Positions 1 through 64,000 of a stretch of DNA of 64,000 nt are shown piece by piece. The position numbers and the translations under genes are program-made. A model generated the notes under the pieces. The model was not told where the DNA came from. It was given only the letters and a program-made list of their open reading frames with translations, and ran no database searches. The DNA comes from Massilibacillus massiliensis. GTDB taxonomy: Bacteria; Bacillota; Negativicutes; FLKF01. Location: NCBI RefSeq assembly GCF_900086705.1, contig NZ_LT575483.1:2015894-2079893 (forward strand). The letters are read 5' to 3'. Numbering within the stretch: the stretch's first letter is position 1; each line of letters begins with the position of its first letter.

Positions 1-141
1 ATCCTTGCTGACGCTTCAAAATTTAACAAAATCTCACCGATTACATTTGCTAATATTTCTTGTGCAACAATTATCACGAATGCCTCTGCTGATAAAAAAT
101 TTCATGACTATACAACGATTATAGAGGTGAACTCGCTATGA
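1..141 (+). CDS. DeoR-family sugar regulator, C-terminal end only
   Basis: Frame 1 is open from the first base to TGA at 139-141 and encodes the last 46 residues of a protein whose start lies outside the window. The segment ILADASKFNK resembles the conserved end of the phosphosugar-sensing domain of DeoR-family repressors. The stop overlaps the fruK start as ATGA, so the two are translationally coupled. Fructose PTS operons commonly begin with such a repressor (FruR). The assignment rests on a short fragment plus context. Confidence 0.7.
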   Translation: MLADASKFNKISPITFANISCATIITNASADKKFHDYTTIIEVNSL

Positions 142-1043
142 TTTATACAGTAACTTTTAATCCATCTCTGGATTACATCGTAAAATTGGATACTTTTACA
201 CCAGGTGCAGTCAATCGCACAAAAACAGAGATGATTTATTGTGGTGGCAAAGGAATTAACGTCTCTATCGTATTAAAAAATCTTGGTTTTACTAGCAAAG
301 CACTTGGTTTTATCGCTGGTTTTACCGGTCAGGAAGTAAAGAAACGTTTGCAGCAACTTGGTTGTGAAAGTGATTTTATTGAACTCGATCAAGGTCTTTC
401 TCGCATCAATGTAAAAATTAAAGCCGAAGCAGAAAGTGAAATCAACGGGCAAGGTCCTTTTATCGATGCAATTGCCTTACAAGCATTATTTACGAAATTA
501 GATCATTTATCCGCCGGCGATATATTGGTACTCGCCGGCAGTATTCCAAGTACGCTCCCAAATGATATTTACGAAAAAATCATGGCAAAACTCATGAAAA
601 AAGATGTGCATATCATTGTCGATGCGACTTGCTCTTTATTATTAAATGTTTTAAAATACAAACCTTTCTTAATCAAACCCAATCATCACGAATTGGGTGA
701 AATGTTTGGCGTAACGCTAAACAACGACGAAGAAATCATCACTTACGCTAAAAAGCTGCAAGATCTTGGCGCACAAAATGTACTCATATCGATGGCCGGG
801 GATGGAGCGATCCTCCTGACAAACAAGCAGGATGTTTATAAAAGCCAAGCTCCTAAAGGTAAAGTGATCAATTCCGTCGGCGCAGGTGATTCAATGGTGG
901 CAGGCTTCTTAGCTGGCTATTTAGACAGCGGCGATTTGCAAAAAGCTTTTAAAATGGGCATAGCAACTGGCAGCGCAAGTGCCTTTTCAGAAGAGTTAGC
1001 AACAAAAGCCGAAGTTGAAAAACTTTTTAATGCTTTATTATAA
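138..1043 (+). CDS. fruK: 1-phosphofructokinase
   Basis: A 301-residue PfkB/ribokinase-family kinase that would phosphorylate fructose 1-phosphate to fructose 1,6-bisphosphate in the cytoplasm. The N-terminal substrate motif GGKGINVS lies near residues 37-44. The C-terminal anion-hole and catalytic-base motif VGAGDSMVAGF lies near 250. Length is normal for the family. It overlaps the upstream regulator by 4 bp and is followed 13 bp later by fruA, the usual fruR-fruK-fruA order. The product of the EIIFru transporter is the substrate of this enzyme, which supports 1-phosphofructokinase over the related tagatose 6-phosphate kinase. Confidence 0.95.
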   Translation: MIYTVTFNPSLDYIVKLDTFTPGAVNRTKTEMIYCGGKGINVSIVLKNLGFTSKALGFIAGFTGQEVKKRLQQLGCESDFIELDQGLSRINVKIKAEAESEINGQGPFIDAIALQALFTKLDHLSAGDILVLAGSIPSTLPNDIYEKIMAKLMKKDVHIIVDATCSLLLNVLKYKPFLIKPNHHELGEMFGVTLNNDEEIITYAKKLQDLGAQNVLISMAGDGAILLTNKQDVYKSQAPKGKVINSVGAGDSMVAGFLAGYLDSGDLQKAFKMGIATGSASAFSEELATKAEVEKLFNALL

Positions 1044-1056
1044 GGGGGATATATAT

Positions 1057-2937
1057 ATGCGTATTACCGATTTATTAAAAGCTAGCGGCATTGCTTTAGA
1101 TGCAAAAGTAACCTCAAAATCAGAAGCGATTGATATGCTGGTTGATCTTATGGCAGATACCGGAAACCTATCAGACAAGGAAGCCTATAAAAAGGATGTA
1201 CTTGCGCGTGAAGCAAGCAGTACCACCGGCATAGGTGAAAGCATTGCAATTCCACATGCCAAAAGCCGTGCTGTAAAAGCAGCCGGACTTGCTGCAATGG
1301 TTGTAAAAGACGGTGTCGAGTACGAATCATTAGACGGTCAGCCGGCAAAACTCTTTTTCCTGATTGCGGCACCGGATACTTCTGCTGACTTACATGTTGA
1401 AGTACTCAGCCGCTTAGCTACAATCCTTATGGATAGCAATTTCAAAAATAGCTTACTCCATGCAACAAGTGCAGAAGAATTTTTAAAACAAATTGACGAA
1501 ACAGAAGCAAAAAAATTTCCTGAGGAAGCAAAAAAAGCACCGGATATTCAGCCAGGACAATATCAAATTCTTGCTGTTACTGCTTGTCCGACAGGTATTG
1601 CGCATACTTTCATGGCAGCTGAAAAACTTGAACAAACAGCAAAAGAAATGGGTATTTCGATCAAAGTAGAAACCAATGGCTCCGGAGGCGCAAAAAATGT
1701 CCTCACTGCTGAAGAAATAAAAAATGCAGATTGTATTATCATTGCTGCTGATAAAAATGTTGAATTAGCACGGTTTAGCGGTAAACCAGTCATTCAGACA
1801 AGAGTCGCCGATGGTATCCATAAGGCAAAAGAGTTGCTAGAACGCGCCACAAAAACAAAGGTTCCCGTCTATTACAGTAATACAAAAGAAGCTACGCAGC
1901 TAACCGACGAACATGAAAGTTTCGGTCGTCAAATTTATAAACACTTAATGAATGGCGTATCACATATGCTTCCGTTCGTAATTGGCGGCGGTATTTTGAT
2001 CGCACTTGCATTTTTATTTGACGATTACACGATTGATCCATCAAAGTTTGGTTCCAATACACCATTAGCCGCCTTCCTCATGAAAATCGGCGGAACTGCC
2101 TTTGGGTTTATGCTCCCAGTCCTCGCTGGATTCATCGCGATGAGTATCGGAGACCGTCCGGCACTGGCAGTTGGCTTCGTCGGTGGGATGCTTGCTAATA
2201 GCGGCGGTTCTGGTTTTCTAGGTGCATTGATCGCCGGATTTGTTGCCGGCTACATCGTGCTAGGGTTAAGAAAACTTTTCTCCGGACTGCCACAATCTCT
2301 GGAAGGTTTAAAACCAGTTCTACTATACCCATTCTTTGGTGTTCTTCTCATCGGTGCTATTATTTTATTGATTATCAATCCACCGGTAGGTGCAATTAAT
2401 GCTTGGATGTCAGATGGTTTAAATTCATTAAGTTCCAGCAGTAAGATTTTTCTTGGCATCTTACTCGGCGGTATGATGGCTGTCGATATGGGCGGCCCAA
2501 TCAACAAGGCGGCTTACGTATTTGGCACCGCTTCTTTAGCCAATGGACAATACGAAATTATGGCGGCTGTCATGGCCGGCGGTATGGTTCCACCGCTTGC
2601 AATCGCACTTTGTACAACTTTCTTTAAAAATCGCTTTACTGAAAGTGAAAGAAAATCAGGTGTGACAAACTATATTATGGGTCTCTCCTTTATTACCGAG
2701 GGTGCAATTCCTTTTGCCTCTGCTGACCCAGTTAGAGTTCTTCCTGCATGTATTCTTGGCTCAGCAACAGCAGGCGCACTATCCATGATGTTTAACTGTG
2801 CATTACGTGCTCCCCATGGCGGCCTATTTGTCGTACCGGTCATCAGCAATCCATTTGGATATCTAGCGGCCTTGATCATCGGTTCCATCGTAGGTATGCT
2901 CGTTTTGGCACTTTTGAAAAAACCACTCCAAAAATAA
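1057..2937 (+). CDS. fruA: PTS fructose transporter subunit EIIABC
   Basis: Membrane transporter that imports fructose and phosphorylates it at C1. Three domains are fused in order. EIIA is residues 1-150 with the phospho-histidine H67 in GIGESIAIPHA. EIIB is about 168-265 with the phospho-cysteine C177 in ACPTGIAHT. EIIC is about 300-626 and strongly hydrophobic. I chose ATG 1057 because AAGGGGG at 1042-1048 sits at correct spacing; a start 42 bp upstream would lie inside fruK and lacks a ribosome site. It is the last gene of the operon and is followed by a terminator. Final length is 626 residues. Confidence 0.96.
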   Translation: MRITDLLKASGIALDAKVTSKSEAIDMLVDLMADTGNLSDKEAYKKDVLAREASSTTGIGESIAIPHAKSRAVKAAGLAAMVVKDGVEYESLDGQPAKLFFLIAAPDTSADLHVEVLSRLATILMDSNFKNSLLHATSAEEFLKQIDETEAKKFPEEAKKAPDIQPGQYQILAVTACPTGIAHTFMAAEKLEQTAKEMGISIKVETNGSGGAKNVLTAEEIKNADCIIIAADKNVELARFSGKPVIQTRVADGIHKAKELLERATKTKVPVYYSNTKEATQLTDEHESFGRQIYKHLMNGVSHMLPFVIGGGILIALAFLFDDYTIDPSKFGSNTPLAAFLMKIGGTAFGFMLPVLAGFIAMSIGDRPALAVGFVGGMLANSGGSGFLGALIAGFVAGYIVLGLRKLFSGLPQSLEGLKPVLLYPFFGVLLIGAIILLIINPPVGAINAWMSDGLNSLSSSSKIFLGILLGGMMAVDMGGPINKAAYVFGTASLANGQYEIMAAVMAGGMVPPLAIALCTTFFKNRFTESERKSGVTNYIMGLSFITEGAIPFASADPVRVLPACILGSATAGALSMMFNCALRAPHGGLFVVPVISNPFGYLAALIIGSIVGMLVLALLKKPLQK

Positions 2938-2952
2938 TAGAGAAATAAACAA

Positions 2953-2996
2953 AAAATCGGTGTTTATGATGAATTACAATCATAAACACCGATTTT
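2953..2996. terminator. Bidirectional terminator between fruA and phosphohexomutase
   Basis: An 18-bp perfect stem (2953-2970 with 2979-2996) and an 8-nt loop. The outer pairs are A/T runs, so a U-tail forms on both strands. It separates two convergent genes. Confidence 0.85.
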
Positions 2997-2999
2997 ATT

Positions 3000-4520
3000 T
3001 TATTTCTTCTGATCTTTAAATACACTCATATCAAGTCCATCAAATCCCGTGAGCAATACCCCAACCTCGTGCAAGATTTTATCACAACCACCTGCATGAC
3101 GGCTTTCTATATTTAATGGCATATTAGGATCGTGCAATGACATCCGCAATAAAGCCCAGCCATCTTCAAACACAAGACGTACACCTTCAAAAGACGGAGT
3201 CGCAATCTGAATATTACGTGCTGAAGCCCGCTCTTCAAACGCCTGCAAAACCTGCTTTCCATAAGCCTGAAAATCAGTTATCCCCTTCATATACAACCGA
3301 TATTCGCGCGCTTCTTGCGGGTGCCCCAATTTTTCTACCAACGCACCAAGTGGTTTTCCATCACCCTTTAGCCTTGCTGCTGCAATCAGTAATTTGACTG
3401 CTAAATATGCTCCATCATCAAGATAATAATTTTCATGGAGTGCTCCATGCCCAGAAGTTTCAATCGCCAATGGAGACACTGTGCCATTTTCATTCAATCG
3501 AATACATTCGTTAATAACATTTTTATAGCCTCTCATATAACGATGATGTTTCAAGCCTAGTTCCTTCTCAAGAAAAACTTTAAGTTCATCTGATGTAACC
3601 GAATCTGTCACAATCGTACTTCCCGGATAATCTGGCGCAAGAATCGCTGCCATCATCGCAATCAGAGCATTCCGATTAATCTCTTCACCTGTTGATAATA
3701 CTGCGCTCATGCGGTCAACATCCGTGTCAAAGATAAGACCTAAATCTGCCTTGCTGTTAAGTACCGCACCCTGGATTGCCTGCATAGCCTTCTTATCCTC
3801 TGGATTTGGAATATGATTTGGAAACATGCCATCAGGTTCTAAAAAAACACTTCCTGTTATATCTGCACCAAGCTCTTTCAATACCTTTGAAGCAAAGAAT
3901 CCGCCTCCGCCATTTCCAGCATCAACCACAATGTGCATCCCTTTAAGAGGGTGCATATAATCTGCCGCATTTACACCTGCGCAAATTTTTTCACACAGAT
4001 ACTTGGCATAAATATCAATCAGCGCAAGTTTTTCGACTTCCGCAAGACATCCTTTTTGTGCACGCATTCCCTCAGCACTCTCAAGTACAGCAGTAATATC
4101 GCCACGATTCAGACCTCCATGTTTGGTAAAAAATTTAAGACCATTACGATTATAGGGAAGATGACTTGCCGTAATCATAATTGCTCCATCCATCTTGGTT
4201 TCCTCAAAAACAATGGACATAAACATCGCCGGTGTCGACGCCAAACCGCAATCCACAGCTTTGCTGCCTTTTGCCGTAATTCCTTCTAAAACACCACATT
4301 TTAGCTCAGATGCTGAGATTCTTGAATCATGACCAACCGCAATTTTAATATCAGCAGGATCTTTTCCTAATGTTTGTGCAAGAAAAAGAACAAAGCCTCC
4401 CGCAATTCGATTTGCAGTCTCTGGGAACAAATTCACCGGTTCATCGGTGATTCCTTCCACAGCAACACCACGTACATCACTGCCATTTTGAAGTTTCATT
4501 ATACTCTTACTTGAATTCAT
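3000..4520 (-). CDS. Phosphohexomutase (phosphoglucomutase/phosphomannomutase family)
   Basis: A 506-residue alpha-D-phosphohexomutase, expected to interconvert hexose 1- and 6-phosphates for cell-envelope sugar nucleotide synthesis. The phosphoserine loop is TASHLPYNRNG with S119. The metal-binding loop is DTDVDR with D265, D267 and D269. The sugar-specificity loop contains ETSGHGALHEN, and a C-terminal phosphate-binding segment contains ESRHAGG. ATG 4520 follows AAGGAGCG. It stands alone between mgtC (same strand, 218 bp upstream) and the fru operon (convergent). Substrate preference between glucose and mannose phosphates cannot be decided from the sequence. Confidence 0.9.
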   Translation of the reverse strand: MNSSKSIMKLQNGSDVRGVAVEGITDEPVNLFPETANRIAGGFVLFLAQTLGKDPADIKIAVGHDSRISASELKCGVLEGITAKGSKAVDCGLASTPAMFMSIVFEETKMDGAIMITASHLPYNRNGLKFFTKHGGLNRGDITAVLESAEGMRAQKGCLAEVEKLALIDIYAKYLCEKICAGVNAADYMHPLKGMHIVVDAGNGGGGFFASKVLKELGADITGSVFLEPDGMFPNHIPNPEDKKAMQAIQGAVLNSKADLGLIFDTDVDRMSAVLSTGEEINRNALIAMMAAILAPDYPGSTIVTDSVTSDELKVFLEKELGLKHHRYMRGYKNVINECIRLNENGTVSPLAIETSGHGALHENYYLDDGAYLAVKLLIAAARLKGDGKPLGALVEKLGHPQEAREYRLYMKGITDFQAYGKQVLQAFEERASARNIQIATPSFEGVRLVFEDGWALLRMSLHDPNMPLNIESRHAGGCDKILHEVGVLLTGFDGLDMSVFKDQKK

Positions 4521-4738
4521 TTATACGCTCCTTACTTTTAAAATTACTTTTAGCTCCATTTTTTCTTAACATCATTGCTATATTTCCCAAATTTATCTTC
4601 TATGATTAGCTTAAATTTAAATCTTAATTTCGAAAAAGTCAATCTTTTTTATAAAAGCGCAAAATCGTTCAGGTATTTTTTAATCACTGATCGCTACAGA
4701 ATGATCGCCCGCTGTATTGATCGGTAGATTTCGTTCTA

Positions 4739-5398
4739 TCATCCGATATCAACACCATGAACGCCTTTAAGCTTCATTAAACATTCAGCGATCATAGATG
4801 CCTTTGTGCAATCGCTATTTAATGCAATAATTTCAATACAAACCGTGTCTTCGGTATTTTCTTTTATCTGTAACCCCTTAGTTTTAATATGAAGAGATTC
4901 TAAACATTTCCCAATCTCACCAATTTGGCCAGGCGTATCATCGGATTCAATCGAAATGACCAAATTTCTTTCATGCGTTACCCAATCATCGAGTCTCGAT
5001 AGTGTGCCTAACGTTGCAAACACTAAAAACGACGTAAACAGCGCACCCGCATAAAAACCAGCGCCTACGGCTAAACCAACACCAGCAACAACCCAGAGAC
5101 ATGCAGCGGTAGTTAAGCCTCTTACCGTCAGTCCCTCTTTCATAATCGTGCCTGCACCTAAAAACCCAATTCCACTTACCACTTGTGCAGCCAGCCGCGC
5201 TGGATCAGCATTTGTTAAACCTTCAACCTGCTGATAAATCTCCTCTGACAATACCATAATTAAACACGATCCTAAACATACCAATATATTTGTACGAAGT
5301 CCTGCTGATTTCCTTCTTGATTGTCTCTCATAGCCAATCAAACCACCCAAAAAGCAAGCCAGTACCAATCTTAATAATAATTCCCATTCTGAAACCAT
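4739..5398 (-). CDS. MgtC/SapB-family membrane protein
   Basis: Inner-membrane protein of 219 residues. An N-terminal MgtC-type domain has four hydrophobic segments and the family signatures GLIGYERQ near residue 20 and GFLGAGTI near 80. A soluble C-terminal domain of about 75 residues looks like an ACT fold. Family members are linked to magnesium stress and control of ATP or phosphate balance; no specific role can be read here. ATG 5398 is preferred because AGAGG lies 8 nt upstream, whereas the first in-frame GTG lies within that ribosome site. No magnesium riboswitch is obvious in the 226 bp upstream. Confidence 0.85.
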   Translation of the reverse strand: MVSEWELLLRLVLACFLGGLIGYERQSRRKSAGLRTNILVCLGSCLIMVLSEEIYQQVEGLTNADPARLAAQVVSGIGFLGAGTIMKEGLTVRGLTTAACLWVVAGVGLAVGAGFYAGALFTSFLVFATLGTLSRLDDWVTHERNLVISIESDDTPGQIGEIGKCLESLHIKTKGLQIKENTEDTVCIEIIALNSDCTKASMIAECLMKLKGVHGVDIG

Positions 5399-5624
5399 CA
5401 CGATCACCTCTTAATTTTGAAAATACACTTTGCCTGTAAATATATTCATGTTCCATATATTTTAGAATAAATCCTGCTATAACAGGACCATTTGCCCATG
5501 ATAAACCGCCTGATCATATAGCTTTATTGTCTATTTTAATGTAAAATAGTACTATATTCTACAAAATTATAAAATTATTTCTAAATTTAAATATTGTACC
5601 ATTTTACGAGGAAGGTGATTGCCC

Positions 5625-6548
5625 ATGATCAAAAAGACGAGAAAAAAGAAACCAAGTTTTTTTTCTAAACCTTGGCTGATTTGGAGTATGCTGATTTTAT
5701 TTTTTCCTATCGGCTTATACCTTTTATGGAAACACAAACCGTATAACGTTCTTCCTTCTATATTGATAACAATTTTGATGAGTTTTCTGCTATTCACCTC
5801 TATTTTCACGGCAGTGCTCTATAAACAATCTTTAGATAAACAGGCCGAACAAGCCGACAGCACCTCTGCCGTCGAAGGCAATCTTGCCAAAACAGAAGTA
5901 TGGGCTGATCAATATCGTCCTGACCAAGTAGCCTTCCTTCAATTTATCCAAGACTTAAATCAAGAAATAAAACTCTACTCCTCTATTCATGCCGAATACA
6001 AAACCTTGGTGACTGGTATACAAAAAAACAATACACCCTCACCAGGTATCGCCTGGGCAAACATTGATCATTTGAATCGCCGATTAGAGCAATCGCAAGA
6101 ACGAATTACAGCAATGAAGCCGCCAACGAACTTAAGTGCTGAAGATCAAAATGCACTGGCAGCCAGCCTAAAAAATTATGCAAATTTTCTTTCCGATTTA
6201 GAGATCTCCTATATGCTGATGCAAAATAGTCTGCTTCGTTCTGATCCAGAGGCAAATAAACTATCCAATGCAAGTTTAGAAAAAGCTACCAATAACCTAA
6301 AAACCATAAAAAGCGATTTGAACACATTAGCCATTAAATTGAATGTACCGCTAGATGTCCAACTAAAATATCAAAATATTGCCAAACTGCCCGAATTAAG
6401 AGAAGTCGTTCCTGCGCAAACTGAATCCATAAAAGATATGGCGATAACAGATACCCAAAAAGCCTCCGCAACGCCACAGTCTTTGCCGCAAGGAAGTATA
6501 GACGGTGCTCCCGGAATAACCGGTGATGTTATCACCATTGCAGACTAA
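5625..6548 (+). CDS. Hypothetical membrane-anchored protein
   Basis: I do not recognise this 307-residue protein. A very basic N-terminus (KKTRKKK) is followed by two hydrophobic segments, about residues 12-31 (an FFPIGLYLLWKHK turn) and 38-60. The remaining 240 residues are soluble, with a long helical stretch of probable coiled coil (about 90-245) and a low-complexity tail rich in Q, P and S. This suggests a short membrane hairpin with a helical domain outside the cytoplasm. ATG 5625 follows AGGAAGG at good spacing, whereas the TTG 6 bp earlier is too close. The structured repeat begins 7 bp after its stop codon. Confidence 0.7.
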   Translation: MIKKTRKKKPSFFSKPWLIWSMLILFFPIGLYLLWKHKPYNVLPSILITILMSFLLFTSIFTAVLYKQSLDKQAEQADSTSAVEGNLAKTEVWADQYRPDQVAFLQFIQDLNQEIKLYSSIHAEYKTLVTGIQKNNTPSPGIAWANIDHLNRRLEQSQERITAMKPPTNLSAEDQNALAASLKNYANFLSDLEISYMLMQNSLLRSDPEANKLSNASLEKATNNLKTIKSDLNTLAIKLNVPLDVQLKYQNIAKLPELREVVPAQTESIKDMAITDTQKASATPQSLPQGSIDGAPGITGDVITIAD

Positions 6549-6555
6549 GGGCGCG

Positions 6556-6735
6556 TCGCATTAAAATGCGGTACTCCAATTTTCGTACTTGGCCTTTCCG
6601 GAAAAATACGTTCCGAAGGATGAAAAAAGATCAACTTACGTTAAGAAATCCGTTTGTTTGAGCGAAGCGAGTTTAGGATTTTAGTAAGTTGGCCTTTTTT
6701 CAAGTGTTTTGGAGGTTTGTGGCCTAGACTTTTTG
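6556..6735 (+). repeat. Structured dispersed repeat, copy A (interrupted by IS110)
   Basis: About 180 bp closely matching, in inverted orientation, the sequence at 37809-37990. It starts with a CGCATT/AATGCG palindrome, has a TTCCGGAA segment, and then a long stem: 6632-6639 pairs with 6684-6691, extended outward by AAAAAAG/CTTTTTT and inward by AAATCC/GGATTT. The apical region contains GCGAAGC. Homology to copy B continues on the far side of the IS element (8273-8294), so the IS element has split the repeat. It lies directly 3' of the gene ending at 6548, on the same strand. Confidence 0.8.
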
Positions 6736-6829
6736 TTTCTTTACTATGAAAACCTCTTCTATATCCTAGAAAAAGGACGCACAAAGACAAGCCCTATAAT
6801 TCAGGACAAAAAATATCGTATATAGACAA

Positions 6830-8050
6830 TCAGGTTGTAGCTGTGGTGGGGCGCTCCCAACCCAAAGCCGCTAATTTCTTCAAATAGGATTGTATTTTCT
6901 TCTCTCGGTTAAATTGATTGTAATATTCCGAACCTAACTCTCGATAAGGAACTTTTGCTTTTAGTATGTAGTAAATAGCGATTAGTATGGAATGAGCCAC
7001 AGCTACGGCGGCTCTGCTTTTTCCTCTTCGCGCTGCAATCCGTTGATATTGAGCTGAAAAAAAGCTTCCCTTCGTCTTTTGCGCAGCCTTAGCACATTGT
7101 ACTAACATAGCTTTTAATGTTGTATTTCCATGCGTAGTTTTTCCACTCTTTCGTTTCCCTGCACTCTCATGGTTACCTGGCGCCACACCAGCCCAAGAAC
7201 TAATATGTCTTTCGGTTGGAAACCGATTCATATTTAATCCGATTTCCGCTAAGATTGTTTCTGCACTGATTCTCCCAACACCCGGTATTTCATCTATGGC
7301 TGCGATGGCTTCTTCATATTTGTTCAAGTAGTCTTTGATTAGTTTGTCCATATCTTCGATACGTTTTGTCATATCGTCAATATGATCCAAGACATTACGA
7401 AGCAATCTGCGTTGCAAGGGCGAAATAATTCCATCAACGCAAGCCATGATTTCATTGAGTTTAGCGTGCATACTAGGATGAAGCAGCCTTAAAATCTCGT
7501 CTTCATCAAGCTTTTTATCTTGGACAATGCTTTCCAAAAGTCGCCTGGAACTCTTGCCGTTGATGGCACTTACTACACTGGATAGTTTCACATTGGCTCC
7601 TTCTAGCATTTTCTGCAATCGGTTCAGCTCTCGGCTTCGCTCATCAATCAAGCTCTTGCGATAGCGAGAGATTTCCCGTAGTTCCCGTTGTTCACGGTCT
7701 GGAATATAGCTTGCTTTTAGTAACCCATGTCGAAGAAGATCGGCAATCCATTCTGCATCTTTGACGTCGGTCTTACGACCAGGCAAAGCTTTCATGTGCT
7801 GGGCATTTACTACCATGGCATTGAGATCGGAAAGCTCAAAGATATTGTACAATGGTTTCCAGTAGGAAGCGGTACTTTCCATGGCAATCATTTGACAACC
7901 GGCGTCAACTAACCAAGCTGATAAATCTCTCAGTTCTTTTGTCGTTGTACCAAACTGACGAAGTTGCTGCTTTCCACCACAGATTAGACAGGCAACTATC
8001 ATCTTTTTGTGTACATCAATCCCACAACAACGCTCATAAGTTATGTCCAC
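6830..8050 (-). CDS. IS110-family transposase (DEDD recombinase)
   Basis: A 406-residue transposase. The N-terminal RuvC-like DEDD domain shows D12 (GIDVHK), E58 (AMESTASYWKP), D95 and D98 (GRKTDVKDAEW). A coiled region lies at about 120-245. The C-terminal Transposase_20 domain starts at IPGVGRISAETILAEIG and includes SWAGVAPGNHESAGKRKSGK, the area where the family's catalytic serine lies. GTG 8050 follows AAGGGG. Full length with no frameshift, so probably active. Enzymes of this family use a bridge RNA encoded in the non-coding end of the element to choose the target. Confidence 0.95.
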   Translation of the reverse strand: MDITYERCCGIDVHKKMIVACLICGGKQQLRQFGTTTKELRDLSAWLVDAGCQMIAMESTASYWKPLYNIFELSDLNAMVVNAQHMKALPGRKTDVKDAEWIADLLRHGLLKASYIPDREQRELREISRYRKSLIDERSRELNRLQKMLEGANVKLSSVVSAINGKSSRRLLESIVQDKKLDEDEILRLLHPSMHAKLNEIMACVDGIISPLQRRLLRNVLDHIDDMTKRIEDMDKLIKDYLNKYEEAIAAIDEIPGVGRISAETILAEIGLNMNRFPTERHISSWAGVAPGNHESAGKRKSGKTTHGNTTLKAMLVQCAKAAQKTKGSFFSAQYQRIAARRGKSRAAVAVAHSILIAIYYILKAKVPYRELGSEYYNQFNREKKIQSYLKKLAALGWERPTTATT

Positions 8051-8085
8051 AATACCATCCCCTTGTAGATAAAATATGGCGTGAC

Positions 8086-8210
8086 TTCCTGTAAGTTATT
8101 ACTTTACTACACGTCCTTTCGCCCGAAGGGGCTGGACAATATGTGGTGCAAGCAGGAAATCATATCAATTTTGGGGTCGAGTTCTTGACTCAAAAAGAAT
8201 CGACCTTATG
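8086..8210 (-). ncRNA. Candidate IS110 bridge RNA
   Basis: Read on the minus strand, upstream of and co-directional with the transposase, this stretch can fold into two hairpins with internal loops. The first is bounded by CATA (8210-8207) and TATG (8164-8161). The second is bounded by TTCCTG (8158-8153) and CAGGAA (8091-8086) with an inner GCCC-CTTC-GGGC hairpin (8132-8121). Loop segments match the flanks of the element (CTTTTTG and CCCCAAAAT) and its ends (TAGTAAAG; TTGCACC with one mismatch). Architecture and matches agree with published IS110 bridge RNAs. Exact RNA ends are not visible. Confidence 0.65.
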
Positions 8211-8349
8211 CCATACTTTAATTATACATCATTGTTTTCGTTCATGGTGATGCTACCGCTTGCGTTGCATCTTATTTTGGGGCAATGCCAAAAGAAAAGC
8301 CTTGGGTTTAGGGATACACTAAGAATTTTATAAATAAAATATTAGTGCC

Positions 8350-8371
8350 ATAGCCGACTACCTATCTGTCC
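8350..8371 (+). repeat. Short remnant resembling the end of the 38.1-kb hairpin element
   Basis: ATAGCCGAC followed by CCTATCTGTC resembles 38182-38206, where the same two blocks are separated by a few more bases. It may be a truncated copy of the long hairpin element. The remaining bases of 8273-8397 hold the right part of the interrupted repeat and no gene. Confidence 0.4.
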
Positions 8372-8397
8372 ATAGTTCTTCTACACAATGGAAGCTA

Positions 8398-9330
8398 TTA
8401 TTCACAAATAGCTTCTTTTTTTGTTGTCTGCTCATAAATAATAGAACAATTTTTGCCCCGCCCTTTCCCCTCGTATAAGGCAGCATCCGCAAGGGAAATA
8501 TTTTTTTCCATTGTTAATTTTGGTGAAATCTGAACCAAGCCAAATGTAATCGTCACACCAAAAAATCTTTCTCCATACTTGAATTTCTCCCGTGAAATTT
8601 TTTCACGAATCGTTTCTACAAACATTTTAGCCTCTGCTACTGTAGCCTTCGGGAAGAACACAATAAATTCTTCACCGCCCCATCGAGCTACAATATCATT
8701 ATCCCTACAGGCTTCATTCATAATTTCCGCTACACAATGCAGAACCTCATCCCCCATCGAATGCCCGTAAGTGTCATTGACTTTTTTAAAATCATCAATA
8801 TCGCCTAAAGCGATCACCATATCATCATCATTTGTATCCAATTGCATTTTCAGTTTTGACATAAAGTAACGACGACTATAAATTTTCGTTAAATAATCAT
8901 GGTTGACCATTTTCGTCATCTCTTTAATGATAATAGTCAGCTCATTTTTAGCTCGCTGATTTTCTAAATGCACCCTTACCCGTGCCTTTAATTCCGATGG
9001 GATGAAGGGTTTCGCGATATAATCAACCCCACCGCATTCAAAGCATCTTACGATAACATCACTGTCTTGCTTCGCCGTAATAAACATAATAGGAATATGC
9101 ATCGTGATTGGATTACTTTTTAAACGCCTGCAGATCTCAAAACCATTTATTTTTGGCAAAATAAGATCTAATAAAATTAAATTAGGAACTAAATCAATAG
9201 CCAGCTTCAAACCATCTTCACCATGCTTTGCTTTTACAACATTCAAACTGGCTGTCTTCAGGATATCTTCAACAACCTTACAAATTAAAGCACTATCATC
9301 AATTACAAGTACAATTTCTTTGTTCACCAT
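8398..9330 (-). CDS. Response regulator with diguanylate cyclase (GGDEF) domain
   Basis: Cytoplasmic two-domain protein of 310 residues, PleD-like. The N-terminal receiver domain (about 5-120) has the acidic pair in VIDDS, the phospho-acceptor in LILLDLILP, and the later TAK motif. A short coiled linker leads to a GGDEF domain (about 145-300) with active site WGGEEF. RDND five residues before it fits the RxxD product-inhibition site. It should make c-di-GMP when phosphorylated. ATG 9330 follows GGAGGGG; a start 93 bp upstream has no ribosome site. No histidine kinase is adjacent, so the partner is unknown. The end of the gene overlaps a small hairpin (8391-8415). Confidence 0.92.
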   Translation of the reverse strand: MVNKEIVLVIDDSALICKVVEDILKTASLNVVKAKHGEDGLKLAIDLVPNLILLDLILPKINGFEICRRLKSNPITMHIPIMFITAKQDSDVIVRCFECGGVDYIAKPFIPSELKARVRVHLENQRAKNELTIIIKEMTKMVNHDYLTKIYSRRYFMSKLKMQLDTNDDDMVIALGDIDDFKKVNDTYGHSMGDEVLHCVAEIMNEACRDNDIVARWGGEEFIVFFPKATVAEAKMFVETIREKISREKFKYGERFFGVTITFGLVQISPKLTMEKNISLADAALYEGKGRGKNCSIIYEQTTKKEAICE

Positions 9331-9598
9331 ATCCAAAACCCCTCCAATCACATTGAAAACCGCTTTACAAATGAATGATTTTAATAAATTATGTTGCACG
9401 CGAATTTTTACTATAAATTTCACTTTCTTGTAAAAATTACTTCTATATTAATTTATAACACATCTTGTGGATAATGTGTATAACAAAGTGCATAAGTTGG
9501 CTCTTATCGTCTTTTTAAAATCTAAAAATAAAAAAATTCTCACGATATTTTTGTAACACAATAACTTTCGCTTTCATAAAATACCACAAATAATAGAA

Positions 9599-9639
9599 AA
9601 AGTTAGCTGCGGTTAACATCCGTACCCAGCACTAACTTT
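9599..9639 (+). promoter_or_regulatory. Leader hairpin upstream of feoA
   Basis: AAAGTTA (9599-9605) pairs with TAACTTT (9633-9639). Inside it CTG/CAG and CGG/CCG extend the stem around a TTAACAT loop. It ends 6 nt before the feoA Shine-Dalgarno sequence and has no U-run, so it is not an ordinary terminator. It may be a translation or stability control element. The rest of 9331-9598 is AT-rich and shows nothing else I can support; I see no clear Fur box. Confidence 0.45.
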
Positions 9640-9658
9640 CGCTATGGAGGCTGATTTT

Positions 9659-9904
9659 ATGGAAATAAATCATATGAGCAAACCCTCTCTTACACAACTT
9701 GAGATCGGGCAAACCTGCCATGTCAATACGATAGAACTTACAGGTCTATTAAAAAGACGCGTTCTAGATTTGGGTCTGGTGCCTGGTACCTTGGTAAAGT
9801 GTGTCCGCCGCAGCCCATCCGGAAATCCAGTGGCCTATCATGTGCGCGGCACTACAATTGCCCTCCGCAATGAAGATGCAGACTTTATTAAAGTGAAATT
9901 ATAA
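9659..9904 (+). CDS. feoA: Ferrous iron transport protein A
   Basis: An 81-residue SH3-like FeoA protein, a small cytoplasmic partner of the FeoB iron channel. Family features include the LKRRVLDLGLVPGT segment and a C-terminal strand pair ending in IALRNEDADFIKV. ATG 9659 is chosen because GGAGG at 9646-9650 is 8 nt upstream; the ATG at 9644 overlaps that site. It is followed by feoB 38 bp later, so the two are co-transcribed. Confidence 0.93.
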   Translation: MEINHMSKPSLTQLEIGQTCHVNTIELTGLLKRRVLDLGLVPGTLVKCVRRSPSGNPVAYHVRGTTIALRNEDADFIKVKL

Positions 9905-9942
9905 AAAAGTTTATCTTCATGAATGATATAGGAGGAAAGAAA

Positions 9943-11871
9943 ATGTTTGAAAATCGCATACAACACCTTGCATTTTTAAAAGAACGGTTTCATATTCAAG
10001 CTACACCGCAGCAATTTATAATTGCGCTTGCCGGCAATCCCAATGTAGGAAAAAGTACGATATTCAATGAATTAACAGGACTTCGACAACACACAGGCAA
10101 TTGGCCCGGTAAAACAGTAGATAATGCCCAAGGTACCTTCCATTATTTTGAACAGGAATTTCTACTCATTGACTTGCCGGGAACTTATTCGATTATGGCA
10201 CACAGCATGGAAGAAGAAATTGCGCGTGATTTTATTTGTGAAGCAAAACCCGATGCAACCTTAATTGTCGTCGATGCCTCTTCACTCGAACGCAATCTTA
10301 ACCTAGCGCTGCAAGTGATGAATATTACATCCAAAGTCGTTGTTTGTGTAAATCTGCTGGATGAAGCCAAACGAAAAGGTATTGATGTAAACCTCAATCG
10401 CCTGAGCGAACAGCTTGGTGTACCAGTCGTTGGAACAACAGCGCGAACTGGTGAAGGTATGGAGGATTTAAAGCGCACTTTGTTTGAAGTTGCCAATAAT
10501 GAAATCAATAGCACACCCCGAAAAGTTCAGATGGATTCAGCTGACCCCAGCGAAGATGAAATCGTCGCCACACTCTATCAACATGCAGAACAAATCAGCC
10601 AGCAAGTGGTGCAGAAAAAGGCAGCAGAAAAAAAATCTCTAGAACATCGTCTGGATGATTTACTTACTTCACGTTGGTTTGGTTATCCCGTTATGCTGCT
10701 GCTTTTAAGTTGCGTTTTTTGGATCACAATTGAAGGGTCCAATATTCCCTCACAACTTCTTGCCGATCTACTGCTGGGAATGCAAGACGATCTCTCAGAA
10801 TTGTTTATCTACCTAGGTGCGCCTGCTTGGCTGCATGGAATTGTTGTCTCAGGTATGTATCGTTCACTTGCTTGGGTAGTTTCTGTCATGCTGCCGCCAA
10901 TGGCGATTTTCTTTCCTCTCTTTACTTTATTAGAAGACTTGGGCTACTTACCACGTGTCGCCTTCAATTTAGACCATGCATTTAAAAAATGTCACTCTTG
11001 CGGCAAACAAATTCTTACCATGTGCATGGGATTTGGTTGTAATGCCGCGGGAATCGTTTCCTGTCGTATCATCGATTCACCTCGTGAACGACTTATCGCA
11101 ATTGTAACCAACAATTTAGTTCCGTGTAACGGACGTTTTCCAACACTCATCGCTATTTCAACAATCTTTGTCGCCGGAATTTTTGCACCGGATTTATCAA
11201 CAATGATTACTTCTCTTAGTATTACATTGATTGTTCTGCTCGGAATATTACTTACTTTCTTTAGTGCCTGGGCACTATCGCACACACTTTTAAAAGGTGA
11301 ACCCTCTACGAATATACTAGAGCTTCCACCTTATCGCATGCCAAAATTTACGGCAGTTCTTTATCGTTCATTAATTGATCGAACAATCTTTGTTTTAAAA
11401 CGCGCTGTGATTATGGCTGCACCTGCCGGAGCCATTACTTGGATTCTTGCCAATACGATGGTCGGTGATTCTAGTTTATTACAACACTTTTCCCAGCTAT
11501 TAAACCCGATTGCTTATTATCTTGGTTTGGACGGCGTCATCTTAATGGCCTTTATTCTTGGATTACCGGCCAATGAAATCGTCGTACCAATTATCTTAAT
11601 GTCATATCTTGCAACCGGTCAGCTCACAGAGGTAGAGACACTATCACAGCTCAAAGATATTTTACTCGCCAATGGCTGGACTTGGCTAACGGCCGTCAAC
11701 ACGATGCTCTTTTGCCTGCTCCACTGGCCATGTACTACAGCGCTGCTCTCTGCGTATAAAGAAAGCGGCAGTGTAAAATGGACAGCAGTTGCTTTTCTAC
11801 TGCCAACCATACTTGGGATTATTGTCTGCATTGCAACCGCATTCACTGCAAGAGCTTTAGGACTTGTTTAA
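9943..11871 (+). CDS. feoB: Ferrous iron transport protein B
   Basis: A 642-residue membrane protein that takes up Fe2+. The N-terminal G domain has G1 GNPNVGKST (31-39), the G3 motif DLPG, and a NLLDE G4-like site. A helical GDI-like region follows to about 235. The C-terminal part has about eight membrane segments with two gate repeats; CHSCGKQ and GFGCNAAG carry the conserved cysteines of the first. ATG 9943 follows AGGAGG; the ATG 24 bp earlier has no ribosome site. No feoC is seen: the gene is followed by a terminator and then convergent xylB. Confidence 0.96.
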   Translation: MFENRIQHLAFLKERFHIQATPQQFIIALAGNPNVGKSTIFNELTGLRQHTGNWPGKTVDNAQGTFHYFEQEFLLIDLPGTYSIMAHSMEEEIARDFICEAKPDATLIVVDASSLERNLNLALQVMNITSKVVVCVNLLDEAKRKGIDVNLNRLSEQLGVPVVGTTARTGEGMEDLKRTLFEVANNEINSTPRKVQMDSADPSEDEIVATLYQHAEQISQQVVQKKAAEKKSLEHRLDDLLTSRWFGYPVMLLLLSCVFWITIEGSNIPSQLLADLLLGMQDDLSELFIYLGAPAWLHGIVVSGMYRSLAWVVSVMLPPMAIFFPLFTLLEDLGYLPRVAFNLDHAFKKCHSCGKQILTMCMGFGCNAAGIVSCRIIDSPRERLIAIVTNNLVPCNGRFPTLIAISTIFVAGIFAPDLSTMITSLSITLIVLLGILLTFFSAWALSHTLLKGEPSTNILELPPYRMPKFTAVLYRSLIDRTIFVLKRAVIMAAPAGAITWILANTMVGDSSLLQHFSQLLNPIAYYLGLDGVILMAFILGLPANEIVVPIILMSYLATGQLTEVETLSQLKDILLANGWTWLTAVNTMLFCLLHWPCTTALLSAYKESGSVKWTAVAFLLPTILGIIVCIATAFTARALGLV

Positions 11872-11885
11872 AAATGAGCAAAAAA

Positions 11886-11925
11886 ATAAAATGCAGCTAA
11901 ACAATTTACGTTTGCTGCATTTTAT
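11886..11925. terminator. Terminator after feoB
   Basis: A 12-bp stem (11886-11897 with 11914-11925), ATAAAATGCAGC, followed by a T-rich run on the plus strand. It lies 15 bp after the feoB stop. Confidence 0.8.
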
Positions 11926-12025
11926 TTATTTTCTCTTTTTTACGTTGCTACATATCCACTCTACATAACGCAATCGGATAAAAGTATGATTTTTGATCGG
12001 AAATGTTATCATCTCATTGTTTCTT

Positions 12026-13549
12026 TTATAATTCAGCCAATGCCGTATACTGCTCTTTTAAGCTGCGATAAATCGACTGATACAACGTGTGCCCTTTTTT
12101 ATAGTACTTCTGATTTTGTGAAATTGGCTGGCAATACGCCTGCGGATGAACAAAACGATCACAAGCATCCTCTACACTGGAAAATATACCTGCACCTACG
12201 CCGGCAAGAATCGCTGCACCAAGTGCCGGGCCTTCTTGTGAAGCAACAGTTTTTACTTCACAGCCATACATATCGGCTAACATTTGCCGCCAAACTGCAC
12301 TTTTTCCACCGCCGCCGCAGGCCATCATTTCATTTACCTCAATTCCCATTTCAAGAAGAATATCATTACAATCTTTCAGCGAATAAGTGACGCCTTCCAT
12401 CACGGCACGCATCAAATCTTCCTTGGTATGCATTGCCGAAAGGCCAAAAAATACGCCGCGGCATGCTGGATTTAGATGTGGCGTCCGTTCTCCCATAAGA
12501 TACGGCAAGTACAATAGGCGATTACTACCCACAGGTACTTTTTCTACAGCTTTATTCATTAAATTATATGGATCTGTTTTTTGCAGCGCAGCCTGTTCCT
12601 TATACGCCTCGCAAAAATTATCACGGAACCATTTAAGCGACAGCCCTGCGGCCTGTGTAACCCCCATCACATGCCAACAACCTGGAACTGCGCAGCAAAA
12701 CGTATGTACCCGCCCTTTGGGATCAATTTTCACTTGACTGCTATGTGCATATACAACCCCGCTCGTACCAATCGTTGTAAATGCACGGCCGTCTTTGACA
12801 ATACCGGTTCCAATCGCTGCTGCTGCATTATCGCCAGCCCCGCCAACGACAACAGTTGAAGCTGAAAGACCAGTTTTATTAGCAATTTCCGGTGTAATAG
12901 AACCCGTAATTTCCGGTGATTCATAGACTTTAGCCAGCAAAGCTGGATTGATAGCAAGTTTTTCAAGCACTTCCTCTGACCATTGACGTTTTGGAATATC
13001 CAGCAACTGCATCCCGCTTGCATCTGAAACCTCAGTTGCATATACACCGGTTAATTTAAATCGAATATAATCTTTAGGCAAAAGAATATGTCTGCATCTT
13101 GCGTAATTCTCCGGCTCATGCTTGCGCACCCATAAAATTTTAGCAGCCGTAAAGCCTGTCAATGCTGGATTTGCCGTAATTTCTATCAGCCGATCTGCAC
13201 CAACTGTTTCTGTAATTTCAGCGCATTCAACCGCGGTTCGCTGATCACACCAAATAATCGACGGACGAATGACTTCGTTCTGTTCATCCAGCATGACCAA
13301 GCCGTGCATCTGCCCCGAAAGGCCAATACTTATAACATCCTCGCCACGTACTCCTGCCTTCTGTAACACTTCTTGTATCGTACCAATCGTAGCCTCATAC
13401 CAATCTGTCGGATCTTGCTCTGCCCAACCGTTTTGAGGCTGATATAACGGATACTCTCGCGATGCCGATGCTATAACATTACACGATGCATCAAAAAGAA
13501 CTGTTTTCGTCGCGGAAGTACCAATGTCAATTCCGATTAAATAGCGCAT
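12026..13549 (-). CDS. xylB: Xylulokinase
   Basis: A 507-residue FGGY-family sugar kinase that phosphorylates D-xylulose to xylulose 5-phosphate for the pentose phosphate pathway. The N-terminal phosphate motif is IGIDIGTSATK, GLSGQMHG is the xylulokinase substrate loop (about 76-83), and ACGGGGKSAVWRQ (about 400) is the C-terminal adenosine-binding motif. It is the last gene of the five-gene minus-strand sugar operon, 52 bp after the LacI regulator. GLSGQMHG favours xylulokinase over ribulokinase or glycerol kinase. Confidence 0.93.
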   Translation of the reverse strand: MRYLIGIDIGTSATKTVLFDASCNVIASASREYPLYQPQNGWAEQDPTDWYEATIGTIQEVLQKAGVRGEDVISIGLSGQMHGLVMLDEQNEVIRPSIIWCDQRTAVECAEITETVGADRLIEITANPALTGFTAAKILWVRKHEPENYARCRHILLPKDYIRFKLTGVYATEVSDASGMQLLDIPKRQWSEEVLEKLAINPALLAKVYESPEITGSITPEIANKTGLSASTVVVGGAGDNAAAAIGTGIVKDGRAFTTIGTSGVVYAHSSQVKIDPKGRVHTFCCAVPGCWHVMGVTQAAGLSLKWFRDNFCEAYKEQAALQKTDPYNLMNKAVEKVPVGSNRLLYLPYLMGERTPHLNPACRGVFFGLSAMHTKEDLMRAVMEGVTYSLKDCNDILLEMGIEVNEMMACGGGGKSAVWRQMLADMYGCEVKTVASQEGPALGAAILAGVGAGIFSSVEDACDRFVHPQAYCQPISQNQKYYKKGHTLYQSIYRSLKEQYTALAEL

Positions 13550-13601
13550 GTTTCACCAACTCCATATCAAAATAAATGAATTTTAATCAAATGAAAAATC
13601 T

Positions 13602-14627
13602 TCAATTGATATTTTCTAATATTTTAATTTCGTTTTTTAGAATATGCTGTGTTTTTTTCGGTTTCAAGCCATTCACCAAGTAATTAAAAACGATATCCAT
13701 CGATTTATAGCCTTGGGTATAGGGGTGCTGATAAATGGTTGCTTGAATGATCTGCTTTTGCAGCATCTCTACCGTCGTCTCTACGCTGTCGAAAGAAATA
13801 ATCGTTAATTTATTCTGCAGCCCCAAAGACAATACGGCTCTGCAAACACCATAAACACCGCCAGCGACAATGAAAATTGCATTGATCTGTGCATGTTTCA
13901 CTAACATTTCCTTTGTTACTTCAAATGCTAAGATATCGTCATCATCATTCGCCACATAATCAACGATATGAAAATTCGGATATTTATTTTTCATCACATG
14001 TTTAAAACCTTCTACTCTCTGCTGATGGCCCAATGCTTTAAATGAACCTGTAACAATACCGACTTCTGCCCTTCCCTGTGTCAGCAACCCCATAATGCCG
14101 CAAGCAGTTTCTCCGCCATTGAAGTAGTTGCTCCCGACGTAACATGCACGACGACTATTTTCTATATCATTATTTATTGTAACAACAAAAATACCAGCTT
14201 CTACGAGTTCGTCAATCTTGTCTTTTATCTTTTCATCACTGATTGGATTTAAAATCAACGCATTGATTTCACTTTTCATTGCATCCATAATTCCGCATTG
14301 CTTTTCGACATCATAACCTTTCATCGTTTTTAATTCAATTTTCATTCCGTAAACACTATATTCCTTTTCTGCTACACGAATTCCACGGATAACCTCATCG
14401 AAAAATGGATTCCCATCCGCTACAAGCAAAACGCCGACTACAAGTTTTTTACGTTTCGCAGAGAGCGCGCGACCGGCTGGATTCGGCTTATAACCAAGCT
14501 CATTGGCAACTTTTTTGACCAATTGTTCCGTTTGCACCTTTACCTTACCACGATCATTGAGAACACGATCAACGGTTCCTCTTGAAACACCACATATTTC
14601 CGCTATTTTCTTAATTGTTATTGTCAT
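13602..14627 (-). CDS. LacI-family transcriptional regulator of the pentose cluster
   Basis: A 341-residue regulator. An N-terminal helix-turn-helix and hinge helix lie at about 4-60 (IAEICGVSRGTVDRVLNDRG). A periplasmic-binding-protein-like sensor domain lies at about 65-330, of the type that binds pentoses or ribose. ATG 14627 follows AAGGAT. It sits inside the operon between gguB and xylB, so it is probably a local repressor that responds to the imported sugar. The TGTGC-N4-GCACA palindromes upstream of both divergent operons are its most likely operators, which is inference from position. Confidence 0.88.
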   Translation of the reverse strand: MTITIKKIAEICGVSRGTVDRVLNDRGKVKVQTEQLVKKVANELGYKPNPAGRALSAKRKKLVVGVLLVADGNPFFDEVIRGIRVAEKEYSVYGMKIELKTMKGYDVEKQCGIMDAMKSEINALILNPISDEKIKDKIDELVEAGIFVVTINNDIENSRRACYVGSNYFNGGETACGIMGLLTQGRAEVGIVTGSFKALGHQQRVEGFKHVMKNKYPNFHIVDYVANDDDDILAFEVTKEMLVKHAQINAIFIVAGGVYGVCRAVLSLGLQNKLTIISFDSVETTVEMLQKQIIQATIYQHPYTQGYKSMDIVFNYLVNGLKPKKTQHILKNEIKILENIN

Positions 14628-14695
14628 TTTGCTTTATCCTTACTCTATACTAAAAATCACTTTTCATAACCTCTCCACGAATTGATATCATCCTA

Positions 14696-15916
14696 TCATT
14701 TCTTTGCTTGGTTGTAAATGTCGAAACCAACTGCGATCAAAAGCACAAGCCCTTTGATACCCATCTGCCAGTCGATTCCAATTCCCATAATAGACATACC
14801 ATTATTCAAAACACCCATAACCAATCCGCCAACAATTGCCCCTACAATCGTTCCAATCCCGCCGGTTGCTGATGCACCGCCAATATAACAAGCCGCAATC
14901 GCATCAAGCTCAAACCCATTCCCGGCACTTGGCCCTGCACAATTCAAGCGCGCAGAAAAAATCAGTCCGGCAATTGCCGCAAGCAACCCCATATTGACAA
15001 ACACAAGAAATCTTATCCATTGCGTTTTAATTCCAGAAAGCTGTGTTGCTCGTTCATTGCCGCCCAATGCATAAATATGACGCCCTATCACAGTCCGATG
15101 TGTGATAAAAGAATATAGAATAATTAAGGCTGCCAGTAATAGCAAAATGATTGGCATTCCTTTAAATTCACTCAACCAATACGCAGCATATAAACAAATA
15201 AACGAGACGAGACTTATTTTTGTTATAAATATTTTTTTGCTGCTTACTTTTACTTTATATTGTATGTCTTGCTTACGAGCATTCACCTCCGATATTACGT
15301 AACAGACTGCAACAATCAAGCCGACGAGTATCGTACTATAAGGAATCGCACCAATCAATGGAATATCAGATAAAAACTTTTGCGCGATAAATTGATAGGA
15401 TTCGGGGAAGGGAGACAATGTATTTCCATCCAATATAATCATCGTTGCGCCACGAAAAAGAAGCATCCCCGCCAAAGTTACGATGAAAGATGGTACTTTA
15501 ATAAATGCAACCCAAAAACCCTGCCAAGCTCCAATCAAAAGCCCCACCGCCAAACAAACGAAAATCGTAAGTCCGACCGACATATTCATAGAAATCAGCA
15601 TTGTTCCGGCAATTGCACCAACCACGGCAATCACCGAGCCAACAGACAAATCAATATCACCCGTCAAAATGCACGGCAGCATGCCGATCGCCAAAATTAA
15701 AATATAGCTGTTTTGCATAATCAGCTTAGATACATTCATCGGTGCAAGCAAAATACCTTGTGTAAGCCATTGAAATAACAATGCAATCGCAATGAGGGCA
15801 ATAAACATCGCATATTTTCGTATTGCAATTTGAATTATGTTTTTCCTAAAGGCACTACTAGAAGAATTGGTATCGGTAGTTTGCTGATGAATTCCAGCGG
15901 TCTCTTTGCTCAACAT
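14696..15916 (-). CDS. gguB: Multiple-monosaccharide ABC transporter permease (GguB-like)
   Basis: A 406-residue integral membrane permease of the carbohydrate uptake transporter-2 class. About ten hydrophobic segments are visible, with the family signature LPCILTGDIDLSVGSV near residue 85 and AIAACYIGGASATGGIGT near 340. Length and the insertion between the two halves fit GguB/MmsB better than RbsC. GGGGG lies 9 nt before ATG 15916. It follows gguA with 13 bp between them and forms the channel for the ChvE-delivered sugar. Confidence 0.9.
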   Translation of the reverse strand: MLSKETAGIHQQTTDTNSSSSAFRKNIIQIAIRKYAMFIALIAIALLFQWLTQGILLAPMNVSKLIMQNSYILILAIGMLPCILTGDIDLSVGSVIAVVGAIAGTMLISMNMSVGLTIFVCLAVGLLIGAWQGFWVAFIKVPSFIVTLAGMLLFRGATMIILDGNTLSPFPESYQFIAQKFLSDIPLIGAIPYSTILVGLIVAVCYVISEVNARKQDIQYKVKVSSKKIFITKISLVSFICLYAAYWLSEFKGMPIILLLLAALIILYSFITHRTVIGRHIYALGGNERATQLSGIKTQWIRFLVFVNMGLLAAIAGLIFSARLNCAGPSAGNGFELDAIAACYIGGASATGGIGTIVGAIVGGLVMGVLNNGMSIMGIGIDWQMGIKGLVLLIAVGFDIYNQAKK

Positions 15917-15929
15917 TTTAGAATTCCCC

Positions 15930-17468
15930 CTAGTTATTACTTTGCATAATGCATTTCATAATACTTTCTTGAGATGCATCGGCTTTTGCAAGTTCACCTA
16001 CAAAACGTCCTTCATTCATTACGTAAATCCGATCACTGATACCTAATACCTCTGGCAGCTCTGAGGATATAACAATCACCGATTTTCCCTGCGCTGCCAA
16101 ATCATTGATAATACAATAGATTTCATATTTTGCTCCAACATCAATTCCTCTCGTTGGTTCGTCAAGAATGAGTACATCCGGATCAGCATAAATCCATCTG
16201 GCGAGCATCACTTTTTGCTGATTTCCGCCTGATAGATTCCCGGTATTTTGATAAATGCCCGGTGCCTTGATCTTCAAGCGCATCAAATATTCTTCCGCTA
16301 CTTTGACTTCTTCATTTTCATTTACGATCCCATACGCTGAAAGCTTCTTTAAACTCGGCAAAGTCGTATTCACCCTAATATCATTGATTAAAATAAGACC
16401 TTGCTTTTTTCTATCTTCAGTAACATACGCTATACCATTCTCAATTGCATCAGATACACTCTCTATCCGAATCTCTTTGCCGTCTTTCATCATTACCCCG
16501 GAAATATCCGTGCCGTAAGACCGTCCAAAAATACTCATTGCGAGCTCTGTTCTACCAGAGCCCATAAGTCCGGCTATCCCAACAACTTCACCTTTTCTAA
16601 CATTAAAGCATACATGATTGACTGCAAGCTTTTCTGTAATTTCTGGCGAATGAACCGTCCAATCTTTTACTTCAAAACAAATATCGCCTAACCGGCTTTC
16701 CCTCTCTGGATAACGATGCGTTATATCCCGCCCGACCATTCCGCGGATAATTCTATCTTCTGTAATTTTTTCAACATGCGTATCAATGGTTTCAATCGTC
16801 ATTCCATCACGAATCACTGTAATTTTGTCCGCGACTTTCGTCACTTCATTTAATTTATGTGAAATTATAATTGCTGACATATTACACTCTTTACGCAATC
16901 TGAGTAATAGTTCTAAAAGTTTTTCACTCTCCGCATCGTTCAAAGCGGCTGTTGGTTCATCAAGAATCAACAACCTGACATTTTTGGACAACGCCTTCGC
17001 AATCTCGACGAGCTGCTGTTTCCCAACACCAATCTGATTGATCGGCGTATCCGGATCCTCTTGCAGTCCGACAGTTTCCATAAGTTTTATCGCTTCATAC
17101 CGACATTTGCCCCAATTGACAATGCCGTGCTTTGCTCTTTCATTCCCTAGAAAAATATTTTCCTTGATGGACAAATAAGGAATCAGTGCCAATTCCTGAT
17201 GAATAATTACGATTCCTTCCTTTTCACTTTCTCTTATATTTTGAAATTTACATTCTTTTTCATCGTAAATAATCTCTCCGGTATAAGTACCATACGGATA
17301 TACCCCACTCAAAACATTCATTAAAGTTGACTTTCCTGCACCATTTTCTCCGACAAGTGCATGGATTGTTTCTTCCTCAATCTTTAGCTGTACATTATTT
17401 AAAGCTTTTACCCCAGGAAATTCCTTTGTAATTTGTCGCATCTCCAATAAGACTCTGCCCATTTTCAT
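15930..17468 (-). CDS. gguA: Multiple-monosaccharide ABC transporter ATP-binding protein (GguA-like)
   Basis: A 512-residue protein with two fused ABC domains, typical of sugar importers of the CUT2 class. The first has Walker [10 protein letters not shown], signature [15 protein letters not shown] and Walker [11 protein letters not shown]. The second has a degenerate Walker A (GLMGSGRTE) but a good signature (LSGGNQQKV) and Walker B ([11 protein letters not shown]). AGGAGG is 4 nt before ATG 17468 and 10 nt before an in-frame ATG at 17462, so either could be used; the longer reading frame upstream runs through a hairpin and is not coding. Confidence 0.92.
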
Positions 17469-17498
17469 AGCTCCTCCTGCCTGCAAATGTACATATGT

Positions 17499-17536
17499 AA
17501 GAGATCGTGGTACAAGTTCCCCTACCACGATCTCTT
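17499..17536 (-). other. Intra-operon hairpin between chvE and gguA
   Basis: A perfect 14-bp stem (17499-17512 with 17523-17536) lying 28 bp after the chvE stop. No U-run follows on the minus strand, so full termination is unlikely. Hairpins here commonly protect the binding-protein mRNA or reduce downstream expression, giving more binding protein than membrane components. Confidence 0.65.
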
Positions 17537-17563
17537 AACAGTTCAAAATCCATGATAGAAGTT

Positions 17564-18655
17564 TTATTGTATATCCGATTCTTTATAATAGCCTGAATCA
17601 ATTAATAGTGACTTATAGTTTGATTTATCGACAAATTGAGGCTTACATAAATAAGATGGTATAACTTTTTTTCCATTATTATATGTTGTTGTATCGTTGA
17701 CTTCTGGCTCTTGTTTATTTACCATTGCTTCAACCATTTTAACCACTTGATCTGCAAGGGCTCTCGTATCTTTAAATACTGACATTGATTGCTGTCCAGC
17801 AACAATTGCTTTTACATTTGCAATATTTGCATCCTGCCCCGTTACGATCGGCATTGGTTTATCAGCAGATCCATATCCGGCTGATTTAAGCGCCGATTGC
17901 ACTCCTAATGAGGTAGAATCATTCGAACATAAAACTGCATCAATTTTATTTGTTGTATAATTAGCCGTAATAATATTGTCCATACGTTCTTGTGCTTTTG
18001 CCTCATCCCAATTCGGCGTTGCACATTGTTCACGAGTCAGCTGTCCTGACTTAACAATCAACTGGCCCTTATCAATATATGGCTGCAATACTTCCATCGC
18101 ACCGCCAAAGAAATATACCACATTATTATCATCTAGCGGGCCAGTCGCAATTTCGAAGTTATATGGGCCTTTGCCTTCTTTCAATCCCAATTTTTCTTCT
18201 ATGTATTGTCCCTGAATTTTACCGACGCTAAAGTTATCAAACGTTGCATAAGCATTGACAGCATCAGTATTCATAATTAATCGATCATACGCTATGATTG
18301 CACAACCAGCTGTTTTTGCTTCATCCAAAACAGACGATAAAGCGCTGCCATCAATCGCCCCCACAACAATCACTTTTGCCCCTTTTGTAATCATATTTTC
18401 AATTTGTGCCACTTGCGTTTCCACTTTATTTTCTGCGAATTGAAGATCTACCTGATAACCCTTTTCCTTTAGCTTAGCCTCCATATTGGATCCATCTTGA
18501 TTCCACCGCTGTAATGATTTGGTCGGCATCGACACACCAACTTTAATTGATTTATCGTTACTTGAAGTAGTTGATTGAGCTCCCCCGCAGCCAGTCATCA
18601 TAACTGTTGCTGCTAGCATAGCACCCGCCAAAATGAATGATATTATCTTTCTCAC
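17564..18655 (-). CDS. chvE: Multiple-sugar-binding lipoprotein (ChvE-like)
   Basis: A 363-residue extracytoplasmic sugar-binding lipoprotein. The signal peptide MRKIISFILAGAMLAATVM ends in a lipobox (MTGC, cysteine about residue 22). The mature part has ChvE hallmarks: VGVSMPTKSLQRW, IENMITKGAKV, AYDRLIMNTDAV, YATFDNFSVG and a C-terminal GYYKESDI. ChvE proteins bind arabinose, xylose, galactose and glucose. GTG 18655 is chosen because AGGAGAGG lies 7 nt upstream and a clean signal peptide results; the longer frame begins inside the operator. First gene of the operon. Confidence 0.93.
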   Translation of the reverse strand: MRKIISFILAGAMLAATVMMTGCGGAQSTTSSNDKSIKVGVSMPTKSLQRWNQDGSNMEAKLKEKGYQVDLQFAENKVETQVAQIENMITKGAKVIVVGAIDGSALSSVLDEAKTAGCAIIAYDRLIMNTDAVNAYATFDNFSVGKIQGQYIEEKLGLKEGKGPYNFEIATGPLDDNNVVYFFGGAMEVLQPYIDKGQLIVKSGQLTREQCATPNWDEAKAQERMDNIITANYTTNKIDAVLCSNDSTSLGVQSALKSAGYGSADKPMPIVTGQDANIANVKAIVAGQQSMSVFKDTRALADQVVKMVEAMVNKQEPEVNDTTTYNNGKKVIPSYLCKPQFVDKSNYKSLLIDSGYYKESDIQ

Positions 18656-18675
18656 TCGCTTACCTCTCCTTTTTG

Positions 18676-18689
18676 TGTGCTCAGGCACA
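18676..18689. promoter_or_regulatory. Palindromic operator, importer side
   Basis: TGTGC-TCAG-GCACA, a 5-bp inverted repeat with a 4-bp spacer, 12 bp downstream of the chvE -10 box. The matching site at 18966-18979 has the same arms. Position after the start of transcription fits a repressor roadblock. Confidence 0.65.
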
Positions 18690-18701
18690 TTTTATGACTA
18701 A

Positions 18702-18730
18702 AGAATATCACTGAATTTTCTACTCGTCAA
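18702..18730 (-). promoter_or_regulatory. Promoter of the chvE-gguA-gguB-lacI-xylB operon
   Basis: On the minus strand, TTGACG (18730-18725), a 17-bp spacer, and TATTCT (18707-18702). The -10 is identical to that of the divergent promoter. Confidence 0.7.
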
Positions 18731-18923
18731 TCATTTATTTTCAGTTTTATTAGACTTTTCTAATTTTTCAGTTATATATTTCGGTCTGTAAAAAATATAA
18801 AACAAATCAAGCATTAGATATCATAAACCATACGCTTATCATATTAAATTTTTATAGAATATTTTTATTATATAATGATTACTTATTTATTTTTTACGTC
18901 ATAATCATAATTTTAAATTTTGT

Positions 18924-18952
18924 TTGACAGAAATAAACAGCAATGCTATTCT
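18924..18952 (+). promoter_or_regulatory. Promoter of the aldose epimerase / isomerase operon
   Basis: TTGACA (18924-18929), a 17-bp spacer, and TATTCT (18947-18952). Mirrors the divergent promoter. The stretch 18731-18923 between the two promoters is very AT-rich with no other motif I can support. Confidence 0.75.
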
Positions 18953-18965
18953 TTAATCATCTTAT

Positions 18966-18979
18966 TGTGCTCCTGCACA
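18966..18979. promoter_or_regulatory. Palindromic operator, epimerase side
   Basis: TGTGC-TCCT-GCACA, 13 bp downstream of the -10 box. Same arms and same placement as the site at 18676-18689. Probable target of the cluster's LacI-family regulator. Confidence 0.65.
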
Positions 18980-19016
18980 TTAATTAAAAACTAAAAATTC
19001 TATGGAGGAATGTAAC

Positions 19017-20069
19017 ATGAGTCTAATTCGCAAGCAAACCTTCGGAACAACCAAAGAGGGCAGACCCGTTGAACTCTATACCCTTACAAATAAAAATAAT
19101 ATGCAAGTTACAATCTCAACCTATGGTGGCACGATTTTATCAATTAAAGTTCCGGATAGAGAGGGTAAATGCATTGATGTCGTTTTAGGATATGACAGAT
19201 TAGAAAATTATGAAGTACAAGATAAATATATTGGTGCTCTAATTGGACGCCATGGCAATCGTATAAAAAAGGGTCAATTTTCTTTAAACGGTAAAACCTA
19301 TCAACTGGCTTGCAATGATGGCAACAACCATCTGCACGGCGGTAAAATTGGTTTTGATAAAAAAATATGGTCTGCAAAAGAAAATAACCAAGGTCTTACC
19401 CTAAGTTATATCAGTCCGGACGGTGAGGAAGGATATCCTGGCACATTATCTGTGGAAGTACACTATTCTTTAACCGATAACAATACCTTGTCGATCGATT
19501 ACAAAGCAAATGCAGATGAGGATACCGTTTGTAATCTTACAAACCATACATATTTTAACCTAGCGGGTTACGACAGTGGCACAATTTTAAATCAAAAAAT
19601 TCAGATATTTGCGAATTATTATACCGATGCCGACAAAGAATCTCTGCCAACAGGAAAAATTTGTTCCGTCGAGGGGACTCCGCTTGATCTTCGGCAACCA
19701 ACAACCATCGGTGCGCATATCGACGATGCCTTTGAACAACTACAATTTGCCGGTGGTTATGATCATAACTGGATCATTGAAGATTATGACGGAACATTAA
19801 AAAAAGCTGCTTTTGCTCTTGCTGACAGTACCGGAATTACACTCACAGCTTCGACAACATTACCTGGACTACAATTCTATAGCGGAAATTATCTTGATGA
19901 CGCACCCGAGGGGAAAAATCATTCTCGTATCTATAAGAGATGTGGTTTTTGCCTTGAAACACAATACTTTCCCAATGCTTTGGAACATCCCAACTTTGAG
20001 CAGCCTATTATCAAAAAAGGAGAGACCTGGCATGCTTTGACAACTTATCAATTTGGTATACATAAATAA
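19017..20069 (+). CDS. galM: Aldose 1-epimerase
   Basis: A 350-residue mutarotase interconverting alpha and beta anomers of aldoses before isomerisation or phosphorylation. Family motifs are GRHGNRI (about 78), NNHLHGG with the first catalytic histidine (about 103), NLTNHTYFNLAG with the second (about 175), and ETQYFPNALEHPN with the catalytic glutamate (about 312). ATG 19017 is chosen because GGAGGA at 19004-19009 lies 7 nt upstream; the earlier ATG overlaps it. In this cluster the natural substrate is probably xylose or arabinose, not only galactose. Confidence 0.92.
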   Translation: MSLIRKQTFGTTKEGRPVELYTLTNKNNMQVTISTYGGTILSIKVPDREGKCIDVVLGYDRLENYEVQDKYIGALIGRHGNRIKKGQFSLNGKTYQLACNDGNNHLHGGKIGFDKKIWSAKENNQGLTLSYISPDGEEGYPGTLSVEVHYSLTDNNTLSIDYKANADEDTVCNLTNHTYFNLAGYDSGTILNQKIQIFANYYTDADKESLPTGKICSVEGTPLDLRQPTTIGAHIDDAFEQLQFAGGYDHNWIIEDYDGTLKKAAFALADSTGITLTASTTLPGLQFYSGNYLDDAPEGKNHSRIYKRCGFCLETQYFPNALEHPNFEQPIIKKGETWHALTTYQFGIHK

Positions 20070-20184
20070 AGATGGCTGCATGCAGACTCGGTTGCACAGT
20101 TCACGCATTGCTTGTTAAAGTATGAATTTAATCAATACTATCAATGGATAAAATTTAAAACTATGCTACACAAAGGAGAGCTAA

Positions 20185-21678
20185 ATGATGACTATGACAA
20201 ATATTCCGAAAGTGAATTTTGGTATCATTTCTGTAAGCCGTGACTGTTTTATTATTACCTTGTCCGAAAATAGGAGAAAAGCGATTGTGGAAGCTTATAC
20301 CAAAGAGCATGGTACAATCTATGAAGCACAAACAACCGTAGAAAATGAGCACGATATGTTGAAAGCCGTTCAAGAAGTGAAAGATGCCGACTGTAACGCA
20401 TTGATTGTCTTTCTTGGTAATTTCGGTCCAGAAACTCCAGAAACGCTGATTGCTAAAAATTTTAACGGACCGGTTATGTACGTGGCTGCAGCCGAAGAAT
20501 CCGGCAAAGATCTAATCAACGGTCGTGGTGACGCATATTGCGGCGTTTTAAATTGTTCTTATAACCTTGGACTTCGTAAAATTAAAGCTTTTATTCCTGA
20601 ATATCCGGTAGGAACAGCCGATGAAATTGCCGCAATGATACATGAATTTTTACCAGTGGCTCGTACGTTAATCGGTCTATCCAGCCTCAAAATCATTACA
20701 TTCGGCCCGCGCCCGCAAGACTTTTTTGCCTGCAATGCACCAATTCAGCCACTCTATGATCTTGGAATCGAAATTCAAGAAAATTCCGAGCTTGATCTAC
20801 TGGTCTCCTATCGTGCGCATGCCAATGATCCTAGAATTAAAGATGTAGCCGCTTCAATGGCAAAAGAACTAGGATCTGATGGCAACCAGTATCCAGATTT
20901 ATTGCCGCGTATGGCGCAATATGAGCTTACACTGCTCGATTGGCTCGAAAAAAATAAAGGTGCCAGTCAATACACTGCATTAGCAAATAAATGCTGGCCA
21001 GCTTTTCCATCAGAATTTGGCTTTGAGCCATGTTATGTCAACAGTCGGCTTGTTGCGCGCGGAATACCTGTAGCCTGTGAAGTCGATATCTATGGAGCAC
21101 TGAGTGAATATATCGGTATGTGTGTGAGCGAAGACACGGTCACACTCCTTGATATCAATAACTCTGTTCCCAAAGATTTGTTTGAAGAAAATATCAAGGG
21201 TACTTTCAATTATGACTTAAAAGACACCTTCATGGGGTTCCACTGCGGCAATACCCCACTTTGTAAGCTTGCGAAAGGCGCCGTAAAATACCAGTTGATT
21301 CAAAACCGATTACTAGAAAACGGTGGCACACCTGATATCACCCGAGGCACACTAGAAGGCGATATTGCCGCCGGAAAAATTACTTTTTTCCGCCTTCAAA
21401 GTACAGCCAGCGGACAAGTACATTCCTATATCGCCCAAGGTGAAGTTCTCCCTGTAGCCACCCGCTCCTTTGGCGGAATTGGCATATTTGCAATTCCTGA
21501 AATGGGGCGTTTCTACCGTCATGTATTGATCGAAAAACAATATCCACATCATGGCGCTGTCGCTTTCGGCCATTACGGCAAAGCCTTATTCTCCATTTTT
21601 CAGTATCTCGGACTCAAAGACATTGCGTTTAATCAACCAAAAACCATGCTTTATCCGACTGAAAATCCATTTGCTTGA
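20185..21678 (+). CDS. L-fucose isomerase-family protein, possible alternative xylose isomerase
   Basis: A 497-residue cytoplasmic protein of the fucose/arabinose isomerase superfamily, shorter than FucI. Visible landmarks are an N-terminal Rossmann-like region, a central CEVDIYGALSEY segment with conserved acidic residues, FMGFHCGNTP with a conserved histidine, and a C-terminal HHGAVAFGHYGK. No classical xylA is present although xylB is. From memory, a related protein next to xylB in Clostridium acetobutylicum was assigned as a second type of xylose isomerase (XylA-II), so xylose-to-xylulose conversion is the best guess. L-arabinose or D-arabinose isomerase is the alternative. AAAGGAG precedes ATG 20185. 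Confidence 0.72.
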   Translation: MMTMTNIPKVNFGIISVSRDCFIITLSENRRKAIVEAYTKEHGTIYEAQTTVENEHDMLKAVQEVKDADCNALIVFLGNFGPETPETLIAKNFNGPVMYVAAAEESGKDLINGRGDAYCGVLNCSYNLGLRKIKAFIPEYPVGTADEIAAMIHEFLPVARTLIGLSSLKIITFGPRPQDFFACNAPIQPLYDLGIEIQENSELDLLVSYRAHANDPRIKDVAASMAKELGSDGNQYPDLLPRMAQYELTLLDWLEKNKGASQYTALANKCWPAFPSEFGFEPCYVNSRLVARGIPVACEVDIYGALSEYIGMCVSEDTVTLLDINNSVPKDLFEENIKGTFNYDLKDTFMGFHCGNTPLCKLAKGAVKYQLIQNRLLENGGTPDITRGTLEGDIAAGKITFFRLQSTASGQVHSYIAQGEVLPVATRSFGGIGIFAIPEMGRFYRHVLIEKQYPHHGAVAFGHYGKALFSIFQYLGLKDIAFNQPKTMLYPTENPFA

Positions 21679-21712
21679 TCATAAATCATATCGCTAAACG
21701 ACATGACACAAT

Positions 21713-21772
21713 AAAAATGTACCCTGTACGAATAGAGAAAATGCTTTCTCCGTTCCTACAGGGTACATTTTT
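21713..21772. terminator. Terminator between the isomerase gene and dinD
   Basis: Arms 21713-21728 and 21757-21772 form a perfect 16-bp stem (AAAAATGTACCCTGTA), with an inner GAGAAA/TTTCTC extension. T-runs occur on both sides, so it should serve both convergent genes. Confidence 0.88.
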
Positions 21773-21782
21773 TGCTTCTTTG

Positions 21783-22628
21783 TTATCTCATCTCATCTCC
21801 GGCATCCAACCGCTTCCGTCTTTCTGCCTCAATTTTCTTTACGCTTTTCTCTGCCACCGGCAGATTTTCCGGCATAGTTCCACCTAGTTCAGCGATTGTT
21901 TGTCTTACTTTCTTCCCAACAGAAAAATGCGTCTGATTCGCTTTTTCTTTTCCTTTTATTTTTTCACGTCGCAATTTTTCATCAGTTTGTGTAGCTCTAA
22001 ATAGGTTAGCAGCCAGCTCCGTACTTCCCATATGATCTAAGATGGTTTGGTTCTTTTTTAAACCTTTATGCGCATGAATCTCTTTGGCACCCAGCCCACC
22101 ATATAGCCCCTTATAACCACTGTTTTGAAAAATAGCATAGTCTTTTCCCTCTTGAACTCCGGCGTATTTAGCAGCTTCAGCTAAGGATTTATTATGATTT
22201 TTTAATTCATTCCGTATTGCCAAACGTTTTTGTTCTTCATTCAATCGTTCAAATTCTTCTTGTACTTCCTGTTCTCTTGTCTTTACCGCAAAATAGGTTT
22301 GTCCTAATGCTACGACCTTTTTACGCGAATCACCATTCTGAACAATCAAATAACAGGCATAGCGCGTTAATTTAACATCCTCAATTCCACGCTGCACACC
22401 AGAACCGATTTCAACCATTTTGTTGACGTCAACAAAATGGTTAGATAGTAGGTTGCCACTATTTTTACAAGCTATTTTTGCTTTATGAATGACCTTTTCA
22501 AAATTTCTCCATTCCGTATATTCTAAAATTACTAGCAACTCTCTTGCATACCAAAATTCCGTACCATGATCATCATGGTATTTACTATCTTCAAATATTT
22601 TCATTGAATACTCCATGATATCTGTCAT
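21783..22628 (-). CDS. dinD: DNA damage-inducible protein D
   Basis: A 281-residue DinD-like protein. The N-terminal BRO-N/KilA-N-like domain (about 20-110) has FWYARELLVILEYTEWRNF and LTRYACYLIVQNGD, both typical of DinD. The middle is a charged helical region (VQEEFERLNEEQKRLAIRNEL), followed by the DinD C-terminal block DYAIFQNSGYKGLYGGLGAKEIHA. In Escherichia coli DinD is SOS-induced and inhibits RecA filament activities. ATG 22628 follows AGGAGAG. It stands alone between two terminators. A perfect CTATAAG inverted repeat lies just upstream. Confidence 0.9.
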   Translation of the reverse strand: MTDIMEYSMKIFEDSKYHDDHGTEFWYARELLVILEYTEWRNFEKVIHKAKIACKNSGNLLSNHFVDVNKMVEIGSGVQRGIEDVKLTRYACYLIVQNGDSRKKVVALGQTYFAVKTREQEVQEEFERLNEEQKRLAIRNELKNHNKSLAEAAKYAGVQEGKDYAIFQNSGYKGLYGGLGAKEIHAHKGLKKNQTILDHMGSTELAANLFRATQTDEKLRREKIKGKEKANQTHFSVGKKVRQTIAELGGTMPENLPVAEKSVKKIEAERRKRLDAGDEMR

Positions 22629-22650
22629 TAAAAACTCTCCTCTCTCACAA

Positions 22651-22670
22651 CTATAAGAATATCCTTATAG
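22651..22670. promoter_or_regulatory. Inverted repeat upstream of dinD
   Basis: CTATAAG-N6-CTTATAG, perfect 7-bp arms with a 6-bp spacer, 22 bp before the dinD start. It looks like an operator. It does not match the classical Gram-positive LexA box (GAAC-N4-GTTC). Confidence 0.5.
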
Positions 22671-22809
22671 TAAAGAACATTTCCCAATCGATCATCTTTT
22701 ATATGCGTAAGTTACAGAATATTTTCTATATTTTAAGTCTACCATTTTTTTTATTGCAAGCCAATATTTTCTTATTAGTAAAAATGTAACATTTTCACTA
22801 AACAAAAAG

Positions 22810-22836
22810 GTCTTCCAGCTTAAACACTGAAAGACT
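22810..22836 (-). terminator. Terminator after the MntR-like gene
   Basis: On the minus strand, a GTCTTTCAG/CTGGAAGAC stem with one G-T pair is followed by CTTTTTG. It lies 38 bp after the stop of the regulator. Confidence 0.75.
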
Positions 22837-22873
22837 TAAATTTAGATTATAAATAAAGATATAAGCACAAAAA

Positions 22874-23323
22874 TCAAAATTCTTTTTCATTCATAAATTG
22901 TTTGAAATTTACATGAATCTCTGGATTTTCCTTCATAAAACTCACCAAAGACTGGATAGAATAAATCGTCGTCCGTGATAAATAATGTTCCATCGCTTCT
23001 GCTTCTTCGCTTATGTTGCAGTCTGCTTCAATCAAATATAAAAAATCTTGCAGAATTCGATTTCGTTCCACCAAAAAACGACCAACAATCCGGCCCCAAT
23101 CCGTCAAATATATATCGCCATATTTACGATATATAATATATTCTTTGCTTTTCAGCTTTCGGATCGCTTTACTAACCGAAGGTGCTGATACTTTTAGTTT
23201 TCTGCCGATATCAGACACTCTTACACTTGCCTGATTCAATGAAAAACGATAAATTTCCTCAAGATAATCCTCTAAGCTTGGCGATAAATCATATTCTAAA
23301 TAAAGTTTATCATCATGCAGCAC
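22874..23323 (-). CDS. MntR/DtxR-family metal-dependent regulator
   Basis: A 149-residue regulator. An N-terminal winged helix (about 12-75; SDIGRKLKVSAPSVSKAIRKLKSK) is followed by a metal-binding dimerisation domain. Compared with Bacillus subtilis MntR, the N-terminal ligand motif (LEDYLEEIY) and the EAMEH motif are kept. The position of MntR His77 appears to be asparagine (RNRILQDF), so metal selectivity may differ. GTG 23323 is chosen because GAGGGG is 7 nt upstream; the longer frame from 23356 has no ribosome site. It follows the ABC exporter genes on the same strand (70 bp), possibly co-transcribed. Manganese versus iron sensing is not resolved. Confidence 0.82.
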   Translation of the reverse strand: MLHDDKLYLEYDLSPSLEDYLEEIYRFSLNQASVRVSDIGRKLKVSAPSVSKAIRKLKSKEYIIYRKYGDIYLTDWGRIVGRFLVERNRILQDFLYLIEADCNISEEAEAMEHYLSRTTIYSIQSLVSFMKENPEIHVNFKQFMNEKEF

Positions 23324-23393
23324 GATCAATCCCCTCGCACATCCCTTTGATACCATTACTATATGCGAGATAGACTAGCAATATGACTGCTCC

Positions 23394-25274
23394 TCAATCA
23401 AGCTCCACGGTCCCTGTATACATATTATAATAATGTCCCCTGAACTGCAGCAGATCTTGATGATTGCCTTTTTCAATAATTTTCCCCTGCTCCATGACAA
23501 AAATCAGATCTGCATTGCGCACGGTAGACAAGCGATGGGCAACAATGAACGTCGTACACTGCTGCATGAGCTGTTTTAGCCCCTGCTCTATATACATTTC
23601 TGTCCTCGTATCTACAGAGCTTGTTGCTTCATCCAAAATCAGCATCGGCGCTTTTGACAGAGCTGCTCGTGCAATATTTAATAACTGCCTCTGCCCTTGA
23701 CTCAAATTTGCTCCATCGCCTTCAATCATCGTATCATAACCTTTTGCAAGTTTTTTTATAAAAGAATGTGCATTTACTAGTTTTGCTGCAGATTCGACCT
23801 CACTGTCATCTGCACTCTGTCTTCCATATCGTATATTTTCTCGAATCGTTCCGGTGAATAAATGCGTATCTTGTAACACTACAGCAATTGCCCTTCGCAA
23901 ACTGGATTTCTCAATATCTCGAATATCAATTCCATCAATCGTAATCATCCCTCGATCAACCTCATAAAAGCGCGTAATTAGATTTAAAATTGTCGTTTTG
24001 CCTGCACCAGTCGCACCGACAAAAGCAACCTTCTGACCGACCTTTGCCTGCAATGAAATATTCGTCAAAATTTCTTTTTCTTTGCTATAGCCGAAAGAAA
24101 CATCGTCAAATACTACGTTCCCACATACAGGAATACATGCATTATCATGCGCTCTTCGCCAAACTAAGCCGCCCGTTGTATCCCGCTTCAATACAAATTC
24201 ATGATTTTCATCAGTCACAGCTTCTACTTTTTCTTCTAATATTTCAACGATTCGTTTTGTACCAGCCAAGGCAGTAACCACCGTATTATATTGATTGGAA
24301 GCCTCGTTAATCGGTCTGCCAAACATTAATGTAAATTGTAAAAACACCACCAATGCCCCTAGCGACATCTGTCCAAAAACAACCAGCATACCACCGATCA
24401 TAACAATTCCCGCATAAATAACATTATTCAGATTGCGTGCTAACGGCATCATCATCCCGGCATAAGACTGTGCCGCCATTGCCGTTTCACATAAGGCTGT
24501 ATTGAATCCCATGAAATCTTTTTTGACCTTATCTTCATAGCCAAAAACTTTAACAACTTTTTGCCCACTCATGATCTCCTCTACATATCCGTTGAGTGTG
24601 CCTAAGTTTTTCTGCTGCAAAGTAAAATACTTGCCGCTGATTTTCGTCAGCCGATTCACACAAAAAAGCGTGAGTGGTATCACTAGAAATGCAATCAACG
24701 TGAGTATAGAACTGCGCGATATCATCATGAAAAAAATGCTGATAATCGTAATGACACTGCTAAAAAACATGAGCATACTATTTTGCAACGCATCGTTTAA
24801 TGTATCCACATCATTACTAAAACGACTCATCATCTCACCGGTGGTATGCGTATCATGATAGCGAATGGACAATGTCTGCACATGTTGAAATAAACGCATA
24901 CGAATTTCATAAATTGTCTTCTGCGCAATATGCAGCATAATTTTATTTTGCCCATAAGCAGCCAGGACTGATAATAAATAAATGCCTGCCAACATAACTG
25001 TACCGTGTGCTAAACCGATAAACCGTTCCTCTATGCTGGTATCTACATTCTGTGGCTGCAGAAATTGATCAATTAAAGGTTCTAAATACGCTGTCCCGCC
25101 TAGAGTAGTTGCAATATTGACCAAAACTAAAAGAAACGCTGTTATCAGTAAAATCTTTTTTGGTGCCAAGTAGAGCCACAAGAAATGTAGAACCTTTTTC
25201 CATTCCTTTGACCCCTGTAAATTTTCAATCGGGGTATTGGCATTTGGCGGCTTTGATTTTTGTTGTTTATTCAT
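23394..25274 (-). CDS. Heterodimeric ABC exporter, catalytically complete half
   Basis: A 626-residue type IV exporter half-transporter: six membrane segments (about 35-330) then an ABC domain. The ATP site is canonical, with Walker A GATGAGKTT, Walker B MLILDEATSSVD including the catalytic glutamate, and H-loop VAHRLS. Its signature is LSQGQ instead of LSGGQ. Together with its partner this is the pattern of heterodimeric exporters such as LmrCD or TM287/288, in which one site is degenerate. The start overlaps the partner's stop as ATGA. The substrate (drug, lipid or peptide) cannot be read. Confidence 0.92.
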   Translation of the reverse strand: MNKQQKSKPPNANTPIENLQGSKEWKKVLHFLWLYLAPKKILLITAFLLVLVNIATTLGGTAYLEPLIDQFLQPQNVDTSIEERFIGLAHGTVMLAGIYLLSVLAAYGQNKIMLHIAQKTIYEIRMRLFQHVQTLSIRYHDTHTTGEMMSRFSNDVDTLNDALQNSMLMFFSSVITIISIFFMMISRSSILTLIAFLVIPLTLFCVNRLTKISGKYFTLQQKNLGTLNGYVEEIMSGQKVVKVFGYEDKVKKDFMGFNTALCETAMAAQSYAGMMMPLARNLNNVIYAGIVMIGGMLVVFGQMSLGALVVFLQFTLMFGRPINEASNQYNTVVTALAGTKRIVEILEEKVEAVTDENHEFVLKRDTTGGLVWRRAHDNACIPVCGNVVFDDVSFGYSKEKEILTNISLQAKVGQKVAFVGATGAGKTTILNLITRFYEVDRGMITIDGIDIRDIEKSSLRRAIAVVLQDTHLFTGTIRENIRYGRQSADDSEVESAAKLVNAHSFIKKLAKGYDTMIEGDGANLSQGQRQLLNIARAALSKAPMLILDEATSSVDTRTEMYIEQGLKQLMQQCTTFIVAHRLSTVRNADLIFVMEQGKIIEKGNHQDLLQFRGHYYNMYTGTVELD

Positions 25275-27004
25275 AAACCTTCCTCCGCCTGCTGATTTTG
25301 TGAATCATAAATTTCTTGATATTCTACACTTTTTTCTAATAATTCTTGATGACTGCCGCTGGCAACAATTTTTCCTTCACGCATAACCAAAATTTTATCA
25401 ACATCACGCACCGCGCTAATTCTTTGCGCAATAATAAACATCGTTGTACGATGTAATAAATTCGTAAGCCCCTGCCTAATCTTTTTCTCGGTTACAGTAT
25501 CTACCGCACTCGTACTGTCATCTAAAATCAAAATAGCAGGTTTCTTCAGAATAGCTCTGGCAATACAAAGCCGCTGTTTCTGTCCCCCAGATAAATTAGC
25601 GCCGCCCTGCTCTAACAGCGTATCATATCCATTGGCGAAGCCTAAAATAAAATCATGTGCCTGTGCAGCCTTAGCCGCTGCTACAATTTCCATCTCACTT
25701 GCATTTTCATAACCCCACTTTAAATTATCGCGAATCGTACCGGAAAACAGCGTATTCTTTTGCAAAACCATGCCAATCTGCTTACGCAGCGATGGTATCG
25801 TATACTGCCGAATATCTTTCCCATCCAGCAGAATTTTTCCTGCTGTAACATCGTATAACCTTGGAATCAACTGCATTAAAGAACTTTTTCCCGCCCCGGT
25901 ACTACCGATTATTGCAATCACTTCTCCCGGGCGGACTGTAAAACAAATATTCTCTAAAACATTTTCCTCCGCTGACCCTGCGTAACGAAAATTTACATCT
26001 TGAAATGTAATTTCACCGCAAACATTTGCAATATCCTGTGCACCCTGTTCATCAACTAAATCGACTTTTGTATCAAAGATCTCACAGATTCGTTTATAAG
26101 ATGCACTCGCACGCGCTAACATAATAAACATCAAAGACAACATCATCAAAGACATTAGAACAATAAAAATATAATTGATAAAGGCGGTCATTTCGGCAAC
26201 ATCCAGGTCTCCCTGCAAGACCATATTTCCGCCAAAATATACAACTGCAACAATAGCAGCATTCATCATAAACATCATTAACGGCATATTGATAATGACA
26301 ACGTGCATAGCCTTAATAGAAGCTTCCAATAAATCACGATTCGCCATCCTAAACTTTTCTATCTCATAAGTTTCACGAACAAAGGATTTTACCACGCGAA
26401 TATTCGTCAAATTTTCTTGTATATTAGAATTCAAACCATCTAATTTTTTTTGCATTTTTTTAAATAGCGGAACAGCCAAATATATAATGTATGCTAAGGA
26501 AATCACTAGAATTGGCATAATCACAGCCAAAATTATCGCAAGTTTAGGACTAATTTGAATAGACATAACTAAAGAAAAAATAAGCATAAATGGTGCTCGA
26601 GCCAAAATTCGAAGTCCTGTTACAACTGTACTTTGCAGCTGCGTAATATCATTTGTTAACCTAGTTGTTAACGATCCAACAGAAAATTCATCGATATTGG
26701 CAAACGAAAAAGTCTGTACTTTATCAAATACCCCACGTCTCAATTCTGCGGCAAAACCAACACCTGTACGTGCTGAATACCGTACAGTACCAATCCCGCT
26801 AAGCAAAGACAACACAGCAACAGCAATCATCGTAAAACCAACTTGGCTGATATAACCGATATCACCGGAATTCACGCCCTCGCCGACCACTTTTGCCATA
26901 AATTTAGGGAATGCCATTTCTGCTACTACTTCAATAAATAAAAAAAAGAGTGCGAGTATGATATCTTTTTTATAATTTTTTATATAAGGATACATTCTAA
27001 GCAA
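25271..27004 (-). CDS. Heterodimeric ABC exporter, degenerate-site half
   Basis: A 577-residue partner half-transporter with six membrane segments then an ABC domain. Walker A is GSTGAGKSS, but Walker B ends LILDDST (aspartate where the catalytic glutamate should be) and the H-loop is IAQRIS (glutamine for histidine). Its signature, LSGGQ, is intact. The paired defects fit one degenerate and one working ATP site in the dimer. TTG 27004 lies 8 nt after AGGGAG and is preferred over the GTG at 27013 that overlaps this site. First gene of the exporter operon. Confidence 0.92.
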   Translation of the reverse strand: MLRMYPYIKNYKKDIILALFFLFIEVVAEMAFPKFMAKVVGEGVNSGDIGYISQVGFTMIAVAVLSLLSGIGTVRYSARTGVGFAAELRRGVFDKVQTFSFANIDEFSVGSLTTRLTNDITQLQSTVVTGLRILARAPFMLIFSLVMSIQISPKLAIILAVIMPILVISLAYIIYLAVPLFKKMQKKLDGLNSNIQENLTNIRVVKSFVRETYEIEKFRMANRDLLEASIKAMHVVIINMPLMMFMMNAAIVAVVYFGGNMVLQGDLDVAEMTAFINYIFIVLMSLMMLSLMFIMLARASASYKRICEIFDTKVDLVDEQGAQDIANVCGEITFQDVNFRYAGSAEENVLENICFTVRPGEVIAIIGSTGAGKSSLMQLIPRLYDVTAGKILLDGKDIRQYTIPSLRKQIGMVLQKNTLFSGTIRDNLKWGYENASEMEIVAAAKAAQAHDFILGFANGYDTLLEQGGANLSGGQKQRLCIARAILKKPAILILDDSTSAVDTVTEKKIRQGLTNLLHRTTMFIIAQRISAVRDVDKILVMREGKIVASGSHQELLEKSVEYQEIYDSQNQQAEEGL

Positions 27005-27075
27005 GATTTTCACTCCCTAAAAACTACTTTTTCTTATTATAAGTCATTTTGCCAAAACAAACCCTATAAAAAATA

Positions 27076-27104
27076 AAAAGGACTAAAATGCTTCTAGTCC
27101 TTTT
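27076..27104. terminator. Terminator at the end of the XRE regulator
   Basis: A 10-bp stem AAAAGGACTA (27076-27085 with 27095-27104), overlapping the stop codon of the regulator, with a T-run in either direction. Confidence 0.75.
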
Positions 27105-27480
27105 TACTTTTTATACCATTGGCTAATTTTATTGCAATTTTCTCTAGTAACTCCCACTCTTGTTCATTTAAACTGCTAAGCAGTACCGCAAACCGTTTTG
27201 GAAAATCATGATCATTCCTTTTTATTAACTCCGATGCCCAGGCTGTAAGCGCCTCATTTCGATTCATTTTAAGAAACATTTCGCCCTCTCCAGCTCGAAG
27301 CCACCGTTCACTAACACGAAAAAAAGAACATATAAAAGAAATATTTCTATCTGTTATATTACGGCTATTACTTTCATATAAGCCGATTGCACTAGCCTTC
27401 AATCCTATTTTCTCTCCAAACTCAGCTTGTGTAAGATTCAGAGATTTTCTAAGCTCTTTTATTCTACTGCCAATTTGCAT
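27094..27480 (-). CDS. XRE-family helix-turn-helix regulator
   Basis: A 128-residue DNA-binding protein. The HTH_3 domain (about 5-60) reads IKELRKSLNLTQAEFGEKIG and ends in RVSERWLRAGEGEMF, typical of phage-type and orphan Firmicutes repressors. A helical tail (LNEQEWELLEKIAIKLANGIK) may be for dimerisation. ATG 27480 follows an AAAGGTGGTGATAGG ribosome site; the longer frame has none. It is divergent from the 59-codon gene at 27628. A CTTAG-N7-CTAAG repeat in the 147 bp between them could be its operator. No other prophage genes are present. Confidence 0.85.
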   Translation of the reverse strand: MQIGSRIKELRKSLNLTQAEFGEKIGLKASAIGLYESNSRNITDRNISFICSFFRVSERWLRAGEGEMFLKMNRNEALTAWASELIKRNDHDFPKRFAVLLSSLNEQEWELLEKIAIKLANGIKSKKD

Positions 27481-27627
27481 CCTATCACCACCTTTCGACC
27501 AAATAATATCACAACGAATCACACTCTGCAATATTTATTACATGATAACTATTGCTTAGAAAAACACTAAGTAGTATTATAATCTTACGGAGAAATAAAA
27601 AGCACTAGAAGGAAAGGTAGTGACGAA

Positions 27628-27807
27628 ATGTTAGAATTAAAAAGCGTTGATTTAGCAGCAGAGAGAAAGGACTTAACTGAAAACGAAAAAAGAATTCTCA
27701 ATATTTTTACCAAAATACTTCCAGAACTTACTACAGTTGAACAAGAAAAACTATTGGCTTTTGGAGAAGGCCTAGCTTTTGCAAAGCAAAAAATAAAAAA
27801 TACCTAA
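27628..27807 (+). CDS. Small hypothetical protein (59 aa)
   Basis: A short gene running ATG 27628 to TAA 27805-27807. AAGGAAAGG lies about 8 nt upstream and TATAAT at 27578-27583 is a possible -10. The product is charged and helical, with a [14 protein letters not shown] segment and an ending [24 protein letters not shown]. That ending resembles the C-terminal tail of the divergent XRE regulator (LNEQEWELLEKIAIKLANGIK), as if the dimerisation part of such a regulator existed alone. I do not recognise a named family. It is 31 bp upstream of the chemoreceptor gene and may be co-transcribed with it. Confidence 0.65.
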
Positions 27808-27838
27808 CGATACTAATATCATAATACTGGAGGATATC

Positions 27839-29869
27839 ATGCAATTTAAGAACATTCAAACCAAAATTCTTGTAAACTTACTTCCTTTATTCATTATAAG
27901 TTTCCTCGTTTTATCAGGTATCAGCTATTATATGGCGAAAAATTATTTAACGAATAGTGTAAATGAAACTGCGACAGCGATAGGGGACAAATTTTCTGCT
28001 CAAATTTATGCAGAAATGCATGAAAAAATGCTGCATTTAGAAGATATCGCAAATATCCCACAAATCCAAGGAGAAAACAAAGCAGATCAGCAAGCGATCC
28101 TAATTGCAGAAAAAAACCGACTTGCTGAATTTGATGCAATTTTTCTGATTTCATTAGATGGTTCTGGAATCAGTGGTGATGGCAAATCCTACAGTTACAG
28201 TGACCGAGATTATTTTACGATGGTGAAACAAACACAAAAATCTTTTATTTCTAAACCTCTAGTCTCAAAAAGCACAGGAAAATTATCGGTAATCCTCGCC
28301 ACACCTGTTAGCGCGAATGGAAAAATGGTCGGTATCGTTGGTGGTACAATATCACTAGAAAAATTATCTACTATGCTGAAAGATTTAAAATTTAAGAATA
28401 CAGGTTACGGCTATATTACAGATCAATCCGGTCTAATCATTGCGCACGACAAGACACCCGAAACGATCGGCAAATTAAATTTAACAGAAAAGAAAATCAA
28501 TCCGGAAGTAAAATCTTCACAAACAGAGCTTGATGATCAACTGATTCGTTTATTTAAACAAGCTACTGATGATAACAAAGCTGTAAACGGCATTTACACT
28601 GCGCTCAACGGCGATAAGGTACTTTCCGTCTTCACGCCGATAAACCTAGATGGCAATGCGCGCTGGATGATGATCGTTACGGCGCCTGAGGCAGAAGTTA
28701 TGGATGATATTGCAACACTCACTCAGTCGATGCTTTGGCTGTCATTGTTCTTCACAGCGATTGCTGTCATCTTTATCATCATCTTCAGTAAAAAATTAGC
28801 AAAACCGATCAAAGACTTAGAAACTGTCTCAAATCGTATTGCGACAGGTGATTTATCAAAAATTGAAGTAAATATCTCAACAAATGATGAAATTGGGCGT
28901 CTCGGCAAAAGTTTTGAACAAATGACCCAGAATTTACAAAACTTAATAAGAAAGATTCTAGTTGCTACCGAACAATTGGCTTCCTCATCAGAAGAACTAA
29001 CTGCCAGTTCCGAGCAATCCGCACAAGCTGCAAATCACATTGCAACATCCATAACCGAGGTGGCAGAAGGTGCAAATCAACAATTAAGTACCACCAATGA
29101 TACAACCTCCGTCATAGAGCAAATGTCAATCAGTATACAACAAATTGCCGATTATGCCAGTCAAGCCGCCGCCCAATCTACCCAAGCAACAGAGAAAGCA
29201 ACAGATGGTGACCATGCCGTGGAAAAGGTAATCACACAAATGGATCAGATAAAAACAACCGTAGAAAAATCTGCACAAGTTGTCACAAAATTAGGCGAAC
29301 GCTCCAAAGAAATCGGACAAATCATTGATGCCATTTCTAATATCGCCGGACAGACAAATCTGCTGGCACTAAATGCAGCAATTGAAGCTGCCAGAGCCGG
29401 TGAACAAGGCAGAGGCTTTGCCGTCGTAGCAGAAGAAGTGCGCAAATTAGCAGAACAATCCCAAGAAGCCGCACAAAAAATTGCTGCATTAATCGGTGAA
29501 ATTCAAGAGGATACGGATAAAGCCGTAGTTGCGATGGATGACGGCACACGAGAAGTAAAAAATGGTGCTGATGTTGTAAATCTCGCGGGTATAGCATTTA
29601 AAGAGATCTCCAATTTAGTAACAAATATCTCTGAACAAGTACAAGATATTTCATCGGGAATGCAGCAAGTTGCTGCAAATAGTCAGCAGATTGTCCATTC
29701 CGTGAAAAAGATTGATACCTTCGGAAAAAAATCAGCAAGTGAGTCAGAAAATGTTTCTGCGGCCGCGGAAGAACAACTCGCTTCTATGGAAGAGATCGCA
29801 TCATCTAGCCAGGCATTATCGAAACTCGCACAAGATTTACAAAATGCTGTTACTGGTTTTAGACTTTAA
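27839..29869 (+). CDS. Methyl-accepting chemotaxis protein
   Basis: A 676-residue transmembrane chemoreceptor. The first membrane segment is about 10-32. An extracellular dCache-type sensor lies at about 33-285 ([15 protein letters not shown] and [17 protein letters not shown] are typical), with the second segment at about 297-318. HAMP is about 319-372, then a long signalling domain with the conserved hairpin tip [22 protein letters not shown] (one residue differs from the commonest form). The cell is therefore probably motile. GGAGG precedes ATG 27839. The ligand is unknown; dCache domains often bind small organic acids or amino acids. Confidence 0.94.
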
Positions 29870-29888
29870 TTTATGATTTCCGACCTAT

Positions 29889-29935
29889 AAAAATAGATCA
29901 CGACAGAGGATCAACCTCTAGCGTGATCTATTTTT
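29889..29935. terminator. Bidirectional terminator between chemoreceptor and ppk
   Basis: A perfect 14-bp stem (29889-29902 with 29922-29935), AAAAATAGATCACG, with an inner GAGG/CCTC extension. A/T outer pairs give a T-run on both strands. It overlaps the ppk stop codon. Confidence 0.88.
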
Positions 29936-32033
29936 AATTCTCTTTAACATGGTAACCTGCCTCTTGATCTGCCATTTCAGAAAAGGCTTGCATAAAATAT
30001 GCCTGACTGTCAATTGGATTCTCATGCAGCAACCGTTTTGTATAATTTCCGTCATTTTGCAGCTGTCTTCCCTTGATATTATCTGCAAGCATAATTTTTA
30101 TCGAAGCATAAATTTTTCTCTTAATTTCTGTATCTAGAATGGGACAAGCAATTTCTACCCGTTTTTCGGTATTACGTGTCATTAAGTCAGCAGAAGAGAT
30201 ATAGACTTTCATCTGTGATTCTGCACCGAAACAAAAAATTCTCGAATGTTCTAAAAATCTGCCTACAATACTAATAACTGTAACATTTTCAGTTTTTCCT
30301 TTCACATTGGGTACCAAACAGCAGATGCCACGAATGATCAAGGTGACTTTTACGCCTGCCTGCGCAGCAACTACCAATGCATCTATAATCTCGCGATCCG
30401 TAAGAGAATTCATTTTAAGGATAATTCCACTTCTTTTACCCGCTTTTGCTTTTAACTTTTCTTTTTTTATTAAAACTAAAATTTGCTGCTTTAAATTGAT
30501 CGGTGCCACGAGAAGATTTTTATAAATCCCCTGCAGATTTGCAATGCACATGTTTTTAAAAAAGGCAACTGCATCTTTACCAATGTCCTGTTTTGCTGTA
30601 ATCAAAGACAAATCCGTATAAATTGCTGCCGTCTGCGCATTATAATTGCCTGTACCAATTTGTGTAATATACTGCACCTTGCCTCGATCCAGTCTGGTAA
30701 TCAGACATATCTTAGAATGAACTTTATATCCTTCAAAACCATAAATGATATTACAGCCAGCTTCACTTAAATTTTCCGCCCAATTGATGTTATTTTGTTC
30801 ATCAAAACGCGCCCTAAGTTCCATTAAAACAGTAACTTCTTTGCCCAGCTCCGCTGCCATAATTAAATAGTTGATCAGCTTGGCCTTATTACTGCCCATA
30901 CGATAAATGGTAATTTTGATTGATACAACTTTTTCGTCATATGCTGCCTCTTTGATCAATTTTGCAAACAAATCAAACTTCTGATAAGGATAGGTAAGTA
31001 AAAGATCTTTTTCTAATACATGTGCAAGCATCTGCTCATTTTTATCAACATCACAAACTGATACTGGCTGAAATTTTTCATATTGTATTTTTTGTTTTTG
31101 CTGATACTCAAACTTTTCTGCTAAAGAAAACACATACGATAATCGAATCGGTGTCTTGGTTTTATAAATTTGTTTCCGATCAATTTTCAGTCGTTTACTT
31201 AAATAATCTTCAATAAGCGAATCACCGCTTGTCTCCATTTCTAGTCGTACTGGATCAAGCCGCAAACGTTTTTTTAAGGTTCTTTTCACATGAAGAAGAT
31301 AATCTTCTCCATCTTCTACGTCTTCATCATCTGGGTTAATATCCGCATTACGTGTGACACAAATTACGGATTTATCTATGATGGAATACATGTCAAAGAC
31401 TTTATTCACATATGCTAATATAATTTCTTCTAACAGAATATAACGAATGGACTCACTCGGGAGAAAAATCATTTTAGGCAATGAACTAGGGACAGGAATC
31501 ATTCCCAAACGCACTTTTTTCTTATGTTTGAGCAAAACTGCAATGTGCAGCACCTGATTCGCGAGATGTGGAAACGGATGCTGCAAATCAATAATCTGCG
31601 GCGATAATAAAGGTGCAATAAAATTTTCAAAGTACTTTTCCATATCTACGGCTTCCTGCACCGTCAAATCGCGTATCGTAACGCGATGCAGTCCTTCATA
31701 ACATAATCTTTCCTCAATTAAGGAAAACACCGCATCCCGCTTCTTATACAATTTTTTCGCAACATGAAATATTTTTTCTAGCTGCTCCTCCGGCGTCATC
31801 AGGCTTTTATTTTCACGATTTTCCTTTTTAAGTAACGATAAATCAAATAAACTTCCTACTCGAATCATAAAAAATTCATTGAGATTGCTAGTGAAAATGG
31901 CAACAAATTTTAACCGTTCATATAAAGGGACTTGTTCATCATTTGCTTCTTCCAAAACCCGTTCATTAAATTTCAGCCAAGATAACTCGCGATTTTGTGT
32001 ATAACTGATATCAAATGTCTTATTTATCCTCAT
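29934..32033 (-). CDS. ppk: Polyphosphate kinase 1
   Basis: A 699-residue PPK1 that polymerises the terminal phosphate of ATP into polyphosphate. The N-terminal domain opens with NRELSWLKFNERVLEEA. The two phospholipase-D-like catalytic domains include GYKVHSKICLITR, with the probable autophosphorylated histidine, and the second histidine segment EHSRIFCFG. Length is normal (about 690-720). ATG 32033 follows GAGGT. It lies 48 bp after a ppx gene on the same strand, a common ppx-ppk pairing. Confidence 0.95.
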   Translation of the reverse strand: MRINKTFDISYTQNRELSWLKFNERVLEEANDEQVPLYERLKFVAIFTSNLNEFFMIRVGSLFDLSLLKKENRENKSLMTPEEQLEKIFHVAKKLYKKRDAVFSLIEERLCYEGLHRVTIRDLTVQEAVDMEKYFENFIAPLLSPQIIDLQHPFPHLANQVLHIAVLLKHKKKVRLGMIPVPSSLPKMIFLPSESIRYILLEEIILAYVNKVFDMYSIIDKSVICVTRNADINPDDEDVEDGEDYLLHVKRTLKKRLRLDPVRLEMETSGDSLIEDYLSKRLKIDRKQIYKTKTPIRLSYVFSLAEKFEYQQKQKIQYEKFQPVSVCDVDKNEQMLAHVLEKDLLLTYPYQKFDLFAKLIKEAAYDEKVVSIKITIYRMGSNKAKLINYLIMAAELGKEVTVLMELRARFDEQNNINWAENLSEAGCNIIYGFEGYKVHSKICLITRLDRGKVQYITQIGTGNYNAQTAAIYTDLSLITAKQDIGKDAVAFFKNMCIANLQGIYKNLLVAPINLKQQILVLIKKEKLKAKAGKRSGIILKMNSLTDREIIDALVVAAQAGVKVTLIIRGICCLVPNVKGKTENVTVISIVGRFLEHSRIFCFGAESQMKVYISSADLMTRNTEKRVEIACPILDTEIKRKIYASIKIMLADNIKGRQLQNDGNYTKRLLHENPIDSQAYFMQAFSEMADQEAGYHVKEN

Positions 32034-32081
32034 GATATTTTACCTCTGCTGCCAATTGATTTTTCAACTTACTGATTGCAT

Positions 32082-33077
32082 CTATTTTGCTGCTCTTACT
32101 TGTTTTGCACAAATCTTTTCATCTAAATTTACAGCTACATCCAGCAGTTCTTCGTCCTGATTTTTTTTCAAGACATTATGATATAAATATCCTTCACGAA
32201 CACCAAAATTGCTGACAACAATCAGCTCACCCTTAAAATATTTAGTAATCGTGTGTAAAATAATCATTCCAGGCAAAATAGTTTCGATTCGATCAGGTAC
32301 CGTCTTTAATAAAACATCTAAAGTTTCGCTGGAAATAAAATCATCGTCCTCATCATTTTCTAGTAATTTAATCATTTTTTTGACATTAGGCGCTTTGATT
32401 TCTTGATTTTCCGCCGGTAAATTAAAAAGGTAATTATTGATTTTGCTTGCAGCACGAATGGTACCACCAACACCGCAAATAATTGGCTGCGCTTTATACT
32501 CGATACCAATATAATCTTCAAGTTCTGCTAAAACTGCTTCTTTGATTGCTTTTCGTTCTGTCTTATCCGGCAGTAAGCTATCTACATATTGACCATATGC
32601 ATTCAATGAACCAATCGGTATACTGATTGCATCAACAATTTCGGAATTCTGATAAATAACAAGTTCTGTACTTGCACCACCAATATCCACAAGCAAACCA
32701 TCTTCTGCATCCATTACATGCGTAGCACCAATAAAGTCAAGTGTCGCTTCTTCACTGCCGGAAAGCACAACAATCGGAAGCCCTGTCCTTTCTACGATCT
32801 CGGCCACGGCTTCCGTACTATTTGAAACATTCCGCAATGCAGCTGTTGCAAATGCAGATACATTTTCAATATGAAAATTTTCTAAAAGAAATTTAAAATC
32901 CATTAATGCTGCACAAGCTTTATTAATTCCGTCTGGCGTCATCTTACCTTTTTTCATATGAGCCGCCAGACCTGCAATATGCTTTTTATTTAACAATACC
33001 GTTAATTTTTCATCTTCAATTTTATAAATTGCGAGTCGGATCGTATTCGAACCAATATCAATAATTGCATGTACCAT
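32082..33077 (-). CDS. ppx: Ppx/GppA exopolyphosphatase
   Basis: A 331-residue actin-fold (ASKHA) phosphatase that degrades polyphosphate or pppGpp. Motifs are IIDIGSNTIRLAIY at the N-terminus, ATAALRNV (about 92), GSEEATLDFIGA (about 120), VDIGGASTELV (about 142) and GVGGT. It has the short two-domain form without the C-terminal HD-like domain of E. coli Ppx. ATG 33077 follows GGAGTGAG; the frame extending to 33173 is not supported. It is upstream of ppk in one transcription unit and has a paralogue at 36690. Confidence 0.92.
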   Translation of the reverse strand: MVHAIIDIGSNTIRLAIYKIEDEKLTVLLNKKHIAGLAAHMKKGKMTPDGINKACAALMDFKFLLENFHIENVSAFATAALRNVSNSTEAVAEIVERTGLPIVVLSGSEEATLDFIGATHVMDAEDGLLVDIGGASTELVIYQNSEIVDAISIPIGSLNAYGQYVDSLLPDKTERKAIKEAVLAELEDYIGIEYKAQPIICGVGGTIRAASKINNYLFNLPAENQEIKAPNVKKMIKLLENDEDDDFISSETLDVLLKTVPDRIETILPGMIILHTITKYFKGELIVVSNFGVREGYLYHNVLKKNQDEELLDVAVNLDEKICAKQVRAAK

Positions 33078-33242
33078 GCTTTTTCTCACTCCATCTGTTT
33101 GAATATTTTTTGCAAAAAATTTATTATATTTTCTTTTTCTATGCAAAAATATGCAGTATCTACAATTTATCATAGTTCATTTTCGATAAACGCGTGTTAA
33201 AATATGATGAAATTCTTGTTAAGATTCTGTTAATTCCGTAAA

Positions 33243-33276
33243 AAAAAAGAAACCAGCATTACGCTGATTTCTTTTT
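33243..33276 (-). terminator. Terminator after gyrA
   Basis: On the minus strand AAAGAAATCAGC pairs with GCTGGTTTCTTT (one G-T pair), followed by a run of T. It lies 30 bp after the gyrA stop. Confidence 0.8.
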
Positions 33277-33305
33277 TAATTCATTTTTTATCTCTAGCCA
33301 AAAGA

Positions 33306-35741
33306 TCAATCACTATCGGCTTTTCTCTCAACCGCAGCAAGCGATGCGACTTTGTCATTCGCAGCTGTTTTCATGAGGGTCACGCCCTGTGTGTTACGAC
33401 TAATTACCGAAATTGCATCGATATCAATCCGAATCACGATGCCCTCCGTAGAAATCAAGATCAGTTCTTGTCCAGGTTTTACAACCTTAATGCCAACAAC
33501 TCTGCCTGTTTTCTCCGTTACTTTCATGTTGATGATACCTTTACCACCACGCGATTGTGCACGATATTCAGACGTTGAGGTACGTTTACCAAACCCTTCT
33601 TCTGTGACACTTAATACCTCAGCATCACGTTTCAGTGTATCCATACCAACGACTAAATCATCTTCCTTCAACCGAATACCGCGAACTCCATGTGCAGTTC
33701 TGCCCATAGAACGAACATCAGTTTCTGGGAAAGTAATTGCCATACCACCTTGTGTACCAATGATAATGTGCTGTTCACCGTTGGTCAATTTTACACCAAT
33801 TAAATCATCATCATCATCTAAAGATATCGCAATTAAGCCGCCCTTACGTGCTGTATCAAAGTCCATAAGTTCTGTCTTTTTAACGATCCCTTTTTGCGTC
33901 GCCATAAATAAAAATTTATCACTTGCAAATTCCTTAATCGGAATGACTGCGGTAATTTTTTCTTTGGCTTCAAGCGGCAGCAAATTCACAATTGCTGTCC
34001 CCTTTGCCGTACGGCTTGCCTCAGCAATTTCATACCCTTTCAACCGATATACGCGGCCTCGGCTCGTAAAGAACATAATATTATGATGCGTTGTCGTTAC
34101 AAATAAATGTTCAACAAAATCTTCCTCTTTTGTTCCCATACCGGCAACACCACGACCACCGCGTTTTTGATTGCGATATGTATCCACTGGCAAACGTTTT
34201 ATATAATTACCGTGTGTCAATGTAATCACGATATCTTCTTCGGCAATCAAATCTTCCATATCGAGTTTAGATACATCTGTTGTAATTACAGTACGTCTGC
34301 CATCACCAAATTTACGTTTTACTTCCGTAAGTTCATCTTTGATGATATTGAGTACTTTTTGTTCATCAGCCAATACAGATTCCAACCATTCAATCGTCTT
34401 TAATATTTCTTGATATTCATCTTCAATTTTTTCACGTTCTAAGCCTGTTAAACGCTGCAAACGTAAATCCAAAATTGCCTGTGCCTGCTTCTCAGATAGA
34501 TCAAAACCATCCATTAAAGCATTGCGAGCAATATCAGCTGTTTGTGATTGACGAATCGTCGTAATCACTGCATCAATATGATCTAAAGCAATTTTTAAGC
34601 CTTCTAAAATATGTGCTCTTGCTTTCGCTTTTGCAAGTTCGTATTTCGTACGTCTCGTAATAATATCTTTTTGATGCTCTAAGTAATAGAACAGAACTTC
34701 GCGTAAATTTAACACACGCGGTCTGCCATCAACAAGAGCCAATATGATGATACCAAAACTCTCTTGCATCTGTGTATGTTTATAGAGCTGATTTAAAACA
34801 ATATCCGGATTGGTGTCACGACGCAATTCGATCACGACGCGCATCCCTTTACGGTCACTCTCATCGCGAAGATCCGTAATGCCGTCAATTGATTTATCGC
34901 GCACCAATTCCGCAATTTTTTCTACCAAGCGTGCTTTATTCACTTGATAAGGAAGTTCTGTTACGATAATTCTCGGTTTACCATTAGACATCGTTTCAAT
35001 ACGCGCTTGCGCCCGCATTTTTACAACACCGCGTCCAGTCGTATAAGCCGAATGAATCCCTTCTCGTCCTAAGATTAAACCACCTGTCGGGAAATCAGGC
35101 CCCTTAATCGCCAGCATCAATTCTGGAATTGTTACTTCAGAGTTATCAATTAACATCAATACCCCATCAATGACTTCACCTAAATTATGCGGCGGAATAT
35201 TCGTCGCCATACCAACAGCAATACCAGAAGACCCATTCACCAATAAATTCGGTAATTTAGCAGGTAGTACAGACGGTTCTTTTAAAGATTCATCATAGTT
35301 TGGTACGAAATTAACTGTATCTTTTTCAATATCCTGTAACATCGCTTCGGCAACACGTGACATACGAACTTCCGTATAACGCATCGCTGCTGCTGAGTCA
35401 CCATCAATTGAACCAAAGTTTCCATGACCATCTACTAATAAATAACGTGTTGAAAAATTCTGTGCCATCCGCACGGTAGCCTCATAAACAGAGCTATCAC
35501 CATGTGGATGATACTTACCTAGTACTTCCCCGACAATACGTGCCGATTTTTTATACGCTTTATTTGGCGACATCCCAGCTTCGTGCATAGCATATAAAAT
35601 ACGTCTATGTACCGGCTTCAAACCATCACGAACATCTGGCAAAGCACGCATTACGATAACGCTCATCGCGTAATCGATATAAGAATTTTTCATTTCATCT
35701 TCAATGCGTACAGGCAAAACTTTACCTAAACCAAAATCCAC
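33306..35741 (-). CDS. gyrA: DNA gyrase subunit A
   Basis: An 811-residue type IIA topoisomerase subunit that cuts and rejoins DNA. The catalytic tyrosine is Y122 in [10 protein letters not shown]. The quinolone-resistance region GDSSVYE keeps serine at 83 and glutamate at 87. The GyrA box QKRGGRG marks the DNA-wrapping C-terminal domain, which has six blade-like repeats. GTG 35741 follows GAGGTGAG. It is about 14 kb from gyrB, although in many Firmicutes the two are adjacent. Confidence 0.97.
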
Positions 35742-36001
35742 AATCTCACCTCAAATAATATTATTTCTTTGCTCTTATGTATAAATTTTAAATGCAAATT
35801 AAATCCTTGCAGCCGTTGAATCTACTGCCATATACTAACTTCTAATTATAGCACAGAAAGAGATTTATGTAAAAATTTTAGTAAAGTTACTATTTTATTC
35901 ACAATTTCTCTATTGTATTCTTACCTAAATACTAAAATGGTAACCGATCTGCCTGTTAAACCATATACTAAAGCAAACAAAGATGCGCAGGAGGTCATTA
36001 C

Positions 36002-36637
36002 ATGGATCTATCTTATGTGATTTTACTTGGGATAGCAGTAAGTATTGACGGATTTTTTGCCGGTATTGCTTATGGCTTAAAAAATATCAAAGTGTCTTTT
36101 ACAGCACTTTCAATCATCGGATTTGTAACATTAATTTGTACGGCACTCGCAATGCAAGGTTCTTCACTACTGCTCAATTTTGTCAGTCCTGTTATTGCAA
36201 CATATTTTGGTGCTTTACTACTTATTATCATCGGATTATCAAACATTTTACGATTATACTTAACCAATCCTACAGAAAAACAAACGCGAGAGACCACTGC
36301 TAAACCTATGAAAATTACATTTGCATTAGGGCGGATCGTCATTAGCATCATGAAAAAACCAGAATGTGCCGATATAGATCACTCAAATCACATTAATAAA
36401 TTTGAAGCATTTTTACTTGGCCTCGCACTTGGCATCGATAATATGGTCGCAACATTCGCTGCAGGTCTTACCCACCCCTTGCATTTTTCCACGCCATTGA
36501 TTATGTGCATTATACAGAGCAGTATTGTTTGGAGTGGTATCTATCTATCGGCAAAAATTGTTTCTCCAAAATTCAAACAAAAACTTGCCTATGCACCTGG
36601 CTGTGTTTTAATCTTACTTGGACTCTTCCGTCTATAA
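36002..36637 (+). CDS. ytaF: YtaF-like membrane protein (MntP superfamily)
   Basis: A 211-residue protein with six predicted membrane segments arranged as two repeats, each beginning with a conserved acidic motif (AVSIDGFFAG and ALGIDNMVAT). The segment MKKPECADIDHSNHIN before the second repeat is typical of YtaF, annotated as a sporulation membrane protein in Bacillus. Related MntP proteins export manganese. Spore formation cannot be concluded from this gene alone. AGGAGG precedes ATG 36002. Confidence 0.85.
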   Translation: MDLSYVILLGIAVSIDGFFAGIAYGLKNIKVSFTALSIIGFVTLICTALAMQGSSLLLNFVSPVIATYFGALLLIIIGLSNILRLYLTNPTEKQTRETTAKPMKITFALGRIVISIMKKPECADIDHSNHINKFEAFLLGLALGIDNMVATFAAGLTHPLHFSTPLIMCIIQSSIVWSGIYLSAKIVSPKFKQKLAYAPGCVLILLGLFRL

Positions 36638-36680
36638 AAAAACTTCCTTTCCTAAAATAAATTAGGAAAGGAAGTTTTTT
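36637..36680. terminator. Bidirectional terminator between ytaF and ppx2
   Basis: A perfect 18-bp stem (36637-36654 with 36663-36680), AAAAAACTTCCTTTCCTA, with an 8-nt loop. It overlaps the ytaF stop. Confidence 0.9.
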
Positions 36681-36689
36681 ATCCTCCAC

Positions 36690-37601
36690 TTACTTATGGA
36701 TAACTTTATGATATAAATATCCTTCACGCACGCCAGAATCACTTACAGTGATTCTTTTACTCTTAAATTTTTTTACTAATGTATCTATAATAATCAAGCC
36801 TGGGATAATCGTTTTAATTCGTTCTGGTACAACCTTTAGTAAAACTTCTAAAGAAGCATTAGAAATTGACTCCGAATCACACTCAAATCTGCGAATCATT
36901 GCGTCAATACAACTTGCATCAATCATACAATTTTCTTTCGGCAAATGAAATAATTCATTATTCAATTTGCCCGCCCCTTTAAAAGTCCCCCCAATTCCAC
37001 AAACATCCTCATACACACCATCTTTTATATCAACTTCCTTTTCCAGTGCATAAAGAACATCTTCTCTGATAATTTCCGCTTCAGCTTCACTTGGCAGCAA
37101 ACCTTTTACATGCTTGGTATGCATAGCCAACGAACCAATCTGCATACTGCTCATGTAAAGAATTGTATTGTCCTTGTAAACGACCAGTTCCGTACTTGCG
37201 CCCCCAATGTCAATCAGGATACCTTCTTTTATCTCCATTTTATACGTTGCACCGATAAAATCTAGTGTAGCTTCTTCATCTCCAGAAATTACAGTAATAT
37301 CAATGCCCGTTTTAGCGATGATCTCTCCTACAGCTTCCTTGCTATTTTCAACATTACGTAATGCAGCGGTCGTAAATGCAACAACATTGGTAATATGAAA
37401 ATGATGCAATAGTACTTTAAACTCTGTTAAAACCTCACATGCCTTCTGAATTCCCTCTGGCTGCATCCAATTGTTTTTGATATAAGCGGCAAGTCCTACC
37501 ATATGTTTCTTTTTAAACAATAACTCCAATCGGCCATCTTCAACTTTATAAACTGCCAGCCGAATGGTATTTGAACCAATATCAATCATCCCCTGAATCA
37601 T
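36690..37601 (-). CDS. Second Ppx/GppA exopolyphosphatase
   Basis: A 303-residue paralogue of the protein at 32082, with the same short form and the same motifs: MIDIGSNTIRLAVY, TTAALRNVENS, SGDEEATLDFIGAT, IDIGGASTELV and CGIGGT. Large parts are identical or conservatively replaced, so the two probably arose by duplication within the lineage. It stands alone instead of beside ppk. One paralogue may act on pppGpp and the other on polyphosphate, but the sequence does not say which. ATG 37601 follows GGGGAG. The next 180 bp upstream hold nothing I can support. Confidence 0.9.
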   Translation of the reverse strand: MIQGMIDIGSNTIRLAVYKVEDGRLELLFKKKHMVGLAAYIKNNWMQPEGIQKACEVLTEFKVLLHHFHITNVVAFTTAALRNVENSKEAVGEIIAKTGIDITVISGDEEATLDFIGATYKMEIKEGILIDIGGASTELVVYKDNTILYMSSMQIGSLAMHTKHVKGLLPSEAEAEIIREDVLYALEKEVDIKDGVYEDVCGIGGTFKGAGKLNNELFHLPKENCMIDASCIDAMIRRFECDSESISNASLEVLLKVVPERIKTIIPGLIIIDTLVKKFKSKRITVSDSGVREGYLYHKVIHK

Positions 37602-37780
37602 AGCTATAAACTCCCCATATTTTTCTTTCTTAACAAGGTTACACTTTTATTATAATGATTTTCTCCGCAATTATATCATGAAATGTTTTCAAAAATATAT
37701 AAATATTTTCTATAAAAATAGGTGAATGTTATATTAAGATTTTATTTATAGCACTCTTAGCATATGTCTAAATACATAGA

Positions 37781-37990
37781 TATGCTTTTGGCATCGCCCC
37801 AAAAGTATCAAAAGGTCTAGGCCATAAACCTCCAAAATACTTGAAAAATGAGCGGCTTACTAAAATCCTTAACTCGCTTCGCTCAAACAAACGGATTTTT
37901 TTACGTAAGCCACTCATTTTTCATCCTTCGGAACATATTTTTCCGGAAAAGGCCGGAGACGAAAAGAAAAATTGCCGCATTAAAATGCGA
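37781..37990 (-). repeat. Structured dispersed repeat, copy B (uninterrupted)
   Basis: Read on the minus strand from 37990, this matches copy A at 6556-6735 and then continues without a break through the sequence found on the far side of the IS110 element (8273-8294). The main stem is 37905-37912 with 37853-37860, extended by TGAG/CTCA and AAAAAT/ATTTTT. Compared with copy A, two A-T pairs are replaced by G-C and one C-G by U-G, so pairing is kept while sequence changes. It lies downstream of ppiB on the same strand, as copy A lies downstream of its neighbour gene. Confidence 0.8.
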
Positions 37991-37995
37991 TCTGA

Positions 37996-38032
37996 AAATA
38001 GCTTGTATTCACATAGTGAATACAAGCTATTT
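37996..38032. repeat. Perfect 17-bp hairpin beside copy B
   Basis: AAATAGCTTGTATTCAC (37996-38012) pairs perfectly with 38016-38032 around a 3-nt ATA loop. No T-run follows on either strand, so an ordinary terminator is unlikely. Confidence 0.75.
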
Positions 38033-38061
38033 AAATACGTACCACTTATAAACTAGTACGA

Positions 38062-38203
38062 AGATAGGCTGCCGGTTGGTGAGAAGTGCTCATATGCTAG
38101 GCACAGCAAGGGGTTGTGAAGGAGTCGTACTGCCGTACGTCGACAAACAACCCCTTGCTGTAACGACGCAGATGTGTGCTTATCGCCGACCCGCTGCCTA
38201 TCT
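38062..38203. repeat. Long imperfect hairpin element
   Basis: About 140 bp that folds end to end. AGATAGGC (38062-38069) pairs with GCCTATCT (38196-38203). An imperfect middle section pairs the 38085-38097 region with about 38168-38180. A perfect 15-bp stem lies at 38103-38117 with 38147-38161 (ACAGCAAGGGGTTGT). A small CGTAC/GTACG hairpin is at the tip. It is GC-richer than its surroundings and non-coding, between copy B and ppiB. It looks like a MITE-like or palindromic repeat, or a structured RNA. Confidence 0.7.
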
Positions 38204-38221
38204 GTCTTTAATTTATAAAAA

Positions 38222-38653
38222 TTAATCCTCAACAACAGTAACATTCTGCATCAAATCACCTTGTTGAATCTTATCCATCACATCAAGACCTTCAACAACT
38301 TGACCAAATACAGTATGTACACCATCTAAATGAGGCTGTGCTTCAAGTACGAGGAAGAATTGACTGCCGCCTGTATCTTTACCACGATGTGCCATAGACA
38401 AAGCACCTTTATCATGGATATGTGGATTTCCTTCTGTTTCACATTTGATGGTATAACCAGGTCCGCCTGTTCCATTCCCTTTTGGACAACCACCTTGTGC
38501 TACGAATTCAGGAATCACTCGATGAAACTTTAAGCCGTTATAAAAACCTTCCTTGATTAACTTCTCAAAATTGGCAACCGTACCGGGCGCTTCTTTTTCA
38601 AATAATTCAATCACAATATTGCCATGTGCCATTTCAATAATCGCTTTTTTCAT
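38222..38653 (-). CDS. ppiB: Peptidyl-prolyl cis-trans isomerase, cyclophilin type
   Basis: A 143-residue single-domain cyclophilin that speeds proline isomerisation during folding. The core motifs are [13 protein letters not shown] (catalytic arginine and glutamine) and [24 protein letters not shown]. No signal peptide, so cytoplasmic. ATG 38653 has GAGG upstream. It stands alone, with repeat elements downstream. Confidence 0.95.
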
Positions 38654-38731
38654 GCAAATAAAACCTCACTTTTATTATTCTTATGCTTTAGTATACCATA
38701 GCTTTCTTTTTGATATCAATTTTACCGTAAG

Positions 38732-39496
38732 CTATTTAAAAACATCCCATATTTGTTTTCCAATCAATATAACTGTCATGAAAATAAATAATGGTTTGAC
38801 GTAACCTGCACCCTTTTTTAAGGCCATCCTTGTGCCCAATAAAGCACCGCAAATCATCGCAATCCCCATCGGAATCGCATAGTAATAATTCACAACGCCC
38901 AAACAGGCAAAAGCAATCGCGGCCGCAATATTGCTCGCAAAATTTAAAGCCCGTGCATTTGCCGCTGCTCCAACAAACTCAAAGCCAATACAAAGAAAAC
39001 CAAATAACATAAACGATCCCGCACCCGGTCCGAAAAATCCATCATAAAATCCCATGCCCACTGCCACCAGCCCACTTAAAGCTAGTTTCTTGTTTGTCAT
39101 GCCTGTATAAGTAGAAGTCTTTCCCCAATCCTTGCGAAATAAACTATAAATCGTAACCAAAATTAGCATCACAACAACCATAGGCTTCAAAAAATCAGAC
39201 GGTATCAAACGTACAACATAAACACCGCAAGCCGACCCAAAAAAACCTAAAGGAAATAAATATTTCATCAGTGCAAAATCGACTTTACCCGAACGTATAA
39301 ATGACAATACACTGCTAAGCGCTCCCATCGATGCACTCACCTTATTCGTACCTAACACTTGTACCATTGGCATCCCCGTCATCATCAAAGCCGGAAGCGA
39401 AATCAACCCGCCGCCGCCAACAACCGAATCAATAAAAGCTGCAATAAAGCCTGCTGCCATAACAAATAATAAGATTTCTAAACTAATATCATCCAC
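38732..39496 (-). CDS. TSUP-family (TauE/SafE) membrane transporter
   Basis: A 254-residue permease with about eight hydrophobic segments and the family signature FIDSVVGGGGLISLPAL near the N-terminus, repeated in the second half as FYDGFFGPGAGSFMLF. Family members export sulfite, sulfonates or other small sulfur compounds or organic anions; the substrate cannot be assigned. GTG 39496 is chosen because AAGGAGA lies just upstream. Single gene, divergent from the AIM24 gene. Confidence 0.88.
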   Translation of the reverse strand: MDDISLEILLFVMAAGFIAAFIDSVVGGGGLISLPALMMTGMPMVQVLGTNKVSASMGALSSVLSFIRSGKVDFALMKYLFPLGFFGSACGVYVVRLIPSDFLKPMVVVMLILVTIYSLFRKDWGKTSTYTGMTNKKLALSGLVAVGMGFYDGFFGPGAGSFMLFGFLCIGFEFVGAAANARALNFASNIAAAIAFACLGVVNYYYAIPMGIAMICGALLGTRMALKKGAGYVKPLFIFMTVILIGKQIWDVFK

Positions 39497-39699
39497 GATT
39501 CTTCTCCTTACATCTATTACAATCATTCTAAATTACATTGTAACATACTTCCCCATTGTAAAAACTTCAAATAAAAAAGTTATCAAAATTTCTGCTGCAT
39601 ACTTGTACTGAAAATATTTATTTTATAATATAAAGGTAAATAACAAAAAATATAAACAAAATCTACAAAATAAATATAAGATGTACAGGAGGAAAGCGG

Positions 39700-40539
39700 A
39701 TGAAAAATGCAGATATCATCGATTACAAAATTATTGGTAATGAAATGCAGTTTGTCGAAATCGAACTTGACCCTCAAGAAAGTGTAATTGCTGAAGTAGG
39801 CGGTATGATGTATAAAGACAGTGCCATTAAAATGAATACCATTTTTGGCGATGGTTCCGAAAGAGAAGGCGGTCTTTTTCAAAAGCTGCTCGGTGCTGGC
39901 AAGCGCGTTTTATCTGGCGAGAATCTATTTATTACAGTGTTTACACATCAAGGCCAAAATAGAGCAAAAATTGCGTTTGCTGCACCCTATCCAGGTAACA
40001 TAATTCCTATGAATTTAGGCGAAATGGGCGGGACACTCATCTGTCAAAAAGATAGTTTTTTATGCGCTGCTAAAGGAGTCTCTGTCAGCATTTATTTACA
40101 AAAGAAAATCTTGACCGGATTGTTTGGCGGTGAAGGCTTTATTATGCAAAAACTCGAAGGAGATGGACTCGCCTTTGTTCATGCTGGCGGTACTGTCGTA
40201 GAAAAAATTCTACAAACAGGTGAAACGCTCCACGTAGATACCGGATGCGTTGTTGCATTTGAACCATCGATTCATTTTGAAATTGAACGCGCAGGCAATA
40301 TCAAAACATCCATATTCGGCGGTGAAGGTTTTTTCATTGCCGCACTGAGAGGCCCGGGAAAAGTTTGGCTGCAATCCTTGCCATTTACTCGCCTTGCCGG
40401 AAGAATTCACGCAGCCCTTCCATCACACGGCGGTTCAGCTGATGAATCATCCTTTGCAGATACGGCAAAAACAGTGGTTACCGGGGGCGCCATTTTGGGC
40501 GGTATTACTTCTCTTTTTGGCAATGACGAAGAAAACTAA
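39700..40539 (+). CDS. AIM24 / TIGR00266-family protein
   Basis: A 279-residue soluble protein made of repeated beta-rich segments. FGGEGF appears twice (about 147 and 207), with LEGDG and LRGPG nearby, and the N-terminal half has EVGGMMYKD. These are hallmarks of the AIM24/TIGR00266 family, whose biochemical role is unclear. The C-terminal 30 residues are Ser/Gly-rich and end in a TGGAILGGITSLFG helix. AGGAGG precedes ATG 39700. Single gene followed by a strong terminator. Confidence 0.88.
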   Translation: MKNADIIDYKIIGNEMQFVEIELDPQESVIAEVGGMMYKDSAIKMNTIFGDGSEREGGLFQKLLGAGKRVLSGENLFITVFTHQGQNRAKIAFAAPYPGNIIPMNLGEMGGTLICQKDSFLCAAKGVSVSIYLQKKILTGLFGGEGFIMQKLEGDGLAFVHAGGTVVEKILQTGETLHVDTGCVVAFEPSIHFEIERAGNIKTSIFGGEGFFIAALRGPGKVWLQSLPFTRLAGRIHAALPSHGGSADESSFADTAKTVVTGGAILGGITSLFGNDEEN

Positions 40540-40550
40540 AAAACATGAAG

Positions 40551-40589
40551 AAAGAGAGAGTTCACATGTTTTCTGTGAACTCTCTCTTT
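40551..40589. terminator. Terminator after the AIM24 gene
   Basis: A perfect 16-bp stem (40551-40566 with 40574-40589), AAAGAGAGAGTTCACA. A/T outer pairs; also usable by the convergent GH105 gene. Confidence 0.85.
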
Positions 40590-40647
40590 CTTTATACATG
40601 ACCTACATTTGTTTTTTGTTTTTATCTCAAATTTATTTTCACCGATA

Positions 40648-41739
40648 TTACTCAGCCAATTCCTGCTCTACCGAAGCAAGAATAAATGGCCCTAGCCCTT
40701 TTGGTTCATTACAAACAATAGATTCACTCATATAATAAGCGAAAGTACCATCTCTTCTACTGTCTGAACCTCCTAGTCCAGCAACCGAACAAACTTTATT
40801 CAAATTTAGATAACCATCGCGCGTTTCTAATACAAATTCGTCTAACAAGCCTTGATATGCTAATCTGGCATTTTCTCGCAACGATTGAGGCAGATAGCCT
40901 TTCCTAATTCCCTTTAGTAAAGTATACACAATCATAGATGAAGCTGAAGATTCGAGATAATTTCCCCCTTTTCTTCCTGCATCTAAAATTTGATACCATA
41001 CATGGCTTTGTTTATCCTGTACCTGTATCAAAGCTTCTACACAACGGTTCAAAATAACCAGCAGCTCTTTTCTATTTTTATGATCCTCCGGAAATACATC
41101 CAGTGTATCCGCCAATGCCGTGACAAACCAGCCCATACCCCGCGCCCAGAAATTTGGCGATAAACCAGTCTGCTTATCCGCCCAAAATTGTTCTTTAGAC
41201 TCATCCCATGCGTGATATAATAAACCGGTTTTTTCATCCTTCAAATGTTTTTCTGCCAGAATAAATTGTTTAGCAATATCATCAAATGCATCTTCATCAC
41301 CAAACGCTTTACTATAAACTGCGTAAAAAGCCGCTCCCATATACAACCCGTCCAACCAAACTTGATATGGATAGATCTTCTTATGCCAGAAGATTCCCTC
41401 ACTCGTACGAGGATGTGTATCAATTTGTTTTCTGAGCTGCAAGAGTGCTTTTTTATATTTTTCCGCTTTAGTTTCTTGGTACAGAGTTAAAACAATTTTT
41501 CCATTATTTAAATGATCTAAATTATATTCATCGATCTTATATCCTTTAATCGTTCCATTTTCATCAATGAAATGATCCATAATTTCCACAATAAACTCTA
41601 AATACTTTTTATCTCCCGTCTGTTTCCAGACTCTTGCAATCCCGTCTAGAGTCAATCCATATTCATAACGCCATTTTTCTGTTAAATTTATTTTTTTCTC
41701 AATCACTGAGTCAGCCATCCATTTACCATATTGTCTCAT
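40648..41739 (-). CDS. Unsaturated rhamnogalacturonyl hydrolase (GH105)
   Basis: A 363-residue (alpha/alpha)6-barrel hydrolase of family GH105, which removes unsaturated galacturonyl residues from pectin fragments made by lyases. Typical segments are WLDGLYMGAAFYA (about 137), NFWARGMGWFVTALAD (about 200) and GGSDSRRDGTFAYYMSE near the end. No signal peptide, so it acts in the cytoplasm on imported oligomers. ATG 41739 follows GGGAGAG; the 36-bp longer frame is not supported. It is downstream of the GH28 gene (107 bp) and likely co-transcribed. Confidence 0.9.
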   Translation of the reverse strand: MRQYGKWMADSVIEKKINLTEKWRYEYGLTLDGIARVWKQTGDKKYLEFIVEIMDHFIDENGTIKGYKIDEYNLDHLNNGKIVLTLYQETKAEKYKKALLQLRKQIDTHPRTSEGIFWHKKIYPYQVWLDGLYMGAAFYAVYSKAFGDEDAFDDIAKQFILAEKHLKDEKTGLLYHAWDESKEQFWADKQTGLSPNFWARGMGWFVTALADTLDVFPEDHKNRKELLVILNRCVEALIQVQDKQSHVWYQILDAGRKGGNYLESSASSMIVYTLLKGIRKGYLPQSLRENARLAYQGLLDEFVLETRDGYLNLNKVCSVAGLGGSDSRRDGTFAYYMSESIVCNEPKGLGPFILASVEQELAE

Positions 41740-41846
41740 GATCCATCTCTCCCTTTTCTTTTTAGCTTGATGCATTTGTCCAATAATTTTAAAACCAACG
41801 CATTTTGTTTTTCAAGGTAAAAATCTTCATACTGGTATTGATTGAT

Positions 41847-43199
41847 TCAAACCAAATTTGATATTTCTCCATTGATTAACACATGATCGAATTTTAAATC
41901 CTTGACATTTTTCAAAAGGCAGGGTTGTCCAACATTATATAAGGAACAATTGATGAATTGAACATCGGTAATTGGTGTACGGTCATAAGCATTAAATAGG
42001 AATCCTGTTTTGCCGCCATGACTTTCCAACCCATCCACTAAAATATGACGCACAACTGGTGTAAACGCGCCCGCGTCACCTTCTTCATAATCCATATCTA
42101 CAATCAAAATTTCTTCTCCAATGCTTTTGATTGTTGTATTGCAAAAATAAATATATTCAATGACGCCACCACGAACCGAATTTGTTTTAAAACGTAAAGC
42201 ACGATCCAAATTGGGACTATCCATTACATTACCATCAGCATAAACATGATGGACACCACCCGATATCTCGCTGCCGATTGTAATACCGCCATGACCATCT
42301 TTCATCTCATTATTGCGAATTACAATATAAGAACAAGGAACTCCAATACGCCGTCCATCCGCGTTCCGCCCCGATTTAATCGCAATACAATCATCGCCAT
42401 TATCAAAATAACATTTTTCAATCAAGACATACTTACACGATTCTGGATCAAAGCCATCCGTATTAGGTCCATGACCAATAATTTTTACATTTCTTACTGT
42501 TATATTCTCACTAAGAACAGGTGCAATTTGCCACATTGGTGAATTTTTTACCGTCACACCTTCAATTAAAATATTTTTACTTTGATAGAATTGAATGAAA
42601 TTTGGACGAAGATAGTGCCCTTGCCCAAATTTTCGATCTTCTACACCAATCCCTTGTTCAGCCATAGAAAATAACGTATCGCGATCTTTTTGCTGATTTG
42701 GCTCTCCTTCTTTCCAGCCAAATTCTTTCTTCCCTTTCCAAGGCCACCAATGTGTATTATCTGCATTTCCATCCAATACACCCTCACCGGTAATCGCCAA
42801 ATTGATTGCGTCCTTTGCATAAATCAATGGTGAATAATTATATAACTCTACACCTTCAAATCGTGTGAGTACCATAGGTAAATATTTTTCTGAATTTTGG
42901 CTAAATTTTAATGTTGCACCTTTCATTACATGTAAATTTACGTTGTTTTGAAAATGTATTGCCCCTGTCAAATATACGCCCTCTTTTAATACTAACCGTC
43001 CACCGCCGGCTTCATGAATTGCAGACATTGCTTTAGCAAAGGCCTCCGTACAATCGGTTATTCCATCACCTACAGCACCGTAATCTTCTGCGAAAAAATC
43101 ACATTCTGGAAAAACAGGCACAACAATATGGCTTAAAACTTCCGGCAGCTCTTCCCATACTTGCTCAGCCCTAAGTGTTGAACATTGACTTTCTTTCAT
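41847..43199 (-). CDS. Polygalacturonase-like glycoside hydrolase (GH28)
   Basis: A 450-residue parallel beta-helix hydrolase. The GH28 active-site set is visible in order: NTDGFDPES, FDNGDDCIAIKSGRN, GHGGITIGSE and RFKTN (the usual RIK with phenylalanine). An N-terminal pectate-lyase-like DYGAVGDGITDCTEAF segment precedes it. No signal peptide is apparent, which points to intracellular cleavage of oligogalacturonides or rhamnogalacturonides. Start ATG 43199 follows AGAGGGTG. It forms a two-gene pectin-oligomer unit with the GH105 gene; no dedicated transporter is in the window. Confidence 0.9.
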   Translation of the reverse strand: MKESQCSTLRAEQVWEELPEVLSHIVVPVFPECDFFAEDYGAVGDGITDCTEAFAKAMSAIHEAGGGRLVLKEGVYLTGAIHFQNNVNLHVMKGATLKFSQNSEKYLPMVLTRFEGVELYNYSPLIYAKDAINLAITGEGVLDGNADNTHWWPWKGKKEFGWKEGEPNQQKDRDTLFSMAEQGIGVEDRKFGQGHYLRPNFIQFYQSKNILIEGVTVKNSPMWQIAPVLSENITVRNVKIIGHGPNTDGFDPESCKYVLIEKCYFDNGDDCIAIKSGRNADGRRIGVPCSYIVIRNNEMKDGHGGITIGSEISGGVHHVYADGNVMDSPNLDRALRFKTNSVRGGVIEYIYFCNTTIKSIGEEILIVDMDYEEGDAGAFTPVVRHILVDGLESHGGKTGFLFNAYDRTPITDVQFINCSLYNVGQPCLLKNVKDLKFDHVLINGEISNLV

Positions 43200-43350
43200 T
43201 TCATCACCCTCTTATCCAATTTTACAGTCTGAAAAAATGAACAAAACCTTTTGTATGCAGTTTTCTTTTACACCACCTCCACATTAAAAAATCTTAAACT
43301 CCACTCACTTAATTAAATTAATTAATAAAGTGAATACTTTTATAATTATC

Positions 43351-43383
43351 CATCCAAACAGGAAATTCCTTCCTGTTTGGATG
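43351..43383. terminator. Hairpin between bioA and the GH28 gene
   Basis: A perfect 14-bp stem (43351-43364 with 43370-43383), CATCCAAACAGGAA. A run of seven T follows on the plus strand and an AT-rich GATAATTAT on the minus strand. It probably ends the bioDA transcript, although the better U-tail points the other way. The other bases of 43200-43422 would hold the GH28 promoter, which I could not pin down. Confidence 0.6.
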
Positions 43384-43422
43384 TTTTTTTATCGACATAA
43401 TTTTTCTACAATCTGCATGCCA

Positions 43423-44799
43423 TTAAAAATGTGCACCTCCACCAATCGCAACAAACTTTCCTTGATTGGTAACTTCATCAATCGACGTATAAATAATCGC
43501 AAGCATTTCGTTTATCTCTTCTGCCGTTGAACACAGTGGCGGCATAAATACGATAACATCACCAACCGGTCGGATAAATAACCCATATTCCCGCGCCTTC
43601 ATACAAACAACCGCACCCATGCTTTTTTCCCACGCATATGGAATTTTATCTTCCTTCTGTTCCATTAACTCAATGCCAACAATCATTCCACGCTGTCTTG
43701 CTTCGCCGACATGTTGCAACGCACCGATTCGTACCAGTGCATCCGCAATCATCTGAATTTTTTTCTGCAATTTTTCTATAACTCTCTCTTCTTTGAAGAT
43801 CTGTAAACTGGCAATTCCCGCTGCACAAGCCAATTGGTTTGCTGTATAAGAATGTCCATGATAAAAAGTTTTTTTCTCTTGCATATCTCCTAAAAAAGCA
43901 TCATAAATTTCATCTGTAGTTAAGGTCGCTGCCAGCGGCATATAACCTCCAGTAATTCCTTTTGAAATGCACATCAAATCAGGGCTTACATTTTCATTTG
44001 CACAAGCAAACATACGTCCCGTCCTGCCAAAACCTGTTGCAACTTCATCAGCAATCAACAATACATTATATTGTTGTGTGAGTTCTCGTACCTTCTTTAA
44101 ATATCCTGCTGGAGCCATTAACATTCCAGCAGCGGCCTGTACCATTGGTTCAATAACAAAACCTGCAATTTCATGATGGTGCTCTTTTAATACCTTTTCC
44201 AATACATCAATACATTGCATATGACAATCGCAATTTTGCGTTATTTTACAATGATAACAAGATGGTGACGGAACATGATATGGTTCAAACAACAACGGCT
44301 GAAATACACGATGAAATAAATCTATTCCACCTACGCTCACAGTACCAATCGTATCCCCATGATAAGCCTGGCTTAATGCGATAAATTTTCTTTTTTCCGG
44401 TCTACCTTTATGCTGCCAATACTGAAATGCCATTTTAATTGCCACTTCGACCGCTGTTGAACCATCATCAGAATAAAAAACTTTGTTTAATCCCTCTGGT
44501 GATACCTCAACAAGCAACTCGGCAAATTCTGCTGCAGGCACATTTGCTAAACCAAGCGCTGTACTATGTGCTACCTTCCCCAATTGTGCAATAATCGCCT
44601 GATCAATTTTCGGATGCCGATGCCCATGAATATTTACCCAGAGTGAAGAGACACCATCATAATAGGTATTACCTTGATCATCTACTAATTCAATGCCTTT
44701 TGCTTCTGCGATGACAGTTTGATTATTTTCCAACCATCCCTTCATTTGTGTAAATGGATGCCAAATAAATTGCTTATCCTTTCGCTCAATACGGTTCAT
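43423..44799 (-). CDS. bioA: Adenosylmethionine-8-amino-7-oxononanoate aminotransferase
   Basis: A 458-residue PLP enzyme of biotin synthesis that converts KAPA to DAPA using S-adenosylmethionine as amino donor. Typical BioA segments are WHPFTQMKGW at the N-terminus, GVSSLWVNIHGH, YHGDTIGTVSVGG, and the PLP lysine in CISKGITGGYMPLAATLT. GGAGGG precedes ATG 44799; the upstream TTG overlaps that site. The start lies inside the last codons of bioD (14-bp overlap), so the two are coupled. Its product is the BioD substrate. Confidence 0.95.
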   Translation of the reverse strand: MNRIERKDKQFIWHPFTQMKGWLENNQTVIAEAKGIELVDDQGNTYYDGVSSLWVNIHGHRHPKIDQAIIAQLGKVAHSTALGLANVPAAEFAELLVEVSPEGLNKVFYSDDGSTAVEVAIKMAFQYWQHKGRPEKRKFIALSQAYHGDTIGTVSVGGIDLFHRVFQPLLFEPYHVPSPSCYHCKITQNCDCHMQCIDVLEKVLKEHHHEIAGFVIEPMVQAAAGMLMAPAGYLKKVRELTQQYNVLLIADEVATGFGRTGRMFACANENVSPDLMCISKGITGGYMPLAATLTTDEIYDAFLGDMQEKKTFYHGHSYTANQLACAAGIASLQIFKEERVIEKLQKKIQMIADALVRIGALQHVGEARQRGMIVGIELMEQKEDKIPYAWEKSMGAVVCMKAREYGLFIRPVGDVIVFMPPLCSTAEEINEMLAIIYTSIDEVTNQGKFVAIGGGAHF

Positions 44800-45532
44800 T
44801 CGCTTTCCCTCCAATAAACGCTAGAATCTTATTTATATCTATATATTTTTCTGCCAATTCCGCCAAACCATCTGTGCAATTTGCACGAACATCTAATTGG
44901 TTTTCTAATGGAAACCTCCCGATTACAGGCAGTCCTGTCATCTTTTCAATATAGTCAATATTACTTTCTTCTAATACGCCGGCACTTTCTGCTTGCCAAC
45001 GATTTAAAATCACGCCATTCACTTTGACATTTTTTTGTTTTGCATAAGTGTAGGTAAGCACAGTATGATTAATCGCTCCTAACCTTGATTGGCTTACAAT
45101 CACAGAAGGTAAGTCAAATGACTTCATCATATCTGATAATAAAAAATCTTTCCAAAGCGGTGCTGTAATACCACCGACACCTTCAATTAAAACAATTTCA
45201 TATTTTTTCGCATATTTCTTTACATCCGCGATTATACGTTCTACATCAATTGTAATCCCAGATTCTGATGCGGCAACAGCAGGTGTTAAAGCTGGTTTTA
45301 AGCAAACAGCATTGACTTGACTACGAAAACTTTCTGCAATACCTGCTGCCTTCATTAAAAAACTCGCATCCTCTGAAATCAATTTTCCCCGTGCATTGAC
45401 AACAGCACCAGAAGCTAACGGTTTAAACACCCCAACATGAATACCACGTGACTTCATTGCCGCAGCAATTGCTCCCGTAATGATCGTTTTCCCTACATCG
45501 GTATCGGTTCCCGTTACAAATAAACCTCGCAT
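44786..45532 (-). CDS. bioD: Dethiobiotin synthetase
   Basis: A 248-residue ATP-dependent carboxylase that closes the ureido ring of dethiobiotin. The P-loop GTDTDVGKT is at residues 8-16, FKPLASGA carries the conserved lysine, and LIEGVGG is the carboxylate/Mg site. AGGAGTTG precedes ATG 45532. First gene of bioDA, transcribed from the promoter at 45719-45747, which is overlapped and followed by two BirA-type operators. bioB and bioF are not adjacent. Confidence 0.95.
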   Translation of the reverse strand: MRGLFVTGTDTDVGKTIITGAIAAAMKSRGIHVGVFKPLASGAVVNARGKLISEDASFLMKAAGIAESFRSQVNAVCLKPALTPAVAASESGITIDVERIIADVKKYAKKYEIVLIEGVGGITAPLWKDFLLSDMMKSFDLPSVIVSQSRLGAINHTVLTYTYAKQKNVKVNGVILNRWQAESAGVLEESNIDYIEKMTGLPVIGRFPLENQLDVRANCTDGLAELAEKYIDINKILAFIGGKANEPY

Positions 45533-45639
45533 TTCTTCAACTCCTATACACTTAATGTTTTAATTTCTACGATCAATTCCAATTCTCACATACGCAATAC
45601 TTTTAGATATCCCTACGAATGTGATAGAAAAGCAGCCTA

Positions 45640-45671
45640 TTGTTAACTAATATTTTATTTTAACTTAACAA
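45640..45671. promoter_or_regulatory. BirA-type biotin operator, promoter-distal site
   Basis: TTGTTAACT, 14-bp spacer, ACTTAACAA. Arms and spacing match the Gram-positive BirA operator (TTGTTAAC-type arms separated by 14-15 bp). It lies downstream of the bioD start of transcription. Confidence 0.75.
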
Positions 45672-45681
45672 TCAAACTATT

Positions 45682-45713
45682 AAGTTAACCTTCAATATTA
45701 ATTAAGTTAACAA
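45682..45713. promoter_or_regulatory. BirA-type biotin operator, promoter-proximal site
   Basis: AAGTTAACC, 14-bp spacer, AGTTAACAA. Same geometry as the neighbouring site. It begins 5 bp after the -10 box, so a bound repressor would cover the transcription start. Confidence 0.78.
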
Positions 45714-45718
45714 TAAGT

Positions 45719-45747
45719 ATTATATTCCAAATCAATAGATTGGTAAA
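45719..45747 (-). promoter_or_regulatory. bioDA promoter
   Basis: On the minus strand TTTACC (45747-45742), a 17-bp spacer, and TATAAT (45724-45719). The predicted start falls in the proximal BirA-type site. About 185 nt of leader precede bioD. Confidence 0.75.
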
Positions 45748-46067
45748 TACAATAAATCTATTTACGTATTCTATTCTAAATTAAATAACTGCAAATTTTA
45801 ATTTAGAAATCAAATGAATTGGAAAACACATGAAAATCGTTGCTATACTGATACCTTCCTACATTTTACTTCTCTTTCAATTCCATTCAATATAAGGCAT
45901 TCTCTCGGTTATTTATAGTTTAGCCTGCAGGTTTTAAACAACAATATATATTTTATCCTGAAGTATCAGAAAAGCATCTTGACAGCTGAATCAATTTACA
46001 ATATAATACATTAGCAATGAGTATTTACAAATACTTTTTTGTTTATTTTTTCCACAAAAAACATTAT
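45748..46067. other. AT-rich intergenic stretch without a supported gene
   Basis: I see no convincing gene. A small perfect AGTATTT/AAATACT hairpin near 46020-46035 is followed by six T on the plus strand. A 21-codon hydrophobic open frame exists at 45830-45895 with weak support. Confidence 0.5.
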
Positions 46068-46101
46068 GTCAATAGATATTATATCTATAATATCTATTGA
46101 C
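46068..46101. promoter_or_regulatory. Perfect 34-bp palindrome over the tRNA-Pro -35 box
   Basis: GTCAATAGATATTATA (46068-46083), TC, and the exact reverse complement (46086-46101). The right arm contains the first five bases of the TTGACA -35 box; by symmetry the left arm carries the same bases on the other strand. This could be an operator or the centre of divergent promoters. Confidence 0.8.
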
Positions 46102-46125
46102 AAACCCTCACCTCTTTTATATAAT
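46097..46125 (+). promoter_or_regulatory. Promoter of tRNA-Pro
   Basis: TTGACA (46097-46102), a 17-bp spacer, and TATAAT (46120-46125): a full consensus promoter, as expected for a stable RNA gene. Confidence 0.88.
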
Positions 46126-46153
46126 ATATTTTGTTAACGCGATTATATGTTAA

Positions 46154-46230
46154 CGGGGCATGGCTCAGTTTGGTAGAGCACCTGGCTTGGGACCAGGGGG
46201 TCGCAGGTTCGAATCCTGCTGCTCCGACCA
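46154..46230 (+). tRNA. tRNA-Pro (anticodon TGG)
   Basis: A 77-nt cloverleaf with encoded CCA. The acceptor stem CGGGGCA pairs with TGCTCCG (one G-T pair). The anticodon arm CCTGG-CTTGGGA-CCAGG gives anticodon TGG. The T arm has GGTTCGAATC. Single gene with its own promoter and terminator. Confidence 0.97.
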
Positions 46231-46240
46231 CAAAAAATAT

Positions 46241-46268
46241 AAACATCTTCTAAAATTAGAAGATGTTT
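46241..46268 (+). terminator. Terminator after tRNA-Pro
   Basis: A 12-bp stem AAACATCTTCTA (46241-46252 with 46257-46268), a 4-nt loop, then a T-run. Confidence 0.88.
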
Positions 46269-46372
46269 TTTTATGTATAAAATCATAAATAGTAAAGCAA
46301 TTTTTTATCATCAACAATTTATTTAGGATTTTGATAAATCCTAAATAAAATATATTTTTTATGTCAACACTC

Positions 46373-46401
46373 TTGCAAAAAAATAAAAAAAGGTGTATCC
46401 T
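46373..46401 (+). promoter_or_regulatory. Promoter of a candidate small RNA
   Basis: TTGCAA (46373-46378), a 17-bp spacer, and TATCCT (46396-46401). It lies 32 bp after an 11-bp perfect hairpin (ATTTAGGATTT, about 46320-46345). Confidence 0.55.
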
Positions 46402-46407
46402 ATTTTA

Positions 46408-46501
46408 TGGGGAACTACTACAGTTATCTGTAGTAGATGGCAAAGGGTATAGAGGCGGCAGCAGCGAGAGTTTAACGGAAAAACTCTCGCTGTTGTTTTT
46501 T
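46408..46501 (+). ncRNA. Candidate small RNA with intrinsic terminator
   Basis: About 93 nt between the promoter above and a strong terminator. A first hairpin has CTACTACAG pairing with CTGTAGTAG around a TTAT loop. A 25-nt unpaired linker follows, then a terminator stem CAGCGAGAGTTT/AAACTCTCGCTG (46462-46473 with 46481-46492) and a T-run. No gene follows on this strand within 500 bp. Two very short open frames are present inside, so a leader peptide cannot be excluded. I do not recognise an Rfam family. Confidence 0.5.
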
Positions 46502-46511
46502 ATATGATAGA

Positions 46512-46757
46512 TTAAAGTAAAGGAACTCCTTCTATTACTTGATTTACTAATACATAATTCTCTAACAGCTGCCTCAGATCCGAAGAAATATTAATTCGAT
46601 TCACATTGTTAACTACCTCTGAGTTAATAAAATCATCTAATCCGAGTGGTACATTAACAATCTGCTGATTGTTTGCAATACTAGCTAAATTTAAGATAAC
46701 AAATACATCTAAAATATCCCGAACATCACTTGGTACTGCCAAATTGATCACCTTCAT
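46512..46757 (-). CDS. Small hypothetical protein (81 aa) with internal repeat
   Basis: I do not recognise this protein. It seems built from two similar halves: INLAVPSDVRDILDVFVILNL (residues 4-24) and INISSDLRQLLENYVLVNQV (about 55-74). Both have a short strand, an S-D dipeptide and an amphipathic helix rich in L and V. It is unusually rich in N, V, L and I with almost no aromatic residues. A modest ribosome site (GGAAATAAAG) precedes ATG 46757. It is convergent with the candidate small RNA. Confidence 0.55.
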   Translation of the reverse strand: MKVINLAVPSDVRDILDVFVILNLASIANNQQIVNVPLGLDDFINSEVVNNVNRINISSDLRQLLENYVLVNQVIEGVPLL

Positions 46758-47013
46758 AACTTTATTTCCATGCTATGTAAAAAAAAAAAATTTGTGATTC
46801 TTATTTATAATTTTTTGACATTTATGTAATTATAACTTAAAATTATAATTATATAACTATTAATTTTATTTAAATAATTTATATCTATGAATTTAGTAAG
46901 AAATTAGTCCAGTTATTTCAATTTTGAACTGAAACTAGTTGCGAAAATAAAGGATTTATTATAAAGTTTATGTATTAGCTATTGATAAAATTACGAGCAT
47001 TGGAGTATTTGCT

Positions 47014-47559
47014 ATGAATAAGATATATGCCATAATTGGACCACACGCTGCTGGTAAAACTACAATCATTGCAAAATTAAAAATTCAAGGGATTCCATCA
47101 ATTGTAAGTCATACAACAAGAAAACCTCGTTCAAATGAAAAAAATGGACGTGAATATTATTTTGTAAATAAAGAAGAATTTTTAAAACTCGATCTAGTTG
47201 AAAAAGTAACCTATCAAGGTGATTATTACGGAATCACAAAAAGTGAATTATTAACCAAAATGCAAGCAAGCAAGATTAATACTGTAATGGTAGAACAGAA
47301 TGGTTATAAACAACTAAAAAAACTTTTAGGTGATCGTTTAGAATCTATTTATATTATGGTAGATTACGTAACCATGGTTGAACGAATGCTCAATCAGAAC
47401 GAAGACAATGATCAAATAAAAAAGCAGCTTGAATACACAGAAACGAATGGTGAATTGGAGACTTGGAAAATTACCAATCATGTCGTTAAAAACACCGGCA
47501 ATATAACCATTACAATTAATCAAATTCTAGCTCTGATGGGTTTATTAGCACGTAGATAA
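47014..47559 (+). CDS. Guanylate-kinase-like P-loop protein
   Basis: A 181-residue protein with the guanylate kinase layout: P-loop GPHAAGKTT (residues 9-17), SHTTRKPRSNEKNGREYYFV (GMP-binding region), and YQGDYYGITKSELL where Gmk has the G-x-x-YGT-type segment. It departs from housekeeping Gmk after residue 85, and the usual lid arginines (R-x-R-x-R-G) are not obvious. It may be a specialised or inactive nucleotide kinase. Start ATG 47014 has GGAG about 10 nt upstream. No sensible operon partner; the 256 bp upstream are very AT-rich with nothing else supported. Confidence 0.7.
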   Translation: MNKIYAIIGPHAAGKTTIIAKLKIQGIPSIVSHTTRKPRSNEKNGREYYFVNKEEFLKLDLVEKVTYQGDYYGITKSELLTKMQASKINTVMVEQNGYKQLKKLLGDRLESIYIMVDYVTMVERMLNQNEDNDQIKKQLEYTETNGELETWKITNHVVKNTGNITITINQILALMGLLARR

Positions 47560-47562
47560 ATG

Positions 47563-47599
47563 AAAATCCCGAATATCAAATTTTGATATTCGGGATTTT
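47563..47599. terminator. Terminator between the kinase-like gene and htpX
   Basis: A 17-bp stem AAAATCCCGAATATCAA with a very short loop (47563-47579 with 47583-47599), T-run both ways. Confidence 0.85.
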
Positions 47600-47600
47600 T

Positions 47601-48458
47601 TTAAGCCCTTTTCGCTTGTTCTTCTAATTTAGCTACACGCTTTGCAGTTTCTGGATGTGTACTAAACAAACTCATCATTGATTTTGTAGCACCACTTAAT
47701 GGATTAATAATGAACATATGCGATGTAGCTGGTGTAGCCTGTTGCATAACCGCATGCTTTGCGTAATGTTCAATTTTCTGTAAAGCGCTCGCAAGTGCTA
47801 ATGGGTTTCCACAAATCTTACCGCCTGATTCATCTGCCTCGTATTCACGAGATCTTGAAATTCCCATTTGAATCAAAGTCGCTGTAAGCGGAGCAATAAT
47901 AATCGTAAACAATAAACCTGCAATACCGCCGTTATCATCTTCATCAGAACGACCGCTGCCAAAAATCGCAGCCCATTGTGCCATAGAACCAATCCATGAG
48001 ATAACACCAGCAATAGAAGCAACAACGGTACTAATTAAAGTATCACGATTTTTAATATGCGCCAATTCGTGCGCAACAACACCTTGTAATTCCTCATACT
48101 GCAATGTACGCATAATTCCAGTTGTCACAGCAACAACACCATTTGCAGGATTACGACCTGTGGCAAATGCATTTGGTACATCCGTATCGATAATATATAC
48201 CCGCGGCATTGGCAATCCCGCATTCGCTGCGAGACCTTTCACCATATTATATAAATCTGGTGCCTGTGTATCACTTACAGGACGCGCATCATACATTTTT
48301 AACACAATAGAATCACTATACCAATAGCTAAAGAAATTCATACCAAATGATATAATCAACATAATTGTTGCACCCGATTGGCCCCCAACTGCGCCCCCAA
48401 CTGCAACCAACACACCTGTAAGCAAGGCTAACAGTATGGTTGTTTTAAACGTATTCAT
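47601..48458 (-). CDS. htpX: Membrane zinc metalloprotease HtpX
   Basis: A 285-residue M48-family protease for membrane protein quality control. Two N-terminal membrane segments (about 7-25 and 30-47) precede the zinc site HELAH (H130, E131, H134), with the third ligand glutamate in SREYEADESGG. Two further hydrophobic stretches follow the active site. ATG 48458 follows GAGGAGG; the 24-bp longer frame lacks a site. It lies 25 bp after the TerC-family gene on the same strand. Confidence 0.94.
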   Translation of the reverse strand: MNTFKTTILLALLTGVLVAVGGAVGGQSGATIMLIISFGMNFFSYWYSDSIVLKMYDARPVSDTQAPDLYNMVKGLAANAGLPMPRVYIIDTDVPNAFATGRNPANGVVAVTTGIMRTLQYEELQGVVAHELAHIKNRDTLISTVVASIAGVISWIGSMAQWAAIFGSGRSDEDDNGGIAGLLFTIIIAPLTATLIQMGISRSREYEADESGGKICGNPLALASALQKIEHYAKHAVMQQATPATSHMFIINPLSGATKSMMSLFSTHPETAKRVAKLEEQAKRA

Positions 48459-48483
48459 AAAAATCCTCCTCATAAAATACAAA

Positions 48484-49152
48484 TTAATGATCTGTTTGAT
48501 GATACGGTTTATTTTTTATATAACCAATCGTTAAAACTAGTATTACAAATAAACCTTCAATATAACCTGAAAAATGAATGAGATACTTTCCAATGGCTTG
48601 ATCCATGACTACCAATTTTCCTGCTGTAAAAGCTAAAATTCCTGCGCCAACATAAACGATAGCAGAAAATTTACTCATCAATGTTAAGAACAACTGAGAT
48701 CCCCATAAGACAAGCGGAATGCTTGCTAACAGACCACAAATAATCAGACTCCACTTTCCACTTCCAACCGTTTGAGCAACGCCAGCTAAGGATAAAATAT
48801 TATCCAGACTCATAATTAAATCGGCAATCAAAATTGTTTTAATCGCAGCCATCAAAGTGACTGGTTTACGATCTAAACTTTCATCTTCACTATGATTGAT
48901 CAATAGATTTATTGCAATATATAATAGTGTCAGACCACCTAAAAATTGCAAATAATCAATAGATAATAAACTTGTTGCAAACAAAGTCAAACAAACCCGA
49001 ATAAAAACTGCACCAAAACATCCAATAAACATTGCCTTTTTACGCTGTTCCAGCGGTAAATTTTTGCAGGCAAGCGCGATTAAAATCGCATTATCACCAC
49101 TTAATATCAGATCTAATAATAAAATACTCCCCAAAGCTATAAACCATTCCAA
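48484..49152 (-). CDS. TerC-family membrane protein (YjbE-like), probable Mn2+ exporter
   Basis: A 222-residue protein with seven predicted membrane segments and TerC signatures in both halves: LILSGDNAILIAL (about 16-28) and LIADLIMSLDNILSLAG (about 105-121), with conserved aspartates for metal passage. YjbE-type proteins under yybP-ykoY riboswitches export manganese, some to supply secreted metalloproteins. TTG 49152 is preferred: it is preceded by AGAGG and gives the usual N-terminus; the longer frame runs into the riboswitch terminator. It is followed by htpX. Confidence 0.87.
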   Translation of the reverse strand: MEWFIALGSILLLDLILSGDNAILIALACKNLPLEQRKKAMFIGCFGAVFIRVCLTLFATSLLSIDYLQFLGGLTLLYIAINLLINHSEDESLDRKPVTLMAAIKTILIADLIMSLDNILSLAGVAQTVGSGKWSLIICGLLASIPLVLWGSQLFLTLMSKFSAIVYVGAGILAFTAGKLVVMDQAIGKYLIHFSGYIEGLFVILVLTIGYIKNKPYHQTDH

Positions 49153-49190
49153 ATTTCTGATCGCCTCTTTTCTCAACCTAAAGAACAAAA

Positions 49191-49304
49191 AGACCTTGTC
49201 TCATTCACAATGATTGAGACAAGGTCTGGCTTGCAAAATACATTGCCAGTAGTACCGGAGTTTTAACCCGTATTGACGATACTACCGTACAGCTACTCCC
49301 CTTG
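49191..49304 (-). promoter_or_regulatory. yybP-ykoY manganese riboswitch with terminator switch
   Basis: On the minus strand the leader holds the hallmark GGGGAGTAGC (49301-49292), a CGGTAGTA/TACTACTG long stem, CCGG, and closing AGACCTTG. The P1 stem is CAAGG (49304-49300) with CCTTG (49224-49220). Its 3' strand is also the 5' arm of a strong terminator (49227-49215 with 49203-49191, followed by T5). Metal binding and termination therefore exclude each other, giving an ON switch for the TerC-family gene. Confidence 0.88.
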
Positions 49305-49344
49305 TATAAAACTAGAATTGATTCACTAGTCTATCTTGCATTTA

Positions 49345-49373
49345 TAGTACCATTAAACCTATAGCTTGTCAAT
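49345..49373 (-). promoter_or_regulatory. Promoter of the riboswitch-TerC transcript
   Basis: On the minus strand TTGACA (49373-49368), 17-bp spacer, TACTAT (49350-49345). The start of transcription would be about 30 nt before the aptamer. Confidence 0.75.
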
Positions 49374-49434
49374 ATAATTTACATAATCACTATAAAATAG
49401 CAATAAATATATCGTAATTGTAAAAGAATCTAAA

Positions 49435-51369
<1,935 letters not shown>

Positions 51370-51402
51370 CTACTAACCAATGATCTTACTGAAACTCTGC
51401 AA

Positions 51403-51654
51403 TTAATCTTCATTATAAAATAAATTATCAGCTCTCTTTTTCAATGTTAATGACGAAATGGCTGATAAATAGACTTTTGATTTTGTTACTACAAAGGATT
51501 TTGGATCATTTTCTGATATATCTACAATCGTATTTTTCGTTTTCGTTTTTTTTATAAATTCGCGATTTACAACGGATCGAAAGCTCTTATAATCATTAAT
51601 CGATATAATATCATCAAGTGCTACTACAATATCAGATCCTAAATGTAGAAACAT
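51403..51654 (-). CDS. remB: DUF370 protein RemB (YaaB)
   Basis: An 83-residue protein of the RemA/RemB family, DNA-binding regulators of matrix genes in Bacillus. The typical start MFLHLGSDIVVALDDIISI and the KSFVVTKSKVYLSAIS segment identify it. Its ATG overlaps the preceding stop (TAATG). Location between recF and gyrB is conserved in Firmicutes. Confidence 0.92.
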   Translation of the reverse strand: MFLHLGSDIVVALDDIISINDYKSFRSVVNREFIKKTKTKNTIVDISENDPKSFVVTKSKVYLSAISSLTLKKRADNLFYNED

Positions 51655-52484
51655 TAATATTTCCTCCTAAATTTAGCAATTGTCTGATCAATCAATTTAT
51701 CATTGACTTCATCATGTTTTGCTCCAGTAAATAACATCGTCAGCATCATGATGTCCATATCATTATCTTCTTTGTTCAAATGACCTGCAAAAACTCGAAG
51801 CAACGTAATTTTTGCATCAATATATTCATCTGCTGTACAGGGTACATATTTATTTACTTCAGCATAAGTCACCCAAGGAACTTCTAATAATATCTTCCGA
51901 ATATCCTCATGCCGCTTCTTCTTTATTGCGAGTTTACAAGCATTGCAATATTTATTTTCTCTAGGGCAAAGTGTATCACATTTTTCACATTTATGCCATT
52001 CTTTTGCTTTTTTAAATTTATTAAAAGCCAAATGCTTTTGATAAATTCTCTGAATTCGCATCTGCAGTTTATCTTCCGACACATTTTGTGCAATTTTTTT
52101 AGCACATTGTATTTCATTTCTATCTAATTGAATCTTTCTAATTTCTTTCCCTATATTTATGTCTTCATTTTCTTCATTCAATGCAGTTTTTTTATTTTTA
52201 TCATATTGTGTACGAAAACGAATATCTTTAACAAAAGGTTCACCAATGAATTGATTTACCTTAAAAATAATATCAGCCTTCATCATTGATAAATGATGAC
52301 ACCATACAGAATTGTTTACAGAAAGCAATAACACATCATATTCAATTTGAATCGGTGAAGACTGCGCAGCAATATCTTTACCGACAATCTCTTCCCAGTG
52401 AAAAATTGCCATTTGTGCTTTATATTTTTTATGGATACCTAAACCAGTAACCATTTTGGGGAGTATTTCTTTTATTTTCTCCAA
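51654..52484 (-). CDS. DUF721/DciA-like protein with C-terminal zinc ribbon
   Basis: A 276-residue protein. The N-terminal about 95 residues are a DUF721 domain (VGKDIAAQSSPIQIEYDVLLLSV and WCHHLSMMKADII), the fold of the DciA helicase loader. A charged linker follows, then four cysteines (CEKCDTLCP and YCNAC, about 171-189) that look like a zinc ribbon, and a helical tail of about 85 residues unlike plain DUF721 proteins. TTG 52484 has GGAG 8 nt upstream; the GTG at 52493 overlaps that site. It sits between recF and remB, which supports a replication role. Confidence 0.8.
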   Translation of the reverse strand: MEKIKEILPKMVTGLGIHKKYKAQMAIFHWEEIVGKDIAAQSSPIQIEYDVLLLSVNNSVWCHHLSMMKADIIFKVNQFIGEPFVKDIRFRTQYDKNKKTALNEENEDINIGKEIRKIQLDRNEIQCAKKIAQNVSEDKLQMRIQRIYQKHLAFNKFKKAKEWHKCEKCDTLCPRENKYCNACKLAIKKKRHEDIRKILLEVPWVTYAEVNKYVPCTADEYIDAKITLLRVFAGHLNKEDNDMDIMMLTMLFTGAKHDEVNDKLIDQTIAKFRRKY

Positions 52485-52489
52485 AAAAA

Positions 52490-53590
52490 TCACTCCACTA
52501 CTTTACCAGCCTCAACACGATAGTATTTTCCATCAATTTCTTTAGGAAAATAAGTATGATCAGTAGCTGTAATAAAAGTTTGAATTTTATCTCTGATAAA
52601 TAATAATAGCTGCTCCCGCCGATTTGCATCGAGTTCGCTCATAACATCATCTAATAACAAAACAGGGTATTCACCCGTTTCTGATTTAATAAATTCTAAT
52701 TCAGCAAGTTTAAGAGCTAATACACCTGTACGTTGTTGTCCTTGCGAACCAAAGGATCGTAAGTTTATATTATTTACTTTTAAAATGATATCATCCCGAT
52801 GCGGTCCTATACTCGTACTACCACGTATGATATCTAATTCACGAGATTCACTTAATTTACTATTATACCATGTAATTAAATTTTCCGGAACTATCGCATC
52901 TTCAAGTCCTGAAATTTTATAATCAACTTCCAAATTTTCCTTATTTTTCGAAATTTTACGATGCATTAAATTTGCAAGCATATTTAATTTCTTAATTGCA
53001 TTGATTCTTTTTAAAACAACTTCTGCGGCAATTGCAGAAAATTGTTCGTCCCAGCTTTCCAATAAATCTTTGCTGCTCTTTCTTTCCTTGATCTTTTTTA
53101 GAAGCATGTTTCGCTGGGCAATAATTCGGTTATATTTTATTAATTGTTTATAGTAAATAGGGCTTGCTTGAGAAATTTCAAGATCTAAAAATCGCCTCCG
53201 CCCCGCCGGGGCACCTTTAATTAACGATAAATCCTCCGGAGAAAAAAGAACGACATTAAATAAGCCAATTAAATCTTTTTGTTTAATTGGGTGGCTATTA
53301 TATAAAACTTCTTTATTTTTATCCGCATAAAAATGAAATACCAATTCATTTTCAATCAGCATTCGATCAAAAACAAGACCGATTCTAGCTTGATTTTGTT
53401 CCCACCGAATCACATCATGTTCAACACTGCTGCGGTGCGAATGTCCGATTGCTGCAAAATAGATTGCTTCAATAATATTTGTTTTTCCCTGGGCATTTTG
53501 TCCTATAAAAATATTTAAATTCTGTGAAAAAGACAAGGATAATGCAGTGTAATTTCTATAATTATGTAAACTAATTTTTTTTACCCGCAT
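52490..53590 (-). CDS. recF: DNA recombination and repair protein RecF
   Basis: A 366-residue SMC-like ATPase that helps load RecA at gaps. Walker A GQNAQGKTNIIEAI is at about 30-43, signature FGSQGQQRTGVLALKLAE at about 300, and Walker B PVLLLDDVMSELD at about 325. It is 3 bp after yaaA and is the usual partner of dnaN in this operon. Confidence 0.96.
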   Translation of the reverse strand: MRVKKISLHNYRNYTALSLSFSQNLNIFIGQNAQGKTNIIEAIYFAAIGHSHRSSVEHDVIRWEQNQARIGLVFDRMLIENELVFHFYADKNKEVLYNSHPIKQKDLIGLFNVVLFSPEDLSLIKGAPAGRRRFLDLEISQASPIYYKQLIKYNRIIAQRNMLLKKIKERKSSKDLLESWDEQFSAIAAEVVLKRINAIKKLNMLANLMHRKISKNKENLEVDYKISGLEDAIVPENLITWYNSKLSESRELDIIRGSTSIGPHRDDIILKVNNINLRSFGSQGQQRTGVLALKLAELEFIKSETGEYPVLLLDDVMSELDANRREQLLLFIRDKIQTFITATDHTYFPKEIDGKYYRVEAGKVVE

Positions 53591-53593
53591 CGC

Positions 53594-53818
53594 CTATTCA
53601 CCTTGACTTTTTATCACTTGCCAAATTCCAGATTCTAAAATCTCAATCGTATCTCCAGGATATATTTTTTTTCTTCTTTCTGTGACGAAAACACCATTCA
53701 ATTTTATGATTTTTTCTTCAATCATGCCTTTTACTTGTCCGCCTGAATCTACAATTCCAGCCCATTTTAATAATTGATCGAGCTGAATTACTTCACTGTT
53801 AATTTCTATTGTTTCCAT
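53594..53818 (-). CDS. yaaA: S4-domain RNA-binding protein YaaA
   Basis: A 74-residue protein made of one S4 RNA-binding domain (LDQLLKWAGIVDSGGQVKGMIEEKIIKLNGV). It is the standard small gene between dnaN and recF in Firmicutes. Role is probably in ribosome assembly or RNA binding; experimentally poorly known. Confidence 0.93.
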   Translation of the reverse strand: METIEINSEVIQLDQLLKWAGIVDSGGQVKGMIEEKIIKLNGVFVTERRKKIYPGDTIEILESGIWQVIKSQGE

Positions 53819-53841
53819 TTCGTTACCTCTATAAACATATT

Positions 53842-54951
53842 TTAACTGGTTCGAACTGGCGTAATGATATAGTTGTAAGTATCATCATCAAGAGGTCTGA
53901 TACTAGCTGGACTTAATGGGGTATTTAATGAAAAATAAATCTTTTCACTATCAATGTTTTTGAGGATATCTGTTACGTATTTCGCATTAAACGCAATATC
54001 GAGTTCATTCCCAGACAAGGAAACATTTACAGACTCTTCTGCTTTACCAATATCAGGATTGTTTGAAGTAATAACTACAGAATCTTGACTAAAGGATAAG
54101 CGAATTACATTATAATCTCCTGCACGTGAAATTAAAGAAACACGTTCTACAGCAGATAAAAAATCATCCGTATTCAAAAGAATTTCCGTGGAAAAATTTT
54201 CAGGAATAACGCGCTTATAATCCGGGAATTGTCCTTCGATCAATCTCGATATTATGTAAACATTATCAATCATGAAACTAATCTGATTACGCGTACAATG
54301 GATAGTAACATCAGACGGAACTTCTGATACCATAATGCGAGCTAACTCATTCAATATTTTAGACGGAATAATAATTTTTATTGCGCCGCTAAATGAATCT
54401 AAATACTCTTTTTTCACAGATAATCTATGCGTATTTGTAGCCACCATAAGTACATCACTATTACTTACTTCTAGTAATCCACCAGTAAAAACAGGTCTTG
54501 CCTCATCTTGGGAACAAGCAAACACTGTTTTCTTGATTAATTCTCTTAATACATTGTCTCTAATTTTAAAAGTGGTTGTTCCTTCCAGCGGGTGCAAGAC
54601 AGGAAATTCTGATGCAGGCAAACTCAATAAATTAAATTGTGCCGTATTAGAAGTAATTTTGATCGTATGATCTTCTCGATTTGTTACAATCTCTACCATA
54701 TCCCCAGGTAATCTGCGGACAACTTCTTGAAAATAACGACCCGATAGAACAATAGCACCTGGTTCACTGATCTGTGCATCTATTTTACAACTAATTCCTA
54801 ATTCGTAATCTGTTGCTTGTAATTCTAGTGTGTTGTCTAGTGCATTCAAATAAATACCTGATAATATGGGCATTTGCGGTTTGCTTGATACCGCTTTTTG
54901 AACAATTTGTACAGCATGTACAAGTTGTTCTTTTTTACAGGAAAATTTCAT
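53842..54951 (-). CDS. dnaN: DNA polymerase III beta subunit (sliding clamp)
   Basis: A 369-residue clamp that tethers the polymerase to DNA. Three repeated clamp domains are visible, with LPASEFPVL at the end of the first, TNTHRLSVKKEYL in the second and the standard C-terminal YIITPVRTS. AAGGAGG precedes ATG 54951. It is the second gene after dnaA, as in nearly all Firmicutes. Confidence 0.98.
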   Translation of the reverse strand: MKFSCKKEQLVHAVQIVQKAVSSKPQMPILSGIYLNALDNTLELQATDYELGISCKIDAQISEPGAIVLSGRYFQEVVRRLPGDMVEIVTNREDHTIKITSNTAQFNLLSLPASEFPVLHPLEGTTTFKIRDNVLRELIKKTVFACSQDEARPVFTGGLLEVSNSDVLMVATNTHRLSVKKEYLDSFSGAIKIIIPSKILNELARIMVSEVPSDVTIHCTRNQISFMIDNVYIISRLIEGQFPDYKRVIPENFSTEILLNTDDFLSAVERVSLISRAGDYNVIRLSFSQDSVVITSNNPDIGKAEESVNVSLSGNELDIAFNAKYVTDILKNIDSEKIYFSLNTPLSPASIRPLDDDTYNYIITPVRTS

Positions 54952-54974
54952 TAAAAGTCCTCCTTGAGTATATT

Positions 54975-55200
54975 ATGACTATTTTGCTTATATAATATAA
55001 AAAATAGTCGTATTAGTCGTAGGGGCTGTAGATATGTTGATAACTTTATATAGTGCTGATTTATCAACAGCAGACTGTGTTAATAAAATGTAGATAAAAG
55101 GATTGACAGTTATCCACATATTCACACAAAAATCTGCATAAAAAGTTACCCACAAAAAATCTACAGTAAATTCGACGAGTTATAAACAGAGTTATACACT
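54975..55200. other. oriC part 1: dnaA-dnaN spacer with DnaA boxes and AT-rich unwinding candidate
   Basis: The 247-bp spacer has TTATCCACA (55110-55118), TTATCAACA (55061-55069, and 55043-55035 on the minus strand), TTACCCACA (55146-55154), TTATAAACA (55180-55188) and TTATACACT (55192-55200). Toward dnaN, the box at 55043-55035 is followed by a C-rich bit, spaced CTA triplets (55022-55005) and an AT-only stretch. That order recalls the Bacillus basal unwinding system. An inverted repeat GACTATTTT/AAAATAGTC frames the AT-rich part. Confidence 0.75.
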
Positions 55201-56647
55201 ACATACTTTCAATTCTCTTAATAAGTTCTTTGATTGTATTATTTAGTTTCATATCTTCATTACGCTCACGGCTGATTTTGTCATGTGCGTGAATAACTGT
55301 GGTATGATCACGGCCGCCAAACATTTCACCAATTCGAGGCAGCGAGGTATCTGTAAGCTCGCGACATAAATACATTGCAATTTGGCGCGGAAAAGCAAGG
55401 TTGCGTGTTCTTTTTTTGACTAAAAGCTCTTCTACTTTTATTTTAAAATAAGAAGATACGATCTCTTGTATCAGCTCTAAAGTAATTTGTTTTGTTTTGC
55501 TTGTTGGAAAGACGTCCTTCAATGCTTCTGTGGCCAATTCATTATTTACCACTTGATTTGTCAGTGAAGCATATGCCATTACACGGATCAAAGCACCTTC
55601 GAGCTCTCGAATATTGTTGTCAATTCGGCTGGCAATATAAACCATAACGTCATTGGGAACATTGAGATTTTCCAATAATGCCTTTTTTCGTAAAATTGCA
55701 ATACGTGTTTCAAGATCCGGTGCTTGAATATCTGTGATCAATCCCCATTCAAAGCGGGATCGCAGACGATCTTCAAGGGTTTGTATTTCACGGGGAGGAC
55801 GATCGCTGGAAATAATAATCTGTTTATTTGCTTCATGTAATGTATTAAACGTATGGAAAAATTCTTCTTGGGTATGCTCTTTCTTAGATAGAAATTGAAT
55901 ATCATCCACAAGTAGAACATCAATATTACGATATTTTTGCCGGAAACTTTCTGGATTCCCATCACGAATTGAATTGATTAATTCATTGGTGAATTTCTCA
56001 CTCGAAATATATAAAACACGAAGATTCGGATGATTTTTCAAAATACGATGCCCGATTGCGTGCATTAAATGCGTTTTACCTAGGCCAACACCGCCGTACA
56101 TAAAAAAAGGATTGTAGACTTGTGCCGGTGATTCGGCTACAGCAAGGGCTGCTGCGTGTGCAAAACGATTGGAGTTACCAGTGACAAATGTTTCAAAAAC
56201 GTATTTAGGATTCAAAGAGAGTGAATCTTCTAGAATTAATGGAGCCTGTGTTTTAAAATCCATTGATTTTTGATTGATTTGCGGAGTTTCTTCGTCAATT
56301 AAAGAAGTTTGAATGGATTGTGTGTTGGAAGTATTTACAGGTCGAGTTTGGGGAATTGGCGCTTCTGGTACAGACGTATTTATATCATTATCAAGATCTA
56401 GGTTTGTAATGACGACAGTAAGATGTTTGTTGGTAACTTCGTAACCGGCATCTACAATAAAAGGAATATAACGAGATTCGATCCATTCTTTCATGAATTT
56501 TTTCGGCGTGCCGAGTTCAATCGTCGTATCTGTTAAAGAAATAGGTATAACTGGTTTTAGCCAGGTGTCACAAGTGAGTTTTGATAAAGACAATTCTAAT
56601 TTGCTTAGAATTTGCTCCCAAGTGGCTTGTAATTGTGTTGTATCCAT
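55199..56647 (-). CDS. dnaA: Chromosomal replication initiator DnaA
   Basis: A 482-residue initiator. Domain I is about 1-85. A variable linker rich in P, T and Q (domain II) runs to about 150. The AAA+ domain has Walker [12 protein letters not shown] and Walker [11 protein letters not shown]. Domain IV carries the DNA-binding signature [22 protein letters not shown] precedes ATG 56647. DnaA boxes flank the gene on both sides, giving a bipartite origin. Confidence 0.98.
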
Positions 56648-56699
56648 GAAGAAAATCCTTTCTCAAAAGAAAATATAAACATAATTTATTAACATCTTT

Positions 56700-57028
56700 A
56701 TAAATTATCCACAGTTTTATTCACAACTGTGAATATCTTTTTGGGGGAAAAGTAAAAAAAGACGAAAAAAAATACAAAATCGGTAAAATAAAATTTGCCG
56801 AATATTTGTATTATCTATATTTGTCAGTTTACGTGCTCATGTGGATAAAACTGTGCATAAGCTATGTATTCTGTTAATAAGGTTGCATTTTATTCACAAA
56901 ACATAATAAATTTGTGTGAATTGTGGATAAGTAACTAACTTTATATTATCAAAAGGAGTGTAAGTTATCAACATGTTTTTATAGAAAACGGCATAAAATT
57001 ACAATAAATATCCACAAAGTTATGAACG
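56700..57028. other. oriC part 2: DnaA-box cluster between dnaA and rpmH
   Basis: Boxes include TTATCCACA at 56705-56713, TTATTCACA at 56717-56725 and 56890-56898, minus-strand TTATCCACA at 56848-56840 and 56940-56932, minus-strand TTATGCACA at 56860-56852, and TTATCAACA at 56965-56973. A near-match ATATCCACA lies at 57008-57016. The 505-bp gap has no gene. It separates leftward from rightward transcription, as expected at the origin. Confidence 0.9.
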
Positions 57029-57055
57029 GATACTAAAGCAAAGTGTGCAAAAATC

Positions 57056-57084
57056 TTGACACTAAGGCATTGCTAGTCTATAAT
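57056..57084 (+). promoter_or_regulatory. Promoter of rpmH
   Basis: TTGACA (57056-57061), 17-bp spacer, TATAAT (57079-57084): consensus promoter about 70 bp before rpmH. Confidence 0.88.
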
Positions 57085-57152
57085 TTTTATAGTTAAAATT
57101 GATTATTTTGACCGAGAATGCTTTCGTATTGTGGCAAGGAGGTGTTGTAAAT

Positions 57153-57287
57153 ATGAAACGTACTTTTCAACCAAATACACTATGGAGAAAAAGAACGCAT
57201 GGCTTCCGTGAACGCATGAAGACCAGAGGTGGTCGTCTTGTTTTAAAAAGAAGACGCGCTAAAGGCAGAAGTAAATTGTCTGCTTAG
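57153..57287 (+). CDS. rpmH: Ribosomal protein bL34
   Basis: A 44-residue basic ribosomal protein, [18 protein letters not shown] to the usual [12 protein letters not shown] end. AAGGAGGTG lies about 8 nt before ATG 57153; the longer upstream frame is not coding. Confidence 0.97.
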
Positions 57288-57312
57288 TAGGTCACTCAGG
57301 TGACCTATTTTT
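57288..57312 (+). terminator. Partial terminator between rpmH and rnpA
   Basis: TAGGTCAC (57288-57295) pairs with GTGACCTA (57300-57307), 4-nt loop, followed by T6. It lies between two genes of one operon, so it probably lowers readthrough from the abundant rpmH transcript into rnpA. Confidence 0.8.
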
Positions 57313-57337
57313 TCCATATAGCAGGATGGTTAAACAA

Positions 57338-57688
57338 ATGATGTATAAATTACCCAAGCAGAATATACTGCGTAAAAACAAACAATTTCAAGGTGTTTAT
57401 CGATACGGTAAGTCCTATTCGAATCGTATGATGGTTCTTTATGTCTTATCAAACTGCGAGCTGGAAAGAAAAGTTGGCTTTGCAGCAGGTAAACGGCTGG
57501 GAAATGCTGTAGTTAGAAATCGAGTAAAAAGACTTCTTCGTGAAACTTATCGACTCAATCAACATCGATTGAAGCGTGGTTTGAGCTTACTCTTAGTTGG
57601 ACGAAAACCAATGGTTGGAGTAAATTACAAAGTTGTTGATAAAGCTTTTGGAGATTTATGCACGAGAGCTCATATTTTTGACGAATAG
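57338..57688 (+). CDS. rnpA: Ribonuclease P protein component
   Basis: A 116-residue basic protein subunit of RNase P that assists tRNA 5' processing. The RNR-type motif AVVRNRVKRLLRE is at about 65-77. The GGATGG upstream favours ATG 57338 (or the next codon) over ATG 57326, which is too close to the site. Confidence 0.94.
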   Translation: MMYKLPKQNILRKNKQFQGVYRYGKSYSNRMMVLYVLSNCELERKVGFAAGKRLGNAVVRNRVKRLLRETYRLNQHRLKRGLSLLLVGRKPMVGVNYKVVDKAFGDLCTRAHIFDE

Positions 57689-57699
57689 GCGGCGATTAA

Positions 57700-57909
57700 A
57701 TGAAAAAATTTTTTATTTTATTGATAAAATTTTATCGTATATTTTTATCACCGTTAAAACCGCCTACTTGTCGCTTTGTTCCAACTTGTTCGGAGTACGC
57801 ATTAATTGCTTTCGAAAAATATGGGGTGTTCCGTGGATTTTATTTGACACTAAAACGCATTTTAAAGTGTCATCCCTTTCATCCAGGCGGTTATGATCCT
57901 GTGAAATAG
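57700..57909 (+). CDS. yidD: Membrane protein insertion efficiency factor YidD
   Basis: A 69-residue amphipathic protein with the invariant [19 protein letters not shown] and [12 protein letters not shown] motifs. It lies between rnpA and yidC as usual. An overlapping frame on the same strand at 57633-57896 is a shadow. Confidence 0.95.
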
Positions 57910-57958
57910 ATATAAATGGTTTTATAGAGATAAATATGTTCGAGGATGTGAAAATTTA

Positions 57959-58612
57959 GTGGATTTATTTAACGCCTTTATCGGTTATTTGCAAAGTTTT
58001 TTAACGATTTTTTATAACTTAAGTGATACGCTCGGATATGCAAATTATGGTGTAGCGATTATCTTAATGACAATCGTAATCAAAATGCTTCTTTATCCAT
58101 TAACGGTAAAACAGGTAAAATCAATGAAGGCTATGCAGGAAATGCAGCCTGAAATGAAAAAATTACAAGAAAAATATAAAAATAAACCCGCAGAATTACA
58201 GAAAGAAATGGCTTCCTTATATAGCAAAGCCGGTGTCAATCCTCTGGCAGGATGTTTACCGCTTATCGCCCAAATGCCAATTTTGATTGGAATATTTTAC
58301 GCAATTCGTGATTATGTTTATGAAGGATCGCCAACTTTTTTTTGGGTAACAAATCTTTCACAGGCCGATCCATATTATATTTTACCGGTTGTATCTGCAT
58401 TGACTACGTATATACAACAGAAACAAACAACTGTAGAAGTGACGCAACAAACGAAAATGATGATGATATTCATGCCATTGTTTATTGGATGGATTAGTTT
58501 AACTTTTCCATCAGGATTGGTATTATACTGGGTAGTGAGCAATATTATGCAAATTCTACAACAGTGGTGGATGTATCGTTCCGATGATAAATTAAAAGGG
58601 GAGGCTGCTTAA
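57959..58612 (+). CDS. yidC: Membrane protein insertase YidC
   Basis: A 217-residue insertase of the short Gram-positive type. Five membrane segments are visible, with the hydrophilic-groove segment LLYPLTVKQVKSMKAMQ and a cytoplasmic coiled coil MQPEMKKLQEKYKNKP. There is no large extracytoplasmic domain and no lipobox. GTG 57959 follows GAGGATG. It is directly followed by jag. Confidence 0.95.
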   Translation: MDLFNAFIGYLQSFLTIFYNLSDTLGYANYGVAIILMTIVIKMLLYPLTVKQVKSMKAMQEMQPEMKKLQEKYKNKPAELQKEMASLYSKAGVNPLAGCLPLIAQMPILIGIFYAIRDYVYEGSPTFFWVTNLSQADPYYILPVVSALTTYIQQKQTTVEVTQQTKMMMIFMPLFIGWISLTFPSGLVLYWVVSNIMQILQQWWMYRSDDKLKGEAA

Positions 58613-58613
58613 T

Positions 58614-59243
58614 ATGCTTACTGTAGTTGAAAAAACTGGTAAGACTATTGAAGAAGCTCTAGCAGCGGCATTAATGGAATTCAATGTAAGCGAAGATCGT
58701 GTTGCATATGAGGTTATTGATATGCCTAGCAAAGGGTTTTTGGGATTAATTGGATCTAAACCTGCTAAAATTAAAGTATCTTTAAAAAAACTCCCTCCGG
58801 TTGAAATTGCGATTCAATTTTTAGAAGATCTCTTTAAATCGATGAAGATCGCGGTTTTGATAAAAAAAATTGAAAATGAAAATGGATATGTTTTTGACTT
58901 ACAGGGTGAAGATCTGGGAATCTTAATTGGTAAGCATGGACAAACATTGGATGCATTACAATACTTAACAAATCTTGCAGCAAATCAAGATATGAGTGAA
59001 GCTAAAGTAAGAATTATTCTTGACGTTGAAAATTATAGAAAGAGACGTCAGGAAACTTTATGTCGTTTAGCAAATCGTCTGGCGGATAAGGTAAAACGTT
59101 TCGGTGATAAAATTGTTTTAGAACCGATGAGCCGTCATGAAAGAAAAGTTATTCATACTGCATTGCAAGAAGATCCTAAGATTCTTACGTATAGTGATGG
59201 AGAAGAACCATATCGTAAGGTTGTTATTACATTAAAACGGTAA
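58614..59243 (+). CDS. jag: RNA-binding protein Jag/KhpB
   Basis: A 209-residue protein with three domains. Jag-N is about 1-52 (AALMEFNVSEDRVAYEVI and KGFLGLIGSKPAKI). A KH domain with GILIGKHGQTLDALQYL lies at about 95-115. An R3H domain lies at about 145-205 (ETLCRLANRLADKV, PMSRHERKVIH). It binds RNA and influences cell elongation in other Firmicutes. ATG 58614 begins 1 bp after the yidC stop. Confidence 0.95.
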   Translation: MLTVVEKTGKTIEEALAAALMEFNVSEDRVAYEVIDMPSKGFLGLIGSKPAKIKVSLKKLPPVEIAIQFLEDLFKSMKIAVLIKKIENENGYVFDLQGEDLGILIGKHGQTLDALQYLTNLAANQDMSEAKVRIILDVENYRKRRQETLCRLANRLADKVKRFGDKIVLEPMSRHERKVIHTALQEDPKILTYSDGEEPYRKVVITLKR

Positions 59244-59256
59244 AGAGATAAAGAAT

Positions 59257-59286
59257 AAAACCCAGTAATGAATATTACTGGGTTTT
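59257..59286 (+). terminator. Terminator after jag
   Basis: A 13-bp stem AAAACCCAGTAAT (59257-59269 with 59274-59286), loop GAAT, followed by T. Confidence 0.85.
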
Positions 59287-59320
59287 TGAATATTATAAAT
59301 TGCTGGAGGTTTTTCATATT

Positions 59321-60709
59321 ATGCGGATGCATACGCAAACAATTAGTGCAATTGCTACTTCAGTCGGTGAAGGTGGAATTGGGATTGTTCGACTAAGTGG
59401 TGATAAAGCATTTGAAATAGCAAACAATATTTTTGTTCCTAAAAATAAGCAAAACGTCGAGGAAATTTCTACGCATCGTGTTACCTACGGAAAGATCGTT
59501 GATAAAAAAAATGATTGTGTTATCGATGAAGCGTTGCTGCTGACAATGCATGGACCACATTCTTACACCTGTGAAGATGTTGTTGAACTACATTGTCATG
59601 GTGGTGCAACTCCGCTCCGCAATGTACTTAGTCTTACACTGCGTGAAGGAGCACGACTTGCTGAACCGGGAGAATTTACAAAGCGTGCCTTTTTAAATGG
59701 ACGCCTCGACTTATCACAAGCACAGGCTGTAATTGATGTAATTCGCTCTAAAACAGATGCATCACTTAGGATGGCAGTTGGACATCTTTCAGGTGAATTT
59801 TCCGAAAAAATTCGCGAGTATCGTTATGAAATTCTAAGAATGATTGCACATTTAGAAGCAGCGATTGATTTTCCAGAGGATGATATTGACGAAATTGCGA
59901 CAGATGAAGTGCGGGATGAAGTCTCTCATCTTAAAGAAGATCTTGAAAAACTGCTTGCAACAGCGAAAACCGGTCGGGTTCTGCGGGAAGGTCTAGAAAC
60001 AGCGATTATTGGCAAACCAAATGTTGGTAAATCCAGTTTATTGAATGCTATACTACGTGAAAGTCGTGCTATCGTAACGGATGTTCCGGGAACGACACGT
60101 GATAGTATTGAAGAATATGCAAATTTTGGCGGAATTCCATTAAAAATTATTGATACGGCAGGAATTCGTGAAACAGAAGATGTTGTTGAAAAAATTGGCG
60201 TGGAAAAATCGCGTGATTATATAAAGAGAGCAGATTTAATTTTAGTTTTGTTGGATATGGCTCGTTCTTTATCTGCAGAAGATGAAGAAATTTTATCTAT
60301 GATTGGAAATCGTCAGGCAATTGTATTATTAAATAAAAGTGATCTTAAGGCGACCTTAGATATGGATTCTATTAAGAATAAATTACCAAATCATAAACTT
60401 ATAAAAATATCTACTGTATCTGGGACTGGCTTAGATGAATTAGAGAAAGCAGTCATTGATATGGTTTATTGTGGACAAGTGCAGCAAGGGGAAGGGGCAT
60501 TTGTAAATAATGTTAGACAGGCAGAAATATTAAGACTGGCTGATCAGCATTTACAAGAAGTATTGACAACAATTGATCATGGAATGTCACCGGATTTTAT
60601 TGTGATTGATTTACGGGCTGCCTGGGAAACACTTGGTGAAATTACGGGAGATACAGTTGGTGAAGATATTATCGATCAAATTTTTAGCCAATTTTGTATA
60701 GGAAAATAG
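59321..60709 (+). CDS. mnmE: tRNA modification GTPase MnmE
   Basis: A 462-residue GTPase that, with MnmG, adds the carboxymethylaminomethyl group to wobble uridine. The N-terminal folate domain begins TISAIATSVGEGGIGIVRLSG. The G domain has GKPNVGKSS, DVPGTTRD, DTAGIRE and NKSD. The C-terminus is the conserved FCIGK with its cysteine. ATG 59321 follows GGAGG at 10 nt; the TTG at 59300 lies before that site. Confidence 0.97.
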   Translation: MRMHTQTISAIATSVGEGGIGIVRLSGDKAFEIANNIFVPKNKQNVEEISTHRVTYGKIVDKKNDCVIDEALLLTMHGPHSYTCEDVVELHCHGGATPLRNVLSLTLREGARLAEPGEFTKRAFLNGRLDLSQAQAVIDVIRSKTDASLRMAVGHLSGEFSEKIREYRYEILRMIAHLEAAIDFPEDDIDEIATDEVRDEVSHLKEDLEKLLATAKTGRVLREGLETAIIGKPNVGKSSLLNAILRESRAIVTDVPGTTRDSIEEYANFGGIPLKIIDTAGIRETEDVVEKIGVEKSRDYIKRADLILVLLDMARSLSAEDEEILSMIGNRQAIVLLNKSDLKATLDMDSIKNKLPNHKLIKISTVSGTGLDELEKAVIDMVYCGQVQQGEGAFVNNVRQAEILRLADQHLQEVLTTIDHGMSPDFIVIDLRAAWETLGEITGDTVGEDIIDQIFSQFCIGK

Positions 60710-60768
60710 AGTAATAGGCTAAAATTCTGGTCGATAGAATGTAGTTAGAAAATAGGGAGATGTTTGTT

Positions 60769-62652
60769 TTGTTTGTTGCTGAAGAATATGATGTAATTGT
60801 TATTGGTGCTGGACACGCTGGTGTAGAAGCAGCACTTGCTTCAGCTCGCATGGGCTGTAAAACAATGCTTGCAACTTTAAATATGGATAATATTGCAATG
60901 ATGCCATGCAATCCTTCGGTTGGTGGTCCGGCGAAGGGGCATTTAGTTTGCGAAATTGATGCTTTAGGCGGCGAAATGGGTATTAATAGTGATAAGACTT
61001 GTATCCAATTTAGAATGCTCAATACGGGGAAGGGGCCTGCTGTGCATGCGATGCGTGCGCAAGCAGATAAAAAACTTTATCAGTTCACAATGAAAGAAAC
61101 TTGTGAGAACCAAGAAAATCTTGACGTAAAACAGCTGCTGATAGAAAAAATTATCATTGAAGATGGTCAAATCAGAGGCGTTGAGATTGAAACGGGAGAG
61201 ATTTATCATTGTAAATGTGCGATTTTAGCATCGGGTACGTATTTAAAAGGAAAAATTGTAATTGGTGAAAATGCTTATTCCGGTGGTCCAAATGGGCAAC
61301 GAGCGGCAGAAAAATTATCAGATTCACTTCGTGAAGCAGGGATAAGACTGATGCGCTTTAAGACGGGAACTCCGGCTAGAGTAGACGGACGTTCACTGAA
61401 TTACGAAAAAATGATGATACAGCCTGGCGACGATGAAATGCATAATTTTTCTTTTATGAGTGATATAAAAACGCGACAACAAGTGCCGTGCTGGCTGACG
61501 TATACAAATGAACAAACGCATGATATCATTCGTAAAAATCTACATCGAGCACCCATGTATTCAGGGGCAATTGAAGGGACTGGCCCTAGGTATTGTCCGG
61601 CAATTGAAACTAAAATCGTTCGATTTGCAGAAAAAACATCCCATCAATTATTTGTTGAGCCTGAAGGATTGAATACGAATGAAATGTATGTGCAAGGAAT
61701 GTCTACTAGTTTACCAATTGATGTGCAATATGAATTTTTAAGAACGATTCCAGGATTAGAAAATGTTAAAATCATGCGTCCTGGTTATGCGATAGAATAT
61801 GATTGTGTAGATCCAGTCCAACTAAAAGCATCTCTTGAATTTAAATCCATACAAGGGTTATTCTCAGCTGGGCAAGCAAATGGAACTTCTGGATATGAAG
61901 AAGCTGCTGCACAAGGGTTAATCGCCGGAATAAATGCAGCATTAAGCGTAAAAGAAAAAGAGCCTTTTATTTTATCAAGATCTGATGCGTATATTGGTGT
62001 GCTAATTGATGATTTAGTGACTAAAGGGACAAATGAACCTTATCGAATTATGACTTCTCGCGCAGAGTATCGTCTTCTGTTAAGACAAGACAATGCGGAT
62101 TTACGCTTAACGCAAAAAGGGTATGATGTCGGTTTGGTAACAGAAGATCGCTATACCCGGTTTAAAGAAAAAAAAGAAAGTATTGAAAATACCCTGAAAA
62201 TTTTAACCGAAACAATGATTACGCCGACACCGGCTACACAAGAAAAACTTGCTGCAATTCATACGAGTGATATTAGAACGGGAACTACGCTGTATGATCT
62301 ATTAAAACGTACAGGAATGGAATATGAATTACTTCGGAGTCAATTTGATTTACCGGAGACAACATCTGAAGTACGCAAACAAGTTGAAATTATTGTACGC
62401 TATGAAGGTTATATAAAAAAGCAAGTTGAACAAGTTGAACGTTATGAAAAATTGGAACAGAAGATGATTCCTGCCGACATTGATTATGAGACGGTGCCTA
62501 GCCTGCCAGGTGAAGCACGGCAAAAACTTACAGAAATAAAACCTCGTTCCATTGGGCAGGCCAGCCGAATTTCTGGAGTGTCGCCTGCGGATATCTCAAT
62601 CCTAATTGTATATTTAGAGCAAGAGAGCCGTAGAAAGGAAAATAAAGCATGA
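60769..62652 (+). CDS. mnmG: tRNA modification FAD enzyme MnmG (GidA)
   Basis: A 627-residue partner of MnmE. The FAD-binding N-terminus [21 protein letters not shown] and the GidA signatures [13 protein letters not shown] and [15 protein letters not shown] identify it. TTG 60769 is preferred because AGGGAG ends at 60759, 9 nt upstream, while ATG 60760 directly abuts that site. It overlaps rsmG by 4 bp (ATGA). Confidence 0.96.
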
Positions 62653-63365
62653 CATTTGCAGATCATCTTAGAGAAATTGCGCGTGCATATCCTATCGAAT
62701 TAACGCAGGAGCAGTTAGATTCATATGCGACTTATTATCAGCTTTTAATTGAGTGGAACCAGAAAATAAATTTAACTGCGATTACTGAAGAACGACAAGT
62801 TGCGATTAAACATATGATAGATTCACTCAGCTGTTTTGATGAAAAGATATTTTTTACAGGCTGTTCTGTTATCGATGTGGGGACTGGCGCCGGCTTCCCT
62901 GGGCTGCCATTGAAAATATTTCGCGATCATATGCATCTAACCTTACTTGATTCTTTAAATAAACGGGTTAAGTTCCTCTCTACAGTTGCTGATACACTGC
63001 ATTTAACAAATATTGATGTGATTCATAGCCGGGCAGAAGAAGGTGCCAGAGAGAAGCAATATCGCGAGTGTTATGACGTTGCAGTATCACGTGCAGTTGC
63101 CCGACTAAACATATTGTCAGAACTTTGCATGCCGTTTGTAAAGATAGGCGGCTATTTTGTATCACTTAAAGGCGCGCAATATCTTGCAGAAGTCGATGAA
63201 GCGAAACGATCAATAGAAATATTGGGTGGAAAAATAGAAAAAGTTATACCAATAAAATTGCCTGAATTAAATGATGTTAGAGCGGTTATTTATATAAAAA
63301 AAATAAGAAAAACACCAACAATTTATCCGAGAAAAGCTGGGATACCAGAAAAAAAACCTCTATAA
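62649..63365 (+). CDS. rsmG: 16S rRNA (guanine-N7) methyltransferase RsmG
   Basis: A 238-residue SAM-dependent methyltransferase for G527 of 16S rRNA. The SAM motif is [16 protein letters not shown] (about 77-92), with NLTAITEE and [14 protein letters not shown] typical of the family. The basic tail ([20 protein letters not shown]) is the normal ending. Last gene of mnmE-mnmG-rsmG. Confidence 0.96.
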
Positions 63366-63443
63366 TTTACCAAAAATTAGAGGAGTTTGTTTATAATATG
63401 ACGAATTATATTGCTATAATGTAAGTAGGTAGGCGGTGGATGA

Positions 63444-64000
63444 ATGAAAAGTTTCGCCAGATTCTTTGGACTCAAGTCTGAAAAACCCGAAATTTCGGCT
63501 GAAAATCCTGTAAAAACTGAAAAATTGACTGAGGAACCCGTCGTAGTGAACGATATACCCGTAGAAATTGTCAATAAAAATGATGTCCAATATTTAAACA
63601 TAGGGGATATTGTTCCCAATCCATTTCAACCTAGGAAAACTTTTAATGATGAAGCATTGAGAGATTTGGCTGCTTCTATTCAGGAATTTGGTGTAATTCA
63701 ACCGTTGTTGGTTCGAAATGCAAAAAATCAGCAATATGAATTAGTAGCTGGAGAACGTAGGCTGAGAGCTTCTAAATTGGTTGGATTAGAGAAAGTTCCG
63801 GCGATTATTAAAGAACTTACAGATAAAGAAATGGCAGAACTTGCCATGATTGAAAATTTACAGCGTGAAGATCTGCACTTTCTAGAAGAAGCAGAGGGCT
63901 TTCATCAATTGCTCGTAAATTTTGGTTTCACGCAAGATGAATTGGCAAAACGTATGGGGAAAAGTCAATCGACAATTGCCAATAAATTACGGCTTTTAAA
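63444..64000 (+). CDS. noc: ParB-family protein, probable nucleoid occlusion protein Noc (5' part)
   Basis: The first 185 codons of a gene that runs off the window. A short N-terminal amphipathic start, MKSFARFFGLKSEKPE, resembles the membrane-binding helix of Noc. It is followed by a ParB/CTPase domain with the CTP-binding patch AGERRLRASKLVG and a helix-turn-helix TQDELAKRMGKSQSTIANKLRLL. The gene after rsmG in Firmicutes is normally noc; ParB (Spo0J) would follow ParA. TATAAT at 63415-63420 may be its -10 box. Confidence 0.85.
   Translation, partial: MKSFARFFGLKSEKPEISAENPVKTEKLTEEPVVVNDIPVEIVNKNDVQYLNIGDIVPNPFQPRKTFNDEALRDLAASIQEFGVIQPLLVRNAKNQQYELVAGERRLRASKLVGLEKVPAIIKELTDKEMAELAMIENLQREDLHFLEEAEGFHQLLVNFGFTQDELAKRMGKSQSTIANKLRLL

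Follow-up and report, generated by a model that had tools for sequence, protein, structure and literature searches.

Tandem promoters are found ahead of bacterial stable RNA operons, for example P1 and P2 of the rrn operons. Further, nascent RNA hairpins have been reported to restrict the movement of RNA polymerase, according to a reference listed in PMC10310618 (Toulme et al. 2005). Our literature search for tandem tRNA promoters combined with a hairpin or a palindrome found nothing relevant. Here we describe a tRNA-Pro locus of Massilibacillus massiliensis in which a perfect palindrome overlaps the second of two such promoters. From comparison with related loci we lean, with some reserve, towards reading the palindrome as a hairpin under selection in the 5' leader of the longer of two tRNA-Pro precursors, the one derived from the upstream promoter.

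The whole stretch of DNA analysed, hereafter the window, comprises 64,000 nucleotides. It also contains gyrB (49435-51354) and, at ~56690-56735, the DnaA-box-like sequence TTATCCACAGTTTTATTCACAACTGTGAATA; the GC skew changes sign from the 48-56 kb bin to the 56-64 kb bin, and the region at ~56690-56735 is a probable replication origin. For comparisons we used 380 genomes of the same class, with no further representative of the family to which the window genome belongs, all 40 relatives being related at class level only. The genomes that matter most in the following are G001, a Massilibacillus MAG, and G155/G156, which represent one genus of family f11. With promoters called from consensus match only, the tRNA-Pro locus of the window comprises these elements:

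45979..46007, + strand: upstream promoter P1, TTGACA-17-TATAAT (12/12), predicted start at ~46014
46020..46040, + strand: weak hairpin AGTATTTACAAATACT in the P1 leader with a T run behind it, conserved in neither G001 nor G155
46067..46102, + strand: palindrome and predicted plus-strand RNA hairpin of 16 bp with a 4-nt loop, kept in L005 and L064/L065/L133
46097..46125, + strand: main tRNA-Pro promoter P2, TTGACA-17-TATAAT (12/12), with its −35 box in the right arm of the palindrome, predicted start at ~46132
46131..46156, + strand: small hairpin TTGTTAAC/GTTAACGG in the leader, at the tRNA's 5' edge, present in G001 with a G.U pair
46154..46230, + strand: tRNA-Pro, anticodon UGG
46241..46272, + strand: intrinsic terminator of tRNA-Pro

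Positions 46068-46101 read GTCAATAGATATTATA TC TATAATATCTATTGAC, that is, two mismatch-free 16-bp arms around a 2-bp centre, and an extra T/A pair lengthens the palindrome to 46067-46102 with 17-bp arms. Both arms contain TTGAC, the left-arm copy being on the minus strand, and the right arm shares these five bases with the start of the P2 −35 box (TTGACA, 46097-46102), which is followed after 17 bp by the −10 box TATAAT at 46120-46125. The original prediction, made from the letters of the window, had described the 34-bp palindrome and its overlap with the tRNA-Pro −35 box correctly, but had overlooked the 12/12 promoter P1. Since P1 lies upstream on the same strand, the palindrome falls within the leader that P1 would transcribe.

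To judge how unusual this arrangement is, we relied on 864 kb, about one fifth of the genome, with sampling biased to tRNA neighbourhoods. This AT-rich sequence contains 53 perfect inverted repeats whose arms measure at least 16 bp, most of them flanked by T runs and terminator-like, so the length of the palindrome alone is unremarkable. What is exceptional is its position: in the 864 kb, it is the sole inverted repeat (arm ≥10) that touches the −35 box of a promoter with a match of at least 11/12, and P1 and P2 are the sole tandem pair of 12/12 promoters within 200 bp (1.73 Mb of strand sequence scanned). Other tRNA promoters in the genome have no strong upstream hairpin, or one resembling the terminator of the preceding gene; for this resemblance we set aside such hairpins here and in f10. 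The genome also has a second copy of tRNA-Pro, which has neither P1 nor the palindrome. First-order Markov sequence (284 kb) contained no inverted repeat with an arm of 13 bp or more and the palindrome has a fold z-score of −7, which together show that it is not due to chance.

A mobile or repeated palindromic element can be rejected, as the palindrome has one copy in its own genome. Rfam searches gave only the tRNA, both around the palindrome at E≤1 and across the window at the gathering cut-off, and a pattern scan of viral contigs for the palindrome gave no match. The window does hold a copy of a dispersed repeat at ~37965-38080, with at least seven other copies in the genome, a central hairpin TATTCAC-N3/4-GTGAATA, outer arms that vary between copies with complementarity kept, and shared flanks CATTAAAATGCG.CAGTC... 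and CCACTTATAAACTAGTACGAAG. Another perfect palindrome, of 30 bp and free of terminator features, is located at 22413-22442 (AACCATTTTGTTGACGTCAACAAAATGGTT).

Among the 380 genomes, the palindrome precedes tRNA-Pro in three lineages only: the window genome, G001 and G155/G156. The loci are orthologous, tRNA-Pro being followed in the same order by a conserved ncRNA, the gene of a gmk-like kinase and a gene of htpX type, and they have the layout P1-palindrome-P2 in common. P1 matches the consensus at 12/12 in each (the window, L005, L064 and L065), and the sequence around P1 of the window matches G001 at 85%. In G001 the palindrome reads GTCAATAGATATTATA TAT TATAATGTCTATTGAC, in G155 GTCAATAGTCGGA (12 nt) TTCGACTATTGAC, and its total length in the three lineages is 34, 35 and 38 bp. 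The distance from P1 to P2 is 118, 91 and 70 bp, and the linker between P1 and the palindrome is scrambled, while palindrome and P2 remain joined. The original prediction was to fail if relatives lost the symmetry but retained the promoter. This comparison speaks mostly for function, as two other lineages preserve the symmetry, one of them with an altered inner stem. The genes upstream of the locus are bioD and a bioA-type gene in the window and different ones in G001 and G155/G156; the palindrome is thus linked to the tRNA and not to bio, and the suggested connection to the bio promoter had to be dropped. Ahead of bioD, at 45640-45715, the window has GTTAAC-containing repeats (TTGTTAAC...TTAACAA) that resemble a BirA operator, with similar ones at the f13 locus.

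Three further families are informative. In f17 (G016, L006), whose gmk-like protein is closer to that of the window (69% over 121 aa) than the G155 protein is (62%), P2 is present and P1 and the palindrome are both absent. We count this joint absence in favour of a hairpin that belongs to the P1 leader. The coupling to P1 is not strict, as f13 (G012, L007) has no P1 but a different 14-bp AT-rich inverted repeat that ends 12 nt before P2; its locus shares the upstream bioD with the window. In family f5 (L013, L018, L090, L016, L091), the tRNA-Pro(UGG) genes have a hairpin between P1 and P2 that is unrelated in sequence and contains three compensated pairs. We count these as an independent parallel; the class thus has more than one instance of a hairpin placed between tandem tRNA-Pro promoters.

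Downstream of tRNA-Pro, at 46395-46500 on the plus strand, we found a conserved, strongly covarying RNA element next to the gmk-like gene. It has a promoter-like sequence and a terminator hairpin of its own, a covarying 5' hairpin and an invariant GGCA.A..GTATAGAGGC between the hairpins. It shows compensatory changes at 14 of 23 consensus pairs (14 sequences) and has Blast matches in 34 of the 380 genomes, chance accounting for some of the weakest; in several f11 genomes it lies directly before the gmk-like kinase gene. It has no Rfam match, and we regard it as a candidate for a new regulatory RNA.

The outer eight pairs of the palindrome stem (GTCAATAG/CTATTGAC) are invariant in the three lineages and, as they never vary, uninformative on structure. 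Their right half consists of the −35 box plus the bases that flank it upstream; for their left half no promoter role can be seen, and its complementarity is kept all the same. Over the stem, all 11 alignable pairs (100%) are paired in the three distinct sequences, against 18-46% for a slid partner, and three of the 11, in the inner stem, have changed on both sides: one from A-U to U-A, one from U-A over U.G to C-G, and one from A-U to G-C. The U-A, U.G, C-G series at a single pair looks like a wobble intermediate. Pairing is thus preserved by compensatory changes; since it comes from three distinct sequences and 39 of 500 shuffle controls reach equal covariation, we take it as suggestive, not conclusive, of an RNA stem. 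The two non-Watson-Crick pairs, one each in G001 and G155, read G.U in the plus-strand and A.C in the minus-strand sequence, and the strand assignment rests on just these two wobble pairs. Predicted folding energies for the plus and minus strands are −16.7 and −12.4 kcal/mol in G001, −14.0 and −11.4 kcal/mol in G155 (last base omitted), and equal in the window.

Elsewhere in the class, the combination GTCAATAG..CTATTGACA occurs, in the matches examined from G036, G132 and genus g56, in protein-gene contexts with no tRNA found adjacent. In L145, L148 and L156-L159 it takes the form of GTCAATAG-N18/24-CTATTGACA inverted repeats, which are operator-like, unrelated to tRNAs and alike among several g56 species.

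Perfect symmetry and overlap with a −35 box are classic for a DNA operator, on which a dimeric or tetrameric regulator would cover the P2 −35 box and block both P2 and read-through from P1; the outer arms GTCAATAG/CTATTGAC, unchanged across three lineages, fit this too. We nevertheless consider an operator unlikely. A site for a dimer would have a fixed half-site spacing in orthologues, but the outer half-sites measure 34, 35 and 38 bp end to end, a shift of 4 bp between lineages with no fixed helical phase. Further, what stays invariant on the right is simply the −35 box, the inner arms vary with compensation, and the genome has only one such site, although single-target regulators exist. These observations speak against the dimeric regulator proposed originally, and the compensated inner pairs, the plus-strand G.U and the varying length favour an RNA hairpin over an operator of fixed spacing. 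The drift in length would be tolerable for a cruciform, in which the AT-rich palindrome would extrude, the −35 box would leave the duplex and P2 would become sensitive to supercoiling. The perfect AT-rich palindrome, flanked by two strong promoters and with a DNA hairpin energy of −12.3 kcal/mol per strand, suits this explanation, which had also been raised before and stays among the candidates as a very unlikely one: mismatches in both relatives weaken the DNA stem (−9.4/−8.2 in G001), yet they are wobbles in the plus-strand RNA, and G.T pairs confined to one strand favour RNA.

Many long hairpins in this genome are terminator-like, and our scan flagged a terminator-like site on the minus strand of the window. 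That the palindrome terminates or attenuates the P1 RNA or leftward transcription is still highly improbable, as intrinsic terminators have a G+C-rich stem with a U tract directly after it, whereas here only 3 of 17 pairs are G-C and the plus-strand stem is followed by AACCCTCACC, without a U tract; on the minus strand, the T run lies a few nucleotides off in the window and is absent from G001 and G155. Leftward transcription from a promoter created by duplication of the −35 region had also been suggested as one possibility. The minus strand of the window does contain TTGACA-16-AAAAAT (10/12), but by inspection neither G001 nor G155 has a usable −10 box to match, and we rejected such a divergent promoter. 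The palindrome could also be an unselected by-product, left when the −35 region was duplicated in inverted orientation and maintained by template-switch repair of imperfect palindromes, which is able to restore symmetry. The occurrence of CTATTGACA at P1 of G155/G156 would fit, as the motif may have been copied earlier. We attach the least weight of all to this last explanation, given that the palindrome was kept over a family-level distance (gmk-like proteins 62-85% identical) despite the scrambled linker between it and P1.

If the palindrome is indeed a leader hairpin, P2 would give a precursor with a short leader and P1 one with a long leader. RNA polymerase coming from P1 would traverse the P2 region, and the nascent RNA would form the 16-bp hairpin. 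Its right arm would be bound to spell the P2 −35 box and its left arm would track it by complementarity, with the inner stem and the length free to drift. We infer that P1 fires and that the RNA form is the target of selection. The hairpin would most likely act as a structural part of the P1 transcript, protecting it, flagging it for processing, or letting polymerase from P1 pass P2 without stalling or slipping backwards. A role against misfolding of the leader with the tRNA received no support in a folding test, where shuffling the left arm gave no drop in acceptor-stem pairing in the window and G001 and a drop in G155 only; we therefore do not propose that the hairpin chaperones the pre-tRNA. 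A bolder and quite unlikely extension is that the nascent hairpin at the P2 −35 box acts as a traffic device, which would stop P1 complexes from backtracking or stalling at P2-bound polymerase, or would couple P1 firing to P2 activity, with one DNA segment serving as promoter box and RNA stem.

If the RNA-hairpin reading is true, a −35 box doubles as a hairpin arm in RNA transcribed from a promoter further upstream, which would couple the tandem promoters of a stable RNA in a compact way, and the palindrome offers a testable case of symmetry under selection at a tRNA promoter. If it is false, the palindrome is no more than an oddity of this lineage, limited to one tRNA gene of a few Massilibacillus relatives.

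Compared with the known systems, the locus resembles rrn P1/P2 in having two serial consensus promoters for one stable RNA, the upstream one giving the longer leader. It differs in serving a single tRNA gene and in the perfect palindrome between the promoters, which has bases in common with the P2 −35 box. The short stable hairpin in the 5' leader is akin to leader hairpins that make an RNA more stable or hold back RNA polymerase; unlike in these, one arm doubles as a promoter element, so that both arms are constrained, and the function is putative. The tRNA-Pro(UGG) loci of f5 likewise have tandem promoters and, within the P1 leader, a hairpin with compensated pairs, yet their hairpin is unrelated in sequence, lies ~30-85 bp before P2 and does not overlap the −35 box.
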